Source: Simmondsia chinensis (lineage: Eukaryota > Streptophyta > Magnoliopsida > Caryophyllales > Simmondsiaceae). Taken from it: a DNA stretch of 64,000 nt. Position numbers and translations under genes: made by a program. The stretch's first letter is position 1. Each line of letters opens with the position of its first letter. The notes below the pieces were generated by a model. The model ran no database searches. It saw only the letters and a list, made by a program, of their open reading frames with translations, and was not told the origin of the DNA. The DNA lies in contig JAGTTD010000001.1 in the NCBI GenBank assembly GCA_018398585.1, positions 39,199,938-39,263,937 on the forward strand, given 5' to 3'. This document shows, piece by piece, positions 1 to 64,000 of the stretch.

Positions 1-163
1 CTGTTTCATTATAAATCATCTCCTAACCCTAACACTTTCAAATGTATCTCCTTTTCAAAAACACTTCAACTAAAATCCTGATTACAATCATTTTCACGTC
101 TTTGGATGTGCAAGTTATCAAAACCTCACATCCCATGCCCCTCATAAGCTTGCCCCTTGCTCT

Positions 164-2157
164 TTGCAAGGCAGTTTTCTTGGATATGTTGTACGATATA
201 AAGGATACAGGTGTTTTGATCCTAAAAACAATCAAATATACAAAAGTTGTCATGTCATATTTGATGAATTTTGTTTTCCCTATAATGAACTAACCTCCTC
301 AAACACACCTATCTTTGATGCTACAACTTCACAACCCCTAACCAATAATTGTTCAAATGTCACCAAGCTTTACTGGTCATGTCAACCCCCTCACCCCTGT
401 TCGGTTACCCCTGTCAGTGACCACCCAGACATGGCTGAACCTTCCTCGGCAACCTCGGATCCCGACCTGACCAACCCAAACCCACATCTAGACCCTGCCC
501 CACACAGTTTGACTGACACCCCAACCCTAGCCTGTGCCTAACCCAGACCCAACAGCACTCGTTCCTGTCCCCGACACCTTAACAGACTTGGGTTCACCTA
601 AGACTGGCACTACATCTGGTCTGAATTCACATCCTATGCAGGCTAGACGTAATGCAAATATATGTAAGACTAAGTATCCCCTTTCTTTCTCCTCCATTAA
701 TGTGGTTCAGGAGCCTACTTGTTACTCACAGGCAGTCAAAAATCCACAATTGCTAGAAGCCATGGCCGATGAATTTAATGCTCTAATACTAAACAACACG
801 GGACCTCATCCCACATGATCCAAATAGAAACCTTGTCGGAAGTGCATAGAAGTACAAAGTTAAGGATAAAGTGGATGGCTCTATTCAAAGGTTCAAGGAA
901 CATCTAGTGACCCAAGGCTTTCATCAATGTGAAGGCCTTGACTACAAGGAAACCATAGCCCAGTTGTTAAACCCTCTACCATACACTTTATATTTACACT
1001 TGCTATCACATATAATAGGTCTCTCCAACAATTGGATGTCAAAAATGCTTTCTTGCATAGTCACTTAAAGAAAGAAGTTTATATAAGACAACTTCAGGGC
1101 TTATACACCTCAAATATCCAAATCATGCACGTTGCCCAAAGAAAGCGTTATATGGACTTAATCAAGCACCATGGGCATGGTTCCAAAGATTTAATGCTTT
1201 TTTACTTAGTATTGGTATGCATGACCCCTCTTTTTTCATTCAGGACACCTCTCAACTAAATCATCCTAACACCTCTCAACTAAATCTCCTAATTGTCGCC
1301 GTTTTTCAATAGTCTGCAATGAAATTCAAGCAAAATGTGACCACACTAGACTGCTCCTCTCCCAACACAATTACACAATGAAACTTCTCACCAAACATGA
1401 TCTTTATAACGCCAAACCCATTAAAAACCCACTTCCTATCCGAGCACATCTCTCTTTGTGTGAAGGAGAACCTTTAGATGACCCTACCGAGTATAGAAGT
1501 GCTATTGGGACACTACAATACCTTACTATAACACGTCTTGATATCTGCTACATCATCAATCTTGCTTCCCAATTCATGAATGCCCCTAAGTCTCATCACT
1601 GGTGAGCTGTCAAACGCACCCTCCAGTATCTCAAATCCACGCTTGACCATGGCCTATCCATCGTGCCCGCCTCCTCCCCTACTGTTGTTGCCTTCACTGA
1701 TGCTGACTAGGGTAGCTACCCTAACATCCGTCACTCCATAACTGGATATGCCATCTACCTTGGTCCCAATCTAATCTCTTGGAGGGCAAAGATATAGGCA
1801 ACTATCTCAAAATCCACCACTAAGTCTGAGTACAGTGCCATTGCACAAGCTATGGCTGAAAGTGACTGGGTTTGGTGCCTGATAAGAGATCTCGTGCTTT
1901 GTCATCCCGAATCGATACTCGTCTACTGTGACAATGTGTCTACCTCCTCCTTAGCCCCCAATTCGGTCTCTAACAATAGATGCAATCACATTAATGTAGA
2001 TTTTCACTACGCACGGGAAAAAGTTCTCAAAGGTGACCTTCAAGTTCGCTACACACCAACGACAAAGCAAGTAGCCGATATCCTTACCAACGGCCTCTCT
2101 GTCAATCTATTCTTACAACACAAGACCAATCTTCATGTCCTTTCTCCCTTCTCAGAT
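164..2157 (+). pseudogene. copia pol remnant: integrase tail, RT and RNase H
   Basis: Frames visible from 164 to 541 encode the end of the integrase region (a GYVVRYKGYRCFDP motif). Frames from 534 to 1259 carry the RT start (VKNPQLLEAMADEFNAL, then LDVKNAFLHSHLKKEVYIRQ), and 1378-1605 carries the connection domain with PTEYRSAIGTLQYLT. The YVDD core of RT is not recognisable and lies in a damaged or deleted stretch near 1200-1370. RNase H continues at 1690-2157, with a DADxG-like segment broken by a stop, KSEY near 1825 and YCDNVS at 1924. The product would copy the element RNA into cDNA in cytoplasmic particles, but this copy has more than five interruptions and cannot make it. Confidence 0.85.
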
Positions 2158-2167
2158 CGAGGGCACC

Positions 2168-2322
2168 TATTAGAGGAATATTTAGAATATTCTAGGCTAG
2201 ATGCTTTTACCCTTTTACCTTTATGTCCCTTGAGTTATGTCAACTATAAGGGCAAGGATGTAATTGCCTCACTTATGTTTACCTATAAATAGGCACCCTT
2301 GTACTCCTTTATTTCTCATTCA
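2168..2322 (+). repeat. 3' LTR of the left-edge copia element
   Basis: The LTR begins TATTAGAGG right after a GATCGAGGG purine-rich tract. The copia at 57982-58125 has the same layout with a TATTAGAGA start, so a canonical TGTTAGA start has drifted in both. A TATAAATA box lies at 2284-2291 and a TTTCTCATTCA end near 2322. The exact 3' end is uncertain by about 20 bp because no target duplication can be checked. Confidence 0.65.
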
Positions 2323-3120
2323 AATACAATGGTTTTTTAAATTCATATAGGCCAGGTGATTATAAGATAGAATTGTTGTATATGTTAATAGTGCTTTGAT
2401 GTTAGATGAACATTTGGCAAAACATTCGTGTGAGACAGAAACAGGTGGTTTCTTGTCTTGGTCTTGAATATGAAAAGATTGATACTTGTATTAAAAAAAA
2501 AAAAAAAAATGCATGATTGACTACACCAAAAATCAACCATTGCACTCGTGCTTTTTGTGTGGTCATCCTCGTAAAATGACAGTTAAATTTCTATAACATA
2601 GCCAGAATTTAGTTCTTTATAAGGTGCTTTATTATTTTCTCTTGACGTCTAAAATGCAAAGGCTTTTTATGTCTCTTCATAGTGTCGTGCATATGAGATG
2701 ACATGGTAAAAATAAATTTCCACATGTGTGGTGACACATCACAATAATTCGGAAGCTTGGAAGCACTTTGGTTCATCCATTGTTTTCCTCTAAGTTTAGG
2801 AATGTATAGCTTGAGCATTGTACGAATGAAATCAATCCATTTGATCAAGGTGGCCCTTCTTATTCCTATTGGTCAATGATTTTGTGCAATGCAATTTGCC
2901 ACTGGAACAGATAAAACAAGCTTCTAAATGGAAAACAAGTTGGTCTCTAATTGTCTTGTAACAGAGAAGTACTAGCAACGGACAAAGGTCATCTTAGTTT
3001 GGATGTAGTCACCACTGTTAATCCCTCTCGAATTAGGAGTGGCTTTGTAACAGAAAAAATAGTTGCAATTAGACACAAAATTTTCTAAGAACCCCTTATT
3101 AAAAATGGATTGGAAACAAT
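2323..3120. other. non-coding spacer, nothing recognised
   Basis: AT-rich sequence with an A run of about 18 at 2491-2508. No reading frame with a recognisable domain. A minus-strand frame at 2609-2848 has no family resemblance I can name. Confidence 0.5.
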
Positions 3121-3580
3121 AAATTACATCACAAAAGGTGACAAAATCATAGTCATTGCAATGCCATCACATTTTGATGATGGAGTCTTGGGCATTACGA
3201 AGTTGTAACGGCCTCGTCTCTGTTGCAACCCCATTAGAAAATGTAACAATATCATGGTTGTTTCAACATCATCACAAATTGTGGTGGAACTTTGCCATTA
3301 CAACATCGTCATATTTTGTGATGGCATCAATTTGAAAAAGTGCCATCAATAAATTTCATCACAAAAGGTGACAACATCATGGTCATTGCCATGCCGTCAC
3401 AATTTTTCGACGGAGTCTTGGCCACTATGAAGTTGTAACGGCCTCGTCTCTGTTGCAACCCCATCACAAAATCTAACAATATCATGGTTGTTTCAACGTC
3501 ATCACAAATTGCAATGGAACTTTGCCATTACAACATCGTCATATTTTCTGATGGCATCAATTTGAAAAAGTGTCTTGTCA
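3121..3580. repeat. two-copy 230-bp tandem duplication
   Basis: Positions 3121-3350 and 3351-3580 are two diverged copies of one unit, with constant 230-bp offset between matching words (for example TTTGAAAAAGTG at 3331 and 3561). The unit is full of short inverted words built on CATCACAA and TTGTGATGG. Such sequence is reminiscent of subterminal repeat regions of plant CACTA-type DNA transposons, but no terminal CACTA is visible, so the origin is open. Confidence 0.75.
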
Positions 3581-3648
3581 TCACAAAATCCATTACAAAG
3601 ATTTAGTGGTTGGTGTTTTTGCAACATATTTTATATCTCTTATCTTCA

Positions 3649-3780
3649 TGTTATACTATACATATAGGTGATCATTAATATGTGCATGTGGGCTGATTGG
3701 GCTTGGCCTTGTATTTATCTACTTATATTCATCTATTATAAATATACAAGAAGGCACCCCTAATTGTTTGATATTTTACA
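3649..3780 (+). repeat. 5' LTR of the interrupted copia
   Basis: It starts TGTTATACTATACATATAGG and ends ATTTTACA, directly before a primer site. The block GGGCTTGGCCTTGTATT and the following ATTATAAATAT box match the 3' LTR at 14897-15039 (GACTTGGCCTTGCATT, ATTATAAATAT). Confidence 0.75.
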
Positions 3781-3792
3781 TGGTATCAAATC
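3781..3792 (+). promoter_or_regulatory. primer binding site (initiator Met-tRNA type)
   Basis: TGGTATCAAATC, 10 of 12 matches to the common plant copia site TGGTATCAGAGC, immediately after the LTR end. Confidence 0.8.
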
Positions 3793-4619
3793 CAAATTAG
3801 CCTTCTCATATTTTTTTTTTCAAAAAGGTAAACCCTATCCAATAATATAAACCCTAATTTTTATCGCCTATATCCTAGCAGCACCGCCCAACCACCATTA
3901 TCCACTACAAACCCTAGGTTTCATTCTCACTTAAGCCCAAAACTGCCGCTGTTATCGACCAATTTCATCCAATTTTGTTCAGTTTCGTCCATTTTTTTCA
4001 ATTTCATCCAAGAAAAGTCCTAGCCTCTTGACGTTGAATCGACCAACCGCCTACAAATTTTGTTCAATAGCATCCTATTTTGCCGAACCAACCCTCTACC
4101 GATGCCATCCAATTTTGCAGCCATTGTTTGTCCTTCTTAGTCGACACATCATTAATAAAACACTGAACCAAGGCAAAACCCAATCCATGCCTTTGTTGAC
4201 AAGTGCCTCTGGCAGTCAGGACCATGGTTGTGCACGTAATACTAGTGGTTATGAAAATTGAGGATGTTTGAATGCTTTAAGAAGTAATCATTGAGGTTCG
4301 TTGCCTATTTCTCGGGTGTTTTGTACTAGTTCGTAATCCTAGGCTCCCTATTTTGGTTCACCTCGTCATTGCAGTAATATGTTTTCTGATCCATAATTTC
4401 ATCCTACAAATAATACTTATGCTACTAGCTATAGTTTCTATTCAAGATTTCCATCTTAGCAGCCTATACCTCAATCCTTTACTACCTATGTTTACAATGA
4501 ATTTGGTAGTATGCTTATTCATCATATTTGAGATATGTTTCAGGAGGGTTTGTTAGTATAAGCTGAAGTCAAGTTGTAGCTATATGTCCGAATTAATATT
4601 TTCTGCAAGACGAACAAAA
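3793..4619 (+). other. decayed leader/gag region of the interrupted copia
   Basis: By position this should hold the leader and gag. Only short frames survive (4028-4261 and 4353-4556) and no zinc knuckle is visible. The leader contains several AAACCCTA words. No function can be assigned beyond position. Confidence 0.4.
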
Positions 4620-5079
4620 TGTTAGAGGAACCCATGGGGTAACCCACTAAGGGACCCCTCTAGAGCTCAAGTAAGTACTAATATTATAAAATAATCATTA
4701 AGGCATGTAATAAGTAAACATAATACTGAAGAGTCGATAAATTGATAAGATCAAGCAAGTTAAAGCCCCTGAAATGAATATGCTAAAAAGGGATATTATA
4801 AGACTAGCGTAAGGCCTTCTCAATACTTAAATAGGCTAGCGAGATGAAGGCTTGGCCAATTAAGCCCTTTGTGGGCTAATAGGATGAGTAGGCTAACATG
4901 AGCCTTGCTTAATTCTAAGCAAAATGAGCATAAAACACTTAGCTTAAAATAAGTAAAAAACTCAAAGCAAGGGAGAGGGAGAGTCATATGAGGAGGGAGA
5001 AGGATAAGCTTTCTCCTGCACTCTCCCCTTCTTTCCCTCCCTTCTATGCCTTCCTTCTTTCCCTTACTTATGAGGCTTA
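4620..5079. repeat. possible left half of an older LTR split by the chromovirus
   Basis: This block begins TGTTAGAGGAACCC and is cut by the chromovirus insertion. The matching right half may be 10920-11190, ending GAGTTATAAACA, giving a TGTT...AACA unit of about 730 bp. No target duplication was found around it, so the assignment is tentative. Confidence 0.3.
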
Positions 5080-5700
5080 TGTCATGCATTGACCCGCCAA
5101 AGAGGGGAAAGTCACGTTTTGAGTCACTTTGATGTGTATATATATATAGTGTACATTATTTTTCCGAATGTTTCTAGGGTGTTCTAGGCCTAAGGGAATG
5201 CTAGTAAGATGAGTTCTAGATCACTCCGGAACATTCATGTATGATCTTGTATATTCAAGAGCATTCTAGTATAATCTAGCCTAGGAGCCTCTAGAAGCTT
5301 CTTGATACTTGATTAAGGAAGGGACTCTTGAAGAGCATGGGAAGCTTCTAGATGAACCTAGGCCATTAAGGGAGTCTAGAAAGCTCCAAACCAACCTAGA
5401 AGGTTGGAGAAGAAGGGGAGGGGGTCCCCAAGTATAAATATGGGATGTTGGGGTGTCATTTGACATCCAACCACCAAAGCTCCAATTGACTTGTATACTT
5501 GTAAGTCTTCTTCTAGTAATAAAAGCGCTCTTTCTCCATTAAAATCTCTTGTGCCTCATTCCCAAACACTCCATAAACACTCATAATCCTCTTGTCCTCA
5601 AAGTAGGCTCGAGGCATCGAAAGGCGGACTTAGCTCTCATTTGGGCGTCGCGAGCAGCTAAGGCCGCACTAGTTGGTGTCCTAAGGACCAACTTGTGACA
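5080..5700 (+). repeat. 5' LTR of chromovirus, with TATA box and heat-shock-like motifs
   Basis: This 621-bp LTR carries the promoter. A TATAAATA box lies at 5433-5440 and an AATAAA poly(A) signal at 5518-5523. Upstream of the TATA box are GAAnnTTC words at 5229-5236, 5294-5301 (extended by TTGA) and 5341-5348 (followed by TAGATGAA). Their arrangement resembles heat-shock elements. A 61-codon frame on the minus strand (5281-5466) is perfectly repeated in the other LTR only because the LTRs are copies; I see no reason to call it a gene. Confidence 0.9.
5229..5352 (+). promoter_or_regulatory. cluster of heat-shock-element-like GAAnnTTC repeats
   Basis: Three GAAnnTTC units (GAACATTC at 5229, GAAGCTTC at 5294 and at 5341) lie 85-205 bp before the TATA box. 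The last two have a partial third GAA-type unit at the right spacing. Heat-shock factors bind alternating GAA and TTC units spaced by 2 nt. Heat control of this LTR is an inference. Confidence 0.5.
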
Positions 5701-5701
5701 G

Positions 5702-5714
5702 TTGATATCAGAGC
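5702..5714 (+). promoter_or_regulatory. primer binding site of chromovirus
   Basis: TTGATATCAGAGC, one base after the LTR, is 11 of 12 to the Met-tRNA-type site TGGTATCAGAGC once aligned. Confidence 0.8.
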
Positions 5715-5808
5715 CACCTTCCCATATAAGTGCACAAGGTTGCCTTTTGTTCGTGCATTGGTTGTGTGGTGGTGTTATCGTGTTTGGGTTGTGTTGAGGC
5801 CCATAACT

Positions 5809-6950
5809 ATGGCGGAGTCCACATTGACGGATGTGGAAGCCCATGTGAGGAGAGGAAAGAAGTCCAACAAGGACGTTGCCGAGCACACGGATAGGGTGGA
5901 GTTGGCCGTGGCAGTGTTGTCCCGACAAATGGACATACTTGTTGCCAAGGTCCAATGCCAGCCCTTGAAAGAATGACAAGATGACATTCGGGGAGATGTG
6001 CTAGAGGCGCTAAACTCCACCATGCACTTGCTAAGACAAGAGGTGGATGCACGCCTTGATGCCTTGGTGTTTCGTGTGGATGCTCTTGAGGGCACTAATG
6101 ACAAGCTTGCTGCGCTCAAGACCGAAATAAGGGCGCACAAGGAAGACTTGCCCCTATGTAAGGCTGTTGTCGCCAATCGTCCTGGTGCAGCACCTGATGT
6201 CGTAAGGGTGGATGTCCCTCGCCCCAAGTCCTATGATGGACGCCATGATGCCAAAATGCTCAATGGGTTCCTGAGCAGCTTAGAGCTGTATTTCGATCAC
6301 CTTGGCCTGTGCAGTGACGCGTAGCGCATCAGCTCCGCAGCACTCTTCTTGACAGATTCGGCTAGCCTATGGTGGAAGAGGAAGAGAGAGGACATTGCTC
6401 GGGGCACCCTTGTCGTAGATACTTGGGGCGCATTTAAGCAAGAACTTCGCTCTCAGTTCTGCCCCAAGGATGCGGAGGATGAGGCCCGAGCCCGATTGAG
6501 ACGCTTGAAACATACGGGCTTTATTCGGGAGTATCTTGATGAGTTCACGAAGCTTATCTTGGAGATTCCTGACCTACCTGAGCGAGATAAGAAATTCTTC
6601 TTCCTTGATGGACTCCAGATGTGGGCCAAGCAGGAGTTGCAGCGCCGAGATATTCCTGATTTATCTGCTGCGATTGCCACTGCTGAGACGCTGGTCGAAT
6701 GTCGGAGGGAGACTCCGAAGTATAAGGAAAGGAAGGGTGACAAAGGAAGAGGCAGGGGAGAAAAGCAGAAGGACCGGTCATGTCCCTTCTACACAATGAC
6801 GACTGACGTCACAAGGGTAAGTCCAAAGAACCTTGGACCCCCAAATGCTTCTTTTGTGAGGGGCCGCATATAACTCGGGAGTGCCCTACGAGAAAGGCAA
6901 TAAATGCCCTCATTTCTCAGATGGACGAAGAGAGAGCCGAGACATCAGAG
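5809..6950 (+). pseudogene. chromovirus gag (capsid and nucleocapsid)
   Basis: The first ATG after the leader is at 5809. One frame runs from there to 6873, interrupted by stops at 5974-5976 and 6322-6324. Features in order are a heptad-rich N-terminal segment, the capsid-type core with the ASLWWKRK signature near 6360, the RLRRLKHTG and EYLDEFTKL motifs, a basic Lys/Arg/Gly-rich stretch near 6720-6780, and then, in another frame, a CxxC-GPHITRECPTRK zinc knuckle near 6855-6900. Gag would assemble the particle in the cytoplasm. Two stops and one frame change prevent that here. Confidence 0.85.
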
Positions 6951-7538
6951 GCAACCCGGATCGGTTCCCTCCAATTGTTGAATGTTGCCTCAAGGATCGA
7001 GCCCGTCAAGACCTCGTCCAAGGGGTTGATGTATGCGGCCATACGGGTGAATGGCCAGGAGGCACGAGCCCTTGTGGACACAGGTGCCACTCATAATTTT
7101 TTCTCCGAAGATGAAGCACGGAGACTAGCCCTTCGTGTTGTCAAAGATGGAGGATGGTTGAAGACCGTCAATGCTAGTGCTAAGCCCGGACTTGGCACAG
7201 CCCGAGATGTCGATACACAGGTTGGAGATTGGAGGGGGAAGATCGACCTCTCTGTTGTGCCCATGGATGACTTCAAACTTGCCTTGGGCATGGAGTTCTT
7301 GGACAAGGTACGCGCAATGCCTCTACCTTGCCTTGACGCTCTATGCATCATGACGGGGGATAAGGCATGCATGGTGCCGTTGAAACGAGAACCTCAGAAT
7401 GTAGGCAAAACGCTCTCAGCCATGCAGTTTGCAAAGGGGTTGCGGAAGAAGCATCCCACCTATCTTGCGGCTCTCAAGGTGGATGAGGGCCCGGTATCGG
7501 TAGCGCCAGTACCACAGGAGATTCGAGATGTCCTTTAA
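6921..7538 (+). pseudogene. chromovirus aspartic protease region
   Basis: An open stretch of about 205 codons directly after the zinc knuckle. The catalytic motif ALVDTGATHNFF lies near 7068-7103, the usual Asp-Thr-Gly of retroelement proteases, which cut the polyprotein as a dimer. The segment continues toward the RT with QEIRDVL before a stop at 7536. It is the best preserved part of the element but is in a different frame from both gag and the RT that follows. Confidence 0.85.
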
Positions 7539-8740
7539 GAATTTGAGGACATGATGCCACCCGAGCTTCGGAAGAAGCTCCCACCTTGTCATGAGGTGGA
7601 TCATCAGATTGAGCTAGAGCCGGGGACAAGGTCGCCAGCCATGGCCCCCATACCGGATGTCTCCTAAAGAGTTGGAGGAACTAAGGAGACAATTGAAGCA
7701 TTTGCTTGACTCAGGATTCATTCGTCCGTCCAAGGCCCCATTCGGTGTTCTGGTATTGTTTCAAAAGAAACATGATGGGTTCTTACGGCTATGTATCAAT
7801 TATAGGGCACTTAACAAGATCACGGTGAAAAATAAGTACCCTATCCCACTGATGCTGATCTCTTTGATCGCCTTGGTGAAGCGCAGTACTTTATCAAACT
7901 TGATCTTCGGTCGGGCTATTATCAGGTCCGGATTGCTAAAGGAGATGAGCCAAAGACGACTTGTGTGACCCGCTATGGCTCGTTCGAGTTCCTGGTGAGG
8001 CCTTTTGGCCTCACAAATGCTCCAGCCACTTTTTGTACGCTCATGAACAATATCTTTCATCCATTCCTCGATAAGTTCATGGTGGTCTATCTTAACGATA
8101 TTGTGGTCTATAGTTCCACTTTGGAGGACCATGTGCTGCATTTGAAGATGGTATTCTGAGTCCTCCGAGATAACGAACTATATGTGAAGAAGGAGAAGTG
8201 TTCATTTGCGCAACAAGAGGTGACATTCTTGGGTCACAAGATCCGAGATGGCAAATTAAGCATGAAGCAGGAGAAGGTCGGGGCTATCCAAGAGTGGGAG
8301 CTTCCCTCAAGTGTGACTTAGCTAAGGTCATTCTTGGGGTTGGCAAACTACTACAGACGCTTCATCAAGGGTTATTCTAGCATAGCCGCCTCCTTGACTG
8401 ACATGTTGAAGAAAGGTAGACCTTGGAAATGGGACGAGTCCTGTCAGGAGGCATTCGATCAATTAAAGAAAGCTGTGACGGAGGAGCCTGTCTTGAAGCT
8501 TCCGGATTATGGCAAACCCTTTGAAGTGCATACAGATGCCTCCGACTTTGCCATTGGTGGGGTGTTGACACAGGAGGAACACCCCATTGCTTATGAAAGT
8601 TGCAAGTTAAACAATACCGAGAAGCGGTACATGACTCAAGAGAAGGAGATGACCGCTGTGGTTCATTGCCTACGCAAGCTCGATGGCAAGGCTTCCTTGC
8701 GGAGTTGGACTTTGAGATGGAATACAAGCCCGGGAGAGTG
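7539..8740 (+). pseudogene. chromovirus reverse transcriptase and start of RNase H
   Basis: The RT core is spread over at least two frames: 7657-7860 ([20 protein letters not shown], then [20 protein letters not shown]) and 7965-8580 (RPFGLTNAPATF, the active-site box, [15 protein letters not shown]). The active-site box reads YLND at 8088-8099 instead of YLDD, so one catalytic aspartate is replaced by asparagine. Stops occur at 8157 and near 8318. The tether and RNase H start ([14 protein letters not shown]) follow at about 8525. Near 8672 the frame jumps and roughly 90 bases of RNase H seem to be missing compared with relatives. Confidence 0.85.
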
Positions 8741-9850
8741 AATCATGTTTCTGATGCGCTTAGCCGAAAGGCCGAGTTTGCTGCTATGAGTAAGGCCCAA
8801 TGTACCTTGCTTGATCGTATAAGGGAAGGGTTGTCACATGGCACCTTTGCCCAATTGATGATGAAGATGGCAAAGGAAGGAAAGACACGGCGATTCTGGT
8901 TGAAGGGAGATCTACTCTTCACAAAAGGAGAACGAGTGTACGTCCCAAAGTGGGACAACTTGAGAAGAGAGATCTTACGGAAGTGCCATGACTCTAAGTG
9001 GGCCGGTCATCCGGGTACCACTCATACCCTTGCTCTAGTCAGTCAGGCCTATTATTAGCCCCAAATGCGTGATGATATAGAGTCCTATGTGCGCACTTGC
9101 TTGGTGTGCCAACAGGACAAGATTGAACAGCAACGCCCCGGAGGATTGTTGGAACCGCTGCCTGTTCCGGAACGTCTGTGGGAAAGTATTTCAATGGATT
9201 TCATTGTTGCTCTTCCAAAATCAGAAGGGTTTGGTTCAATCATGGTGGTGGTTGACAGATTCACTAAGTACGAAGTTTTCATTCCGGCCTCCCCAGGTTG
9301 CACTGCAGAAGAAGTTGTGCGATTGTTCCTAAAGAATGTAGTGAAATACTGGGGAATTCCAAAGACCATCATCAGTGACAGAGGCCCTCGCTTCACAGCG
9401 AAATTTTGGGCAAAATTATTCAAGTTGATGGGGTCTAAACTGAACTTTTCTACCAGTTTCCATCCACAGACAGACGAGCAGACGGAATGAGTAAATGCTT
9501 TGCGGGAGCTATATCTACGGCACTATGTGAGTGCCAATCAAAAAGACTGGGCCAAGCTGCTTGATATTGCCCAGTTCTCTTATAATCTCTAGCGAAGTGA
9601 GGCGACAGGGAAGAGTCCTTTCGAACTTGCCACTGGACAATAACCTTTGACTCGTACTACCTTGGCTGCTAACTACACCGGGCGTAGCCCTGCTGCATTC
9701 AAGATGGTGAAGAATTGGCACGAGCAGAATGATATTGCTCATGCTCAGCTCGAAAAAGCGGCCAATAAAATGAAGAAGTGGGCTGATCAAAAGAGGAGAC
9801 ATCAGGAGTTCGTGGTTGGTGACCTAGTCATGGTAAAACTCCTACCCCAA
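8600..9850 (+). pseudogene. chromovirus RNase H end and integrase
   Basis: In one frame: the RNase H end ([17 protein letters not shown] near 8715-8770), the integrase zinc-binding region (H..H with CLVCQQDK near 9095-9120) and the catalytic core (SMDFIVALPKS with Asp near 9197, ISDRGPRF with Asp near 9372, and a downstream Glu at 9484). The core is followed by a TGA at 9488-9490. Another stop lies at 9589-9591 and one near 9641. The region 9647-9850 encodes the C-terminal SH3-like part (KWADQKRRHQEFVVGDLVMV). Integrase would insert the cDNA into chromatin. Confidence 0.88.
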
Positions 9851-10063
9851 TAATTTAAGATGCTACGCAAAGTTCATAAGGGGTTGGTGCGGAAATATGA
9901 AGGACCTTTTCCAGTCTTGAAAAAGGTTGGGAAAGCATCTTATGGACTAGAGTTACCATCCAAGCTAAAGATCCATCCCGTCTTCCACGTCAGTATGCTA
10001 AAGCCTTATCATTAAGACGAGGAAGATCTAGCAAGGGCAGAATCCAAGAGAGCTCCTATAGCC

Positions 10064-10267
10064 ATGGTCACTTCCTTTGATAAGCAAGCAGAAGAGATCA
10101 TGGCAAATAGAGTAATAAGAAGACGCGGGGTACCCCCTTGTCGGGAGTACTTTGTTAAATGGAAAGGACTGCCCACGGCTGAGGCTTCATGGGAAAAGGA
10201 GGATTCTCTTTGGCAGTTCGAGGACTTAATCCAACAATATCATGAAGATGCTCCGAGGACGTTGTGA
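10064..10267 (+). pseudogene. chromodomain at the integrase C terminus
   Basis: Residues encoded at about 10085-10243 form a chromodomain: RVIRRRGVPPCREYFVKWKG, then ASWEKEDSLWQF. The aromatic cage-like positions (Y, W, W) are visible. In chromoviruses this module binds modified histone tails and steers integration to heterochromatin. The frame is the same as the integrase, and a stop at 10012-10014 separates them. The stop after the chromodomain lies 18 bases before the 3' LTR. Confidence 0.88.
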
Positions 10268-10284
10268 AATCCAGCGGGGGTGGA

Positions 10285-10919
10285 TGTCACGCATTGACCC
10301 GCCAAAGAGGGGAAAGTCACGTTTTGAGTCACTTTGATGTATATATATATATATATAGTGTACATTATTTTTTCGGATGTTTCTAGGGTGTTCTAAGCCT
10401 AAGGGAATGCTAGTAAGATGAGTTCTAGATCACTCCGGAACATTCTGGAACATTCATGTATGATCTTGTATATTCTAGAGCATTCTAGTATAATCTAGCC
10501 TAGGAGCCTCTAGAAGCTTCTTGATACTTGATTAAGGAAGGGACTCTTGAAGAGCATGGGAAGCTTCTAGATGAACCTAGGCCATTAAGGGAGTCTAGAA
10601 AGCTCCAAACCAACCTAGAAGGTTGGAGAAGAAGGGGAGGGGGTCCCCAAGTATAAATATGGGATGTTGGGGTGTCATTTGACATCCAACCACCAAAGTT
10701 CCAATTGACTTGTAAACTTGTAAGCCTTCTTCTAGTAATAAAAGCATTCTTTCTCCATTAAACTCTCTTGTGCCTCATTCCCAAACAATCCATAAACACT
10801 CATAATCCCCTTGTTCTCAAAGTAGGCTCGAGGCATCGAAAGGCTGACTTAGCGCTCATTTGGGCGTCGCGAGCAGCTAAGGCCGCACTAGTTGGTGTCC
10901 TCAGGACAAACTTGTGACA
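10285..10919 (+). repeat. 3' LTR of chromovirus, with an extra heat-shock unit
   Basis: Same layout as the 5' LTR, with TATAAATA at 10652-10659. It is preceded by a purine-rich CAGCGGGGGTGGA tract. It differs by a 10-bp insertion that turns the single GAACATTC into a four-unit array at 10438-10455. It also has a slightly longer TA dinucleotide run near 10340. Confidence 0.93.
10438..10455 (+). promoter_or_regulatory. perfect four-unit heat-shock-element-like array
   Basis: GAACATTCTGGAACATTC: alternating GAA and TTC, each spaced by exactly 2 nt. This is the consensus for heat-shock factor trimers. It is present only in the 3' LTR. Confidence 0.6.
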
Positions 10920-11190
10920 CTTAGCTTGCTTTGGGAAGGAATTACTCCCCTTTTATAAAGGAAGAGGAGACGTGGGGGTCAAGGATGAATCCCACCCCCT
11001 TTTCCACACCACATGTCCCTACGTGGTGCAATCCAGCCTAATTGTCCATTTAGTATTTTGAGGTCCGATTTTCTAATTTAAGTCTAGTTTATTATTACCC
11101 GATTTTTTATATAGTAATTACTTGCTCAACTATAGTTGTGACTTAGTAGCTCATCTATAGCAGTAAGTTGCTGAGTCCGAGTTATAAACA
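10920..11190. repeat. possible right half of an older split LTR
   Basis: Non-coding block ending GAGTTATAAACA, just before the copia protease region resumes. It may pair with 4620-5079. Nothing else is recognised in it. Confidence 0.25.
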
Positions 11191-11234
11191 ACCTACTCTG
11201 CAATCTCTGCCCCTATGCTTGATTCCCACTGATA

Positions 11235-13481
11235 ATTAATAGCAGTGCATTGTTTCATATGACTGATAACTCAAGTCTTTTGGTATCTCTTAGTCCTTAT
11301 CATAGTCTTGATATAATTTTGGTCAGTAATTTCACTTCTTTATTGATAACCGGGGTTAGTTCTGGTTTTCTCACTGCTCCTGTTGGTCATTTCAGTTTAT
11401 AAAATGTTGGTCTTTCCACCAATATATTATCAAGTAGTCAATTCTGTCGAGATAATTATTATCTTTTAGAATTTAGCTCAAGTGGTTTTTTTCTATTAAG
11501 AATCCTAAAAGGATGTCTACCATAATCCATTGTGCTAGTATCGGGAGTCTTTTCTTAATTCCTAAGTCGTCCTTGTTACATGTTTCACTTGTTGCCCCAA
11601 AAGTCACAATGTACTTTTGGCATGGCTGTCTAGGTCATTCCGAGCAACAAGTTTTGTCATTATTAGTTAAATACAAATTTGTTTCATGTTCCAATTTCTT
11701 TCAGAGGCTAGTCTTTGACATGCTTGTCAATTAGGCAAGCATAGTCATTTACTTTTTCAGAAGTCCTTCAAAACTTTTTGATATCATTTATTCGGATGTT
11801 GGACATCTCTTGTTTTGAGTTTAGTGGCTTTAAGTATTATTTGCTTCTTTTGTATAATTACTATCATTATGTGTGAATTTATCATCTATGCACCAAGTCT
11901 AAAATATTTGATCTATTTATTCAATTTTGAGATTTCATCTTAAATCAATTTATGATTTAAATTAATTAATTTCAACGTGATAATGGCACTAATTATATAA
12001 ATCATGATTTTAGTGACCTCTTTGCTACAAGAGGTGTTCATAGTAGAGTCTTGTGTCTCCACACTTACCAAAAGAATGGGAAAGTCAATTTTATGCATCG
12101 AATTATTGGTAATATGACACGAGCATTACTATTTCAAGCATGCGTGCCCTTCGAGTTTTGGGTTGAAGCTATTCTTGTTTTTTCCCACATACTTAACATT
12201 TTACCGTCTACAACTTTAAAGAAGAATATTCCTTGTCAATTTCTTTAGAAAAAGAAAGATATTTTTGATCATTTACGTGTTTTTGGAATGCTATCCGTAT
12301 TTGAGTACTACAGCTTCGAATAACTTGGCTTTTTATTCATTATTATGTGTCTTTTTAGGTTATCTGTCTAATCACAAAGAGTATAAATGTTTTGACTTGG
12401 CTATAACAAGGTTATCATCTCTAGACATGTGATTTTTGATGAGACAGATTTTCCCCTCATATGGCTAGGCACACTTTCTTAACATACTGTGAAGAGGCTT
12501 CATGAAGTGTTCCACAGTCCACTAGATATATCTCTATTCTCTACCATTGCACCACGCACTACGCCATACCCATCACTCATGGGCCCAGTCGCAGCCTGGC
12601 TGCATCCACCACAACGCCCACAGTGCCGCACCCGCTGCCATCGTCCATTCTATGTGTCTTGCACAACCCTGCTCCATCTTCTTCCCCAGCTCCACCTGGT
12701 CTAGTTAGGTCACTACTTCACAAGATTATATGATAATAAGCTTATGAGCACGTATTCTTAAGCCTTTGTTTAAGCCCTTTATTCTTGCTCATTTTGTTTT
12801 GCCCAATACTTCTGTTACTCATTCTTCACATTGATTGTTTCTTTTTTGAGCTAAATATGCTCATGACATGCTTGATAAAAGTGATTTTTTTAAATGTAAA
12901 CCTATGGCGACACTGAAACATTATAAATCCAGCTTGTCTAGTCAAGGTGTTGCATCTAAGTCTGATCCTTCTCTATATTGCCGTGCCGTTGGTGCATTAC
13001 AGCATCTTACTTGCACTCGCTCCAGCATCTCTTATGCAGTTTAGCAAGTGTGTCTTTTTATGTATGCTCCTAGAGATTCTAATGGGTACTCGTCAAGCAT
13101 ATTTTTCACTACATTAAATATACTATAGATCATAGTTTACTCAATTTTTCTTCTAGCACTCATCAACTTATGGCATATTCAGATGTTGACTGGGTCATTT
13201 TTCATGATACCCGTTGCTATACATTGGGTTTTTGTTTGTTTCTTGGTGATAATATTAGTTCACAGTTTTTGAAACGACAGCCCACCATTTCACATTCTAG
13301 CACAAAGGCTGAATGTCTAGCTATGGAAAATGTTGTTTAGGAGTATTGTTTGTTATGATCTCTTCTTGATGAATTCAAAATATTTGTCCTAAAGTTACCG
13401 TGCTCTATTATGATAACATTTCTGGCACTTATTTATCTACTAACCCGATTCAACGTGTTTGCAATAAACATGTGAAGATTG
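11235..13481 (+). pseudogene. interrupted copia: protease to RNase H remnants
   Basis: Protease remnant NSSALFHMTDNSSLL at about 11242 matches the copia DSGAxxHMT pattern, with Asp changed to Asn. The pre-integrase and integrase remnants follow, with the integrase end clear at 12051-12248 (QKNGKV...MHRIIGNMTRALLFQACVPFEFWVEA, listed in parts) and VIISRHVIFDETDFP near 12412. RT is largely deleted between about 12480 and 12890. RNase H resumes with YCRAVGALQHLTCTR at about 12980, and KHVKIDI ends at 13481, exactly where the solo LTR begins. Many stops. Confidence 0.8.
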
Positions 13482-13486
13482 ATATT

Positions 13487-14740
13487 TGATGTGTCGTATA
13501 TTTTATATCTTTTATACCCCATTCCTAAGATATTTTCAGCTATTACATATGTGTTATGGTATAATCTTTGTATATTTAGGCTTGGTACGTGTTTGAGCAA
13601 GGACATTTTGAAAAGTGGTGAAGAACGAGCTAAAATGGATTGAATACTATTTTGAGAAAGCCGACCATGTGTGGAAAAAGTCCCCATCGGGCCAAGATTC
13701 GGCTTTCAAATCTTGTATTGTTAGGTTTCTTGGCAGTGGGCCATGAATTGTGCCCCTAACGCATGCCATGTGCCTCTAAACATAAGGGAGGGTGACGTAA
13801 TTTTCCTGCCTCTTTGTTCTCCATTCACTTCTCTTTCTTCCCCGAGCTGCCAAGAGAGGCCTAATTCTCACGAAAGTCGAAGCGCAAGTGGTCAAAATAC
13901 GGGTTAATCGAAGAAAGAGTCAAGTCAACACCTATCAAATAAGTCCATCAATCCATGAGTTTTCTTTCCGTTTTCTCTTTTGAATTAATAATTTGTAAAA
14001 CTTCTATAGAGGAGTAGACTTATAATTTAGAGGTGAAGGATGGGTAGCTATCCGGATCCCAGATTTATATTTTATTTGCAATAATAAATTTTGTTATAGT
14101 ACTTCCACACCCCTATGAGGAGGTTTATATTTTAATGTTGGTTTTCTAATTATGTGCTTATAGCCGTGCTCGGATTTCCAATTTCATTCACGTATTATCT
14201 TGTGCTTATAGCCCAGACTGTAGTATAACATGGTTTTTATGAGTGGCAAGAGTTGAGATTGTATCCATTCATGAACACGGTCGTTTATACAAATTAACAC
14301 TAAATTAGGAGTGCCAAAGGAATTTGTTAGTATTATTGAGATAATCCTTGCTATACCTAGAGTGATAAAATGGTTATGTCATTAGACTAGTTCATTAACC
14401 TAAGCCCTAATTTAATTTTAATTTAGGTTTAGAACTCGTAGCCTTAACCTTTAAAATCATTATTGTGAAGAAATATAATGAAAAGATCTGAGTTAAGCTA
14501 ACCTAATTTGTAACCTAAACTAAGTTTGATCAATTAACAACTTTAATTTATCATTTAGTTATGTCAATTTATTTACAAACTCGTTCCTCCAACAAAAACT
14601 GATTTTTAACCACTCAATAGTCACCCAATCAAGCTTTATACTAATTCTCTATGGAAACGACACCCGTATGCCCGTCACAACTACGACTTGCTCATACGCC
14701 TGCAAGTACACGGTTTTACATACAGATTAAAGCTACATCA
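13487..14740. mobile_element. 1254-bp solo LTR with 5-bp target duplication
   Basis: The block starts TGATGTGTCG, ends GCTACATCA and is flanked by ATATT on both sides (13482-13486 and 14741-14745). It interrupts the copia RNase H in the middle of the conserved HVxIDIHFxRE motif; the missing half resumes at 14741. No coding domain is inside, so this is a lone LTR left by recombination between two LTRs. The length and the TGATG...CATCA ends suggest a large Ty3/gypsy family of the Athila or Tat type, which is an inference. Confidence 0.85.
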
Positions 14741-14896
14741 ATATTCATTTTATTCGTGAGCGAGTTTATATGGACCATATCCGTGTTATCCATATCTCTT
14801 CATCTCGATAGATTGTAAAGAGTCTTCTTCAGCATTTTTTTTATAATTCAAGCACAATCTCCACATCAAGTTATCTCCTGCTATGATTGAGGGAGA
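14741..14896 (+). pseudogene. copia RNase H end and polypurine tract
   Basis: IHFIRERVYMDHIRVIH continues the RNase H end cut at 13481. It is followed by decayed coding sequence and by GATTGAGGGAGA, the polypurine tract that primes plus-strand synthesis, just before the 3' LTR. Confidence 0.8.
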
Positions 14897-15039
14897 AGTT
14901 AGATTACATGTATAGCTAATCATGACAATATGTATATATATGGGCTCATTAGACTTGGCCTTGCATTCATATAAGCATGTATTCATTTATTATAAATATG
15001 TGAGGTACTCTCAATTGCCGGGTGGCTCGTTATGTTACA
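14897..15039 (+). repeat. 3' LTR of the interrupted copia
   Basis: About 143 bp, aligned over its length with 3649-3780 through the GACTTGGCCTTGCATT block and ATTATAAATAT box. The start has drifted to AGTTAG and the end reads TGTTACA. Confidence 0.65.
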
Positions 15040-15120
15040 ATCACTAATTCGCCACTGAAATTTTTTAAAGAATTAGAGACTGCATTTTTTGTGTCTCCAA
15101 CTGTTAGTTTTCCAGTAGTG

Positions 15121-15380
15121 TACAACAACAATAATAACAACAGACCTAGTGCCTCAAGAACTCCCGTTTAAGCGAGGTCTAGGGGGTGGATGTACGCAGC
15201 CTTACCCCTTCAGGGTGTAACCCTACCGAGAAGTTGTTTTCGATGCTCCCCAGCCTTATGGGGTTGGCAACATGAAGACTTCTCCCGAGGTCATCCATCA
15301 TGCTACTACTCTTGCCCAAGCACGCTCAACTTTGAAGTTCTAATGCAATCCGGTGCATTAGTGCCTGATAAATGAACACT
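15121..15380 (-). mobile_element. composite SINE: 5S rRNA-like head with RTE-LINE-type 3' tail
   Basis: Read on the minus strand, a 5S rRNA-like head (15378-15262) runs into a short linker. After it comes a tail that matches the 3' end of the RTE LINE at 25261-25400: an identical 19-mer at 15192-15210 and 25335-25353, then a CCCC-AGACC block, a GAGGCACTAGGTCTG-type block and a TTG/TTA-rich end at 15121-15140. RNA polymerase III head plus LINE-derived tail is the definition of a SINE. Target duplications are not recognisable, so the copy is old or the ends are imprecise. A lone 5S pseudogene next to a LINE end is the alternative. Confidence 0.72.
15262..15378 (-). pseudogene. 5S rRNA-like sequence with intact-looking internal promoter
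   Basis: About 117 nt aligned end to end with plant 5S rRNA, the first 15-20 nt being the most diverged. The three internal control elements of RNA polymerase III type 1 promoters are visible: A box AGTTGAGCGTGC (15320-15331), intermediate element AAGAGTAGTA (15304-15313) and C box GATGGATGACCTCGGG (15284-15299). Differences scattered along the body argue against a functional rRNA gene. There is no 5S tandem array here. Confidence 0.82.
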
Positions 15381-17240
15381 TGTGACAAGGTCAAATATCG
15401 ACTCCAACACTTGATGACACATCCGATTTAAGTATCATAAGCCAACTTAATCCTTACATCAAATCGAAGAGTCATTACTTGCAAAAGAAATCTTTTTCTT
15501 CTCCTATTGAAGTAAGAATAATGTAAATTCAAAGCAACTTCTAATCTTTCCCCGACAATAGGGCTACCTTTTGGAAAAATTTGGCTCCAAAAATTACTCC
15601 AATAGATAATCACGTGGCTCCTAGAATATTGTGTATTAAGCGAATATTGACTTGCCAATGTGTTTTCAGATCACTAGGGCTTATGTCACGTGACCTTTGT
15701 TAATTGTTTGCATGGAATTTGATGAAATTGATTGATTACCTTTTGCACTGTGACCATCCACCGCTTCGCCAATTGTCAAGCAATCTTTATACTATATTCT
15801 TTATTTTATTTTGCGCTCCTTTTTATTAAATTAATTATGATAATATAATTATCTAAATAACTGAGATTTTGTCTTTTTTTGTTAGATATCTTTTAATATA
15901 TGGGATATGGTGATATTCCGTTTTTTATCATTAACTGTTTAAATATGGCATCAGGTCCTAGTAACGTATATCTATCTTTTTTAAAATTTTCTGGTAAATA
16001 TTCGATGAATTAGTCTAGCAAATGTTTACCATAGTCCAATACAAATATATTTGTGATAAAAATTTTTAAACCTAGCCAAAAATATCTTACATTAAAATAT
16101 ATTTAACACAAAACCATCACAAAATATAACCAAACCAACAATTATTTCAATTTCCTTAAGAATGAATTTTGTCTGGTTCGTGTCAAAATCATGTAATGTT
16201 ATATCATATTTAATAAGCTTTAGTTATAACATTTTGATACTAAGATGATAAAAAATTCAAAAATCTTGATATGTTAATAATAATTCAAGAAAAATAAAAT
16301 AAAATAAACCATGACATCAGTTTCAAGGAATGTCATATATAAATAAAATAATGAATGTGTGGAGGGGTCAACATGTTTGGTTTGCTTACAAACACAGAGA
16401 ATGGACATCAAGGTCATGTCCCAAATTAAATTAAATTCAATTAGACACGTAACCACCATGTGCAGCCAAGCTTTCTTTTCCTGTAAATTTTACCCAAAGA
16501 AAATATTTACAGAAATAAATGAACTTTCATGTCTTATATTAAAAACACAAAAGATAATTTTAAAATGGAATATTTTTTTTTTTTTTTTAACTAAGTAGTA
16601 ATATATTGGTTTGCACTATTAAGTTCGCTTAGAGGCAAACTCGGAAATGCATTTACTATGACTAGGGGATCAATCAAGTTAAAACTATAAGTGATTGGCT
16701 TTAGTTAATAATATTTTAGTATTTTTAGTTGCATTTGATTCCGGTTTGCAATTAGTTGGGTTCTAGAAGTGCCCAAATAAAGGAGACTTCGACAAATGCG
16801 GAGTTAACGTGTACAAATTAAAAATATTGACCCAAGTCGCGCTGCAATTGGGATCTTGAGCAATGTAAAATACTTCTTAACACATTACCTTGGACGCTAA
16901 AGAGTTAATAATTGCAGTGGAAATAAGTTGAGAGCTTGGCAGCCTACCCTAAGGCAAATTTAGTCAGGCTACTAGTCTGGTGACATTGACACAAGATAAC
17001 TCAATCAAGATCAAATCTAACAAGATTTAGATGAAGCGAACCAACTTGAGTGACCAATCCCGAATCAACTTAATTAAGCTCAAGACTTAGCATGGTCAAA
17101 ACCTCGAAACTAATGGCGCAACTTAAATTCACTATAGGGTGAATATAGGAAATTGTGCTAGAAAGCGAGAAAAAAATATGCCTTTTCGAACATCGTCACC
17201 AACACTCTGATTGTCTAGAGTAGATTAAAGATGTTTTGGT
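15381..17240. other. AT-rich non-coding region, nothing recognised
   Basis: No reading frame with a recognisable domain on either strand. It contains a T run at 16570-16588 and several long A/T stretches. Confidence 0.5.
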
Positions 17241-17705
17241 ATGTCTATAGGCAAGACATACCATATTCTCTATGCTTTTAAGATTGCTTCGGTCGCCTCT
17301 GAGGTGTTCTGCAAATGGATGGCATCTGATTCAATCAAGTGTGGCTCCAATATCAATGGTGTTGAGGTTGATGTCGATGGTGACTTGAGATCCGGCGGCA
17401 ATGAGGTGGAGGTAGGTGGTGATTCAAAAAATGGTGGTGGCAAGCTCGAACTGGACAATGGTGCGAATTCTTGTGGCTGTGGGGTTGAAGTGGGTGGTGG
17501 CTCAAAATCAAGTGGCGGGGTGGCTGAAGTGGTCAGTAGCTTGATGGATGGTGGTTTGAAATCAGGTGACGATGAGGCTGGAGTAAGCAGTGTTCAAGTG
17601 TTGCCCTTCCTTGAAAAGATGCCCACGCCTCCAGCATATGGGGTTCTGAGCTCAGATGTTCAGTACATCACCTCATTAGAATCCAAATTTAGTGAAGAAA
17701 CTTGA
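17241..17705 (+). CDS. hypothetical glycine-rich reading frame
   Basis: A 154-codon open frame from the ATG at 17241 to TGA at 17703. The middle is rich in Gly, Ser, Val and acidic residues, with repeated GG(V/K)xEV-type words (EVDVDGD, EVEVGGD, EVGGGSK, GVAEV), so it is low-complexity repetitive sequence. No signal peptide, membrane span or catalytic motif is visible. Downstream sequence to about 17860 keeps a coding-like look in shifted frames. I do not recognise a family; it may be a fragment of a retroelement or of a degraded host gene. Confidence 0.25.
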   Translation: MSIGKTYHILYAFKIASVASEVFCKWMASDSIKCGSNINGVEVDVDGDLRSGGNEVEVGGDSKNGGGKLELDNGANSCGCGVEVGGGSKSSGGVAEVVSSLMDGGLKSGDDEAGVSSVQVLPFLEKMPTPPAYGVLSSDVQYITSLESKFSEET

Positions 17706-19507
17706 GACAAGAAAGAAGTTGTGTTGATCAGGAAGGCTGGTGTGAAGACCGAGCGGGGGGGCGGGGGGTGGAAGGGATTGCATGTAATCAAATGCTTCCT
17801 GAGGATGAACAAGTTTGCAAGGCTTGCAGGCAGAAAATGAAAGAAAGTGGGTAGGTGGTGCAACAGCAGGGGCGCTGGTTATGGTGTGGAGCCAGACAAT
17901 CTCCTGATGGTGGTCGCTCCTTTAGTAGCTAGAGCTAATGATAATTATAAGGAAGATGGTGTTTTAGCAGGTCCTTTTCCACGCATTGGATGGCTTACCG
18001 ACATCGCAAGGTAATGACAATGTTCCTGTTGGAGATGAGGTTATGGTGGCGGTTCATGTAAAGGTGTTTGGTTAGGATGAGTTGGTTGATGATCTCCCTG
18101 TTTATACTGGCCAAGAGCACACTGTATCCTTTATTGATCTATCCCCTTTTAAAATCAGCCCCAAACACTGCCATGATAAGCCCTCTACTGAGCCTTCTTA
18201 TGTTCTCCTTAAGGTCCACCCAACTTAGGAATTTGGAAAGAAATTGGGCCTAAGGTATAATAATTCTGACTATGACATACATCAACTCCTTTGGTTTCTT
18301 GAAGGAAATATCTCTAGTGAGATTACCCACAAGATAACGGGGCATCACAAGAAAAAGTTAGCTCTTGCTCCATCCCCTATCTGACCCTAACAAAAGATGT
18401 AGCTTAGATAGATAGGGTCTATGTTAAAGTGTCTCAAGTAATATCAACAGTCTGTCTAATCATTAATGCTTGTGTCTTTTTTGGCGGGTTTATGCCCAGA
18501 AAGATATCATCCATTTGGCTTGTTGTGGTTGAAGACTTGATAAAGGTGTCATCCATTTAACTTTTCGTGTTTTAGGAGTTCGTGTAGGTATAGACATCAA
18601 GGTTTCTTGGGGAATTTGTTGTACTTCAAAAGTTGGCATGGTGGTAGGTATTTAGGTGTTTTTGGGTTTGTTGCTGCGGTTTTTTTTTTCTCCCGCGCTT
18701 GTGGGCTTTCTTGAACTTCGTTTCAATAGGTGCGCCGGTTTCAAGGTGAGAGTTATCTCTTTAATTATCGAAAAAGAAAAAGCAAATGTCTGTTAAAATA
18801 AAACTAAATTTCTGACGTGGTTTTGGGACCCTATCTAAGGCCTATGGTTCCCTTATTTATAAATTCAATGATAATTATCCTGTATAAGATTCACACTTGC
18901 AAGTATCACCTTAGGGGAACCTATCACTCCATGTTTAACTCAAATCCTCCGAAGTAAGATATTCGTCGGAGAGTTGAATCCTTTTCCTTCACTTTCTTAC
19001 TCTATATTGCTATCGTCCCTCGGCACCCACATTTAGCTATGACAACCTAGGTAACTACCTTAGGCATGTGCTAGGCATACATTTTATTTAATAGGAACAG
19101 TGTTTTCCTCAGAGCACATATCTTTACTAGGTGATATCCTCGATTATGTGCCTAGCATGTGTCATTAATCAAAATGCCGTCGTTCCTGAATACGCAAATT
19201 TTCCAGGTTAACAAATGCCCTCTTCTATCTGTTAGATAATTTTCTAAAGCCACGAAGATAAAATAGTGATTTGATGCACAATGGCTAGATGCCACAAGGA
19301 ATGGAGGTGGTGGAATTCCATCAGTCTCTAATTGTTGAAGAATTTTATTTTGAACTGCAGTTCTCAAAGGTAGTTTTCGCCAATTTATTATTTAATTTTT
19401 TGAAATTTTATATTCTCTCGATTTCTCTCAAAACCCTAGCTTTTGTTATTCTCATGCTCGCGTTTTCTTTCTTCTCACCATTTTAAGTTCTTGATCATTG
19501 GTTCCTA
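17706..19507. other. unassigned sequence
   Basis: Contains a G-rich run at 17754-17768 and a T run at 18681-18689. Coding-like patches near 18060-18360 are broken by stops. No domain recognised. Confidence 0.4.
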
Positions 19508-21890
19508 ATGGCTCGAATTGCTTACTTCCTATCTCTTCAAGGTTTTGGGAAGAACAATAATCTTCTTGATATTGAAACCCTCAAGCACCATATCTAGACT
19601 GGCCCTGTTGTGATACTTGATTAAATTTAAGCTTTAAAAGTTGGTCCTTTCTTTAAGAGATATCTTCCGTCTTCTAGGGATGGGAAATCTTCTTCGAGCC
19701 TCCTAATCTTTACTGAAAGCCCTCTATTTAACCATAATAGGGATCGATGGGAGGTGTTCACCAAATTCTTAGGGGTGTTTACAAACAGTTTTGAGGCTTC
19801 TCTCATTTGAGCCTTTTTCCAAGTTCAAGTAGGCTGGAAAAGGACTCACATTCATAAAGATTCTCTCCTTTTCAAAAGTCGGATACTCCAAGGGGCAAAA
19901 TGTATTCAATAATGCAGTGAGTTGAAATCAAGCTACAAGGAAAGTAAAGGACCCTCCTATCTATGAGGCGCTCAAGGTTTCTACCTGCCTCATCAGGTTA
20001 AATTACCTATGATAACTGCGCTGACCTGCTTCTAGAATCATTGTCTTAACACCTTTGTCCTCCTTGAAGAGTTCCTTGGTATTACCCTTGAGGACGTGAT
20101 GCTCTAGTATGTCTCTGCCTCTCAGGTCTTGATTATTTTGTGATATGGTATGTGTCGCAGGAAGCCAAAAACCATCCCTACCTAATCCCTTGTCAAACCA
20201 TTTATTCGTTGTTCGTTATCTCTTAGTTCAGCAAGTTTAACTATGAATTATTAGATGCCTCAAGGGATGAAGGGATTATCTTTCATTTATTTCAATTTGA
20301 TAAATTTTTCTATAGCCATACCTCAAACATCATATTGCATTTTTGAAGTTGTTGATTGTAAAAATGGCCCTTACTGATGAACCTTTAGCCCGTAGCTTGA
20401 TGTTCTAGGGTCGCGTCTACAAATGCCTCCAGGGCATAGTTGCTACAACATATAGCAACTCTACTAAAGGCCCGTTATGATTTTTTCAATTATGGGTTCA
20501 AGCTTCGTTTCTAACAATATGTCATAAAGGTCTTGCTAACCCTATCCTTGATCTCGCCTGCTATTATTAGGAGTTCTTTACTCGAAAGGTCGTTAGTATC
20601 CCTTCAAAAGTGGCATTTTGTCAGAGATTTTAATATACTGATAGATATCATAATGGAAAAAGATGCTTATTTGGACCCCCTTCATTAAGGAAATATGAGG
20701 CTCTTTATATCAGGCACTTCCACCTAGACCAATAAAAATCCATTGATATCAGTTTAATTGTTCGGAAAAGCATAGTGATCCCCTAACATCTATTTATTTT
20801 GCATCATACTGGACCTGGGATTGAAACATAACCCACAACCTATTTACCAGGCTGTTCAAAATGGTTCAATCCATTTCATTTCCCTCAATCTTTGGCCCTT
20901 AAAGTTTCATTACACACATAGCACTAAGTGTCAATCCACTAAGTATATGAAATTTATTGGAATAAACTCTACCTTTATATGGCTTAATGGCAGTCATGTA
21001 GTTCGTAGGTACTTGCCTAAGGCTGGTAGATATTTCTTAGCTAGTTGTGCTTCTTATTGGAACTCCTAGGAGTTAGTAAGTGTCAAGCAATATTTAATCA
21101 GTTGTTTTCTAACCATGTATCAACTACAGCCAGTAAATTGGAATAGCTACCAGCTTCTAACTTAAGGAGGACTACAAGAATCCTTCCTGATGGTAGGGTT
21201 TCCTACTTTGTACCTTTTCGTTGTTGCTCAAATCAGGGATCTATTGCCCTTACTTAACCCTCGTCTCATTGCTTTTGTTCCCAAATCCTACTACAACTCC
21301 TCCGACACTAAAGAAATTAAGTAAGTGGCCTTCAAGGCCAAATCCTATAGGTCAATCCTCTCAAAGATAATCGGTATTTGTGGATGTTAACTACTCCAAT
21401 TCCTATTTCTACCAATGAATGAACTTCAAGGTGGTAACTCACCTTCCCTAATGTTAATGAGAAGCTTATGAGGTGCCCAAAGAAGTTATTTCTAACCTCA
21501 AATGCCTCTAGAGACACTAACTTAAGCAATATCTCTAAAATTAGAAAAAGAATTAGAGAGTATAGCCTCTTAGATTAGGAGAAGGAAGTCTAGAACAATT
21601 GCATCTAGTAAAAGCCCTAAGCCTTTCCTCAAGGTCCTGGGGACATTAATGAACTAGAGAACTCCTCTCAAGAACCCATGCTCAAGCCTCCGAAGCCTCA
21701 ATATGCGAACAAGCATCACCATCCCAGGAATGAGACTTTTCAACCAAGACTCAACACTCAAATAGCTAAGCTATGGAGGTTCATTCCCAAGAGATAAGGA
21801 TTTTGTTTCCTCAGTACTTAGAGATATGGACATCATTCAGTCAAGTCATCATAGCCATGACTTTTTTCAAAGTTACTTTTCAATCCCTAT
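19508..21890 (+). pseudogene. decayed coding-like region of unknown family
   Basis: From the ATG at 19508 a frame with several stops reads as plausible protein (MARIAYFLSLQGFGKNNNLL, then a WEVFTKFLGVFTNSFE segment near 19748-19796, and FVLLEEFLGITLEDVML near 20057-20105). A further open patch lies at 20821-21069. Amino acid composition looks coding, but I cannot name the family. It lies upstream of gypsy RNase H on the same strand and might be the remains of that or another element. Confidence 0.3.
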
Positions 21891-21894
21891 ATCT

Positions 21895-22129
21895 GCTGAC
21901 GTGGTAGGTTCATTACTCGGACAATGCCACTCTTAAATACATCAATCGCCAACACAAGCTTTCCGAGCAACATATGAAGTAGGTGGGATTCATCTAGCTT
22001 TTTTGTTTCATCCTAAAGCACAAGCCTAGGGCTCGGAACAAGGTAGTTGATGCCTTGAGCTATAGAGTAATGGTGCTATTTAGCAACCATATCATCGCAC
22101 TCGAGCTTGACACAATCGTAGAGTAGTAC
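21895..22129 (+). pseudogene. gypsy RNase H remnant, left part of the outermost nest element
   Basis: YSDNATLKYINRQHKLSEQH followed by HKPRARNKVVDALSYRVM is the end of a Ty3/gypsy RNase H domain. It stops at the AGTAC target site of the minus-strand chromovirus and resumes at 32586. The upstream RT and gag of this element are not recognisable. Confidence 0.8.
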
Positions 22130-22940
22130 TGTCACAACCTTAGGGTTGGTGATAAGAAGATAGAGGTTTAGAGTTTAGATGAGAGAGGGAAAAGAAATAG
22201 AATTTGGGATGAGAAATAAAGAGAGATTAGATGAGAAGAGAATAGAGAGAGTATTGAGATGAAAAAGTATTAAGACTTCAATAAAATTATATTGGATGAT
22301 TGAATTACATTGTAACACTCACTATTTATACTACATACATCAAGTGCAATGGAAAGTAAATTGAAAATCTCTAAGTCATCTAAAAATACAAGAAAATATC
22401 CAAAATATCTCAACTAACTAAGAAAGTTCTAAAACAATCCTCAAACAGCACAACTGAACCTAACCTGGCATGCTACGTTACCCTGGTAGTGACCTAAGAC
22501 CTTGCTGATAGTGCCGGAGGAGTGCAGGGACCCACTTGGTTGGGCTGTGACAAGACAGTGTCACAGGCACGGAGACAGTGTCAACCGACTATGACCTGGA
22601 ACTGGGTGACAGTGTGGCATGGATTTGGACACAGGCTGGCAAGGCGGTGACACTAGCAATGTCAGAAGCACGTCTAGGGTAGGCGCATGGTATATGCTGC
22701 ACCCACAGGACCCAGCGCATGCTTAGGACCATGGCGCAGCATGAACAGGCCATGCGCTGCTAGGCGCTATGCAAAGCTTGTGCACATGATGCGCATCAAT
22801 GTGCAATCAAAGCGCCACCATGAATTTTCTAGGACTTATCATGCACAAATAAAAGATCGAACCAACTCTTTTATTCTTTTTACTATTTTTCATGAGGTGC
22901 GTGACAATGTCATCAGTCATGTCATTGCATGCACATGAAA
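22130..22940 (-). repeat. 3' LTR of the minus-strand chromovirus
   Basis: On the plus strand it starts TGTCACAACC and ends near GCACATGAAA. The right copy has the same order, including the TCAAGTGCAATGGAAAG and CAAACAGCACAACTGAAC words. The inner edge is placed by the polypurine tract and the AGTAC duplication and could be 5 bp shorter. It contains short repeats built on CATGCGC near 22685-22800. Confidence 0.8.
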
Positions 22941-22962
22941 TTTCCCCCTCCTTGGAAAAATC
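22941..22962 (-). promoter_or_regulatory. polypurine tract
   Basis: On the minus strand CCAAGGAGGGGGAAA directly precedes the 3' LTR. Confidence 0.75.
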
Positions 22963-23170
22963 CTTGTCCTCAAGTATTAAAGTTTGGGAATTGCTCCCAA
23001 ATGAAGGATAAGCCCTCCCATGTGCTCTCATCCTTCGACCAATTTTTCCATTTGACTAGGACTCGATGCACTCTTTTCTTGTTGCGTTTGATCGCTCGAT
23101 GTCCCAATATTTCTATGGGTTCCACAATGGCAATCTCCTCCTTCTCTTTTGTCCTATGCAATTGTTCAAC
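22963..23170 (-). pseudogene. chromodomain and polyprotein C terminus
   Basis: RAIKRNKKRVHRVLVKWKNW followed by DESTWEGLSFIWEQFP is a chromodomain, encoded around 23130-22990. Just after it the sequence NTLILEDKDFSKEGE runs into the polypurine tract, the usual end of this type of gypsy polyprotein. No integrase core precedes it; protease follows directly on the upstream side, which places a large deletion near 23170-23260. Confidence 0.82.
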
Positions 23171-23249
23171 CTATTATTCCCATCTTATTCTTGACAGCCT
23201 TCACTCTGCCCTTCCCTGATAATGAGTTCAAGGAAGCCTTCTCCGTAAT

Positions 23250-23760
23250 GCCTTGTAGTTTAACTTCCTTTTCCCCCTTTGTGACATGAAAACTTGAGTG
23301 CGACGAAATCAAATGGTATTGGTCCATACCTTTGGAGCCAATCCACTCCAAGGATCATATCGCTTCCCCTCAACTCAAGTGCTCTTAAGTCATCCACAAA
23401 CACTTCACCCTGTACCTTCCACTCCACCTTTGGATAACGCAAGTAGCTAACCAAGGATTCACTGTTTGCTACCGTGATTGTCATCACCGCTGTGGGGAGG
23501 TTTTTTAACTTCAATTCCTTCACCAAGCACATGTTTATGAAGCAGTTGGTGCTCCCGCTCTCCACCAAAATCGTGATGGCTCTTTTCTTGATACTTCCTT
23601 TCCGCTTTATGGTGTTGTGCGTGAGTTTTCCAACCAAAGCGTTTAAGGAGACTTTAATTTTTTCATCTCCGTCTTCTTGGAATGCTTCCTCGTCATAGCC
23701 CAAATCTTGCTTTTTCACCTCCACGAATCCACTCATGCTATTTAATTGTTTAGTTTGCAT
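23250..23760 (-). pseudogene. aspartic protease region
   Basis: About 166 open codons. The catalytic motif reads ITILVESGSTNCFIN, so the canonical Asp of DSGST has become Glu, and a GVDWLQRYGPIPFDF segment typical of the protease-RT linker follows. Upstream the frame joins decayed gag. Downstream it is cut off before any RT. Confidence 0.82.
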
Positions 23761-24990
23761 ATATGATCCAAAAAGTATCTTTCATGAAATCGGTAGCACT
23801 TTTTCCGGTTCACGCCTGGGCAGTGAAGAGCTTGTTGACATTGTTTTCCCATCTTTAGACACAGCACGTTTGACACTAGAATTTGCAAAATGTGGCTGCG
23901 ATTATGACTGATTCAGCGTGCTAAACTTTGAGCACGATTTCTTCCTTGCGCATATGCAGGGGCCTGTGCGATGGGTCACCCTGTTGCATGGTCCCTTTGA
24001 TTTCTTCAACCGCAATATCTTGCAACCTTGCTTGTTTGTAGGTTGTTTTAAGGTCTGGTGGACGCACTGTCTTTACTGAAGCTTGGATTGCAGGTTTCAT
24101 TCCGCCCACAGAACTCGAAATAAAGAACGCCTCTCTCAAGTTTGAATGGTGCATCAACATCCGGCCCTTGAGTTCAAACGGATCTGGTACTCCTCCACTG
24201 TCCCAGTTTGGGATACTTTACTAAATTCCTCTACCGCATCTTGAAGAAATCGGTCACCAAACCTCTTACACAATTCGTCCACGAAAAATGGCCAAGTCAA
24301 ATGCGGGTGTTACAATTCTAACACATGAAACCACACATCCCCGTAGTCATGCACGTGACTCAAGGCTATCTCCACCCATTCCTCCATGGGTACTTGGTAC
24401 CATCAAAAAAAACTTACGACATTTTCTTACCCATGCTCTCGGATTAGTACCATCAAAACATTGGAAATCCAGTTTAGGATTGAAATTCAGGTTCCAAGAT
24501 CCTGCACTACCCATGTGATGGCTACTATCACTTTCCTCCACACGATGAGATGGAATTCTTGGTTCACTCTTATGCTCATGAGCACGGTTGGGAGGTGTAA
24601 GCACACCATGCCCACCAATTCTAACATAATTTGCAACCCCACTTTTTTCCCGATTAGCCATTACCTTCGGCGCAATTTTAGGAACCATTTTAGGCCTTTT
24701 TTTCTTGGCTGCGAACCAACCGGTTTAAGGTTTCCGTAATTGCATCAATTGAGGACTGAAGCTTTTCTTGAGAGGATTCATGTTTCTTATGGGCGGCTTC
24801 AAATTCCTCATTGATACGATTTTGCTCTTCCTTGTCCTTCGCCCTATCTCGCTACCAAGCATTGGTCATAGCCTCAAGATGCTTCTCTATGGCCACAATT
24901 CGCTCATGGGACTCGGTAGTATCTTCGAATGAGGTCATCATCTCTCGGCACGTGTGCTTCTTGTTTTTGCCTGCTTCTTAGTCACAAGAA
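23761..24990 (-). pseudogene. gag remnant
   Basis: NPKLDFQCFDGTNPRAWVRK near 24500-24440 is the start of a plant gypsy gag core (retrotransposon gag PKLxFPxFDGxxPxxW pattern). LREAFFISSSVGGMKPAIQA near 24140-24080 is its later part. An N-terminal heptad-rich segment lies near 24900-24750. Several frame changes. A zinc knuckle is not obvious; a CGxxxH-type patch may lie near 23850. Confidence 0.75.
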
Positions 24991-24991
24991 A

Positions 24992-25003
24992 GCTCTTATA
25001 TCA
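24992..25003 (-). promoter_or_regulatory. primer binding site
   Basis: TGATATAAGAGC on the minus strand, 10 of 12 matches to TGGTATCAGAGC, two bases from the LTR. Confidence 0.7.
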
Positions 25004-25005
25004 CT

Positions 25006-25260
25006 TATCGCAACCCTAGAGTTGGTGATAGGAAAATAGAGGTTTACAGTTTAGATCAGAGAGAGAAAAGAGATAGAATTTGGGATGAGAAAGAAAGAGA
25101 AATTAGATGAGATGAGAGTAGAGAGAATATTGAGATGAGAAGTTTAAGACTTCATTAAAATTGTATTGGATGATTCAATTACAATGTAACACTCACTATT
25201 TATCCTACATACATCAAGTGCAATGGAAAGTCCATTAAAAATATCTAAGTAATCTGAAAA
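25006..25260 (-). repeat. 5' LTR, left piece (cut by RTE LINE)
   Basis: Matches 22130-22390 of the other LTR, with TATCGCAACC at its start, and stops at AATCTGAAAA where the LINE tail begins. The LTR resumes at about 31976 with CAGTTACAAGAAAATATCC. Confidence 0.85.
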
Positions 25261-25609
25261 CAACAACAACAACAGTCCCAGTGCCTTGCGGCTCCCGCAT
25301 AACGCGGGGTCTGGGCCGGGGGGGGGGGGTTGATGTACGCAGCCTTACCCCTTCCGGCAGGAAATGAGACTGTTTCCGGGGACCCCCAACCTGGAGTGGT
25401 TGAGTTCCTGCAGATAAACCATCAATTCATCAATTGTGCACAAGGGGAAAGAAAAAAAAAAGGAGGAAGGGAAGGAGAAGAAGAGGAAGAAGAAGAAGGA
25501 GGAGAAGAAGAAGAGGAAGAAGATCGATGTCTAAACTAGCCTAAGAGTATTACACTACAGGTTATGCTCGCCTACGAAACTTAGACCACCTGCCACTCCC
25601 CGCCCTACT
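25261..25609 (-). other. RTE LINE 3' region and tail
   Basis: The terminal 90 nt hold the GTAAGGCTGCGTAC block, a G/C run, and a hairpin-prone CCCGCGTTATGCGGG stem, then the TTG repeat (25261-25275). LINE 3' ends of this kind are recognised by their own RT, which is why SINEs borrow them. A strongly purine-biased tract (GAA/GGA repeats on the plus strand) lies at 25444-25525. Confidence 0.8.
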
Positions 25610-26061
25610 CTATTCTGTTATCTCCGCTACTCTAATACTAGCCCTCCATCGTGTCCTATCTAAGGCCATCTTCTCTCTTAGGTTTAGGTGGGTTAGGTCT
25701 TGACGAATCGTCTCCAGCCAGCTCTTCTTTGGTCTGCCCCTCCCTCTTTTGCTTATCGTTGTGTTGAGCTGTTCACACCGCTTGACTGGGGCTAAAGTCG
25801 ATCTTCTGCTGACATGTCCAAACCATCTTAGGCGTTGCTCCCTCAGTTTGTCCTCTATCAAGGCTACACTCAGCTTGCCTCGAATCACATCATTCCTAAT
25901 CCTATCCTTTCTTGTGTGGCCACACTTCCAGCGTAACATCCTCATCTCTGCCACCTTCATCTGCTGTGTTTGATTTTGTTTCATTGGTCGACACTCTGCC
26001 CCATATAGCATAGCCGATCTTACTACCGTCTTATAGTACTTTCCCTTTAACTTTAGAGGGA
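25610..26061 (-). pseudogene. RTE LINE ORF2 C-terminal domain
   Basis: [20 protein letters not shown] starts the thumb-side region, with [38 protein letters not shown] and ending in [10 protein letters not shown]. These are the standard C-terminal blocks of plant RTE ORF2. It continues the RT interrupted at 28739; the 5-bp duplication AAAGT marks both sides of the interruption. Confidence 0.9.
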
Positions 26062-26066
26062 ACTTT

Positions 26067-26558
26067 TGTTATGCTCGAGCTTGAACCACGAACGTAAACT
26101 AATATAAAATGTAGATAGATTAAGAATATGAGATGAGGAAGAATTGAAATTGAGATGAGAAAGTAGAGTTTAGAGTTCGATGAGAGAAAGAAGGGAAAGG
26201 GGATGAGAAAATAGAGTTAGATCTCAAATTGAGATAGTTTTCAGATTTTTCATTGAATGATTTGATGATTACAACTCAACACTTATTTATAGCAACTAAG
26301 TAAGTAAATGCATTGTATCCAGAACAATCTAGAATATAAAATCCTAACTAATACTCAATTTATTTAGAATTGGCGCCGAAAAGAGGAAAATAATAGTAGC
26401 CTTGTAGCAACGCAGCAACAGCCAGCACAGAACAGGTATACCAGCAGCAGCAGAACACCAGCAACAGAATTAACAGATTTTAACAGCTTTTACCACCAAA
26501 TAGTTTTCCCGCCCATTTCATCAATTTAAATTCTAGCCTCGGATTTCGATTTGTAACA
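26067..26558 (-). repeat. 3' LTR of non-autonomous element
   Basis: On the minus strand it starts TGTTACAAATCG and ends GAGCATAACA. The TTATTTATAG box at 26284-26293 (minus-strand CTATAAATAA) is the likely TATA element. Its layout loosely resembles the LTR of the chromovirus at 22130. Confidence 0.92.
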
Positions 26559-27711
26559 TTCCCTTCCCCTTGAAAACATTCTTGTCCTCAAGAATGGAAG
26601 AGAACGAGACTTGGAAATCACTTATTGATGTAGAGGTAGAGATTGAAGTTGATGCGATGACTTCAAGCTGGAATTGCAACTGACTGAATTTCTGAGATTG
26701 CGGTAAACTTGCAGCTGAGGAGAACTTGTTACTGCAGTATATCTTGATGAACAATTCACAAATATTCTCCCAATAGCATAGCTTCATGATAGGGTCCATA
26801 TTAATCAAATCTCTTTTCCAGAAAAGAAATAAATCATGCCGAACTTGCCGATCGGCATGCCGACACTGCATATTTGTTACTGGATTCTGATTTCTGGCTA
26901 AAACAATGTGCTCTGCAGCAATGACAAAGCTTGCAACATTGTTTTTATCAAACATTTGGATGTTGTGAGTTTGAGCATTCAAACAAACAGGACGTGGACA
27001 ATCTTTCTGAACAAAATGCATGCTAACAGATAGAATATGCTCTTGATCAGGTGATCGTTCATGTGGACTGTTAGTTCTTTCAACTTCAGGAACATGATTT
27101 TGAGGCCTATCTTCATCTAATTGAAGATGAACTTGAGGACTCACATTTTCATTAGCAACTTGAGATCCTTCTTCAACCAACGTCTCCTCACGCTTCATCT
27201 TCTTCTTTGTAATCTTCTTTGCTTCCCAAAAATTGTTCAATGCATCATTGAGTTGGCTTCTTTTAGCTTTACTCCGTGCTTTCTTCAACATTCCTTTGAC
27301 ATGAAAATCGTATTCCCATTCCGGATACGTGTCATATTGTGCCTCAACGTCATCAAGATACTCTAACTCTAGCAAAGGATCTTCATAAGGATCGTCTTGT
27401 TCAAACTCAGGTACTCCTAAATTGTGTTCATCAATTTCGGCCTTGTCATGGTCGAATGCATCAACAACATCAGCCGGTTCTGCCTTCTCTTTTTGCTTGA
27501 CATTGAACTTTGGTTGTCTGACGCTATCCACTAGCTCCGGAAACTCATTTGCATTAAGAATACTAGCACAACCTCGATTGATGCTTGCCAACTGATGAGC
27601 CTTACTTCTCTGCTCAATATTGTCCACTGCCTTATTAAAATCTTGTCTCAATTCTTGCACTAATTTTATTATTTGCTTAGTCAACTCACACATATTGACA
27701 ATGAACAACAA
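26533..27711 (-). CDS. 392-residue protein of the non-autonomous LTR element
   Basis: Uninterrupted frame from 27711 (an ATG a few codons on, MCELTKQ..., may be the true start) to a TAG at 26533. Residues 1-45 look like a short coiled coil. Residues 65-140 are strongly acidic (Asp/Glu/Tyr-rich), 140-175 are Lys-rich (KARSKAKRS, KKITKKKMKRE), and the C-terminal third is mixed with Ser/Thr tracts. No zinc knuckle, DTG or YxDD motif. The last residues (SSILEDKNVFKGKG) resemble the C-terminal end of gypsy polyproteins and the frame runs through the polypurine tract 26 nt into the 3' LTR. It may be a gag-like or accessory protein. Function unknown. Confidence 0.6.
   Translation of the reverse strand: MLFIVNMCELTKQIIKLVQELRQDFNKAVDNIEQRSKAHQLASINRGCASILNANEFPELVDSVRQPKFNVKQKEKAEPADVVDAFDHDKAEIDEHNLGVPEFEQDDPYEDPLLELEYLDDVEAQYDTYPEWEYDFHVKGMLKKARSKAKRSQLNDALNNFWEAKKITKKKMKREETLVEEGSQVANENVSPQVHLQLDEDRPQNHVPEVERTNSPHERSPDQEHILSVSMHFVQKDCPRPVCLNAQTHNIQMFDKNNVASFVIAAEHIVLARNQNPVTNMQCRHADRQVRHDLFLFWKRDLINMDPIMKLCYWENICELFIKIYCSNKFSSAASLPQSQKFSQLQFQLEVIASTSISTSTSISDFQVSFSSILEDKNVFKGKGMLQIEIRG
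26559..26572 (-). promoter_or_regulatory. polypurine tract
   Basis: AAGGGGAAGGGAA on the minus strand, immediately before the 3' LTR; it also lies inside the 392-codon frame. Confidence 0.85.
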
Positions 27712-28232
27712 CTTAAATCACTGCAATTGTCCTCTGAATTTTTTTTTTTTTTTTTCTTTCTTGATCAAGATTTGTGAAACAAAATCTGTTCGGTTGAACG
27801 GAGATTGCAATGTTTCCCTTAAATCTGGCAATGCGTGACTGGCTTCTGATTTGCTTGATCTGAATTTGAACACTGCTGAATTGAATACAACCTTCAATTG
27901 TGATCAACAATTTTCCAAAATGTTCAAGATCAAAATCTGAATCGATCTTGATTGAATCGTCTTATGGCTACTTTGATTTTTATAACAAAAATATGCTTCA
28001 ATCTGATTTTTTTTTAATTCTGCTGCACTTGTTCACTGGATTCTTCAAATTCAGTACTGGATCTCAACTTTCAACCGCAACCGCACTTGATCAACACAGC
28101 TCCAACACAGCTCAGTTCTGGTTTGAATCTTATCTGATTTTCCTGATCAATAACAGCAAAACCTTCTGCACTGAATGGATCTTCTGAATTTTTTTAAAAA
28201 ATTTTGTTGATTGCGCACTCGATCGGATTGAG
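27712..28232 (-). other. leader of the non-autonomous element
   Basis: No frame of note on the element strand. Holds a poly(T) run on the plus strand at 27738-27756 and AT-rich sequence. By position it could hold the packaging signal, which I cannot identify. Confidence 0.5.
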
Positions 28233-28244
28233 GCTCTGATACCA
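28233..28244 (-). promoter_or_regulatory. primer binding site
   Basis: TGGTATCAGAGC on the minus strand, a full 12-nt match to the Met-tRNA-type site, 2 nt from the 5' LTR. Confidence 0.92.
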
Positions 28245-28246
28245 AT

Positions 28247-28738
28247 TGTTACGCTCGAGCTTGAACCACGAACGTAAACTAATATAAAATGCAAATAGAT
28301 TGAGAATATGAGATGAGGAAGAATTGAAATTGAGATGAGAAAGTAGAGTTTAGAGTTAAATGAGAGAAAGAAGGGAAAGGGGATGAGAAAATAGAGTTAG
28401 ATCTCAAATTGAGATAGTTTTCAGATTTTTCATTAAATGATTTGATGATTACAACTCAACACTTATTTATAGCAACTAAGTAAGTAAATGCATTGTATCT
28501 AGAACAATCTAGAATATAAAATCCTAACTAATACTCAATTTATTTAGAATTGGCGCCAAAAAGAGGAAAATAACAGCAACCTTGTAGCAATGCAGCAGCA
28601 GCCAGCACAGAACAGGTATACCAGCAGTAGCAGAACACCAGCAACAGAATTAACAGATTTTAACAGCTTTTACTACCAAATAGTTTTCCTGCCCATTTCA
28701 TCAATTTAAATTCTAGCCTCGTATTTCGGTTTGAAACA
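28247..28738 (-). repeat. 5' LTR of non-autonomous element
   Basis: Same length as the 3' LTR. Starts TGTTTCAAACC and ends GAGCGTAACA on the minus strand. Confidence 0.92.
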
Positions 28739-28743
28739 ACTTT

Positions 28744-30262
28744 CTATCACACAGCACCCCGGATGCATTCACCACTTCTGCCAGCCTACTTTAATCCTGT
28801 TGCTGACATCCTCATGGACTTCACCATTCTGGTGTATCATGGATCCCAGATATTTGAAGTTTTCCTTGCTTGATATGGCTTGTGCTCCAATCTTAACCTC
28901 CTCGGTGCTGTCCGTGGTGGAGCGATCAAATTTGAATTCCACATACTCGGTCTTAGATCTGCTAATCCTTAAACCCCTCAATTCTAATGCACCTCTCCAT
29001 AGCTCCAGCTTCTCATTTATCTCCGCAGGGGACTCTCCTACCAGAACTATGTCGTCTGCAAAGAGCATGCACTAAGGTACCTCTCCTTGGATATGTCTAG
29101 TGAGCTCTTCCATCACTAGAATGAACAGGAAGGGACTCAAGGCAGAACCCTGGTGAACCCCTACGGTGATAGGGAAAGTGTCTGTCCCCCCTTCCCCTTT
29201 CCGCACATTAGTGTGTGCCTCCTCATACATGTCCCTAATGACCCGAATGTAAGGCATCGGGATGCCTCTCCTTCCCAATACCCTCCACAGTACCTCTCTT
29301 GGCACTCTATCATACGCTTTCTCCAAATTGATGAAGACGATGTAGAGGTTCTTTTGTCTCTCCCTGTATTGTTCTATCGTCCGCCGTAAAAGATGAATGG
29401 CTTCTATTGTTGATCTCCCAGCTATGAACCCAAACTTGTTTTCGGTCACTTCTGTCTGTTGCCGTATTCTCTTTTCTATGACTCTCTCCCACAGTTTGAG
29501 GGTGTGACTCATCAATTTGATCCCCCGGTAATTGGTGCAGCTTTGGATATCACCCTTGTTCTTGTAGATTGGGACCAGTGTGCTCATCCGCCATTCTTCC
29601 GGCATCTTGTTCCCTATCAAGATTTGGTTAAAGAGTTGTGCCAGCCAGCTGTAACCCCTCTGTCCAAGGCATTTCCATGCCTCAATAGGTATCCCATCTG
29701 GGCCAACTGCTCTTCCCCTACCCATATGTTTTAGGGCTTCCTTAATCTCCTCTGGGGTGATTTGCTCACAATAGCACTCGTTCTGATCCTCTTTCGTGGT
29801 CTGGAGCCCCCCTAAGTCTATCTCTTCACTTCCTCGGTTGTTGAACAGATCGTGGAAGTAGGCTTTCCACCTAGCTCTAATTTGATGACCTTCCACTAGC
29901 ACCTGCCCATCCTCTCCTTTAATGCATTTTACTTGCCCCAGGTCCCTCGTCTTCTTCTCCCTTACTCTGGCTATCTTGTATATATCCCTGGCTCCATCCT
30001 TGGTGTCTAGCCTCTTGTAAAACTCTTCATATGCTCTTGATTTTGCCTCACTAATTGCTTTCTTCGCTTGTTTCTTGGCTTGCTGATATTCCTGTCTCTT
30101 TTCCTCTTCTCTACTACGCTCCCACTCCTTGAACTGATCTCGTTTCACTTTAATCTTCTGTTGGACTTCTTCTCCCCACCACCATGACTCTCTGTAGGTG
30201 ATTGTCCCACCTTTTGATTCTCCCAAAACTTCACGTGCCAAACTCCTGATTTTCTGTGCCAA
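28744..30262 (-). pseudogene. RTE LINE reverse transcriptase
   Basis: Nearly 400 open codons from 30262 to 29072, then in the same frame to 28769. RT blocks in order: AVGPDGIPIEAWKCL near 29720, STLVPIYKNKGD, CTNYRGIKLMSHTLKLWE, ENKFGFIAGRST, VFINLEKAYDRVP, GVHQGSALSPFLF and the catalytic MLFADDIVLV near 29065-29036. In the palm motif FINLEKAYD the first catalytic Asp position reads Asn (FxDLEKAYD is usual). A TAG at 29072 stands where relatives have Trp before CMLFADD. Near 28770 a small indel shifts the frame before the NASGVLCDRK segment. Confidence 0.92.
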
Positions 30263-31231
30263 CTCATTCTACTTTCGGTTAATATCTCCCTCCTCTCTCC
30301 ATTCAAGCTCTACCTCCGCTCTTTCCTTATAGGCTCTAAGTTTTTCCCCTTTCAGGTCTCTCCAACGGGTACGTCTCTGCATGGGGTTCCTGCTTCTTCT
30401 GACCCACTTCTTGACCTTTACATCCGCGCACACCGCCCGATGTTGTTTGGATAAATTCTCTACTCAAATGGCCTTGCAGTCCCTGCATTGTCTTTGTGCC
30501 CTCTTCCTAAGTAGTATGTAGTCGATCTGGGTCTTCGCCTCTCCGCTTTAACACGTGATGAGATGCTCGTCGCGCTTTTTAAAAAAGGTGTTGGCAATTG
30601 TTAACTCATAGATGACCGTGAAGTCCAGAAGGGATTTCCCCTCTGCATTCCTAGTTCCAAATCCGAAACCCCCATGGTGAGTCGTGTATCCATCCTCTTT
30701 CTTGCCAACATGCCCATTGAAGTCCCCACCAATCACCACTTGTTCCTCTTGTGGTATGATTTGCATCGGTCTGTCTAGGTCCTCCCAAAATGCTGCCTTC
30801 TCGTTCTCTGGTAGTCCAGTCTGTGGTGCATAGGCACTGGTCACGTTCATTATCTCCCCATCCACGATTATCTTGATGCCTATGATCCTATCCCCAATTC
30901 TTGACACTTCGACTACTTTATCCTTAAGGCTGTTGTCGACTAGAATTCCTACACCATTCCTCCCTCTGGTTTTCCCTGAGTACCACAGTTTATGTCCTAG
31001 CATCTCCCTTGCCTTCGAGCCCTCCCATTTAGTCTCCTGTAGGCAAAGGATATTGATCCTTCTTTTCATCATCATTTGGACTACCTCATTGCCCTTCTGT
31101 TTCAATGTCCCGATATTTAGTGACCCTATTCTTAGATTTTCCTCCCTCTTTGGCCTCTCTCTCCCCCTCCCCCTCCCCACCCCCTGTAAAAATGGCCTCA
31201 CGTCTTGAGTTCCATGTCTAGTCACGTTCAT
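30263..31231 (-). pseudogene. RTE LINE endonuclease domain
   Basis: Apurinic/apyrimidinic-type endonuclease, which nicks the target DNA to prime reverse transcription. Visible blocks: RIGSLNIGTLKQKGNEV, NILCLQETKWEG (catalytic Glu), NGVGILVDNSLKD, TSAYAPQTG, VIGGDFNGHVG (catalytic Asp/Asn) and SLLDFTVIYELTIANTFF. The frame is open from 31231 to the TAA near 30550, then continues in frame through a linker with one more stop near 30265 to the RT. The final H of the usual SDH is not obvious. Confidence 0.9.
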
Positions 31232-31975
31232 ACACTTGTATCATTAAAGATATGTGCACTCTTAAGTCACGGTAAAAAAAATAATAAAAATAAACAGCGT
31301 TTAAAGACACGTACTATTGCTGGAAGTTAAAATACGAGAAATCAAAGTAGAAGGATGGGGATTCAAACCTTGGGCCGACTGGTTTTTACCTACCTGGGCC
31401 GGTCGGCTGACCGTTTGGCCTAATGAAGATGGTGATCGGTGGCGGCCTTGAGTGTTATGGAGGGTGCGAAAATCGGTGGGTGTGGTTCGAAAATGGGTGA
31501 AAAAATTGGTGCGAAAATCAGAGTCAGTGGTTTGAAAATGGGTTCGAAAAATCGGTGGTTCGAAAATGGGTGCCAAAATCGGTAGGTGTGGTTCGAAAAT
31601 GGGTTATGGAGGGTGGTTTGAAAATCGGTGGTCTGAAAATTGGTTGTGGTGGTTCGAAAGGGGTCGAGGTCGAGGTCGGGTCGGGCGAGGTCGAAGGCGA
31701 GGGCAAGGTCTGGGTCGGGTCAGGCGAGGTCGAGGGCGAGGGCGAGGTCTGGGTCGGGTCGGGTCGGGCGAGGTCGAGGGCGAGGGCGAGGTCGAGGTCG
31801 AGGTTGAGGGCGAGGTTGGGGTCAGGGGCGAGGTCGGGGTCGAGGGCGAGGCCGAAGTGATGGTGGTGGGTACGCTCGTCCGGCGGTGGGTCATCGCCGT
31901 CACAGTCGCATCACCAGTGGGGGAGTTCTAGAACAGAGGAGAGAGAAAGAGAGCAGAGGAGAGAGAGAGAGAGAG
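31232..31975 (-). repeat. RTE LINE 5' region with minisatellites
   Basis: Two degenerate tandem arrays. 31467-31660 is built on GGTTCGAAAATGGGTG-like units. 31660-31850 is built on GGTCGAGG / GGTCGGGTCGGGCGAGG units. On the element strand they encode Pro/Thr/Ser-rich peptide in shifting frames. The extreme 5' end is a CT-rich stretch (GAGAGA on the plus strand, 31930-31974). The LINE 5' end is placed where LTR sequence resumes and is accurate to about 10 bp. Confidence 0.65.
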
Positions 31976-32585
31976 CAAATCAGTTACAAGAAAATATCCA
32001 AAATATCTCAACTAACTAAGAAAGTTCTAGAACAATCCTCAAACAGCACAACTGAACCCAGTCTAGCATGCTACGGTACCCTGGCAGTGATCTAAGACCT
32101 TGCTAACAATGTCAGAGGAGTGTAGGGACCCGCTGGGTTGGGTTGTGACATAGATAGTGTCACAGGCCCGAAGACAGTGTCACCCGACTGTGACCTGGAA
32201 CTGGGTGACAATGTGGCATGGATCTAGACATGGGATGGCAAGGTGGTGACACCAACAATGTCACAGGCACATTTAGGGCAAGCGCACAGCATGTGCTGCA
32301 CTCACAAGACCCAGCGGATGCTCAGGACAAGGCGTAGCATGCACAGGCCGTACGCTGCTAGACGCTATGCTGGCACGGCTATGCACAAGGCTTGTGCAGC
32401 CATGAGCAAGGCTTGCACACTCATGCCCATGTGATGCGCATAAATGCGCGATCCAAGCACCACCATGCGCTTGGTAGGACTTATCATGCGTAAATCATAG
32501 ATTGAACCCACTCTTTTATTCTTTTTACTATTTTTCATCAGGTGCGTGACAATGTCATTGGTTATGTCATGGCAAGCACATTAAA
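31976..32585 (-). repeat. 5' LTR of chromovirus, right piece
   Basis: Resumes with TACAAGAAAATATCC and follows the left LTR to TGTCATGGCAAGCACATTAAA. Directly followed by the AGTAC duplication at 32586-32590. Confidence 0.82.
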
Positions 32586-33709
32586 AGTACCCAGCAGGGG
32601 CTCTTCTTCAGAGGGAACTAACTGTGCATATGTGCATCTAATCCACACCTTTTACAACGTTAAGGAGAAGCATATCGAGGGACATATGGGCTTAGATAAG
32701 GCATAGAAACTTATGGCAAGTTCATATTACTAACCGAGTGCCAAAAGGGAGATTAACCGCTTTATAAGCCACTATTGGATTTGCCAAGTTTCAAAGGGAA
32801 CCACTATGATCACGGGACTTTACATGTTGTTTTCTATTCCATGTCATCCTTAGACTAATATCAACATTGACTTTGTACTTAACTTTCCTAGGATGAAGCA
32901 TGGAATTGATTCCACATTTGTGGTAATGGACAAATTTTCAAAGATGGGGCAACTAGCTTGTAAGAAGGTCACGGATACAGTATATGTTGCTCATTTGGAC
33001 TTTAAGAAGTTTATTGAGTTCACAATTTACCAACATCCATTGTTTCCATAAGGGAAATTCGCCACACACTTCTGAAGATGCTTATGAGCCGGGAGACTAC
33101 ATCTTGAACTTTAGCACCATTTACCATCCACAGACGAATGACCAAACAAAGGTGACTTTATTAGTCCCTGGGAAACTTTTTGAGATGCCTTCCAGCTGAA
33201 AGCATGAAGAATTAGGACCATAAGTTGTTCCAAGCAAGGTTTGCCTACAATTGCTCCATCAACCGCAATATTGGGTTTCCACATTTCATTATCGCGTATG
33301 TGTCCAAAACCCCAATTAGCACTCGATCTTGCCTATGTTCCACACCTCACACAAACATGTTTAAAGGACGAAGGCTTCATTTCCAATCATCATCATATCG
33401 GCCAACAGGCTCGTGAGAAGCTATGGAAAGCGAATTCAAAGTATAAGGTGGCAGTAGACAAGAAGAGAAGATCAGTGGAATTCAATGTGGGCAATTTTGA
33501 ATCAAGAAATGTACCTAGTAAGAGAATAAGTAAGCTATCATCATAGATAATCAGTCCTTTGAGAATAGTTAAGAAGATCAATCCCAACGCCTATCCCCTT
33601 CAACTACCAAGTGATATGTGGACTAGCATCATGTTCCTTACTTTTGTGACAATGAAGAAGACGGAGCTACTTCAAATATGAGGGTGAATCCTTTCCAATC
33701 TTAGTAGGA
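32586..33709 (+). pseudogene. outer gypsy integrase remnant
   Basis: Continues the element cut at 22129. Recognisable parts in several frames: the H...C zinc-binding region (HMGLDKA..., near 32680), the core (NIDFVLNFP near 32868, then VVMDKFSKM near 32920), HPQTNDQTKVT near 33126, and QAREKLWKANSKYKVAVDKK near 33405-33465, which leads into the C-terminal domain (NPNAYPLQLPS near 33580). More than ten stops. Ends with purine-rich sequence and the start of an LTR at 33710. Confidence 0.82.
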
Positions 33710-34150
33710 TGATGCAGACTAGGATAGGACTAAGGAATGAACTCTCTGAGATACCAGACAAGTAGGTTATTTGGCGATCAAGAAAACAGAGATCCAAGGA
33801 AGAAAACACCTTTGAGAAGCAACAATTAGAATCCTTCTAGTACTCAGCTGTAGTTGCACATTTTCTTTATTTTCTTATAATATCTAGAATCCTAGTAACA
33901 TTTAGTTTTCTCTATTCCTCTTTGTTTTTAGATATATTTTTGAGTGGTATTCAAAAAAGGAAAGTCAGCTATAAATGGCTCGTAACCCTTTACGGGAGGC
34001 AATTTTTCCCTTTATATATGAAATTAGCAGTTTATTTCTCCCTTGGGTTCCCTCGAAGGAGATTCAAATAAGGTTGTTGCTTTTATTCGTCTTAGCTTGA
34101 GTAATTCGAATCAAAGGAAGGTCATGATAATCTTTCATTTCATTCTTTTC
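33710..34150 (+). repeat. probable 3' LTR of outer gypsy (right end not defined)
   Basis: Starts TGATGCAGACTAGG after the GTAGGA purine tract. A TTTATATATGA box lies near 34011. No second LTR copy exists in the window, so the right end is a guess. Confidence 0.45.
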
Positions 34151-36115
34151 TAATTAAACGTCTATATATAGTTCAATCCATGCTTATTATGAAGCATAAG
34201 AATAATGGCATTTGGGTAATGTTAAGTGAGTTTTGATTGAGCCTAGAATTCAATAAATACCCTACACAGCTTCTTTTTGTTTAATATAACAAGTATATTT
34301 CCTCTAATCCTCCACAATAATATAAAATTTTGAAAAAAGGGGACTATAATTCGTGTTATTAGCTTTAAGTGGTTGTTTAAAAATAGAAAGTTTTCAATTT
34401 TCTTGAAAAATTTTCTTTAAAAGTTGGAAAATTGAAAAAGTTGTTAAGGAGCAAGCATCTTCATGTTTTCCCTATTCATTTGTGAAATTTGAAAATAGTT
34501 TAAACTATTTTTGTTTTCCCTATTCTTTTGAAAATTTTGAAAAATAGTTTAAACTATGTTTCATAATTTTCCACCAACATATTTCCCACAGCTTCTTCAT
34601 GTTTTTTCTTTTTTCGATAATTAGCAAGAAAAAACTCGTGATATAAAAACCGACATCCTTTGAAGGAGACTCGAAAAGCACACGCAAAATTATCTATCAC
34701 ACCCTAACAATATCCAAACAAAACACTGAACTCCAGCGAGATCACTTGCAACCACACAATCCCAATTGCTTCAGCTGACCCTAATAATAGCACCCCCAGC
34801 GACCATATTTGCATCCAACTAGACGCAGCCGTCATATATTATATTACCTTGAGCACCCCACCAGCTTTTTATTCAGTACATTTTTAGATACCTTGTTTGA
34901 AGAACCTCATACCAAACCTCGATTCAGAATCCTAGATCACCATTATTCCAGATAACAAACAACCTACCTGAACCCTCGACTATCGAACAGGAATTCCAAC
35001 CACAATTTCGGCTTCCCCAACCCGCGAAATAGATCTCAGATTGATACCTCTACGTTTTACCTCAACTAAGCTAAGAATTGAGGGCCTAATAAACTCACTA
35101 GGTCTCAAAATGCTGACTATTCTCTTGACTCACAATTCCATACACATTCTAAAGGACTCAGCTTCATTGTTGATCAGGGAGAACTGAACCCCTTGTTTTA
35201 TGATCTTTCTTCTTCTTCTTCTTCTTCTTCTTGACCCTCCCACCTATAGCTTTGTCCTCAATGAATGAAAGGAATCTAAAATGTCCTTCTCTGGCCCATG
35301 GAAAGAAAGACCTAGATTCTAACCAATCTCCCAGGTTTGAGCAATTCAAGACTGATTGGAGGAGGGGAGGGGAGATGTAGCAGGATTCTGAGTAACAAGG
35401 AAGGAAGAAGGATTTGGGCACAAGGGAGTTTCAACAACTATTTCAGCCTCAAATTTAATTCTACGTAACAATGAATGCTCTCAACTCTATTTAATGCAAG
35501 AAGCTCCTTATTTTCCCTATCTATTCCAATCGAGATACATGTGCTTTCCTCTTCATGATTTAAATTTTCTTCCCACATATCATGATTTCTCTTATTTTCG
35601 ACTTTCTTTTCTTTCTCTTTTTCATTCCACCCTTCTCTTTCCCTGTCTTCACTCTCTCTCTCTCTCTCTCACCCTTGTCATCAAGCGTTATGATTAAATT
35701 GTCTGCACTTTGGAATAAAGTATCTCAAAATGGCATTGGTATTCAAACCTATAGCCATAGTCAATTCAGATCGGTTATCCTAATTTCTCAGATGTGGCTC
35801 AAATCAGATTATTGTGTTTTCATATTTACAAATGTCACATATGTAAATAATACTCAATTTTAAGAAAATTAAAAAAATTGAGATCACTTGAATGCATTTT
35901 CAAATTTTCTTTTGGAAAATTGTTAATAATTTTACATTGCTAACATAATTTCCAAATGTAAAACAGTGAAGGATAACAATCCAAGCAATTGTTTGAAGCA
36001 CTAGTTTAAGAATCTGCTTTAAGAAATAGTTATATTACCAATTTGTTTCTACTTTGTATTCTCTATAACTAGCTTGTGTTGTAACCCTATTTATCATTCA
36101 ATTTAATAAAGTTTT
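34151..36115. other. non-coding region with simple repeats
   Basis: A duplicated block with GAAAATAGTTTAAACTAT at about 34490-34560, a (TTC)n run at 35207-35233 and a (CT)n run at 35651-35669. A minus-strand frame at 35164-35421 owes its lysine run to the TTC repeat and is not convincing as a gene. Confidence 0.5.
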
Positions 36116-36734
36116 TGATGCAGCGAGTAAGTGAAAATTTAGGGAAAATGAGAAGGTTCGACGGCCTTCCCTTAATTTTATTAATTGCTAATAAAACAAA
36201 AGGGAAAATAAACACTTAATCTCACAATCCGAGAAAGAAACTCAAAATTGAAGTATAAATCTGAAAATAAGCTAATTAAAAACCCTAGGTTCCTCTTATA
36301 TTTATAGAGGAGCTAATTTACTTTAAGTCAAACTCTAAGAGATAAATAAAGATACAAAAAGATAAATATAACACTAGAGATAACTACTAAAATGCTAAGA
36401 GATAAAACTGATAAACAAATCCTAATCAACTCATCCTCCTAACCACCGCGTATGTCATCAGCTCGTGCCCCAGTCATGCCGCCAGTTGTCGTGCTGCCAA
36501 CCCTTCTCTTGCCTTGTACCATCATGACCGCCAAGACATTCTCAGGTCTTCCAGCTCCACATCTCTGTTTCCGCCAACTATGTATCCGCCAATCGTGTAT
36601 CCTGCCAAGGAATCCGCCAATCTCGGACCCGAGGCAGCATCTTCCCTTCTAACCTTAGCTTCCTCATCCCGCCTATTCCTAGCTCGCCCTTTTGACCAGC
36701 TTAACCCACCAAAGGCCTTTTGGTGGCTGCATCA
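36116..36734 (-). repeat. 3' LTR
   Basis: Contains TATTTATAGAGG near 36299 (minus-strand TATAAATA). Adjacent polypurine tract CGGGAGAGAA on the minus strand at 36735-36750. Confidence 0.82.
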
Positions 36735-36779
36735 TTCTCTCCCGGTTGGAGAGAATTCGCTCTCGTATTCTCCAAGAGA

Positions 36780-37340
36780 TCAAGAGATCTTCCTTCTCGG
36801 TAAGGCGTTGTCGTGAACCCACTCTAGCCGGTATTGTGCCTTCCTTATTGGCGGTAAGCTATACGCCAACCCTCTTGGGCGAAGCTCCTTTGATAAACTC
36901 CTCACCCTATCCGACTCCGCCTCCTCGTCATGGCTGGGCTCATTATACATGGGCTCATCGAATATGGGTGGAGAAGATAGATCAAGATTTAGTGCCTCTT
37001 CAAGGGCAGGTCCTCCTCCATTAAACTCCGGTATTTCAATCTGGAGGCCGAATTCCCACCTCCGATCATCAAAATCGTTGGCGTTGCCGGTAAAAAGCCA
37101 AGCTCTCTGCTGCCTTCGATCCAGTAGCTCAACATCCGGGAACGGATTCTGAAATTTCTCATCCGTATTGTCATAAGCACCCAGTGTTAATGGGCGTTGG
37201 AGCTGGGTTCCTGGTTCAAGACCGGGATTTGCCCCGCTCCATTCGTCGGAATTTCTCCTCCAACTCCTCAAACTTCCTCAAGGTTTGCCTTTGGAAGTTT
37301 CGCTCGTAAACGTCCTCAATGGTTACGTATTTTTGCTATT
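36780..37340 (-). pseudogene. truncated gag of non-autonomous element
   Basis: An open frame at 36780-37271 of 163 residues, with NANDFDDRRWEFGLQIEIPE near 37090-37030 and PPIFDEPMYNEPSHDEE near 36965-36915. The first segment matches the gag at 43675-44025, the second matches the + strand element at 45316-45345 (IFHEPMYDEP). No capsid core, zinc knuckle or protease. The start lies near 37340 after the primer site, with a frame change near 37270. Confidence 0.7.
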
Positions 37341-37366
37341 GACGAGCCATCTCAAAAATCATTCTG

Positions 37367-37380
37367 AGCTCTGATACCTA
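37367..37380 (-). promoter_or_regulatory. primer binding site variant
   Basis: TAGGTATCAGAGC on the minus strand, one mismatch to TGGTATCAGAGC. Confidence 0.75.
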
Positions 37381-37381
37381 C

Positions 37382-37985
37382 TTATGCAGAGCGTAAGTGG
37401 AAATTTAGGGGAAACGGGAAGGTTCGACGATCTTCCCTTAATTTTATTAATTTCAAATAAAACAAAACTGGAAATAAACACTCTCATCTCACAATCCGAG
37501 AAAGAGGCTCAAAATAGAAGTATAAATCTAAAAATAAGCTAATTAAAAACCCTAGGTCCTCTTGTATTTACAGAGAAGCTAATTTACTTTAAACAAACTC
37601 TTAAGAGATAAATAAACATACTAAAAGATAAATATAACACTAGAGATACTACTAAAATGCTAAGAGATATAACTGATAAACAAATCCTAATCAAACTCAT
37701 CCACCTAACCACCGCGTATGTCATCAACTCGTGTCCCAGTCATGCCGCCAGTTCTCATGCCGCCAACCTTTCTCTTACCGTGTACCATCATGACCACCAA
37801 GATATTCTCGTGTCTTCTAGCTCTGCATCTCTATTTCCGCCAATCGTGTACCCGCCAAGGAATCCACCAATCTCGGACCCGATGCAGCATCTTCCCGTCT
37901 AACCGTGGCATCCTCATCCCGCCCATTTCTAGCTCCCCCGTCTTGACCGGCTTAATCTGCCAAAGGCCTTTTGACGGCTGCATCA
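37382..37985 (-). repeat. 5' LTR
   Basis: Same order of words as 36116-36734, about 90% alike by eye. Inner end has drifted to TTATGCAG. Confidence 0.82.
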
Positions 37986-37990
37986 GTTTT

Positions 37991-40518
37991 ATACTTTTCA
38001 CACCCTAAACTTCTAAAATTTCAGGACTGGCCCTACAAAACAAGAATGAAATCGAGAGAGTGGAATGTCGATAGTTGGTTGGATTGATGAGAGCCAAGTG
38101 GTATTCACTTAGACACTCAACTAGTCTTGTCTAGGAATCCCTTTAGAGAAGAGAAGGTTTCTAAGTGGTGCACATCCTCCTTTGTCATTGGTATCATATC
38201 CATCCAAATCTTCTTGCTTTTGGAAAATTTTGATTTCCCATATGCTCTCATTGTCTTAAAATTTTAAAAAGTTATTAGATACTTTCTTTCTTTTTTTCTA
38301 ATAGTTATGTGGTGATCCCGCAAGACACGTTAACTTGTAAGGGACTGTAAAAGTAATTAGGGGAACTGTTATCTTAATCAACACTCAAAATGATTTAACC
38401 ACTTATTAGTGGCCTTTTTGTGTTGATTATGTTGGTTTTGGTAAGTAAACAGGGTTAGAGTTTTGAATTTGGATCTATTATCCAAGGCATGATATTGGTT
38501 TTGGTAGTGTTTTCTCGGATGGAGTTCAAATCGGATATTGTGTTTTCATATTTTGGATTTGCTCCAATTTTCATGAATTTTGCTAAACCATTGCCAAAGA
38601 AATTCGCTTCTCTTATGTGATGAGAAATGATGGAACCTCTTAAATTAGATGTTGGTGATGTGATTTAACTTAAACATGAGGTGGTGTTTTTAGTTTGTAA
38701 CACCATAACACAACATATGGAGAATGAAGCTCTAGAAATATCTTCAGTTCTCTGCACCACTCTTTCGGGAATAAGATTTGTATTACAAATAAAATAACTT
38801 CATGTTTCATTGCATTAGATTCATATATACGTGTTATGTTTCTCAAAAAGACAGCTTTAAAACTATTGAAAAGATAGCTTTACAACTATCTTTCCAATCT
38901 CACGACATTCCCTACTATCCCTAAAAAAACCTAATTTGCTGCATACTTATGTGATTTATTCAAAGAATAATAATTAAACACCTAAAAGAATATAAACCCA
39001 CTTTACATAGATTTTTGGTACCCTCCATCACCTAAAGTATCAAATATGGTATATTTTGCTCTAATCATTGACCAATATATAAATGCTAAAATGTTCTTAA
39101 TTCATATATGTAATTTTGTAACTAATGTACGTGGTAGGTTATAGTTGGATCATAAAGAAGTAGTATTAAATAGTTATTTTCATAAATTATTAACTGGATG
39201 CGTGTATATTGAATGTGCAAACTGAATAATGAATTGAGTATACAGAATATATAATTATTTTTCTTCCCATTTTGGGGCCTAGTTAAAAGCACATGATCCT
39301 TGACTTTGGAATTGGCACCAACAAATGAAAAAGATGAGACATAATGAATCTTTGCAAAGACCTTGAGCAAGAAAAACTTCAAAAAAGTGCTTCAAAAACA
39401 CCTGTGTGTTGAAGGAAGAAAAAAGGGGGCAAGAAACAAAGATATTTTCCACATAAAGCTTATTTTTACTTTCCTCGAGTAACTTTCATTAGGGGGAAAA
39501 CTTAGATATAGTCACTCTAAAGTTTGGCCTTTCTATTACCCTAATACTATCTCGTTCTAATATAAAATGATATGTCTCAAGATTTAAAAGTTTTACCACT
39601 TATCTAACCTATGTCACACTTTGACGAATTTTCACTGGAAAATGATGACTTATAACATAATTTCTATGATGTGTACATTGGTAGGGATGGCAATGGGCCG
39701 AGATGAGTACCGATGGCAGCTCCTCCACACCCGCACCGCCATTGAAATTCACACCTACCAACCATCCAATTACCCTGCCCAATACTCTGTAGTGATATGA
39801 AGTGAACCTCGATGGATACAAGCCCCATATCCATACCCGTCCCACTAGCTACCACCGGATAACCCATGGGTATCCAATATCCATATCAGTCCTTGAGTAA
39901 ATTATTTAAAATCATATTTTGATATCCAATTATATTTTGCAATATTATGTGATAGAAAATTTAAGTACATAAATTGTACGCATACATCTTTTTCTTCTTA
40001 AATTAATTAATACAAAGTTTTTGGGGGGGGGGGGGGGGGGGGGGGGGGGGTAGGGGACGCAGAGTCGATCCAAGGCGGGGCAGGATGGGCGGGGTGGATG
40101 CTTACATGTGTTGAGTTACCTATTCCACTTGCACCCATACTCGTCCAAACACCACAAGCACCTTCTAGTAATAGGTTTGACCGGCCAATTTGTCATCTAT
40201 ATATTTAGTATCCGTTACAAGAATCCAATAATTTTTTCCTCAAAAATCTAACATAGCATTTAATCTTGGCAAAATATAGCTATCTTTATCCATAATTTTG
40301 TAGATTTTTGTCGTATTTCGGCAAATTGAAGTCACAAATGTTAATGTGGTACACACATAATACCAAAATTAAATACATCTTAAAAGTTCCAAACCTTATG
40401 GTACTTTACATATATATATATATATTGAAATATCGTAATATCTTGACGATAAATAATGAAATTACCTCCCTTGAGTACATTAATAAAATTATATTGTTAG
40501 GAAAAAGTAAAATAGAAA

Positions 40519-40578
<60 letters not shown>

Positions 40579-40856
40579 TAATATTTTAGTGATGAGAACC
40601 AATCAACGAGAATTATCCTTTATGACTTTGTTGAGTACACATATTCTCTTGCTTTCTTATTCTTCTATTTCAGTTTTATTCCCAATTAATGCTAAATGCA
40701 GGTTGAAATTATAGACATTGAGCATTAGGCCCCACAACCGGCCTTCTTTTTTTTTTTTTTTTTTTAATAATTAAGAAGAGGGAAATCGAAAGGAAAGTAA
40801 AAAGACAAAATAAAAACAAAATCACAAATCTTCGATTTCAAGTATAAATACGCATT
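37991..40856. other. non-coding region with long simple repeats
   Basis: No domain found. Notable are a run of 28 G at 40023-40050, about 27 AT units at 40521-40575 and a T run at 40747-40765. The stretch from 39682 (GGGATGGCAATGGG) to about 40145 holds repeated words about CCATACCC/GGGTATGG that recall a common plant DNA-transposon-like repeat; no ends were found. Confidence 0.5.
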
Positions 40857-41239
40857 TGAGGCAGCGCGTACAAGTGGGATTTAAGAACAGGAAGATTCAA
40901 CGACCTTTCATTTAACTTTTACTACGAAAATAATAAAAACAAGGGAGGAAAAATCGCCCAATTTCTCATAACCCAAAAAAGAAAGAAACCCTAAAAAATT
41001 GATAATCAAATCTAAAAATTATGAAAAGCTAAGAAACATAGATTTTCTCTTTCTTAAATAGAGAAGCTAATTGACTTATAATAAAATACTAAAAAGATAA
41101 TTATAAATAAAATCTGAAAATTAATCCTATTTGAAGTTAAACTCTTCCTCAGCAGCGTCTCCATGCTCCACATCCCCATACCCGCCAACCATCATACCCA
41201 CCACATCGTACCCGCCAAGCCTGTTAACGAGCTGCATCA
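40857..41239 (-). repeat. 3' LTR
   Basis: 383 bp, plus-strand start TGAGGCAGCGCG and end GCTGCATCA. Preceded on the element strand by the polypurine tract CCCGGGAGGA. Confidence 0.85.
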
Positions 41240-41249
41240 TCCTCCCGGG

Positions 41250-42320
41250 CTAGAGGGAATTCGCCCTCAAATTCGCCAGAGAATCAGCAGGATTATTGTC
41301 ACCAAAGTAAGGAAAAAGGTGTTTGATGTTGAACACGTCAGAGGTCTTCGTACCGGGTGGAAGCTGAAGACGATAAGCATTGTCGTTGATCTTCTCAAGT
41401 ACCGCCAAAGGTCCAATCTTGTGAGTTGTCAGCTTGTTATATTCCCGCACCGAAAACTGTTCCCCCGTCAAGATTTCAAAACCTTATCGCCTAACTGAAA
41501 TTGAACTGCCTGACATTTCTTGTCACTTGCCATCTTGTACTTGGCGATAGCTTCCAACAGTCGAGCTTTGGTTTGCTCATGGATGTCTTGAAGGGCAGAG
41601 ATGAAGTCTTCCGCCTTTCCGCGAGGACGAGCTAGATCCAGAACAGGCGCCAAGTCTATCCAAGATCGTGGCACAAAGCCATAGACAACTTTGAATGGCG
41701 CAAAACCCGTACTTCTATTAACAGAGTTGTTGTAGGTGAACTCAGCCTAGTGTAGCTTCGACTCCAGTCCTCTAACGTTATCAGCAACAAGGCATCAAAG
41801 GAGATTGCCTAATGAGCGGTTGGTGACTTCGGTTTGTCCATCCGTTTGAGGATGATGGACTATGATGAAGGTGAGAGATGCATTCGCCAACTTCCATAAC
41901 GTCTTATAGAAAGAGTTGACGAACCTGACATCCCTATCAGAGACGATGTTAATCGGTAACCCATATAACTTGTACACCTAAGGGAAGTATAGTCCTGCCA
42001 CATGTATGGCGTTAGCAGCCTTCTTACACCCAATAGATTGTGCCATCTTTCAAAACCGATCAACCATGATGAATATTGAATCGATGCCTCCCCGTGTCTG
42101 TGGTTGTCCCAATACGAAGCCCATACTGACATCCACCCATGGCTAACCCGAAACCGATAAAGGAAGGTATGGACCTGCGTTGGTCATTCCACCTTTTGAA
42201 ACCTAACAAATGCGGCAACGTCTGACAAACCTTTCTACTTCTTTCCTCAATGAACGCCAGTAATAGTTGGCACTAACGAGCTGTAGTGTCTTGTCTCGCC
42301 CCATATGCCCTTCGTTATGT
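41250..42320 (-). pseudogene. gypsy integrase remnant
   Basis: Blocks in at least three frames: the CxxC-type zinc finger region near 42230, [14 protein letters not shown] near 42130 (frame-shifted core start), GLPINIVSDRDVRFVNSFYK near 41960-41900 (catalytic Asp), HHPQTDGQTEVTNRSLGNLL near 41855-41795 (catalytic Glu), and the C-terminal QFQLGDKVLKS, EYNKLTTHKIGPLAVLEKIN and NAYRLQLPPGTKTSDVFNI segments at 41500-41310. The end with LRANSL lies next to the polypurine tract, as in the outer gypsy at 33690. Confidence 0.85.
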
Positions 42321-42529
42321 TTCTCCTCAACGATCTTCAGCCGCGGACTTAAATCCGGAATACAAAGTTGGTTCCCTTTGAAGAGAAACCCATCATGAAT
42401 GAAATATCTGGCAATCGAGCCGGATTGGGCATCCCACCATATGTTACCAAAGGTGAGATCACCTTCGTACTATTCTGCCAACTGCTCAAATCCTATTACA
42501 GTCACTCTACTCTGCGACAAGATATGGTT

Positions 42530-42870
42530 CCACCTATTCAGTGCATGCATCACTTTTGTTCAAAGCGCCAAACTTATGCTTGATTACGAAGTGAAAAGGC
42601 TGAATGTAGCTTGCATAATTGGCGTGTCGATCTGATAGCTTATCTTGGTTGTTTATGTACTTCAATGCAACGTTGTCAGAGTACAATATGAACTCTCTGT
42701 TGGCAAGGTAGGACTTCCAATGCCTCAGCGCCCTAACCACCACGCAGAACTCAATGTCGTAGGTAGAGTAATTCAACTTACTCCAATCAAGCTTCTCATT
42801 GAAGTATGCTATTGGCCTCCCCTCTTGGCTAAGCACAGTGCCAATTCCGATGAAAAGATGGATACAGCGC
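42530..42870 (-). pseudogene. gypsy RNase H
   Basis: IGTVLSQEGRPIAYFNEKLD (catalytic region start), LRHWKSYLANREFILYSDN (Asp) and VALKYINNQDKLSDRHANYA follow the gypsy RNase H pattern. The domain begins abruptly at the 47-bp duplicated block, with the RT and the first RNase H strand missing. Confidence 0.85.
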
Positions 42871-42917
42871 CAATGTCGTAGGTAGAGTAATTCAACTTAC
42901 TCCAATCAAGCTTCTCA
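42752..42917. repeat. 47-bp direct duplication at a deletion junction
   Basis: 42752-42798 and 42871-42917 are identical over 47 bp. The first copy is a natural part of RNase H. The second sits exactly between gag and RNase H, where RT should be. Confidence 0.92.
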
Positions 42918-44044
42918 CCGGGGGCTGCCTTGCCGAATAGGCCAATTCTGATGAATACGGCATCAATAGAGCCTTGCTGGGTCTGTCACCCTTATGGCAC
43001 TTAGTAGCACGATGCCCCACCTCTCCCCACTTGAAGTAACGGGTCCTTGAAGTGCCAGCCAAGTCCTGAGTAGCCGATTTATCAGAATTGGAGACTACTG
43101 GCCTGTTCTGGGCATTCTGACTTGGTGGTGCTCTCGCTTGGTCTCTTCCGCCAACTTGTGCCCCCCAGGCTTCGCCAACTTGGCCATGCCTTTGCTGCTG
43201 TTCTACATTCACGGCCCTTAAGCTTGCCTCCGAGATGGAAAAGATGTCAAACATGTTCAACACCTCCTGTATAGACTCCTTCAACCCGCCAATATAACGG
43301 TCCCACAATTGCTTTCCGGTCTCCCCCAAGTCATCCCTAGCAACTAATGAATAGAACTTCGCCGTGTACTCCTCCACGAATCTAGAGCCCAGATGCAAGC
43401 CTTGCAGTCATCGGTACATCATCTTGGCGTGATTGTGAAGTAGGAAGGTGCCTCTCATATGCTTCTTCATCTTCTCCCATGACTCTATCTTCGCCTTCCC
43501 TTAACGAAGCCACGTGTGTTTCAGCTGCTGCTCCCTGGCAGCAGCTCTACCTCATAACCGAATAGCAACCAATGGCGCCTGTTTCCTCTCCGGAACCTCC
43601 TTGAGCTCGAGAACCTCCTCCACCACAGCCAGCCAATCCCAGAAATCCCCTGGGAGTCCTCCTCTATTAAACTTCTAGATCTCAATTCGGAGACCGGATT
43701 CCCACCTCCGATCATCGAAATCGTTAGTGTTGCCGATATTGGGCCGATGCCTCCTCAGTCTCTGATCTGGTAACTTAGCGTCTAGGAATAGGTTTTGAAA
43801 GCTCTCCCCCGCTTCGTCCTCACCACCCCTCACCAGTGGGTTTTGAGGTTGCTCATCCGGGTCTTGATCCGGGTTTGCACCCAATTGAATCAAGCACCTT
43901 TTGATGCACCGGAAACTCTCTTCCATATCCTCGAATCTCCTCTCACTCTGTTGTTGTACATCTAGCTCGTAAATTTCTCCGACGTCGGCGTACCTCTGTC
44001 GCCCACGAGCCAACTCAGAAGTCATTATGCACTGTGATACAGAC
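42918..44044 (-). pseudogene. gypsy gag
   Basis: N-terminal part 44025-43675 (RGRQRYADVGEIYELDVQQQ, then CLIQLGANPDQDP), middle part 43715-43520 in a shifted frame, and capsid plus nucleocapsid 43398-42918 (VEEYTAKFYSLVARDD, then LWDRYIGGLKESIQEVLNMF). The zinc knuckle reads YFKWGEVGHRATKC: the first two of its CCHC cysteines are replaced by Tyr and Trp, so it could not hold zinc. Frame changes near 43690 and 43400. Confidence 0.85.
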
Positions 44045-44440
44045 TGATGTAGCTCGTAAAAGCGAGATTTGGGAACGGGAAGGTTTAACGGCCTTCCCTT
44101 TAACTTTTATTACGAAAATAATAAAAACAAGGGTGGAAAAGTCGTTCAATTTCTCATAACCCATGAAAGAGAGAAAACCCTAGAAAATTGATAATCAAAT
44201 CTGAAAATTATAAAAAGCTAAAAAACCTAGATTTTCTCTTCCTTAATAGAGGAGCTAGTTGACTTAGAATAAAAGACTAAAAAGATAACTATAAATAAAA
44301 TCTGAAAGCTAATCATATTTGAAGTTAAACTCTTCCCTCAGCTGCGTCTCCATGCTTTGGTTCCCCATACCCACCAACCATTGTAGAAGCCACGTCGTAC
44401 CTGCCAACCAACTCACTAATCCTGTTAATGGGCCGCATCA
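44045..44440 (-). repeat. 5' LTR
   Basis: 396 bp, TGATGTAGCTCG...GGCCGCATCA. The adjacent primer-site remnant at about 44031-44042 (minus-strand TGTATCACAGTGC) has several mismatches. Confidence 0.85.
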
Positions 44441-44617
44441 GCATCATAATCAAATTCAGACAAGTGAAGCACCCAACTTTAAACATGGTCTACGTTAGAT
44501 CTGAATGAGGAAGAAGAGAGAAGTGCTCGGTTAAATGATGTCCATGATCTAGAAATCAAGTCAATGAGTTAATGATTCTAAAGTGGTGGTAGTTATGGTC
44601 GTCCTAGACGGGGTATG
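44441..44617. other. spacer between two oppositely oriented elements
   Basis: 176 bp with nothing recognised; includes the target duplication bases of both neighbours. Confidence 0.6.
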
Positions 44618-45062
44618 TGATGCAGCCCGTATCATGGCGGATCGGGTTCTTGGCTAGATGGATTACTTGGCGAGTTGATAGGAGACGTGACTGGATAAAG
44701 ATTTGAGGAGATTGATATCTATTAAGTTATTTAGTTATTAGACTAGGAGATAATTACTAATTGTTTTAGATAATTATTAATTGTTTTGGATAATTAAGAG
44801 TTGTTTTTGTATTTATCTTTTAATTTTTAAGTCTTTTAGTTTAGATGAATTGGCTCATCTATTTAAGCAAGAGGAAAACTTATGATTTTAATTAGTTCAA
44901 TTATTTTAGAGATATTTATCCTTTTACGTGTTTTTCCTCTATTCTCAGGGTATAAGAATTAGGTCAAACGATTTTCCCCTTCATTTTTATTGTTTTCGTA
45001 ATAGAATTTTAAAGGTTGTTGAACCTTTCTATTCTCAAATCCTACTTTTACACTATGCATCA
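44618..45062 (+). repeat. 5' LTR
   Basis: 445 bp. Contains three or more near-identical AGATAATTATTAATTGTTTT units (44740-44815) and, near 44857, an ATCTATTTAAG box. Followed by the primer-site variant TGGTAACAAAGC (45065-45076). Confidence 0.88.
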
Positions 45063-45093
45063 GTTGGTAACAAAGCTCTGAACAACTATTGAG

Positions 45094-45650
45094 ATGGCTT
45101 GTGGGCGACAGAGATACGCCGCTATCGAAGACGTTTACGAGCGAGACCAACAGCAAAACGAAAGGAGGTTCAAGGATATGGAAGAGAGATTCTAAAGAAT
45201 CGAGCGTCGCTTGATTCAATTGGGGGCAAATCCCGATCAAACACCGGGAACCCGGCCCCAACACCCAGGAAGAAACGGATGATGAACCCATTCACGATTT
45301 TTCTTCTACACCAATCTTTCATGAGCCCATGTATGATGAGCCCATCTATGATGAGAAGATATTTGAGGATATTAAGATCCTATCCCCACTACCACCGATA
45401 ATCCCACGAGCACCAACCTTGCCTATCATCCACACGACACTACTATCCCAACCAAAGCCGACAGCATTAGCTCCACCAAAAAAATTATCAACTCAACCCC
45501 CATCACAAGCACCAACTAATACAAGCCCATGTCAAAGTGCTCTACCAGAACCCAAAATAGATCGCCTGGATTTTCTCCGTTGCCATCCCCAACCACCTTC
45601 AAGACTGAGCGGCCAAATTCGAGGGCGAATTCTCTCTAGGTTAGAAAGGA
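45094..45650 (+). pseudogene. truncated gag of non-autonomous element
   Basis: From the ATG at 45094 the frame reads GRQRYAAIEDVYERDQQQNE and, after a stop at 45193-45195, RLIQLGANPDQTPG. These match the gag N terminus at 44025-43870. A frameshift near 45270 joins an open frame (45329-45739) with IFHEPMYDEPIYDEK and a Pro/Thr-rich tract. No capsid core or enzyme domains. The open frame runs into the 3' LTR. Confidence 0.75.
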
Positions 45651-46088
45651 TGATGCAGCACGTATCTCGGCGGATCGGGTTCTTGGCGAGATGGGTTACT
45701 TGGCGAGTTGATAGGAGACGTGGCTGGATAAAGACTTGAAGAGATTGAAATCTATTAGGTTATTTAGTTATTAGACTAAGAGATAATTACTAGTTATTTT
45801 AGATAATTATTAGTTGTTTTAGATAATTAAGAGTTGTTTTTGTATTTATCTTTTAATTTTTAAATCTTTTAGTTTAGATGAATTAGCTCATCTATTTAAG
45901 TAAGAGGAAGACTTAGGATTTTAATTAGTTCAATTCTTTTAGAGATATTTATCCTTTTATGTGTTTTTCCTGTGAGAATTAGATCAAATGATTTTGCCCT
46001 TTATTTTTAATATTTTCATATAATAGAAATTTAAAAGAAGGCTTCTGAACTTTCCCATTCCCAATATTCACTTTTACGCACTGCATCA
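45651..46088 (+). repeat. 3' LTR
   Basis: 438 bp, closely matching 44618-45062, with a short deletion near 45970. Confidence 0.88.
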
Positions 46089-46151
46089 GTATAAGCACGG
46101 AAATTCCTAAATTTGGTACTAGCTGTGGATATTAACCTCCCTCTAGGGGCT

Positions 46152-46212
46152 TTCTATGAAGTTTTATATACAACAGCAACAGACCCAATGCCTCCCTTCT
46201 ATGAAGTTTTAT
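46152..46212 (-). mobile_element. 29-bp SINE/RTE tail insertion with 16-bp target duplication
   Basis: TTCTATGAAGTTTTAT occurs at 46152-46167 and 46197-46212. Between them lies a 29-bp insert whose minus strand (GAGGCATTGGGTCTGTTG...) matches the tail end of the composite SINE at 15121 more closely than the LINE at 25261. It is an extreme 5' truncation. Confidence 0.75.
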
Positions 46213-47195
46213 CTACTTTTAGTAAAAAATCATTAACTCTATAAAATAAATTTATTTAATTTTTTATATTTCCTTTTATAAGTCAAAATATATATACATG
46301 GCTGGACAGCATATAATCTCTCACTTCAATGGCATAAATCATGTCCATTTGTAATATTTGAGACCCACCTATAGAATAACTTTATTTTAAAACATCAAGA
46401 AAATAAAAAATAAAAAATAAAAAAAATTTCATGCTAAAGGTCTGCTTAATTTAATTTTTTATTTCTAATTATTTTATTTAGTTTTGTACAATGTGTCAAT
46501 TTATTTCTATAGTGAAATGTCAAATACAAGTGACTCACTTGATATGGGAACCTATGGCGTACATAACCCTAGCTTATTCATACATATAATGCTTTGTACA
46601 TTAGAGCATATTATATCGATTGTAAAAAGTATTAACCATTAAAAAATATTGTTGTATAGCTTAACTACATCTTAACTAACTTTTAATGAATTATTCAAGA
46701 TTTTAATGAGTTGAACATCCTCCTATTAAATCCAACTCTGTTTAGTTATCGAGCTTCCAAAACAAACACAAACGGGCTTTAAAAAGAAAGTAATTTGTGT
46801 AAGCAATTTAAGAGATGGGAAAGAGCAAGTTGTGAATAATCCAAGAGACCCAATTGGAAAATCGGCCCAATCAGATTGGGCTGGGCTCTCGTATGGAGAA
46901 TTTTATAAGGAGAATGGTATTATAAAATAAGAAAATCATTAGCGTACGGATACTAACTTACGCGATACTAAATCAAACTATAACTATGTATTTATCGGGG
47001 ACTTGTCTTAGTAGTAGGAGTGGATTTTGATCTCTCCCCTCCCCCCACCTCTCGCCAATGAATCCCTTACTTAACTGATTCCTATGGTGTATGAGCCGAG
47101 ATTTACCAAAAAATGGATTTAGCAAAAAGATACAACTATAGAAGTTATATAAATTAATGGCATACACTAACAATTTCCCTTTGCATATCAATCAT
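46213..47195. other. AT-rich non-coding region
   Basis: No domain found. C-rich run at 47037-47047. Confidence 0.5.
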
Positions 47196-47197
47196 TC

Positions 47198-48190
47198 TTT
47201 TTTTTTGGGTTATTCACATATTATTTGGGTAATTGAAGTATAAGCCCGAAAAGGCATAAAAGTGTTGAATAAGGCCCAAAGGCTAACAACAAACCAAAAT
47301 ATCAGAAACCTGCTATCTATAAAAAATAAAACCACCCTGAAACAATAAGGGCAACCAAAACCACACCGCAACAGGACAAAAACAAAATAGCACTAACGCA
47401 GAAAGAAGTAGACTACGCACATTCTAAACTCCAACGTAAAACACCTAATCAAAGACTAAGACCATCCTATCACCTAAGCCTTGTGCTAACAATCACCTTA
47501 GAATCCCTGGACGTTTTGCCTCCCTGGACCAAGTCTTGAGGAGACATGATAATGATTTCATAGTTGATGTCAAACCGAAGCCAAAGCTCACGCACCAACT
47601 TACAGGTTTACTCAACAAAGGACTAAGGTCTACCTCTGAGTCGGAAGAGGGAGCATTCATATCTTGAGGCGCTAGAACTTCTAGAGGTCTTGGATGGACC
47701 CTCGACCAACACCAAGCCTTCTTTTTCTCCTTCTCTTTTTCTCAGAAACCTGATCTTGCTCATTCTAAACCTCCATCTCCTCAACCAAATGAGAAGATCG
47801 TCCTGGCTTGGAGATTGGAAAACCACTCCAACCTAGGGAAATGTCCTAATCATTAGATTCTGCCTCCAACAAACCCCCATTTTCCAAAGCAATTCTATCC
47901 AACACTTCCTTGGAAGATAGATCACTCATGTCTTGAGGTGCTGGAGCTTCTTGTGTTTTGGATTGGACCCTTGACCAACATCAGGCCTTCTCTTTCTCCT
48001 TTCTGTTTTTCTTAAAAATCTATTCTTGCTAATTTTGAACTTCCATCTCCTCAACCAAACAAGAATATTGGTCTTAACTTGAGAACTGGAAAGCCCCTTA
48101 AACCTAGGGGGAATGTCCCAATTATTAGAGTCCACCTTCAACAAGCCCGGTTTTCCAAAGCAATCCCACCCAACACTTCCTCAGAAGAAG
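47198..48190 (-). mobile_element. LINE-like 3' region with internal tandem duplication
   Basis: A T run at 47198-47206 followed by a long unique region looks like the poly(A) end of a minus-strand retroposon. 47655-47925 and 47925-48190 are diverged tandem copies (offset about 269 bp), each encoding on the minus strand a ...WLRRW(R/K)F(R/K)(M/I)SK.RFLRK segment. The family was not identified; an L1-type ORF1 end is possible. Confidence 0.4.
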
Positions 48191-48529
48191 CTTTGTATAT
48201 TGTGTCAAGTTAATTATGTTGTCTTACTATTCAAAAAAAAATTTTATGTTGTCTTAATTCTTTTGATTTAGTCAATTATAATTTATATTGTATTAATTTA
48301 ATGACAATCTAAAATTAAGTTGATGACATGATTTTTAACTACCTGGTTATATCATATGCAAGTTACCTAATACAACCACCCGTTGACCTAACTTAAACCC
48401 ACATGTGACTTAACTATCAAAAAATACATCAACTTTAACTCAAATTTACTCTAGAACTAAATTGCCACAATATGAACTGTGGTAGACTAAATTGACACAA
48501 GCTTTAAAAGTTTTACGATTAACTCTTAC
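48191..48529. other. AT-rich spacer
   Basis: Nothing recognised. It is cut from 53563 onward by the copia insertion: ATTGACACAA and related words occur on both sides. Confidence 0.5.
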
Positions 48530-48724
48530 TGTGAGGAAATGCGGAATCCCAAGTACTTAATTCGAATCAAATATGACGACCAAACGAGAAGTAATACGGA
48601 TAAAAGAGAACAAAAAACAAGAACACAGTGATTTACATGGAAACCCCTCTTCAATCGAGAGGGGTGAAAACCACGGGCGAAGATAGAGACTTTTATTGAT
48701 TTGAGAATAGAAGAATTACAATTC

Positions 48725-48768
<44 letters not shown>

Positions 48769-49024
48769 GACGACGGCGGCTCACTTTATTTGGATACGGA
48801 ACACGTGAACCCTAGGACTGTATTTATAGCCCCGTGAAAAATAGACTCCCGATCGATCGAAGGGGTCCCGATCGATCGGCAGTTCACCGATCGATTAGTG
48901 GACCCTCTGGACCTGGGATTCGCCTACGTACATTTCCCGATCGATCGACCTCTTCTCCCAATCGATCGGGGTGCTCCCTGCTTGCCTCCACTTAAAACTC
49001 AGAATTTGAGGCACATTCCTAACA
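48530..49024 (-). repeat. 3' LTR with CGATCGATCG words and CT microsatellite
   Basis: About 20 CT units at 48727-48765. CGATCGAT words occur at about 48851, 48871, 48889, 48938 and 48960. The plus-strand TATTTATAG near 48820 marks the TATA box of the element strand. Polypurine tract AAGATGGAGG at 49027-49036. Confidence 0.9.
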
Positions 49025-49049
49025 CACCTCCATCTTGACTCAAATTTAA

Positions 49050-50208
49050 CACCAAAATAAAATACCTCCACCTTCTCCACTAACACCCCACAACCAGGGT
49101 TAACAAACTGAAACTGAGACCCTAGCCAAGTTCCAGCAATGCTCGAACTTCCTGCCGGGAAGAACTTTAGTGAACATGTCTGCTGGATTATCTTCAGTAC
49201 TGATCTTCTTCAACTCCACCTTGCGCTCATCTATCATATCTCAAATAAAATGATGCTTGACGTCAATGTGCTTCGTTCTGTCCTGATACGTCATTTGATT
49301 TTAGCTAGGTGAATTGCAGATTGGCTATCACAGTAGACCCTAACTATGCCCTGATCAACATTGAGTTCACTAATCAAACCTCTCAACCAAACAGCTTCCA
49401 TGAATGCTTCTTTCATTGCCATATACTCGGCCTCTGTAGTTGACTGTGCGGTAACTGACTGTAGACATGCTTTCCAATTGATAGCACTGTCACCCAAATA
49501 GAACACATAACCCGAAGTAGATTTCCTCTTATCGAGGTCTCCACCGTAGTCTGACTCAACATACCCAACTAAACAGCATTTACTCCTCCCAAACTCCAAA
49601 CAAACATCAAAAGTGTCATGTAAGTACCTAAGAATCCATTTAACAGCGTGCCGATGCTCCTTTCCTGGATTCGCCATATATCTACTCACTTTGCTAACAG
49701 CATAAGAAATATCTAGACGAGTACTTACCATAGCATACATAATACTACCAGCTGCACTAGAGTAAGGGACCTATGACATGTACCTGACAACCTCCTCTGT
49801 CTGAGGCGAATCCAAAGCTGAAAGCCTGAAATGAGCTGCCAACAGAGTGCTAACAGGCTTAGCATCCTTCATATGAAATCGATCCAGAACCTTCTCAATA
49901 TACTTTTCCTGAGACAAGTATAACTTTCCTTCTTTTCGGTCCCTACTGATTTCTATATCGGGTATCTTCATGGCTGCTTCCAAATCCTTCATCTCGAACT
50001 CGCTTTTCAACATTGTTTTCAAGCTATTAACATCAGTCATGTCCTTAGCTGCAATCCACATATCGTCAACATATAACAGAAGATAAATGTATGAACCTGA
50101 GTCTGTCTTCCTGAAGTACACACAACTGTCATATTTACTCCTGAAGAACTCATTACTAGTCATAAACTGATCAAACCTCTTGTACCACTGCCTAGGTGGC
50201 TGCCTCAA
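49050..50208 (-). pseudogene. TNT1-like RT second half and RNase H
   Basis: RT active-site box YVDDMWIAA near 50085-50060 with DDMW instead of the common DDML. This is followed by MKDLEAAMKIPDIEISRDRK (usually LGxxxxILGMxI), then a stop near 49770 and RNase H: MYAMVSTRLDISYAVSKVSR, DYGGDLDKRKSTSGYVF (catalytic Asp), STTEAEYMA (Glu) and VYCDSQSAIHLAK (Asp). The frame ends with a stop at 49291. Further sequence (HIDVKHHFI, ADMFTKVLPGRKFEHC) is in frame beyond it. Confidence 0.9.
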
Positions 50209-50760
50209 ACCACATAAAGATCTTTTTCAACAAACAAAAATGATCTTCCTTACCCTCAACAACGAAGCCTTCAAGCTGATGCATGTAAATACTCTCCTCT
50301 AGCTCACCATTCAAAAATGCAGTTTTCACATCTAACTGCTCAAGCCCTAAATCATGCATAGCTACTAAAGCAAGTGTCGCTCGTATGGAACAATGTCTAA
50401 CAACATGTGAGAAAATATCATGAAAATCAACACCATGTACCTGACTGTAGCCTTTAGCTACTAACCGAGTCTTATACCTTGCATCTTCCACTCCAAGAAT
50501 GCCTTCTTTTCGTTTGAAGACCTATTTGCATCCTATAACTCTCTTTCCTATTCGAGGCTTGACTAGCTGCCAAGTCTGGTTCTTCTGTAATAACTACATT
50601 CCTTCATGCATGGCCATTAGCCACTTCTTTGAGTCAAATCTAGATACAGCCCCTAAATATGTAGATGGTTCAAAATCTTCTACTGTCTCAGCTGTAGTAA
50701 GGGCATAGGCTATCATCTCCTCATACCCATATCTCTGTGGCAGCCTAATCTGTCTTTTCT
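50192..50760 (-). pseudogene. TNT1-like RT first half
   Basis: YKTRLVAKGYSQVHGVDFHD, then LDVKTAFLNGELEESIYMHQ and VEGKEDHFCLLKK. Around 50200 the sequence FMWFEAAT is out of frame with the continuation; relatives have SLYGLKQAPRQWYKRFD there, and the PRQWYKRFD part is seen in the next frame. Confidence 0.88.
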
Positions 50761-50939
50761 GCCTTCCACCAGTAATAGTATACTGTTTGACCTGCTACCC
50801 TGTTTCTGTTTCATCATCCTCATCAGAAACCTGTACTGGAGGTACCTCTATACTCTCAATCTGTACTACCTGCTGCTGATCTGAACTATCTGACTGTATC
50901 TGACTCTCATCAAACTTCTGCACCTGAACCGAATCACGA

Positions 50940-52020
50940 ACTAAGGAGGGCGTGTGTGGCGGATGTAGTAGGGCAGACTCATCAAATGTAACATCCCTAC
51001 TAGTTAGAAATTTATGAAATTTTGGATCTCATAAACGAAATCCCTTCACACCTGAAGTATAACCAAGAAAGATACACTTCTTGACTCTAGGCTCTAGTTT
51101 CCCATCATTCACATAAGCATAAGTAGGACAACCAAAAATTCTTAAATGAGAGTAATCAGCGAGGGATCTAGACCATACCTCTTCTGGTGTCTTCAACTGA
51201 AGCGATGAATGAGGTGATCGGTTCACTAAGTAACACGCCATGTTAACTGCCTCTTCCCACCATTCTCTCCCTAAGCCTGCATTAGATAGCATACATCGAG
51301 CCTTTTCCAGTAACATTTTATTCAATCTTTCTACCACTCCGTCCTGTTGAGGTCAACCTGTACAAGTCCTGTGTCTGACAATGCCTTGGTTCTCACATAA
51401 TTTGAGGAAATCACCCTCAACAAATTCAAGACCATTATCAGTCCTCAACCTCTTTATCTGCTTCCCTGTCTGTTTTTCAAGCAGCATCTTCCACTTTTTG
51501 AAGACTTCATAAACTTCGTTTTTCTGCTTAAGAAATTAGACCCAAACTTTTCTTGAATAATCATCAGTGAACATTAGAAGATACCTGGAACCTCCTTTAG
51601 AAGCAACTCTGGACGGTCCCTACAAATCTAAATGAACATAATCTAACGTTCCTTTAGTCTGATGCATTGCCTGCTTGAAGCTGACTTTCTTCTTCTTCCT
51701 ATAGATGCAATGCTCATAAAACTGCATCAACCCTGTAGACTGACCACACAATAAACCCCTCTTGCTCAACTCTGTCAGACTCTTATAACCCATATGACCC
51801 AATCTCATGTGCCACATCTTGGTAATATCTGATTCTGACATAGATGTAGAAACAGCCACTGACCCTATCACGGTAGAACCTACAAGCTCATACAAGGTTC
51901 CTACCCTTCTACCCTTCATCACAATCAACGCACTCTTACTGACCCTCATAGCTCCACCTTCAGCTATGTATTTGTACCCATTTGACTCAATGGTACCTAA
52001 AGAGATAAGGTTCTTTTTCA
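50940..52020 (-). pseudogene. TNT1-like integrase
   Basis: Pre-integrase zinc-binding region MWHMRLGHMGYKSLTELSKR, then C-x2-C replaced by HCIY (EHCIYRKKKKVSF), near 51830-51690. The core follows with DYVHLDLWGP-like start at 51620 (broken by a stop), the DNGLEF region near 51430, and ERLNKMLLEKARCMLSNAGL near 51335-51275 (catalytic Glu in VERLN). The C-terminal LRIFGCPTYAYVNDGKLEPR segment is near 51135-51080. Several in-frame stops, same frame as gag. Confidence 0.88.
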
Positions 52021-52049
52021 AATCTGGGACGTGTCACATGTCGCAAGGT

Positions 52050-52335
52050 GTCCTTATATTACTATCGAACATCTTAACTCTTATTGTTCCTATACCCATA
52101 ACCTTACAAGCGGCATCATTGCCCATCAAGACTACTCCACCCTAAATTGACTTGTATGTGGTGAACCAGTCTCTATTAGGACAAACGTGATAAGAATAAC
52201 CAGAATCCATGATCCACTTATCCTTGGATCTGGTCTGGGATTCGGTTACTAAAATAACATCAACATCACCCTCATCTTCAACTACACTAACCTCAGCAAA
52301 CTTATCACCTCCATTATGGTCATGCCTGTTATCTT
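52050..52335 (-). pseudogene. TNT1-like protease
   Basis: WIMDSGYSYHVCPNRDWF near 52220-52165 has the Asp-Ser-Gly of copia proteases (usually DSGCSxHM). In frame with gag upstream and integrase downstream; a stop replaces one residue near 52140. Confidence 0.85.
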
Positions 52336-52339
52336 CTTT

Positions 52340-53100
52340 CTACTTCTCCTTAAGCTTATAATAGTTTTTCTTTATAGGCCCTTTCTTATGACAAAAGTTA
52401 CATGATAGGTTCTTGTGTCTAGACTTAGACCTTGACTTCTTTCCACCATCAAACCCTCTATTCTCAGTTCTACCTCTCACAGACAAACCATTACCAGAGT
52501 CATTTACAGAGTCAGACAATTGTTTATCTACTTGTTCTTTAGTCACTAGGTTCCTCTTAACTTTATCAATTGCGATAGTTGACCTACCACCACATATCAT
52601 GCTTTCTACAAAGCCTTTATATGAATTTGAGAGTGAACATATTAAAAACATGGCCTAATCTTCATCTTTAGGGGCATCATCCAATTTTATTAACTCTTGA
52701 ATTATAAAGCTAAATTTATTAATATGGTTCTTAAGAGATGTATTTTCCGACATATGAAACATGAATAACCGGTGCTTGACTGCGAGTTTATTGGAGACCG
52801 ATTTGAAGCAAAACATCTCCTGCAGCTTCTCCCACAACTCCTTAGCAGTTTTCACCTCCAAGACTTCTGTCAGAACATCATCTGTATGATACAACGAAAT
52901 AGCTGTAAGTGCCTTCTTATCTAACTCCTCCCATTGTGCTTCGGATAAACTCTCCGGCTTCTTCTCTTTTACATTCAGTGCTTTCTTCAAGCCATTCTGT
53001 GTCAGGAGACCTTTAACGCGGACTTGCCACAAACTGAAACTCCCTTGACGATCAAACTTATCTACTTCAGATTTAATCGCTGACATCATAGTACCGGAAC
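52340..53100 (-). pseudogene. TNT1-like gag
   Basis: MSAIKSEVDKFDRQGSFSLW starts at about 53090, the usual TNT1-type Gag start. The capsid-type core (LWEKLQEMFCFKSVSNKL, MSENTSLKNHINKFS) runs to a stop at 52655, just before the MFLICSLSNSYKGFVESMIC part. The zinc knuckle reads CNFCHKKGPIKKNYY: the His and the last Cys of CCHC are replaced (Pro, Tyr). One frame with one stop. Confidence 0.9.
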
Positions 53101-53108
53101 GAACAACA

Positions 53109-53124
53109 AGGGCTCTGCTACCAA
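53109..53124 (-). promoter_or_regulatory. primer binding site
   Basis: TTGGTAGCAGAGCCC on the minus strand, 11 of 12 to TGGTATCAGAGC, 2-3 nt from the LTR. Confidence 0.88.
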
Positions 53125-53126
53125 TT

Positions 53127-53562
53127 TGTGAGGAAATGCAGAATCCCAAGTACTTAATTTGAATCAAATACTACAACCAAATGAGAAGTAATACGGATAA
53201 AAGAGAACGAAAAACAAGAACACAATGATTTACGTGGAAACCCCTTTCAATCGGGAGGGGGGGAAACCACGGACGGAGATAGAGACTTTTATTGTTTTGA
53301 GAATAGAAGAATTAAAATTCTCTTCTCTCTCTTTCTCTATCAAGGATGACGGAGGCTCACTTTATTTGGATACGGAACACGTGAACCCTAGGGCTGTATT
53401 TATAGCCCCATGAAAAATAGACTCTCGATCGATCGGTGGACCCTCTGGATGCGGGATTCGCTTACGTACATTTCTTGATCGATCGGCCTCTTTTCCCAAT
53501 TAATCGGGGTGCTCCCTACTTGCCTCCCCTTAAAACGAAGAATTTGAGGCATATTCCTAACA
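53127..53562 (-). repeat. 5' LTR, shorter variant
   Basis: Lacks about 45 bp that lie between two CGATCGATCG words in the other LTR, and has a much shorter CT repeat (53322-53340). Confidence 0.9.
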
Positions 53563-53567
53563 TTTAC

Positions 53568-54311
53568 ATTAGTTTTACTCTAGAACAAAACTGACAATGT
53601 AAACTGTAGATGGACCAGATTGACATAACGCAAAGTACAAGAATTAAATTGACTCAGGGAAAAAAATCTAGGTCATACACCTAGATGGGTGGGTAGCTTA
53701 CTACAATATCAAACCCTGATGCTCACCCAATGGCATATTTTCAATTGTAAGTGTGGATTATTTTCAATTGTCATTTATTTTTAAAAGGGATAAATACGAA
53801 TACGTGTTAGAATACATCTATTATACAAATAACATAAAAAATACACATATTTTTCTATATTATTGGCAACGGTACAAAAATGCCCCTTTTTAATAAAAAA
53901 AAGTATGGATACATATTCAAATTGTATATTATACTTGAATTTTACAAACAAAGATTAACGGCAGGTGTGAACCCAACAAGCACATAAGGTTAACGTGTGG
54001 GCTTGACTCTCAAAAAAAGAATGTTCTACTCCTCCATTTACAAGGAATGTGCCACTTATATTCCATTTTGTTGAGGAGTTTTTTTTTTTTTTTTTTTTTT
54101 TGATGCCTTTCTTTGAAAAATATGCAGGAAATGACTCATGTGAGAGGGTGAAGGTGAGAGGGGGAGGGAGAATTTTGAGTCATACATTTGTCCGAGTGGG
54201 AGGGGGTGATGTCAGGTAGGAAGAAGATAATGTCAGAAGTCAAATGAGTGGCCCAAAATTCACCATCTCACTCTCACTTGGATCTTCTTTTATCAAAATT
54301 CAAACAATTTT
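53568..54311. other. AT-rich spacer
   Basis: T run of about 23 at 54079-54101. No domain found. Confidence 0.5.
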
Positions 54312-54680
54312 TGTTAAATTTCACCGGGCCTTTAGGCCCAACCCACAGAGTTGGAACACAAAAGATCCACATATAAGCCCAAGTGGGGTTTCATCCTAAA
54401 ACCAATTGGCAATAGGTGGAGTAACCCACTAGGCTTATAAGGTGATCTCTTCTCTCTCACAATTCCAATGTGGGATTCTAATTATTAGGCTCACATGTGG
54501 AGTCTCAACACTCCCCCTCACATGTGAGACTACGACAAACGCAACACTCGTCTTCTCCGACCACTTGGATCCAACATTCACTGGAGAGGCCCTCTGTGCA
54601 ACAAATCCAAATGCACCCCTCTTTACGAGGACACAGTGCGACAAACAAGACATCGAGATCATCAACCCGCTCTGATACCA
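54312..54680 (-). mobile_element. TRIM-like unit: one small LTR, short interior and PBS
   Basis: LTR-like block 54312-54510 (199 bp, minus strand TGTTGAGACTCC...TTTAACA, with CCTTATAAGCC box), polypurine tract GTGAGGGGGAG (54511-54521), a 147-bp interior without domains, and a perfect primer site. This size and order are those of a TRIM (terminal-repeat retrotransposon in miniature). Its own 5' LTR is missing; the neighbouring 54681-55014 LTR is unrelated. Confidence 0.75.
54669..54680 (-). promoter_or_regulatory. primer binding site
   Basis: TGGTATCAGAGC on the minus strand, full match, abutting the LTR at 54681 with no gap. Confidence 0.9.
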
Positions 54681-55014
54681 TGTAAAAACTTGACAAACAA
54701 ATAAATAACAATGAACACTAAGAAGAGGAGAAAAACTTGAATGATTCCATTGAAAATAATCTAGCCTATTTATAAGTACGTCAAAGAAGATGAAAGGATG
54801 CAAAGAATCCTAGGCTACTTACACTAGGAAATAACATTGAAAGCAAAAATTGAAGAACCCATTGATGGGGGAGGGGGCCGGTTACACCATTCAAAAGAGA
54901 GGAGGAAATGCCCTATTAACTACCCTAAATTTAATTCTAGATCTAAATTAAATTCAAAGTATTTACATTAAAACAAATACAAAATACACATGTATACGTA
55001 GTATATTTTCAACA
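54681..55014 (-). repeat. copia LTR shared by two units
   Basis: 334 bp, minus strand TGTTGAAAATATAC...AGTTTTTACA, with TATAAATAGG near 54775-54764. On its right is the polypurine tract TTGAGGGGGAG of a copia pol, making it that element's 3' LTR. On its left is the TRIM-like primer site, making it a 5' LTR there. Confidence 0.85.
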
Positions 55015-56985
55015 CTCCCCCTCAAGTTGGAGCATGCAAGTTGACAATGCCCAACTTATGAAGAAAGATTGAAAATGAGGATAACCCGAGTGCGTTTGTA
55101 AACATATCAGCCACTTGACCCGAAGACCGAACAAAAGATGTGGAAATTTTCTTTGCTAACAATTTCTCTCGAACGAAGTGGCAATCAATTTCTATGTGTT
55201 TCGTTCTCTCGTGAAACACAGGATTGGAGGCAATATGAAGTGTTGCCTGATTATCACAAAACAAGATGGCAGGTTGATCAGTGCCAACTTGCAAATCACG
55301 AAGTATGCGCCTCAACCACACTAACTCACTAGTAACTGTAGCCATGGCCCTATACTTTGCTTCAGCGGAAGAACAAGAAACAACGGATTGTTTCTTAGAA
55401 CGCCATGAGATAGGAGAATTCCCCAAAAATGTAACAAAACCTGTAGTGGAACGTCTAGAATTCGGGCAACCTGCCCAGTCAGCATCACAATAAGCACGAT
55501 GAGACAAGTCACATGCACGTGGTAGAAAAATACCCTGACCTGGTGTCCCTTTAATGTAGCGAAGGACACGATCAGCACCTTCTAAATGCGGTTCCCGCGG
55601 ATCATGCATAAATTGACTAAGAATTTTAACGGCATAACATATGTCAGGACGAGTGATGGTCAGGTAGAGAAGTCTTCCTGCTATTCGACGATACTGTCCC
55701 GGATCTTCTACACGGTCCCCTTCCCCATCAGCTAGTCAATGGTTTTGGACTATAGGAGTGGAAGCAGGCTTAGCTCCTAAAAGACCTGTTTCACTTAAAA
55801 TGTCAAGCGCATATTTTCTTTGATTTAAAACAATTCCATCCTTCGTGCGTGCAACCTCTATTCCAAGAAAATATTTAACTGGGCCTAAGTTCTTAATCCC
55901 AAACTGCTTATCAAGTGAAGCCTTGACCTTCTCTATGTGACTTAGGTTATTTCCAGTTACGATCACATCATCAACATATACCAGTATACTAGTAAAAACT
56001 GATTCATGAGTATATGTAAACAAAGAATAATCTGACTTTGATTGCACGAAACCCATGCCAACCAAAAAGGAAACAAACTTCTAGTTCCAGTTACGAGAAG
56101 CCTGTTTAATTCCATAAAGAGACTTACGCAAACGACAAACTTTACCCTTATGTTGCTTCTCAAACCCTTGAGGAAGTGTCATATAAACTTCTTCATCTAA
56201 GTCACCATGCAAGAAGGCATTATTAACATCCAACTGATGCACAATCCAATCCCTAGCGGCTGCAACTGCAAGAACACATCCAACTATGACAAGTTTAGCG
56301 ACAGGGGCAAAAGTGTCATGATAATCGATACCTTCGATCTGAGTGTATCCTTTGGCAACCAAACGTGCTTTGTAGCACTCAATGGTACCGTCCGACTTAT
56401 ATTTTATTTCATAGACCCACTTGGAGTCTATGGCTCGTTTCCCGGGCGGTAATTCTTCCAATGTCCACGTCCTATTATGTTCAAGTGCTGAAATTTCTTT
56501 CTCCATTGCATCTCTCCAATGTTTATGACCTATAGCTTGAGAAAAATGTTGTGGCTCATCACCTGAAGTGATGGCTTTAAGCAAAGACAAGTGAGAGTTA
56601 GAAAATCGTGCATTAGACACAAAATTTGACAAGGGGTAAACCATACCTGAGTCAACTGAAGGAGCGGTAGCACGAGAATGGGCTATAGAAGAAGGAACAT
56701 CCACAATAAAATCTTGATACTTAGCTGGCATTGAGCAAACCCGACTTGGTCTACCCGAAGTACCCGGTGCAGCAGCACCCCGGGGTCTATCAGACCCCTA
56801 TTCTGGTGCTGCAGCACCCGATTCTGGTGCTGCAGCACTAGTGTCTGTCGGTGGTACTGCCACCGACAGATCTGGCAGCTCCGGTGGTGGTTCGACCACC
56901 ACCGATTCTTCCTGTACACGAGTCCTCCCGTGATCTTTATCATCCACATAACGTATTAGATCAATTTCGTTATCATCATTTCCTT
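55015..56985 (-). pseudogene. copia pol: RT and RNase H, almost one open frame
   Basis: One frame from about 56960 to 55022 with stops only near 56779, 56081 and 55736. Order: Pro/Ala-rich linker with PESGAAAPE repeats, [59 protein letters not shown], catalytic YVDDVIVTG near 55980, LGPVKYFLGIEVARTKDG, and RNase H with AYCDADWAGCPNSRRSTTGF, SSAEAKYRAMA (usually EAEYR: Glu kept at the first position) and FCDNQATLHIA. C terminus DMFTNALGLSSF, then stop at 55022. Integrase, protease and gag are absent on this strand. Confidence 0.9.
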
Positions 56986-56989
56986 TCCC

Positions 56990-57300
56990 TTGCTTTTCAA
57001 GATAAGGAAACTTGTTCTCATTGCAAAAGACAGGGACACACTAAAGAACGTTGCTTCGAGCTCATAGGATATCCGGCTGGATGGAAGAATCGTGGACAAA
57101 ACTGAGCAGCAGCAGCCACTGTAGCTGCTGCGCATTTGACAGCACACCACCAGCAGACGCTGCTGCTGCCGGTAGCGAATGGTGGCGCCCCACCACAGCC
57201 GAACAACAGCCCCGTTGTTGGGTTGTCGGCATCTCAATATCAGCAGTTGTTGTCTTTACTCAGTGCCGAGGGAAGTTCACCTTGTGTTAAAATGTCAGGT
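56990..57300 (+). pseudogene. copia gag zinc-knuckle fragment in opposite orientation
   Basis: QDKETCSHCKRQGHTKERCF (CCHC complete: C-x2-C-x4-H-x4-C) and ELIGYPAGWKNRGQN are a copia Gag C terminus, here on the plus strand. A stop at 57103 is followed in frame by a Gln/Ala/Pro-rich stretch and QYQQLLSLLSAEGSS, the usual linker before protease. It meets the minus-strand pol head to head near 56985. Confidence 0.82.
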
Positions 57301-57981
57301 CACTAGAAAATGTTAAGCTACTTTAGTGCTTTCAACGAAAATTCTACAAATTATGAAAAACAAATTCATCACGTGTTAATACCTATATATGTTACCTAAA
57401 TCATATATTGAGTTAATAGTGTTAGTGTAATAGTTTAACTCACAACACCCAAGCAAAAGATGCTAGGTTGAAATCTCATATATTTCTGCCAAGTGTTGGT
57501 TTTTTCTCTTTATGGAAGATGGCATACTATTTACCAAAAAAATCAATCTTTTTTTAATAAAGGAGACCTAATCATGATCCACATCAACAATTTCCAATAA
57601 AAATCCATCGAGTTAAGACAAAGGATACCTAATTATTTTATTTTTTTTTTTATTTTAAAGTATCCAAGTGATAAACTTTTATATATTAAAAAGTCAAGAT
57701 ATAGAAGTGAAATGTTCAAATGCCAAAACATCTGGGTAAGAAATTTCATTTTATTTTTGTTCAAATAGTTTACACCAAACAAATGAAAAAAGGAAAGTAA
57801 TTCTTGAAGTATTGTTTTCTTCTTTACCAAATCAATGTAGGAAGTAATGGGAATAAAGGCAGATTGTATAGGACCCATTCAATATTATTTTCTTTTTTTT
57901 TTAATTTTAAGAAACTAAAAATCAAATTTTGAGAATAAGTTCTTATTTATTCCAAAGCATCTTGTTTTATCTAAACCTTTT
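57301..57981. other. AT-rich spacer
   Basis: Several T runs (57640-57650, 57892-57903). Nothing recognised. Confidence 0.5.
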
Positions 57982-58125
57982 TGTGAGAATATAGGTTAAT
58001 AAAGCATACCCAATAGGGTTGTTGAGGCATATATTTATAGAGAAGACCCAGAAGGGGGAAATTACATAAAAGCCCTTAGGCAACATAAATAGAAATACAT
58101 AAATATATAAAATATATCTCTAATA
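57982..58125 (-). repeat. 3' LTR
   Basis: 144 bp; minus strand TATTAGAGATATATT...ATATTCTCACA with a CTATAAATATATGCC box. Polypurine tract GATTGAGGGGACG at 58126-58138. Confidence 0.75.
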
Positions 58126-58132
58126 CGTCCCC

Positions 58133-59560
58133 TCAATCTATGCGAGGGGAGCTCACGTGCAGATTGGCTTTTTGGAGGCGGAAGCTATCAGTAACCAATC
58201 CTTTGGTGAATATGTCAGCAACCTGTTTGGTAGTAGGTGTGTATCGAACCTGGATATCACCCTTAACAATCTTCTCACGAACATAATGAAAATCAATATC
58301 AACATGCGTGCTACGGTCATTAGAGATTGGATTTGCAACCAGGTAGGTAGGGGAGACATTATCACAGTAGACAAGTATCGGTCCAGTGTGGCGCAGGCCT
58401 AGGTCACGCATAAGGTATCTGATCCAATCACATTCAGCAACAACCTTAGCTACAGTATGATATTCGGACTCGGTGGAAGACTTAGCAACCATAGGCTGCT
58501 TCTTCACACGCCACGAGATGAGGTTAGGGCTTAGGAACAAAGCGAAGCCCGTGGTGGAGCGATGGGTTTCAGGGCAACCACCCAGTCTACATCGACATAA
58601 GCAGTGCCAGAGGTGCATGACCCCCAGGCGATAAGGAGGCCATGATCGGGCGTGAACTGAAGGTATCGTAGGATGCATTTAACCATCTTCCTATGAGAAG
58701 TAGTGGGAGAGTGCATGAACTAAGACACACGGTTAACCGCATATGCTGTATCTGGACGGGTCATGTTGAGATACTGGAGGGCACCCACCGCACTGCGAAA
58801 CTCGGTCGGATCGGGTAAGGAAGACCCGTCAGATACAGACGGTTGGACCCGAGCCGGTAAGGGAGTTTGCACAGGTTTATCCTCAAGCATGTCACTCTTA
58901 CCTAGTAGATCGAGGGTGTATTTATGTTGAGAAATAAACAAGCCATGTTTGGTAAGTGTGGCCTTTATACCAAGAAAGTAATGAAGAGGGCCAAGGTCTT
59001 TCATGGCAAACTGAGTGGAGAGAGATGCAATGAGGTGGGTAAGAAGAGAGGAGTCAGATCCAGTAAGAATAATGTCATCCACATACAAAAGCAGGCAAAC
59101 AATGCTACTGGGGGAGTGATGTACCAATAAAGAGGGATCGGTCTTACTACAGTAGAACCCAAGACTGTAGAGGAATGTGCTAAACCTATGAAACCAAGCT
59201 CGAGGTGCCTGTTTGAGGCCATACAGGGCCTTATGCAGGCGGCATACGTGCGTCGAGAATTTGGGGTGAATGAACCCCGGAGGCTGACGCATGTATACCT
59301 CTTCTTTGAGAAAACCATGTAAAAACACATTTTTGACATCAAGTTGGCAAATGGACCACTTATGATTGACAGCAAGAGCAAGTATGAACCTGATGGTGGT
59401 AGGTTTGACAACAGGGCTAAAGGTTTCAAAGTAGTCAAGGCCCTCACATTGATGAAAGCCTTAAGCGACAAGGAGGGCCTTGAAGCGATCAACAGAGCCA
59501 TCAGGTTTATAGTTGACCTTATACTTCCAAGTACTACCGACCACATTTTGAGAAGGTGAT
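58133..59560 (-). pseudogene. copia RT and RNase H
   Basis: RT: the start (RSTINLMALLIASRPSLSLK) is frame-shifted. It is followed by MFLHGFLKEEVYMRQPPGFI, LHKALYGLKQAPRAWFHRFS, YVDDIILTGSDSSLL near 59085-59040, KDLGPLHYFLGIKATLTKHG and PTEFRSAVGALQYLNMTRPD. RNase H: AYVDVDWVVA / RCRLGGCPETHRSTTGFALF in two frames, KSSTESEYHTVA (Glu), LVYCDNVSPTYL (Asp) and RYTPTTKQVADIFTKGL. Frame changes near 58680 and 59330. Close relative of 870-2157. Confidence 0.9.
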
Positions 59561-59599
59561 GCAGGAACTAAGTCCCATGTCTGGTTTTGAATGAGGGCA

Positions 59600-60775
59600 T
59601 TGAACTCCTCAACCATGGCTTCCTGCCACTAAGGGTTTTTAACGGCCTGTGAAAAACATGTAGGTTCCTGAACCATAACAACAGAGCTAAGAGACAGTAT
59701 GTGTTTGGACTTGCGTATCCAGTCCTTGAGGCGGGTGGGCATGGGGTGCACATTCGAGGGGGAGGATGCGGCAATAGAGGTAGTAGGAGACTCAGGGTGA
59801 CCATCCAAGGAGGTCACCGTGGGAACGGTGTGGGGAAGTTGGTGTGCACCGCCTGAGTCGTGAACGGGACCCGACTCATCCGTGGGAACCACAATGGAGG
59901 GGGCAGGAGACCCAGCAGAAGGCGGGGGGGTAGGAGAGGCAGCAGGGATTCGCGGTGGTGTAGGCAGGGGAGGACCCGAGCTCGACACACCCAGAAGCCG
60001 CACTGTGTCATTAGGTGCGGCCGTGTGCATGGAGCAAGTCAAAACCGGACTTGTCAGGGGAATGTCCACAATGGCTTGGGTTTGAGGCTCATGCAAACTA
60101 GAGACTAGGTCAGGATAAGGAAATAAATGCTCGACAAAGTGAACATGACGACTAATGTAAACACGACCAGTAGTGGGGTCTAAGCAACGATACCCCTTGT
60201 AACGACCCGCATACCCAATAAAGACACAGGGGACAGACATGGGGCCAATTTATGAGGGGTACGAGATGTGAAGTTGGGATAACATGCACACCCAAAGACC
60301 CAAAAAGCACTATAGTTAGGCGCCTTTTTAAAAAAAAAAATTCAAAAGGAGAGAGATTTTGTAAGTTTGGAGTTGGCAACCGGTTTATAATGTAGCAAGT
60401 TGTGCAGGCAGTATTAGCCCAAAATTTAGGTGGAAGACACGCCTGAAAAAGCAAGGTCCGTACCTTTTCACTTAGATGTTGATGCTTTCATTCCGCCACC
60501 CCATTTTGTTATGGAGTATCAAGACAGGAGAGATGGAAGCGAATACCATGGGCGCGACAAAGGGTAGCCATGGACCTATTGTCAAACTCACAGCCTCCAT
60601 CACTTTGAAAACATTTAATTTTGACATTGAATTGATTTTCGACAAGCACCTTAAAATCAGAAAAGATGGAGTACACTTCGTCCTTCCTTTGCATCGGATA
60701 AAGCCAGGTAAATCGTGTATAATCATCAACAAATAGCACATAATAACGAAAAGCAGAATCACACACGACTGGCGA
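59600..60775 (-). pseudogene. copia integrase
   Basis: Core: YYVLFVDDYTRFTWLYPMQR (Asp) near 60740, VKIKCFQSDGGCEFDNRSMA (Asp) near 60620, then a stop where relatives have HTPQQNGVAER. The next frames carry MLFQACLPPKFWANTACTTC and VPCVFIGYAGRYKGYRCLDP near 60240-60180. The long linker to RT (60170-59680) is Pro/Ser/Thr-rich and ends in EPTCFSQAVKNP. Confidence 0.88.
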
Positions 60776-62450
60776 TTACCAAACATCCGAATGTATTAAT
60801 TGTAAAGGCGAAGTAGTAGTATGTAATACACGCAAAAAGGGTAAACGACTCGACTTTTCTAAACAACATGCATGACAATGTCTTATTGAGCTAGCACTAG
60901 AAACAGAAGTAATTAAAGAACGGGTGCGTAAAGTATCCAAAACAGAATTTCCTAAATGACCTAAGAACCTGTGCCAGAGTTCAGCCGGGACAGTCCGTGC
61001 TACGAGTCCAATAGGGTGCGGAGAAAACCCATAGAGGGGTCCTTCACTGTGTATCTTGAGGAGGGGCGTCCCCGTAACCTTGTCCTTGACACAAAAAGAA
61101 GAAGATTCCAACTCTACAACACAGGTATTATCACGACACAGCTGTTTAATAGACAATAGGTTGTATGTGAGACCAGGAACCAACATAACATTAGGGAGCA
61201 ACAGGTCACGAGTTTTAGTGCGAATTTTGAAAAACCAATGTGAGTGACCAGTAGCAAAGAACCATTGCCAACTTGAATCAATTTTGAACCACGATAAACA
61301 ACATGTTTAGTTAAAACACCTAAGTTAGAATTCATATGATTAGACGCCCCGAAGTCAAGGTACCATGTAGGATCAGCAGAATCATTGACAGACATGGCCG
61401 ATAAAGATTGCGAAAGGTCTGAGTTAACATAGCGGTGAGGGCAAAGAGAGGCAGCATGACCTGCTTGATGACAAATCTGACAAACCAATGGACCAGCACC
61501 TAGAATACCATCATGAGGCTGACGAGAATTCATACCTGAGTTGAGACCCCAGTTCTGCGGATATGGAGGAGGACCACCCGCGGGAGCCATACTTGTACCG
61601 GATGATTGGTGCAGTTGACTGTGCGGAGCACCCCGACTCCCGGAGTTCCCATTGCGATTGTTCTTTTTGCGTCCACGGCCCTTGCGACCACGCCCGCCCC
61701 AACCCCGACTAGAGCCCAAGGGGTCCGAGGGAGCACCGGTAGCAACGAGCGCATGGCTATGGTCTCGAGAGAAGCGTGCATGAATGCAGGAGAGAGCGGC
61801 TTCCTCATCTAACAAAGCGGTCTTGAGTTGTTCGAAGGAAAGGTTGCGAGACGACTGACGAGTGAACGTATTAAAGGCAACGTACTCCAGAGGGAAACCG
61901 AATAGTGGGTAGTGCGTGAGCTCACGGTTGGGTACCGGTGAATCGATGGCTGCAAGGTCATCGGCAATAGTTTTGAGTTCGGTTAAGTAGGCTGTCATGG
62001 TTTTATTATCTTTGCGTAAAGTTAGAAGTTGAGACCGGAGGTTGAATTCTTTAGCAAGGGAGTGGTCTCAAAAACTTTTGGCTAGGGTATTCCACATGTC
62101 TAGGGATGTGGAGTGGTGAATGACATCATTAAGGACAAGACACGCAAGAGAGGCCCACAAGCAAGCCCTAATGCTTTGGTCTATGCAAGACCATGTCATA
62201 GCATCAAGGTTAGGAATATATTGACCCGTGGGTGGCTGGATTTGATTGGGGGGACAGGGGGTAGTGCCATCAACGATACCCATGAGTCGGTGGGCACGTA
62301 AAACCATAGAGACTTGTTCCCACCACGTACTATAGTCAGTGGGGTTCTCCAATTTTATAGTAACCAGGCTTGTAATGGAGGAGGGGGGAAGAGGACTCAT
62401 ATGGGAGAAGAAGGCCAAGGGGGTTGGCAATCGGGCCATAAGAGGGGAAC
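60776..62450 (-). pseudogene. copia gag, protease and pre-integrase
   Basis: Gag starts at MARLPTPLAFFSHMSPLPPS near 62440 and has NPTDYSTWWEQVSMVLRAHR and TAYLTELKTIADDLAAIDSP. A stop near 62068 splits it in frame. Zinc knuckle CQICHQAGHAASLC near 61475 has the CCHC spacing. Protease WYLDFGASNHMNSNLGV near 61365 reads Asp-Phe-Gly where Asp-Ser/Thr-Gly is normal. A frame change near 61200 leads to pre-integrase LPNVMLVPGLTYNLLSIKQL and LWHRFLGHLGNSVLDTL, then CHACCLEKSSRLPF (HHCC) at 61200-60776. Confidence 0.9.
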
Positions 62451-62498
62451 AGTAATTTGAAAAATTAGTTGAGGATAAAGGGAGACGGAAATTATACT

Positions 62499-64000
62499 TT
62501 TTTTTTTTTGTTAAATCAATATATATGAAAGAATATATGTACAAGTCTACGAGGGGCATACCCCAAGCCAAGGCCCTAGGCCTACATCAAAGAATCAATC
62601 CGAAGAAAGAGTCCAACATCAGAATCAAAAGCCAACACAGCCAAACAACAAAGAAGAACAAAGCAAAAATGCAAACAAAGCTAATGCTCAATCCCCCATT
62701 CCTGCAAGAGCTGTGACTGACGATGAGCACCGCGAAGAGTGTGAGCTGCAAGGAGACGGCTGCGAACCAATCCTGTGATCTCCTCAGTGACAACTGTAGA
62801 AGGCCTGGACTGGGAGCGCTGAATCCTCAGGTTACGCTCGTATCAAAGGATGTAAACCGTCGCAGAAAGACAAAGTCGGGCAAGAATCCGATCCACCTCG
62901 CGACCACGGAGCCTGCTAGCGGCCCACTGGACCGGCTTATGCCAAGGAAGCAAAGGCCAGGCGAAAGAGGTGCGAGAAGACACATTGGACCAGACCGCAG
63001 CAGAGAAGCTGCAGCTGAAGAAGAGATGATTGTGCGACTCATCATCCGACCCACACAACACAGAAGTAGCCCGAACATCCTGCACTCTATGTCTCAGTAG
63101 TCTGTCAAAGGTCCAAAGCCGCTCACAGGAGGCAAGCCAAAGGATGAAGGAATGTCTCGGTATATGCAGCTGGAACCAAAGGAGATGGTGGATGGAGTCC
63201 TCCTCCCTCCGGCTACGGATCATCTCCCAAGCTGATCTAGTGGAGAAGACCCCAGATGGGTCACCCATCCACCGCACACTATCAGCTACCCCCGACCGGG
63301 GCCTGAAGTCGACAGAATCCCAGATAGGTAGCAGCTCAACAATATCCTGTGGGAAGTGCCACTGATCACCCTGAATAATGTCAGAAACACGAGAGCCCAA
63401 GCGATGACCAGTGGAATGAAGGAGGCGGAAAGTGAACGGCCCCTCTAAACGTCCACACGGCAACCAGTAGTCAAACCACAACATTGTATCACGTCCATCA
63501 CCAATAATGTGCCAGAAGGCCCCACCACACAACGACCTAACACCCAGGATGCTCCTCCATGACCATGGAATCGATCCTTAAGGCTGAATATCCCAAAAAG
63601 ACTTCCCCTTGAGTCGGTTAGCATGGATCCACCGAGGCCAAAGAGAGTCACGATCAGTGAGTAGAACCCAGATATGCTTCATGAGAGAAGCCTGGTTCCA
63701 CTCTCGCAAACGCCGAATCCCAAGACCACCCTCCCTACGGGGATAACAGAGATGCGACCAGGCGACCTTGGCCCAGCCCGGGCCCAAAGAAGTGCCCTTT
63801 CATAGGAAGGCAGCAAGAGTCGACTCGATCTTCTGGATCATCAGCTTCGGAAGGATGAAGACAGATGACCAGAAGACCTTAATAGAAAAAAGAACTGATC
63901 GGATAAGCTGCAGACGGCGGGCATAAGATAAAGAACGAGATGTCCATAGCTGAATGTGGGTACGGATGCGGTCTAATAAAGGCTTACAGTTAATGAACTA
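62499..64000 (-). mobile_element. L1-type plant LINE, 3' part (5' part outside window)
   Basis: A T run at 62499-62511 is the poly(A) tail of a minus-strand LINE, inserted in the leader or gag start of the copia. One frame runs from the right edge to a stop at 62681-62683. The interval 62512-62680 is the 3' untranslated region. No target duplication can be checked because the other end is outside the window. Confidence 0.88.
62681..64000 (-). pseudogene. LINE ORF2 C-terminal half: RT thumb and zf-RVT
   Basis: About 440 codons in a single frame with in-frame stops only (63998, 63800, 63578, 62843), no frameshift. Order: SLSYARRLQLIRSVLFSIKV (RT thumb), WAKVAWSHLCYPRREGGLGI, NQASLMKHIWVLLTDRDSLW, then the zinc-binding domain CGSDDESHNHLFFSC near 63055-63010, and an Arg-rich tail (HRQSQLLQEWGIEH). 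At 63800 and 62843 the stop replaces a position that is usually Trp (FLWKG, xIWxERN). The catalytic YADD box would lie outside the window. Confidence 0.9.

Follow-up and report, generated by a model that had tools for sequence, protein, structure and literature searches.

In a window of 64,000 nucleotides from the genome of Simmondsia chinensis (by window we mean the whole stretch of DNA that was analysed), a short element on the minus strand joins sequence resembling 5S rRNA to sequence resembling a LINE 3' end, the LINE in question lying elsewhere in the same window. The question raised by this locus is whether the two parts met by accident or whether the element belongs to a family of SINEs whose head derives from 5S rRNA and whose tail was taken from a LINE. 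The copy in the window is about 258 nt long and about 13% diverged from the family consensus described below. Its ends, read by eye, are a start at 15379 (15380 if the preceding A is counted) and the stop of the (TTG)n at 15122, which agrees to within 1 to 2 bases with the limits of 15121 and 15380 proposed by a first-pass annotation of this DNA. The 5S rRNA model (RF00001) matched the copy with 40 bits (gathering score, 38; E-value for 64 kb, 8.4e-05), and no second match at or above the gathering score was found anywhere in the 64-kb window. The head, put at 117 nt in the first pass, measured about 113 nt instead, and the exact block shared with the LINE 3' end, reported there as a 19-mer, was indeed present with a corrected length of 23 nt (15189-15211 versus 25332-25354). 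The further blocks of tail noted as similar to the LINE end turned out to be parts of a homology spanning the entire tail, and across its 142 columns the family sequence and the window LINE end agree at 76% (small search, E = 1.4e-24). Three stretches of the head (Table 1) are presumably the A box, the intermediate element, and the C box; since all three carry changes in the window copy, this copy is probably dead.

Table 1. Positions in the 64-kb window of the parts of the 5S-headed SINE copy and of the LINE sharing its 3' end
Feature	Position	Strand	Evidence
A-type 5S-headed SINE copy, full length, old	15122..15379	minus	nhmmer against the family model: 271.9 bits, model 3-257
5S rRNA-derived head	15267..15379	minus	RF00001 match spans 15377-15262
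A-box-like stretch	15316..15332	minus	by eye; 1 substitution relative to the family consensus
Intermediate-element-like stretch	15301..15311	minus	by eye against the consensus; substitutions present
C-box-like stretch	15284..15299	minus	by eye against the consensus; substitutions present
LINE-derived 3' part, degenerate (TTG)n at its end	15122..15266	minus	family sequence against the window LINE end
Exact 23-mer in common with the LINE 3' end (25332-25354)	15189..15211	minus	sequence match
3' end of RTE-type LINE, homologue of the SINE tail	25259..25402	minus	nhmmer 82.4 bits, model 114-255
LINE C-terminal open frame	25610..26011	minus	83% over 133 aa to the frame of L041; no Pfam match
LINE reverse transcriptase frame	29072..30262	minus	PF00078, E = 2.8e-24
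LINE endonuclease frame	30548..31231	minus	PF03372, E = 7.8e-10

We then searched the S. chinensis genome itself (831 Mb in 35 contigs, 26 of them longer than 17 Mb) and scored the best 40 of 7659 first-look candidates. Among the nine small contigs of this assembly, the initial 2-5 kb of six, one of which reads N, showed nothing suggestive of organelle DNA. For one F-box gene, Caryophyllales supplied the three top protein matches and five of the top ten, at identities of only 33-35%. All 40 scored matches consisted of head plus tail, with common ends at both sides. These copies, located on 20 large contigs, diverge by 3 to 13% from a family consensus of 256 nt, in which about 113 nt of plant 5S are followed by about 140 nt of a LINE 3' end and then by (TTG)n; being the best-scoring ones, they make up a sample biased toward young and complete copies. 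Their 300-nt flanks were unrelated to one another, except at one duplicated locus and for scattered tail fragments. The duplicated locus comprises copies L036 and L037, which share a contig, are separated by about 100 kb, and have identical 300-nt flanks; they are the same insertion, carried along with its flanks by a local segmental duplication, and the number of distinct insertions is therefore 39.

To these copies we added a near-random sample of 200 kb, consisting of 20 stretches of 10 kb taken at random positions, one per large contig; these were 20 of 60 stretches drawn, on contigs known to hold matches, unweighted by length and with 6 large contigs unsampled. The A-type model (A and B denote two subfamilies, see below) gave 25 matches in this sample, 13 of them headed and 12 consisting of the tail only. 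The headed copies fell in 8 of the 20 stretches, and an Rfam scan of these eight stretches plus L004 showed that 8 of the 13 reach the RF00001 gathering score. Extrapolated to 831 Mb, the near-random count corresponds to roughly 54,000 copies with a head (95% interval by bootstrap, 21,000 to 91,000), and the estimate falls to about 44,000 when the window, with its 1 copy in 64 kb, is included. The seven A-type copies of this sample were 8 to 18% diverged from the consensus.

The head was compared with 5S rRNA in several ways. RF00001 matched all seven other copies that were scanned, with 56 to 72 bits over model positions 1-120. Positions 1-118 of the A consensus agreed with Arabidopsis 5S in 108 of 120 columns and with human 5S in 80 of 124, and for two B-type heads the corresponding figures were 95 of 121 and 95 of 126 (Arabidopsis) and 74 of 124 and 76 of 129 (human), all the reference sequences having been entered by hand. 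In the internal control region, the A consensus differed at a single position from the Arabidopsis 5S so entered. Judged by these alignments, the head of the family is a plant-like 5S rRNA. Stronger conservation of the internal control region was looked for over the 40 copies and not found (0.936, versus 0.941 to 0.945 elsewhere in the head). The base preceding the initial GGG was A in 34 of the 40 copies, so the true 5' end possibly lies one base further out. TTTT is absent from the consensus and, in 39 of the 40 copies, from positions 1-230, and a Pol III transcript could thus reach the end of the element.

The two subfamilies differ at both ends. Subfamily A starts with GGGTTCATTTACCAGGCACTAATGC and ends in (TTG)n; in subfamily B the start is about CCAAAGAGGGTACCAACACGCCGTC and the end is a short run of T. 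By their 3' ends, 6 of the 13 headed near-random copies belong to B; a seventh B copy was found in L004, and the one in L047, which is truncated, scored better with the A model. At the A junction the 5S sequence is left after GTGTTGC, and among the B junctions those of L050 and L047 keep GTGTTGCACCCCTC, the other B-type copies being without the CGTGTTG stretch. Differing junctions allow, without proving it, more than one birth, i.e., that in this lineage the RTE enzymes joined 5S rRNA to their tail on more than one occasion and that A and B are separate products of such events. The 5' leaders, junctions, and 3' ends, which all differ between the subfamilies, speak for this, but the 5S and tail sequence that they share fits equally well a single birth followed by divergence, and the comparison is based on a reading of only seven headed B-type copies. 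On balance we find two births rather unlikely. A separate observation concerns L004, where three tail-sharing elements stand close together (97-204, 1280-1478, and 1501-1757) and where an A-type SINE follows directly on the end of a B-type SINE, apparently within the duplicated target of the latter.

The tail was found to be homologous to the 3' ends of two LINE copies with endonuclease, reverse transcriptase, or C-terminal frames, one being the LINE of the window and the second that of L041, in which the C-terminal frame lies just upstream of the matching tail. The window LINE is a putative member of the RTE clade; several relatives of its reverse transcriptase carry the source name "LINE-1 ORF2," and in a comparison with solved structures human LINE-1 scored slightly above R2. 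The RTE-LINE tail proposed in the first pass finds support in the common 3' end and in the signature at the insertion sites presented below, and a putative RTE origin is supported to that extent, the LINE itself being a probable RTE member by its (TTG)n end and the signature. With the whole 3' part derived from a LINE, the element could also be regarded as an internally deleted derivative of that LINE, the LINE itself then possessing a 5S-derived promoter. This is very unlikely, since what lies toward the 5' end of the window LINE is an endonuclease frame, and a 5S match reaching at least the gathering score was absent both from the window outside the SINE and from L041, the sole other examined stretch with frames of the same LINE. 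Two features of these LINE copies may be mentioned in passing. The LINE of the window is interrupted: direct repeats of about 300 nt that are 97% identical (26066-26365 and 28246-28545) stand 2180 bases apart, and the element at 26066-28545 inside the LINE resembles an LTR element, with a long open frame (26533-27711) that gave no Pfam matches. In L041, at 7499-7881, the TTG end of the RTE-type LINE is immediately followed by a 5'-truncated A-type SINE.

No tRNA-headed companions with the same tail were recognised upstream of the tail-only matches. Just three pairs of these matches have short upstream stretches in common, and one of the pairs consists of the two LINE copies; by eye, several of the upstream stretches are T/C-rich, resembling LINE 3' regions. 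A conserved structure of the tail was not supported: for 39 tails, made up of 20 from the 54 headed matches and all 19 tail-only ones, RNAalifold left only 3 pairs, forming one hairpin, and the full consensus folded no better than its shuffles (z = -0.47). The 3' region of the Au and Angio-SINE elements of plants may resemble the tail of the 5S-headed family. An assignment to these elements was rejected on account of the head, which is 5S; ARAGORN, a tool that would miss degenerate heads, predicted no tRNA gene in any of the 20 near-random loci. As far as excerpts of the relevant papers go, the Au and Angio-SINE superfamily also consists of plant SINEs, but its head is tRNA-derived, in contrast to the 5S head found here (PMC9033089); a 37-bp 3' Angio-domain is common to many angiosperm SINEs (PMC9033089), and the Au SINE ends in (T)2-5 (PMC3747384).

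Target site duplications with a score of at least 9 were present at 33 of the 40 copies, compared with 5 of 192 mismatched control pairings; one control pass had a score of 19, which is what a pairing of the duplicated locus L036/L037 with itself would give. Co-terminal copies of head plus tail, each with a duplication of its own, were what the first-pass annotation had asked for, and with 40 of 40 copies fused and 33 of 40 duplicated its expectation is largely borne out. In the 32 distinct insertions that passed, the duplications were 13 to 20 bp long, with a mean of 17. In the near-random sample, 7 of the 13 headed copies reached a score of at least 9, a count made without a separate control; an eighth copy, scoring 10, was left uncounted because its duplication falls inside the TTG repeat. 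The score of the window copy, 7, was not above the control level.

The insertion sites were also compared with the "Tn-TA" signature of plant RTE LINEs and SINEs, described in the accessible part of one report as a run of T located some 10 nt before the duplication, which itself begins with T and then A (PMC13295347). T occupied position -11 from the duplication start in 21 of the 32 insertions and 89 of the 160 positions between -12 and -8, against a background of 0.33; 18 of the 32 duplications started with T and 10 with TA, which is weaker than the published signature. The combined Tn-TA motif was found at 12 of 32 sites versus 3.4 expected from the same flanks, in a test that covered A-type sites only and whose exact thresholds were chosen after the site profile had been viewed. 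The A-type insertion sites are thus in part enriched for the RTE signature, in a minority of the sites.

These data also bear on Cassandra, the known plant element with 5S sequence according to excerpts of two papers (PMC10853983 and PMC10886601), and on the idea that the family consists of Cassandra-type TRIM elements, or fragments of them, with the 5S sequence carried in an LTR. Cassandra is likewise a plant retroelement that makes use of 5S, but it holds the 5S within its LTRs, whereas the 5S-headed family has a LINE end as its 3' half, duplications that are longer (13 to 20 bp), and sites enriched for the RTE signature. Apart from the duplicated locus and the tail fragments, the 300-nt flanks are unrelated between copies, and neither LTR-like ends nor a short duplication of fixed length was seen in those of the 40 copies, as the first-pass wording "LINE-type tail, not LTR ends" had anticipated. 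Since no LTR ends were seen, the family is not Cassandra, and membership in it is to be regarded as highly improbable. Also highly improbable, and refuted by the copy survey, is a chance junction in which a 5S pseudogene landed beside a LINE end: the window copy by itself has no clear duplication and LINE-like tails are common (12 of the 25 model matches in 200 kb are headless), but the identical fusion and ends recur in 40 of 40 scored matches, to which the near-random sample adds 13 headed copies, so that the single copy named in the first pass as fatal to its proposal is not what the genome holds.

We put at about 0.92 the probability that the window element is a member of a high-copy plant SINE family of the 5S-headed (SINE3) kind. 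Its members have the properties of SINEs: they are short, non-coding, and dispersed, their head comes from a type of RNA that is transcribed by Pol III, and they have common 5' and 3' ends and target duplications of variable length. In 5S genes, the internal control region acts as a type 1 promoter through TFIIIA. RNA polymerase III would transcribe the SINE from this region of the head, the RTE reverse transcriptase would recognise the common 3' end of the SINE RNA, and insertion would proceed by target-primed reverse transcription. The first copy may have arisen when an RTE enzyme, having copied the 3' end of LINE RNA, switched its template to 5S rRNA, which it would have entered near the 3' end and copied on to the 5' end; the position of the junction, near the 3' end of 5S, fits template switching. 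Pol III transcription, dependence on TFIIIA and on the RTE machinery, and an origin by template switching are what we infer for the family from its sequence. More tentatively, the 5S rRNA gene may be a main SINE promoter in this lineage, RTE LINEs having captured 5S rRNA, possibly repeatedly, and given rise to tens of thousands of copies, in convergence with the 5S-BovB SINE of the springhare.

The published record, as available in excerpts of the papers cited here, contains 5S-headed SINEs from vertebrates, insects, and Aspergillus (PMC3747384, PMC8010984, PMC5063351, and PMC10886601). The first-pass statement that such SINEs are known from animals is thus correct for animals and has to be widened to fungi (PMC5063351). 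As in the plant family, a 5S rRNA head is joined to the tail of an RTE-clade LINE, BovB, in the springhare SINE Ped-1 (PMC3747384). Unlike the plant family, Ped-1 is mammalian, and since the head of the plant family is closer to plant 5S (by the references entered by hand), an origin independent of Ped-1 is expected. SINE3 of vertebrates and insects, SINE3-1_AO, and AfuSINE3 of Aspergillus have a 5S head with A box, intermediate element, and C box, as here (PMC8010984 and PMC5063351), but differ from the plant family in their LINE partners and kingdoms; AfuSINE3 is described with five copies and a 5S similarity of 50 to 65% (PMC5063351). The SINEs of legumes share with the 5S-headed family a 3' end held in common with RTE-clade LINEs and the Tn-TA signature (PMC13295347). 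They end in Tn and their RTE LINEs in (GTT)n, and, in contrast to the family described here, their signature is stronger and the excerpt of the report mentions no 5S head (PMC13295347).

In the part of one study available to us, the heads of plant SINEs are described as tRNA-derived (PMC9033089). The excerpt on AnnoSINE, a tool for plants, mentions 5S heads in general terms and has the tool check for them (PMC8825457), and that of a Cassandra paper dealing with promoter capture by nonautonomous elements points to animal SINEs (PMC10853983). A 5S-headed plant SINE was not found in the open-access literature, as covered by titles, starts of abstracts, and passages; most subscription journals, Repbase, and SINEBase lay outside this scope, and a Repbase or SINEBase entry for such a SINE could exist.

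If the proposed reading is true, the solution of using a 5S promoter arose in plants too, and the partner was again of RTE type, as it is in the mammalian case. Two questions then become testable, namely whether RTE enzymes tend to switch template to 5S RNA and whether annotations of plant genomes have overlooked such families or classed them as rRNA. Speculatively, 5S-like control regions scattered in their tens of thousands could titrate TFIIIA, and they could also confuse counts of 5S rDNA and the mapping of small RNAs. The two small contigs L077 and L078 open, by eye, on a repeat of about 80 bases that looks tandem and is richer in GC.
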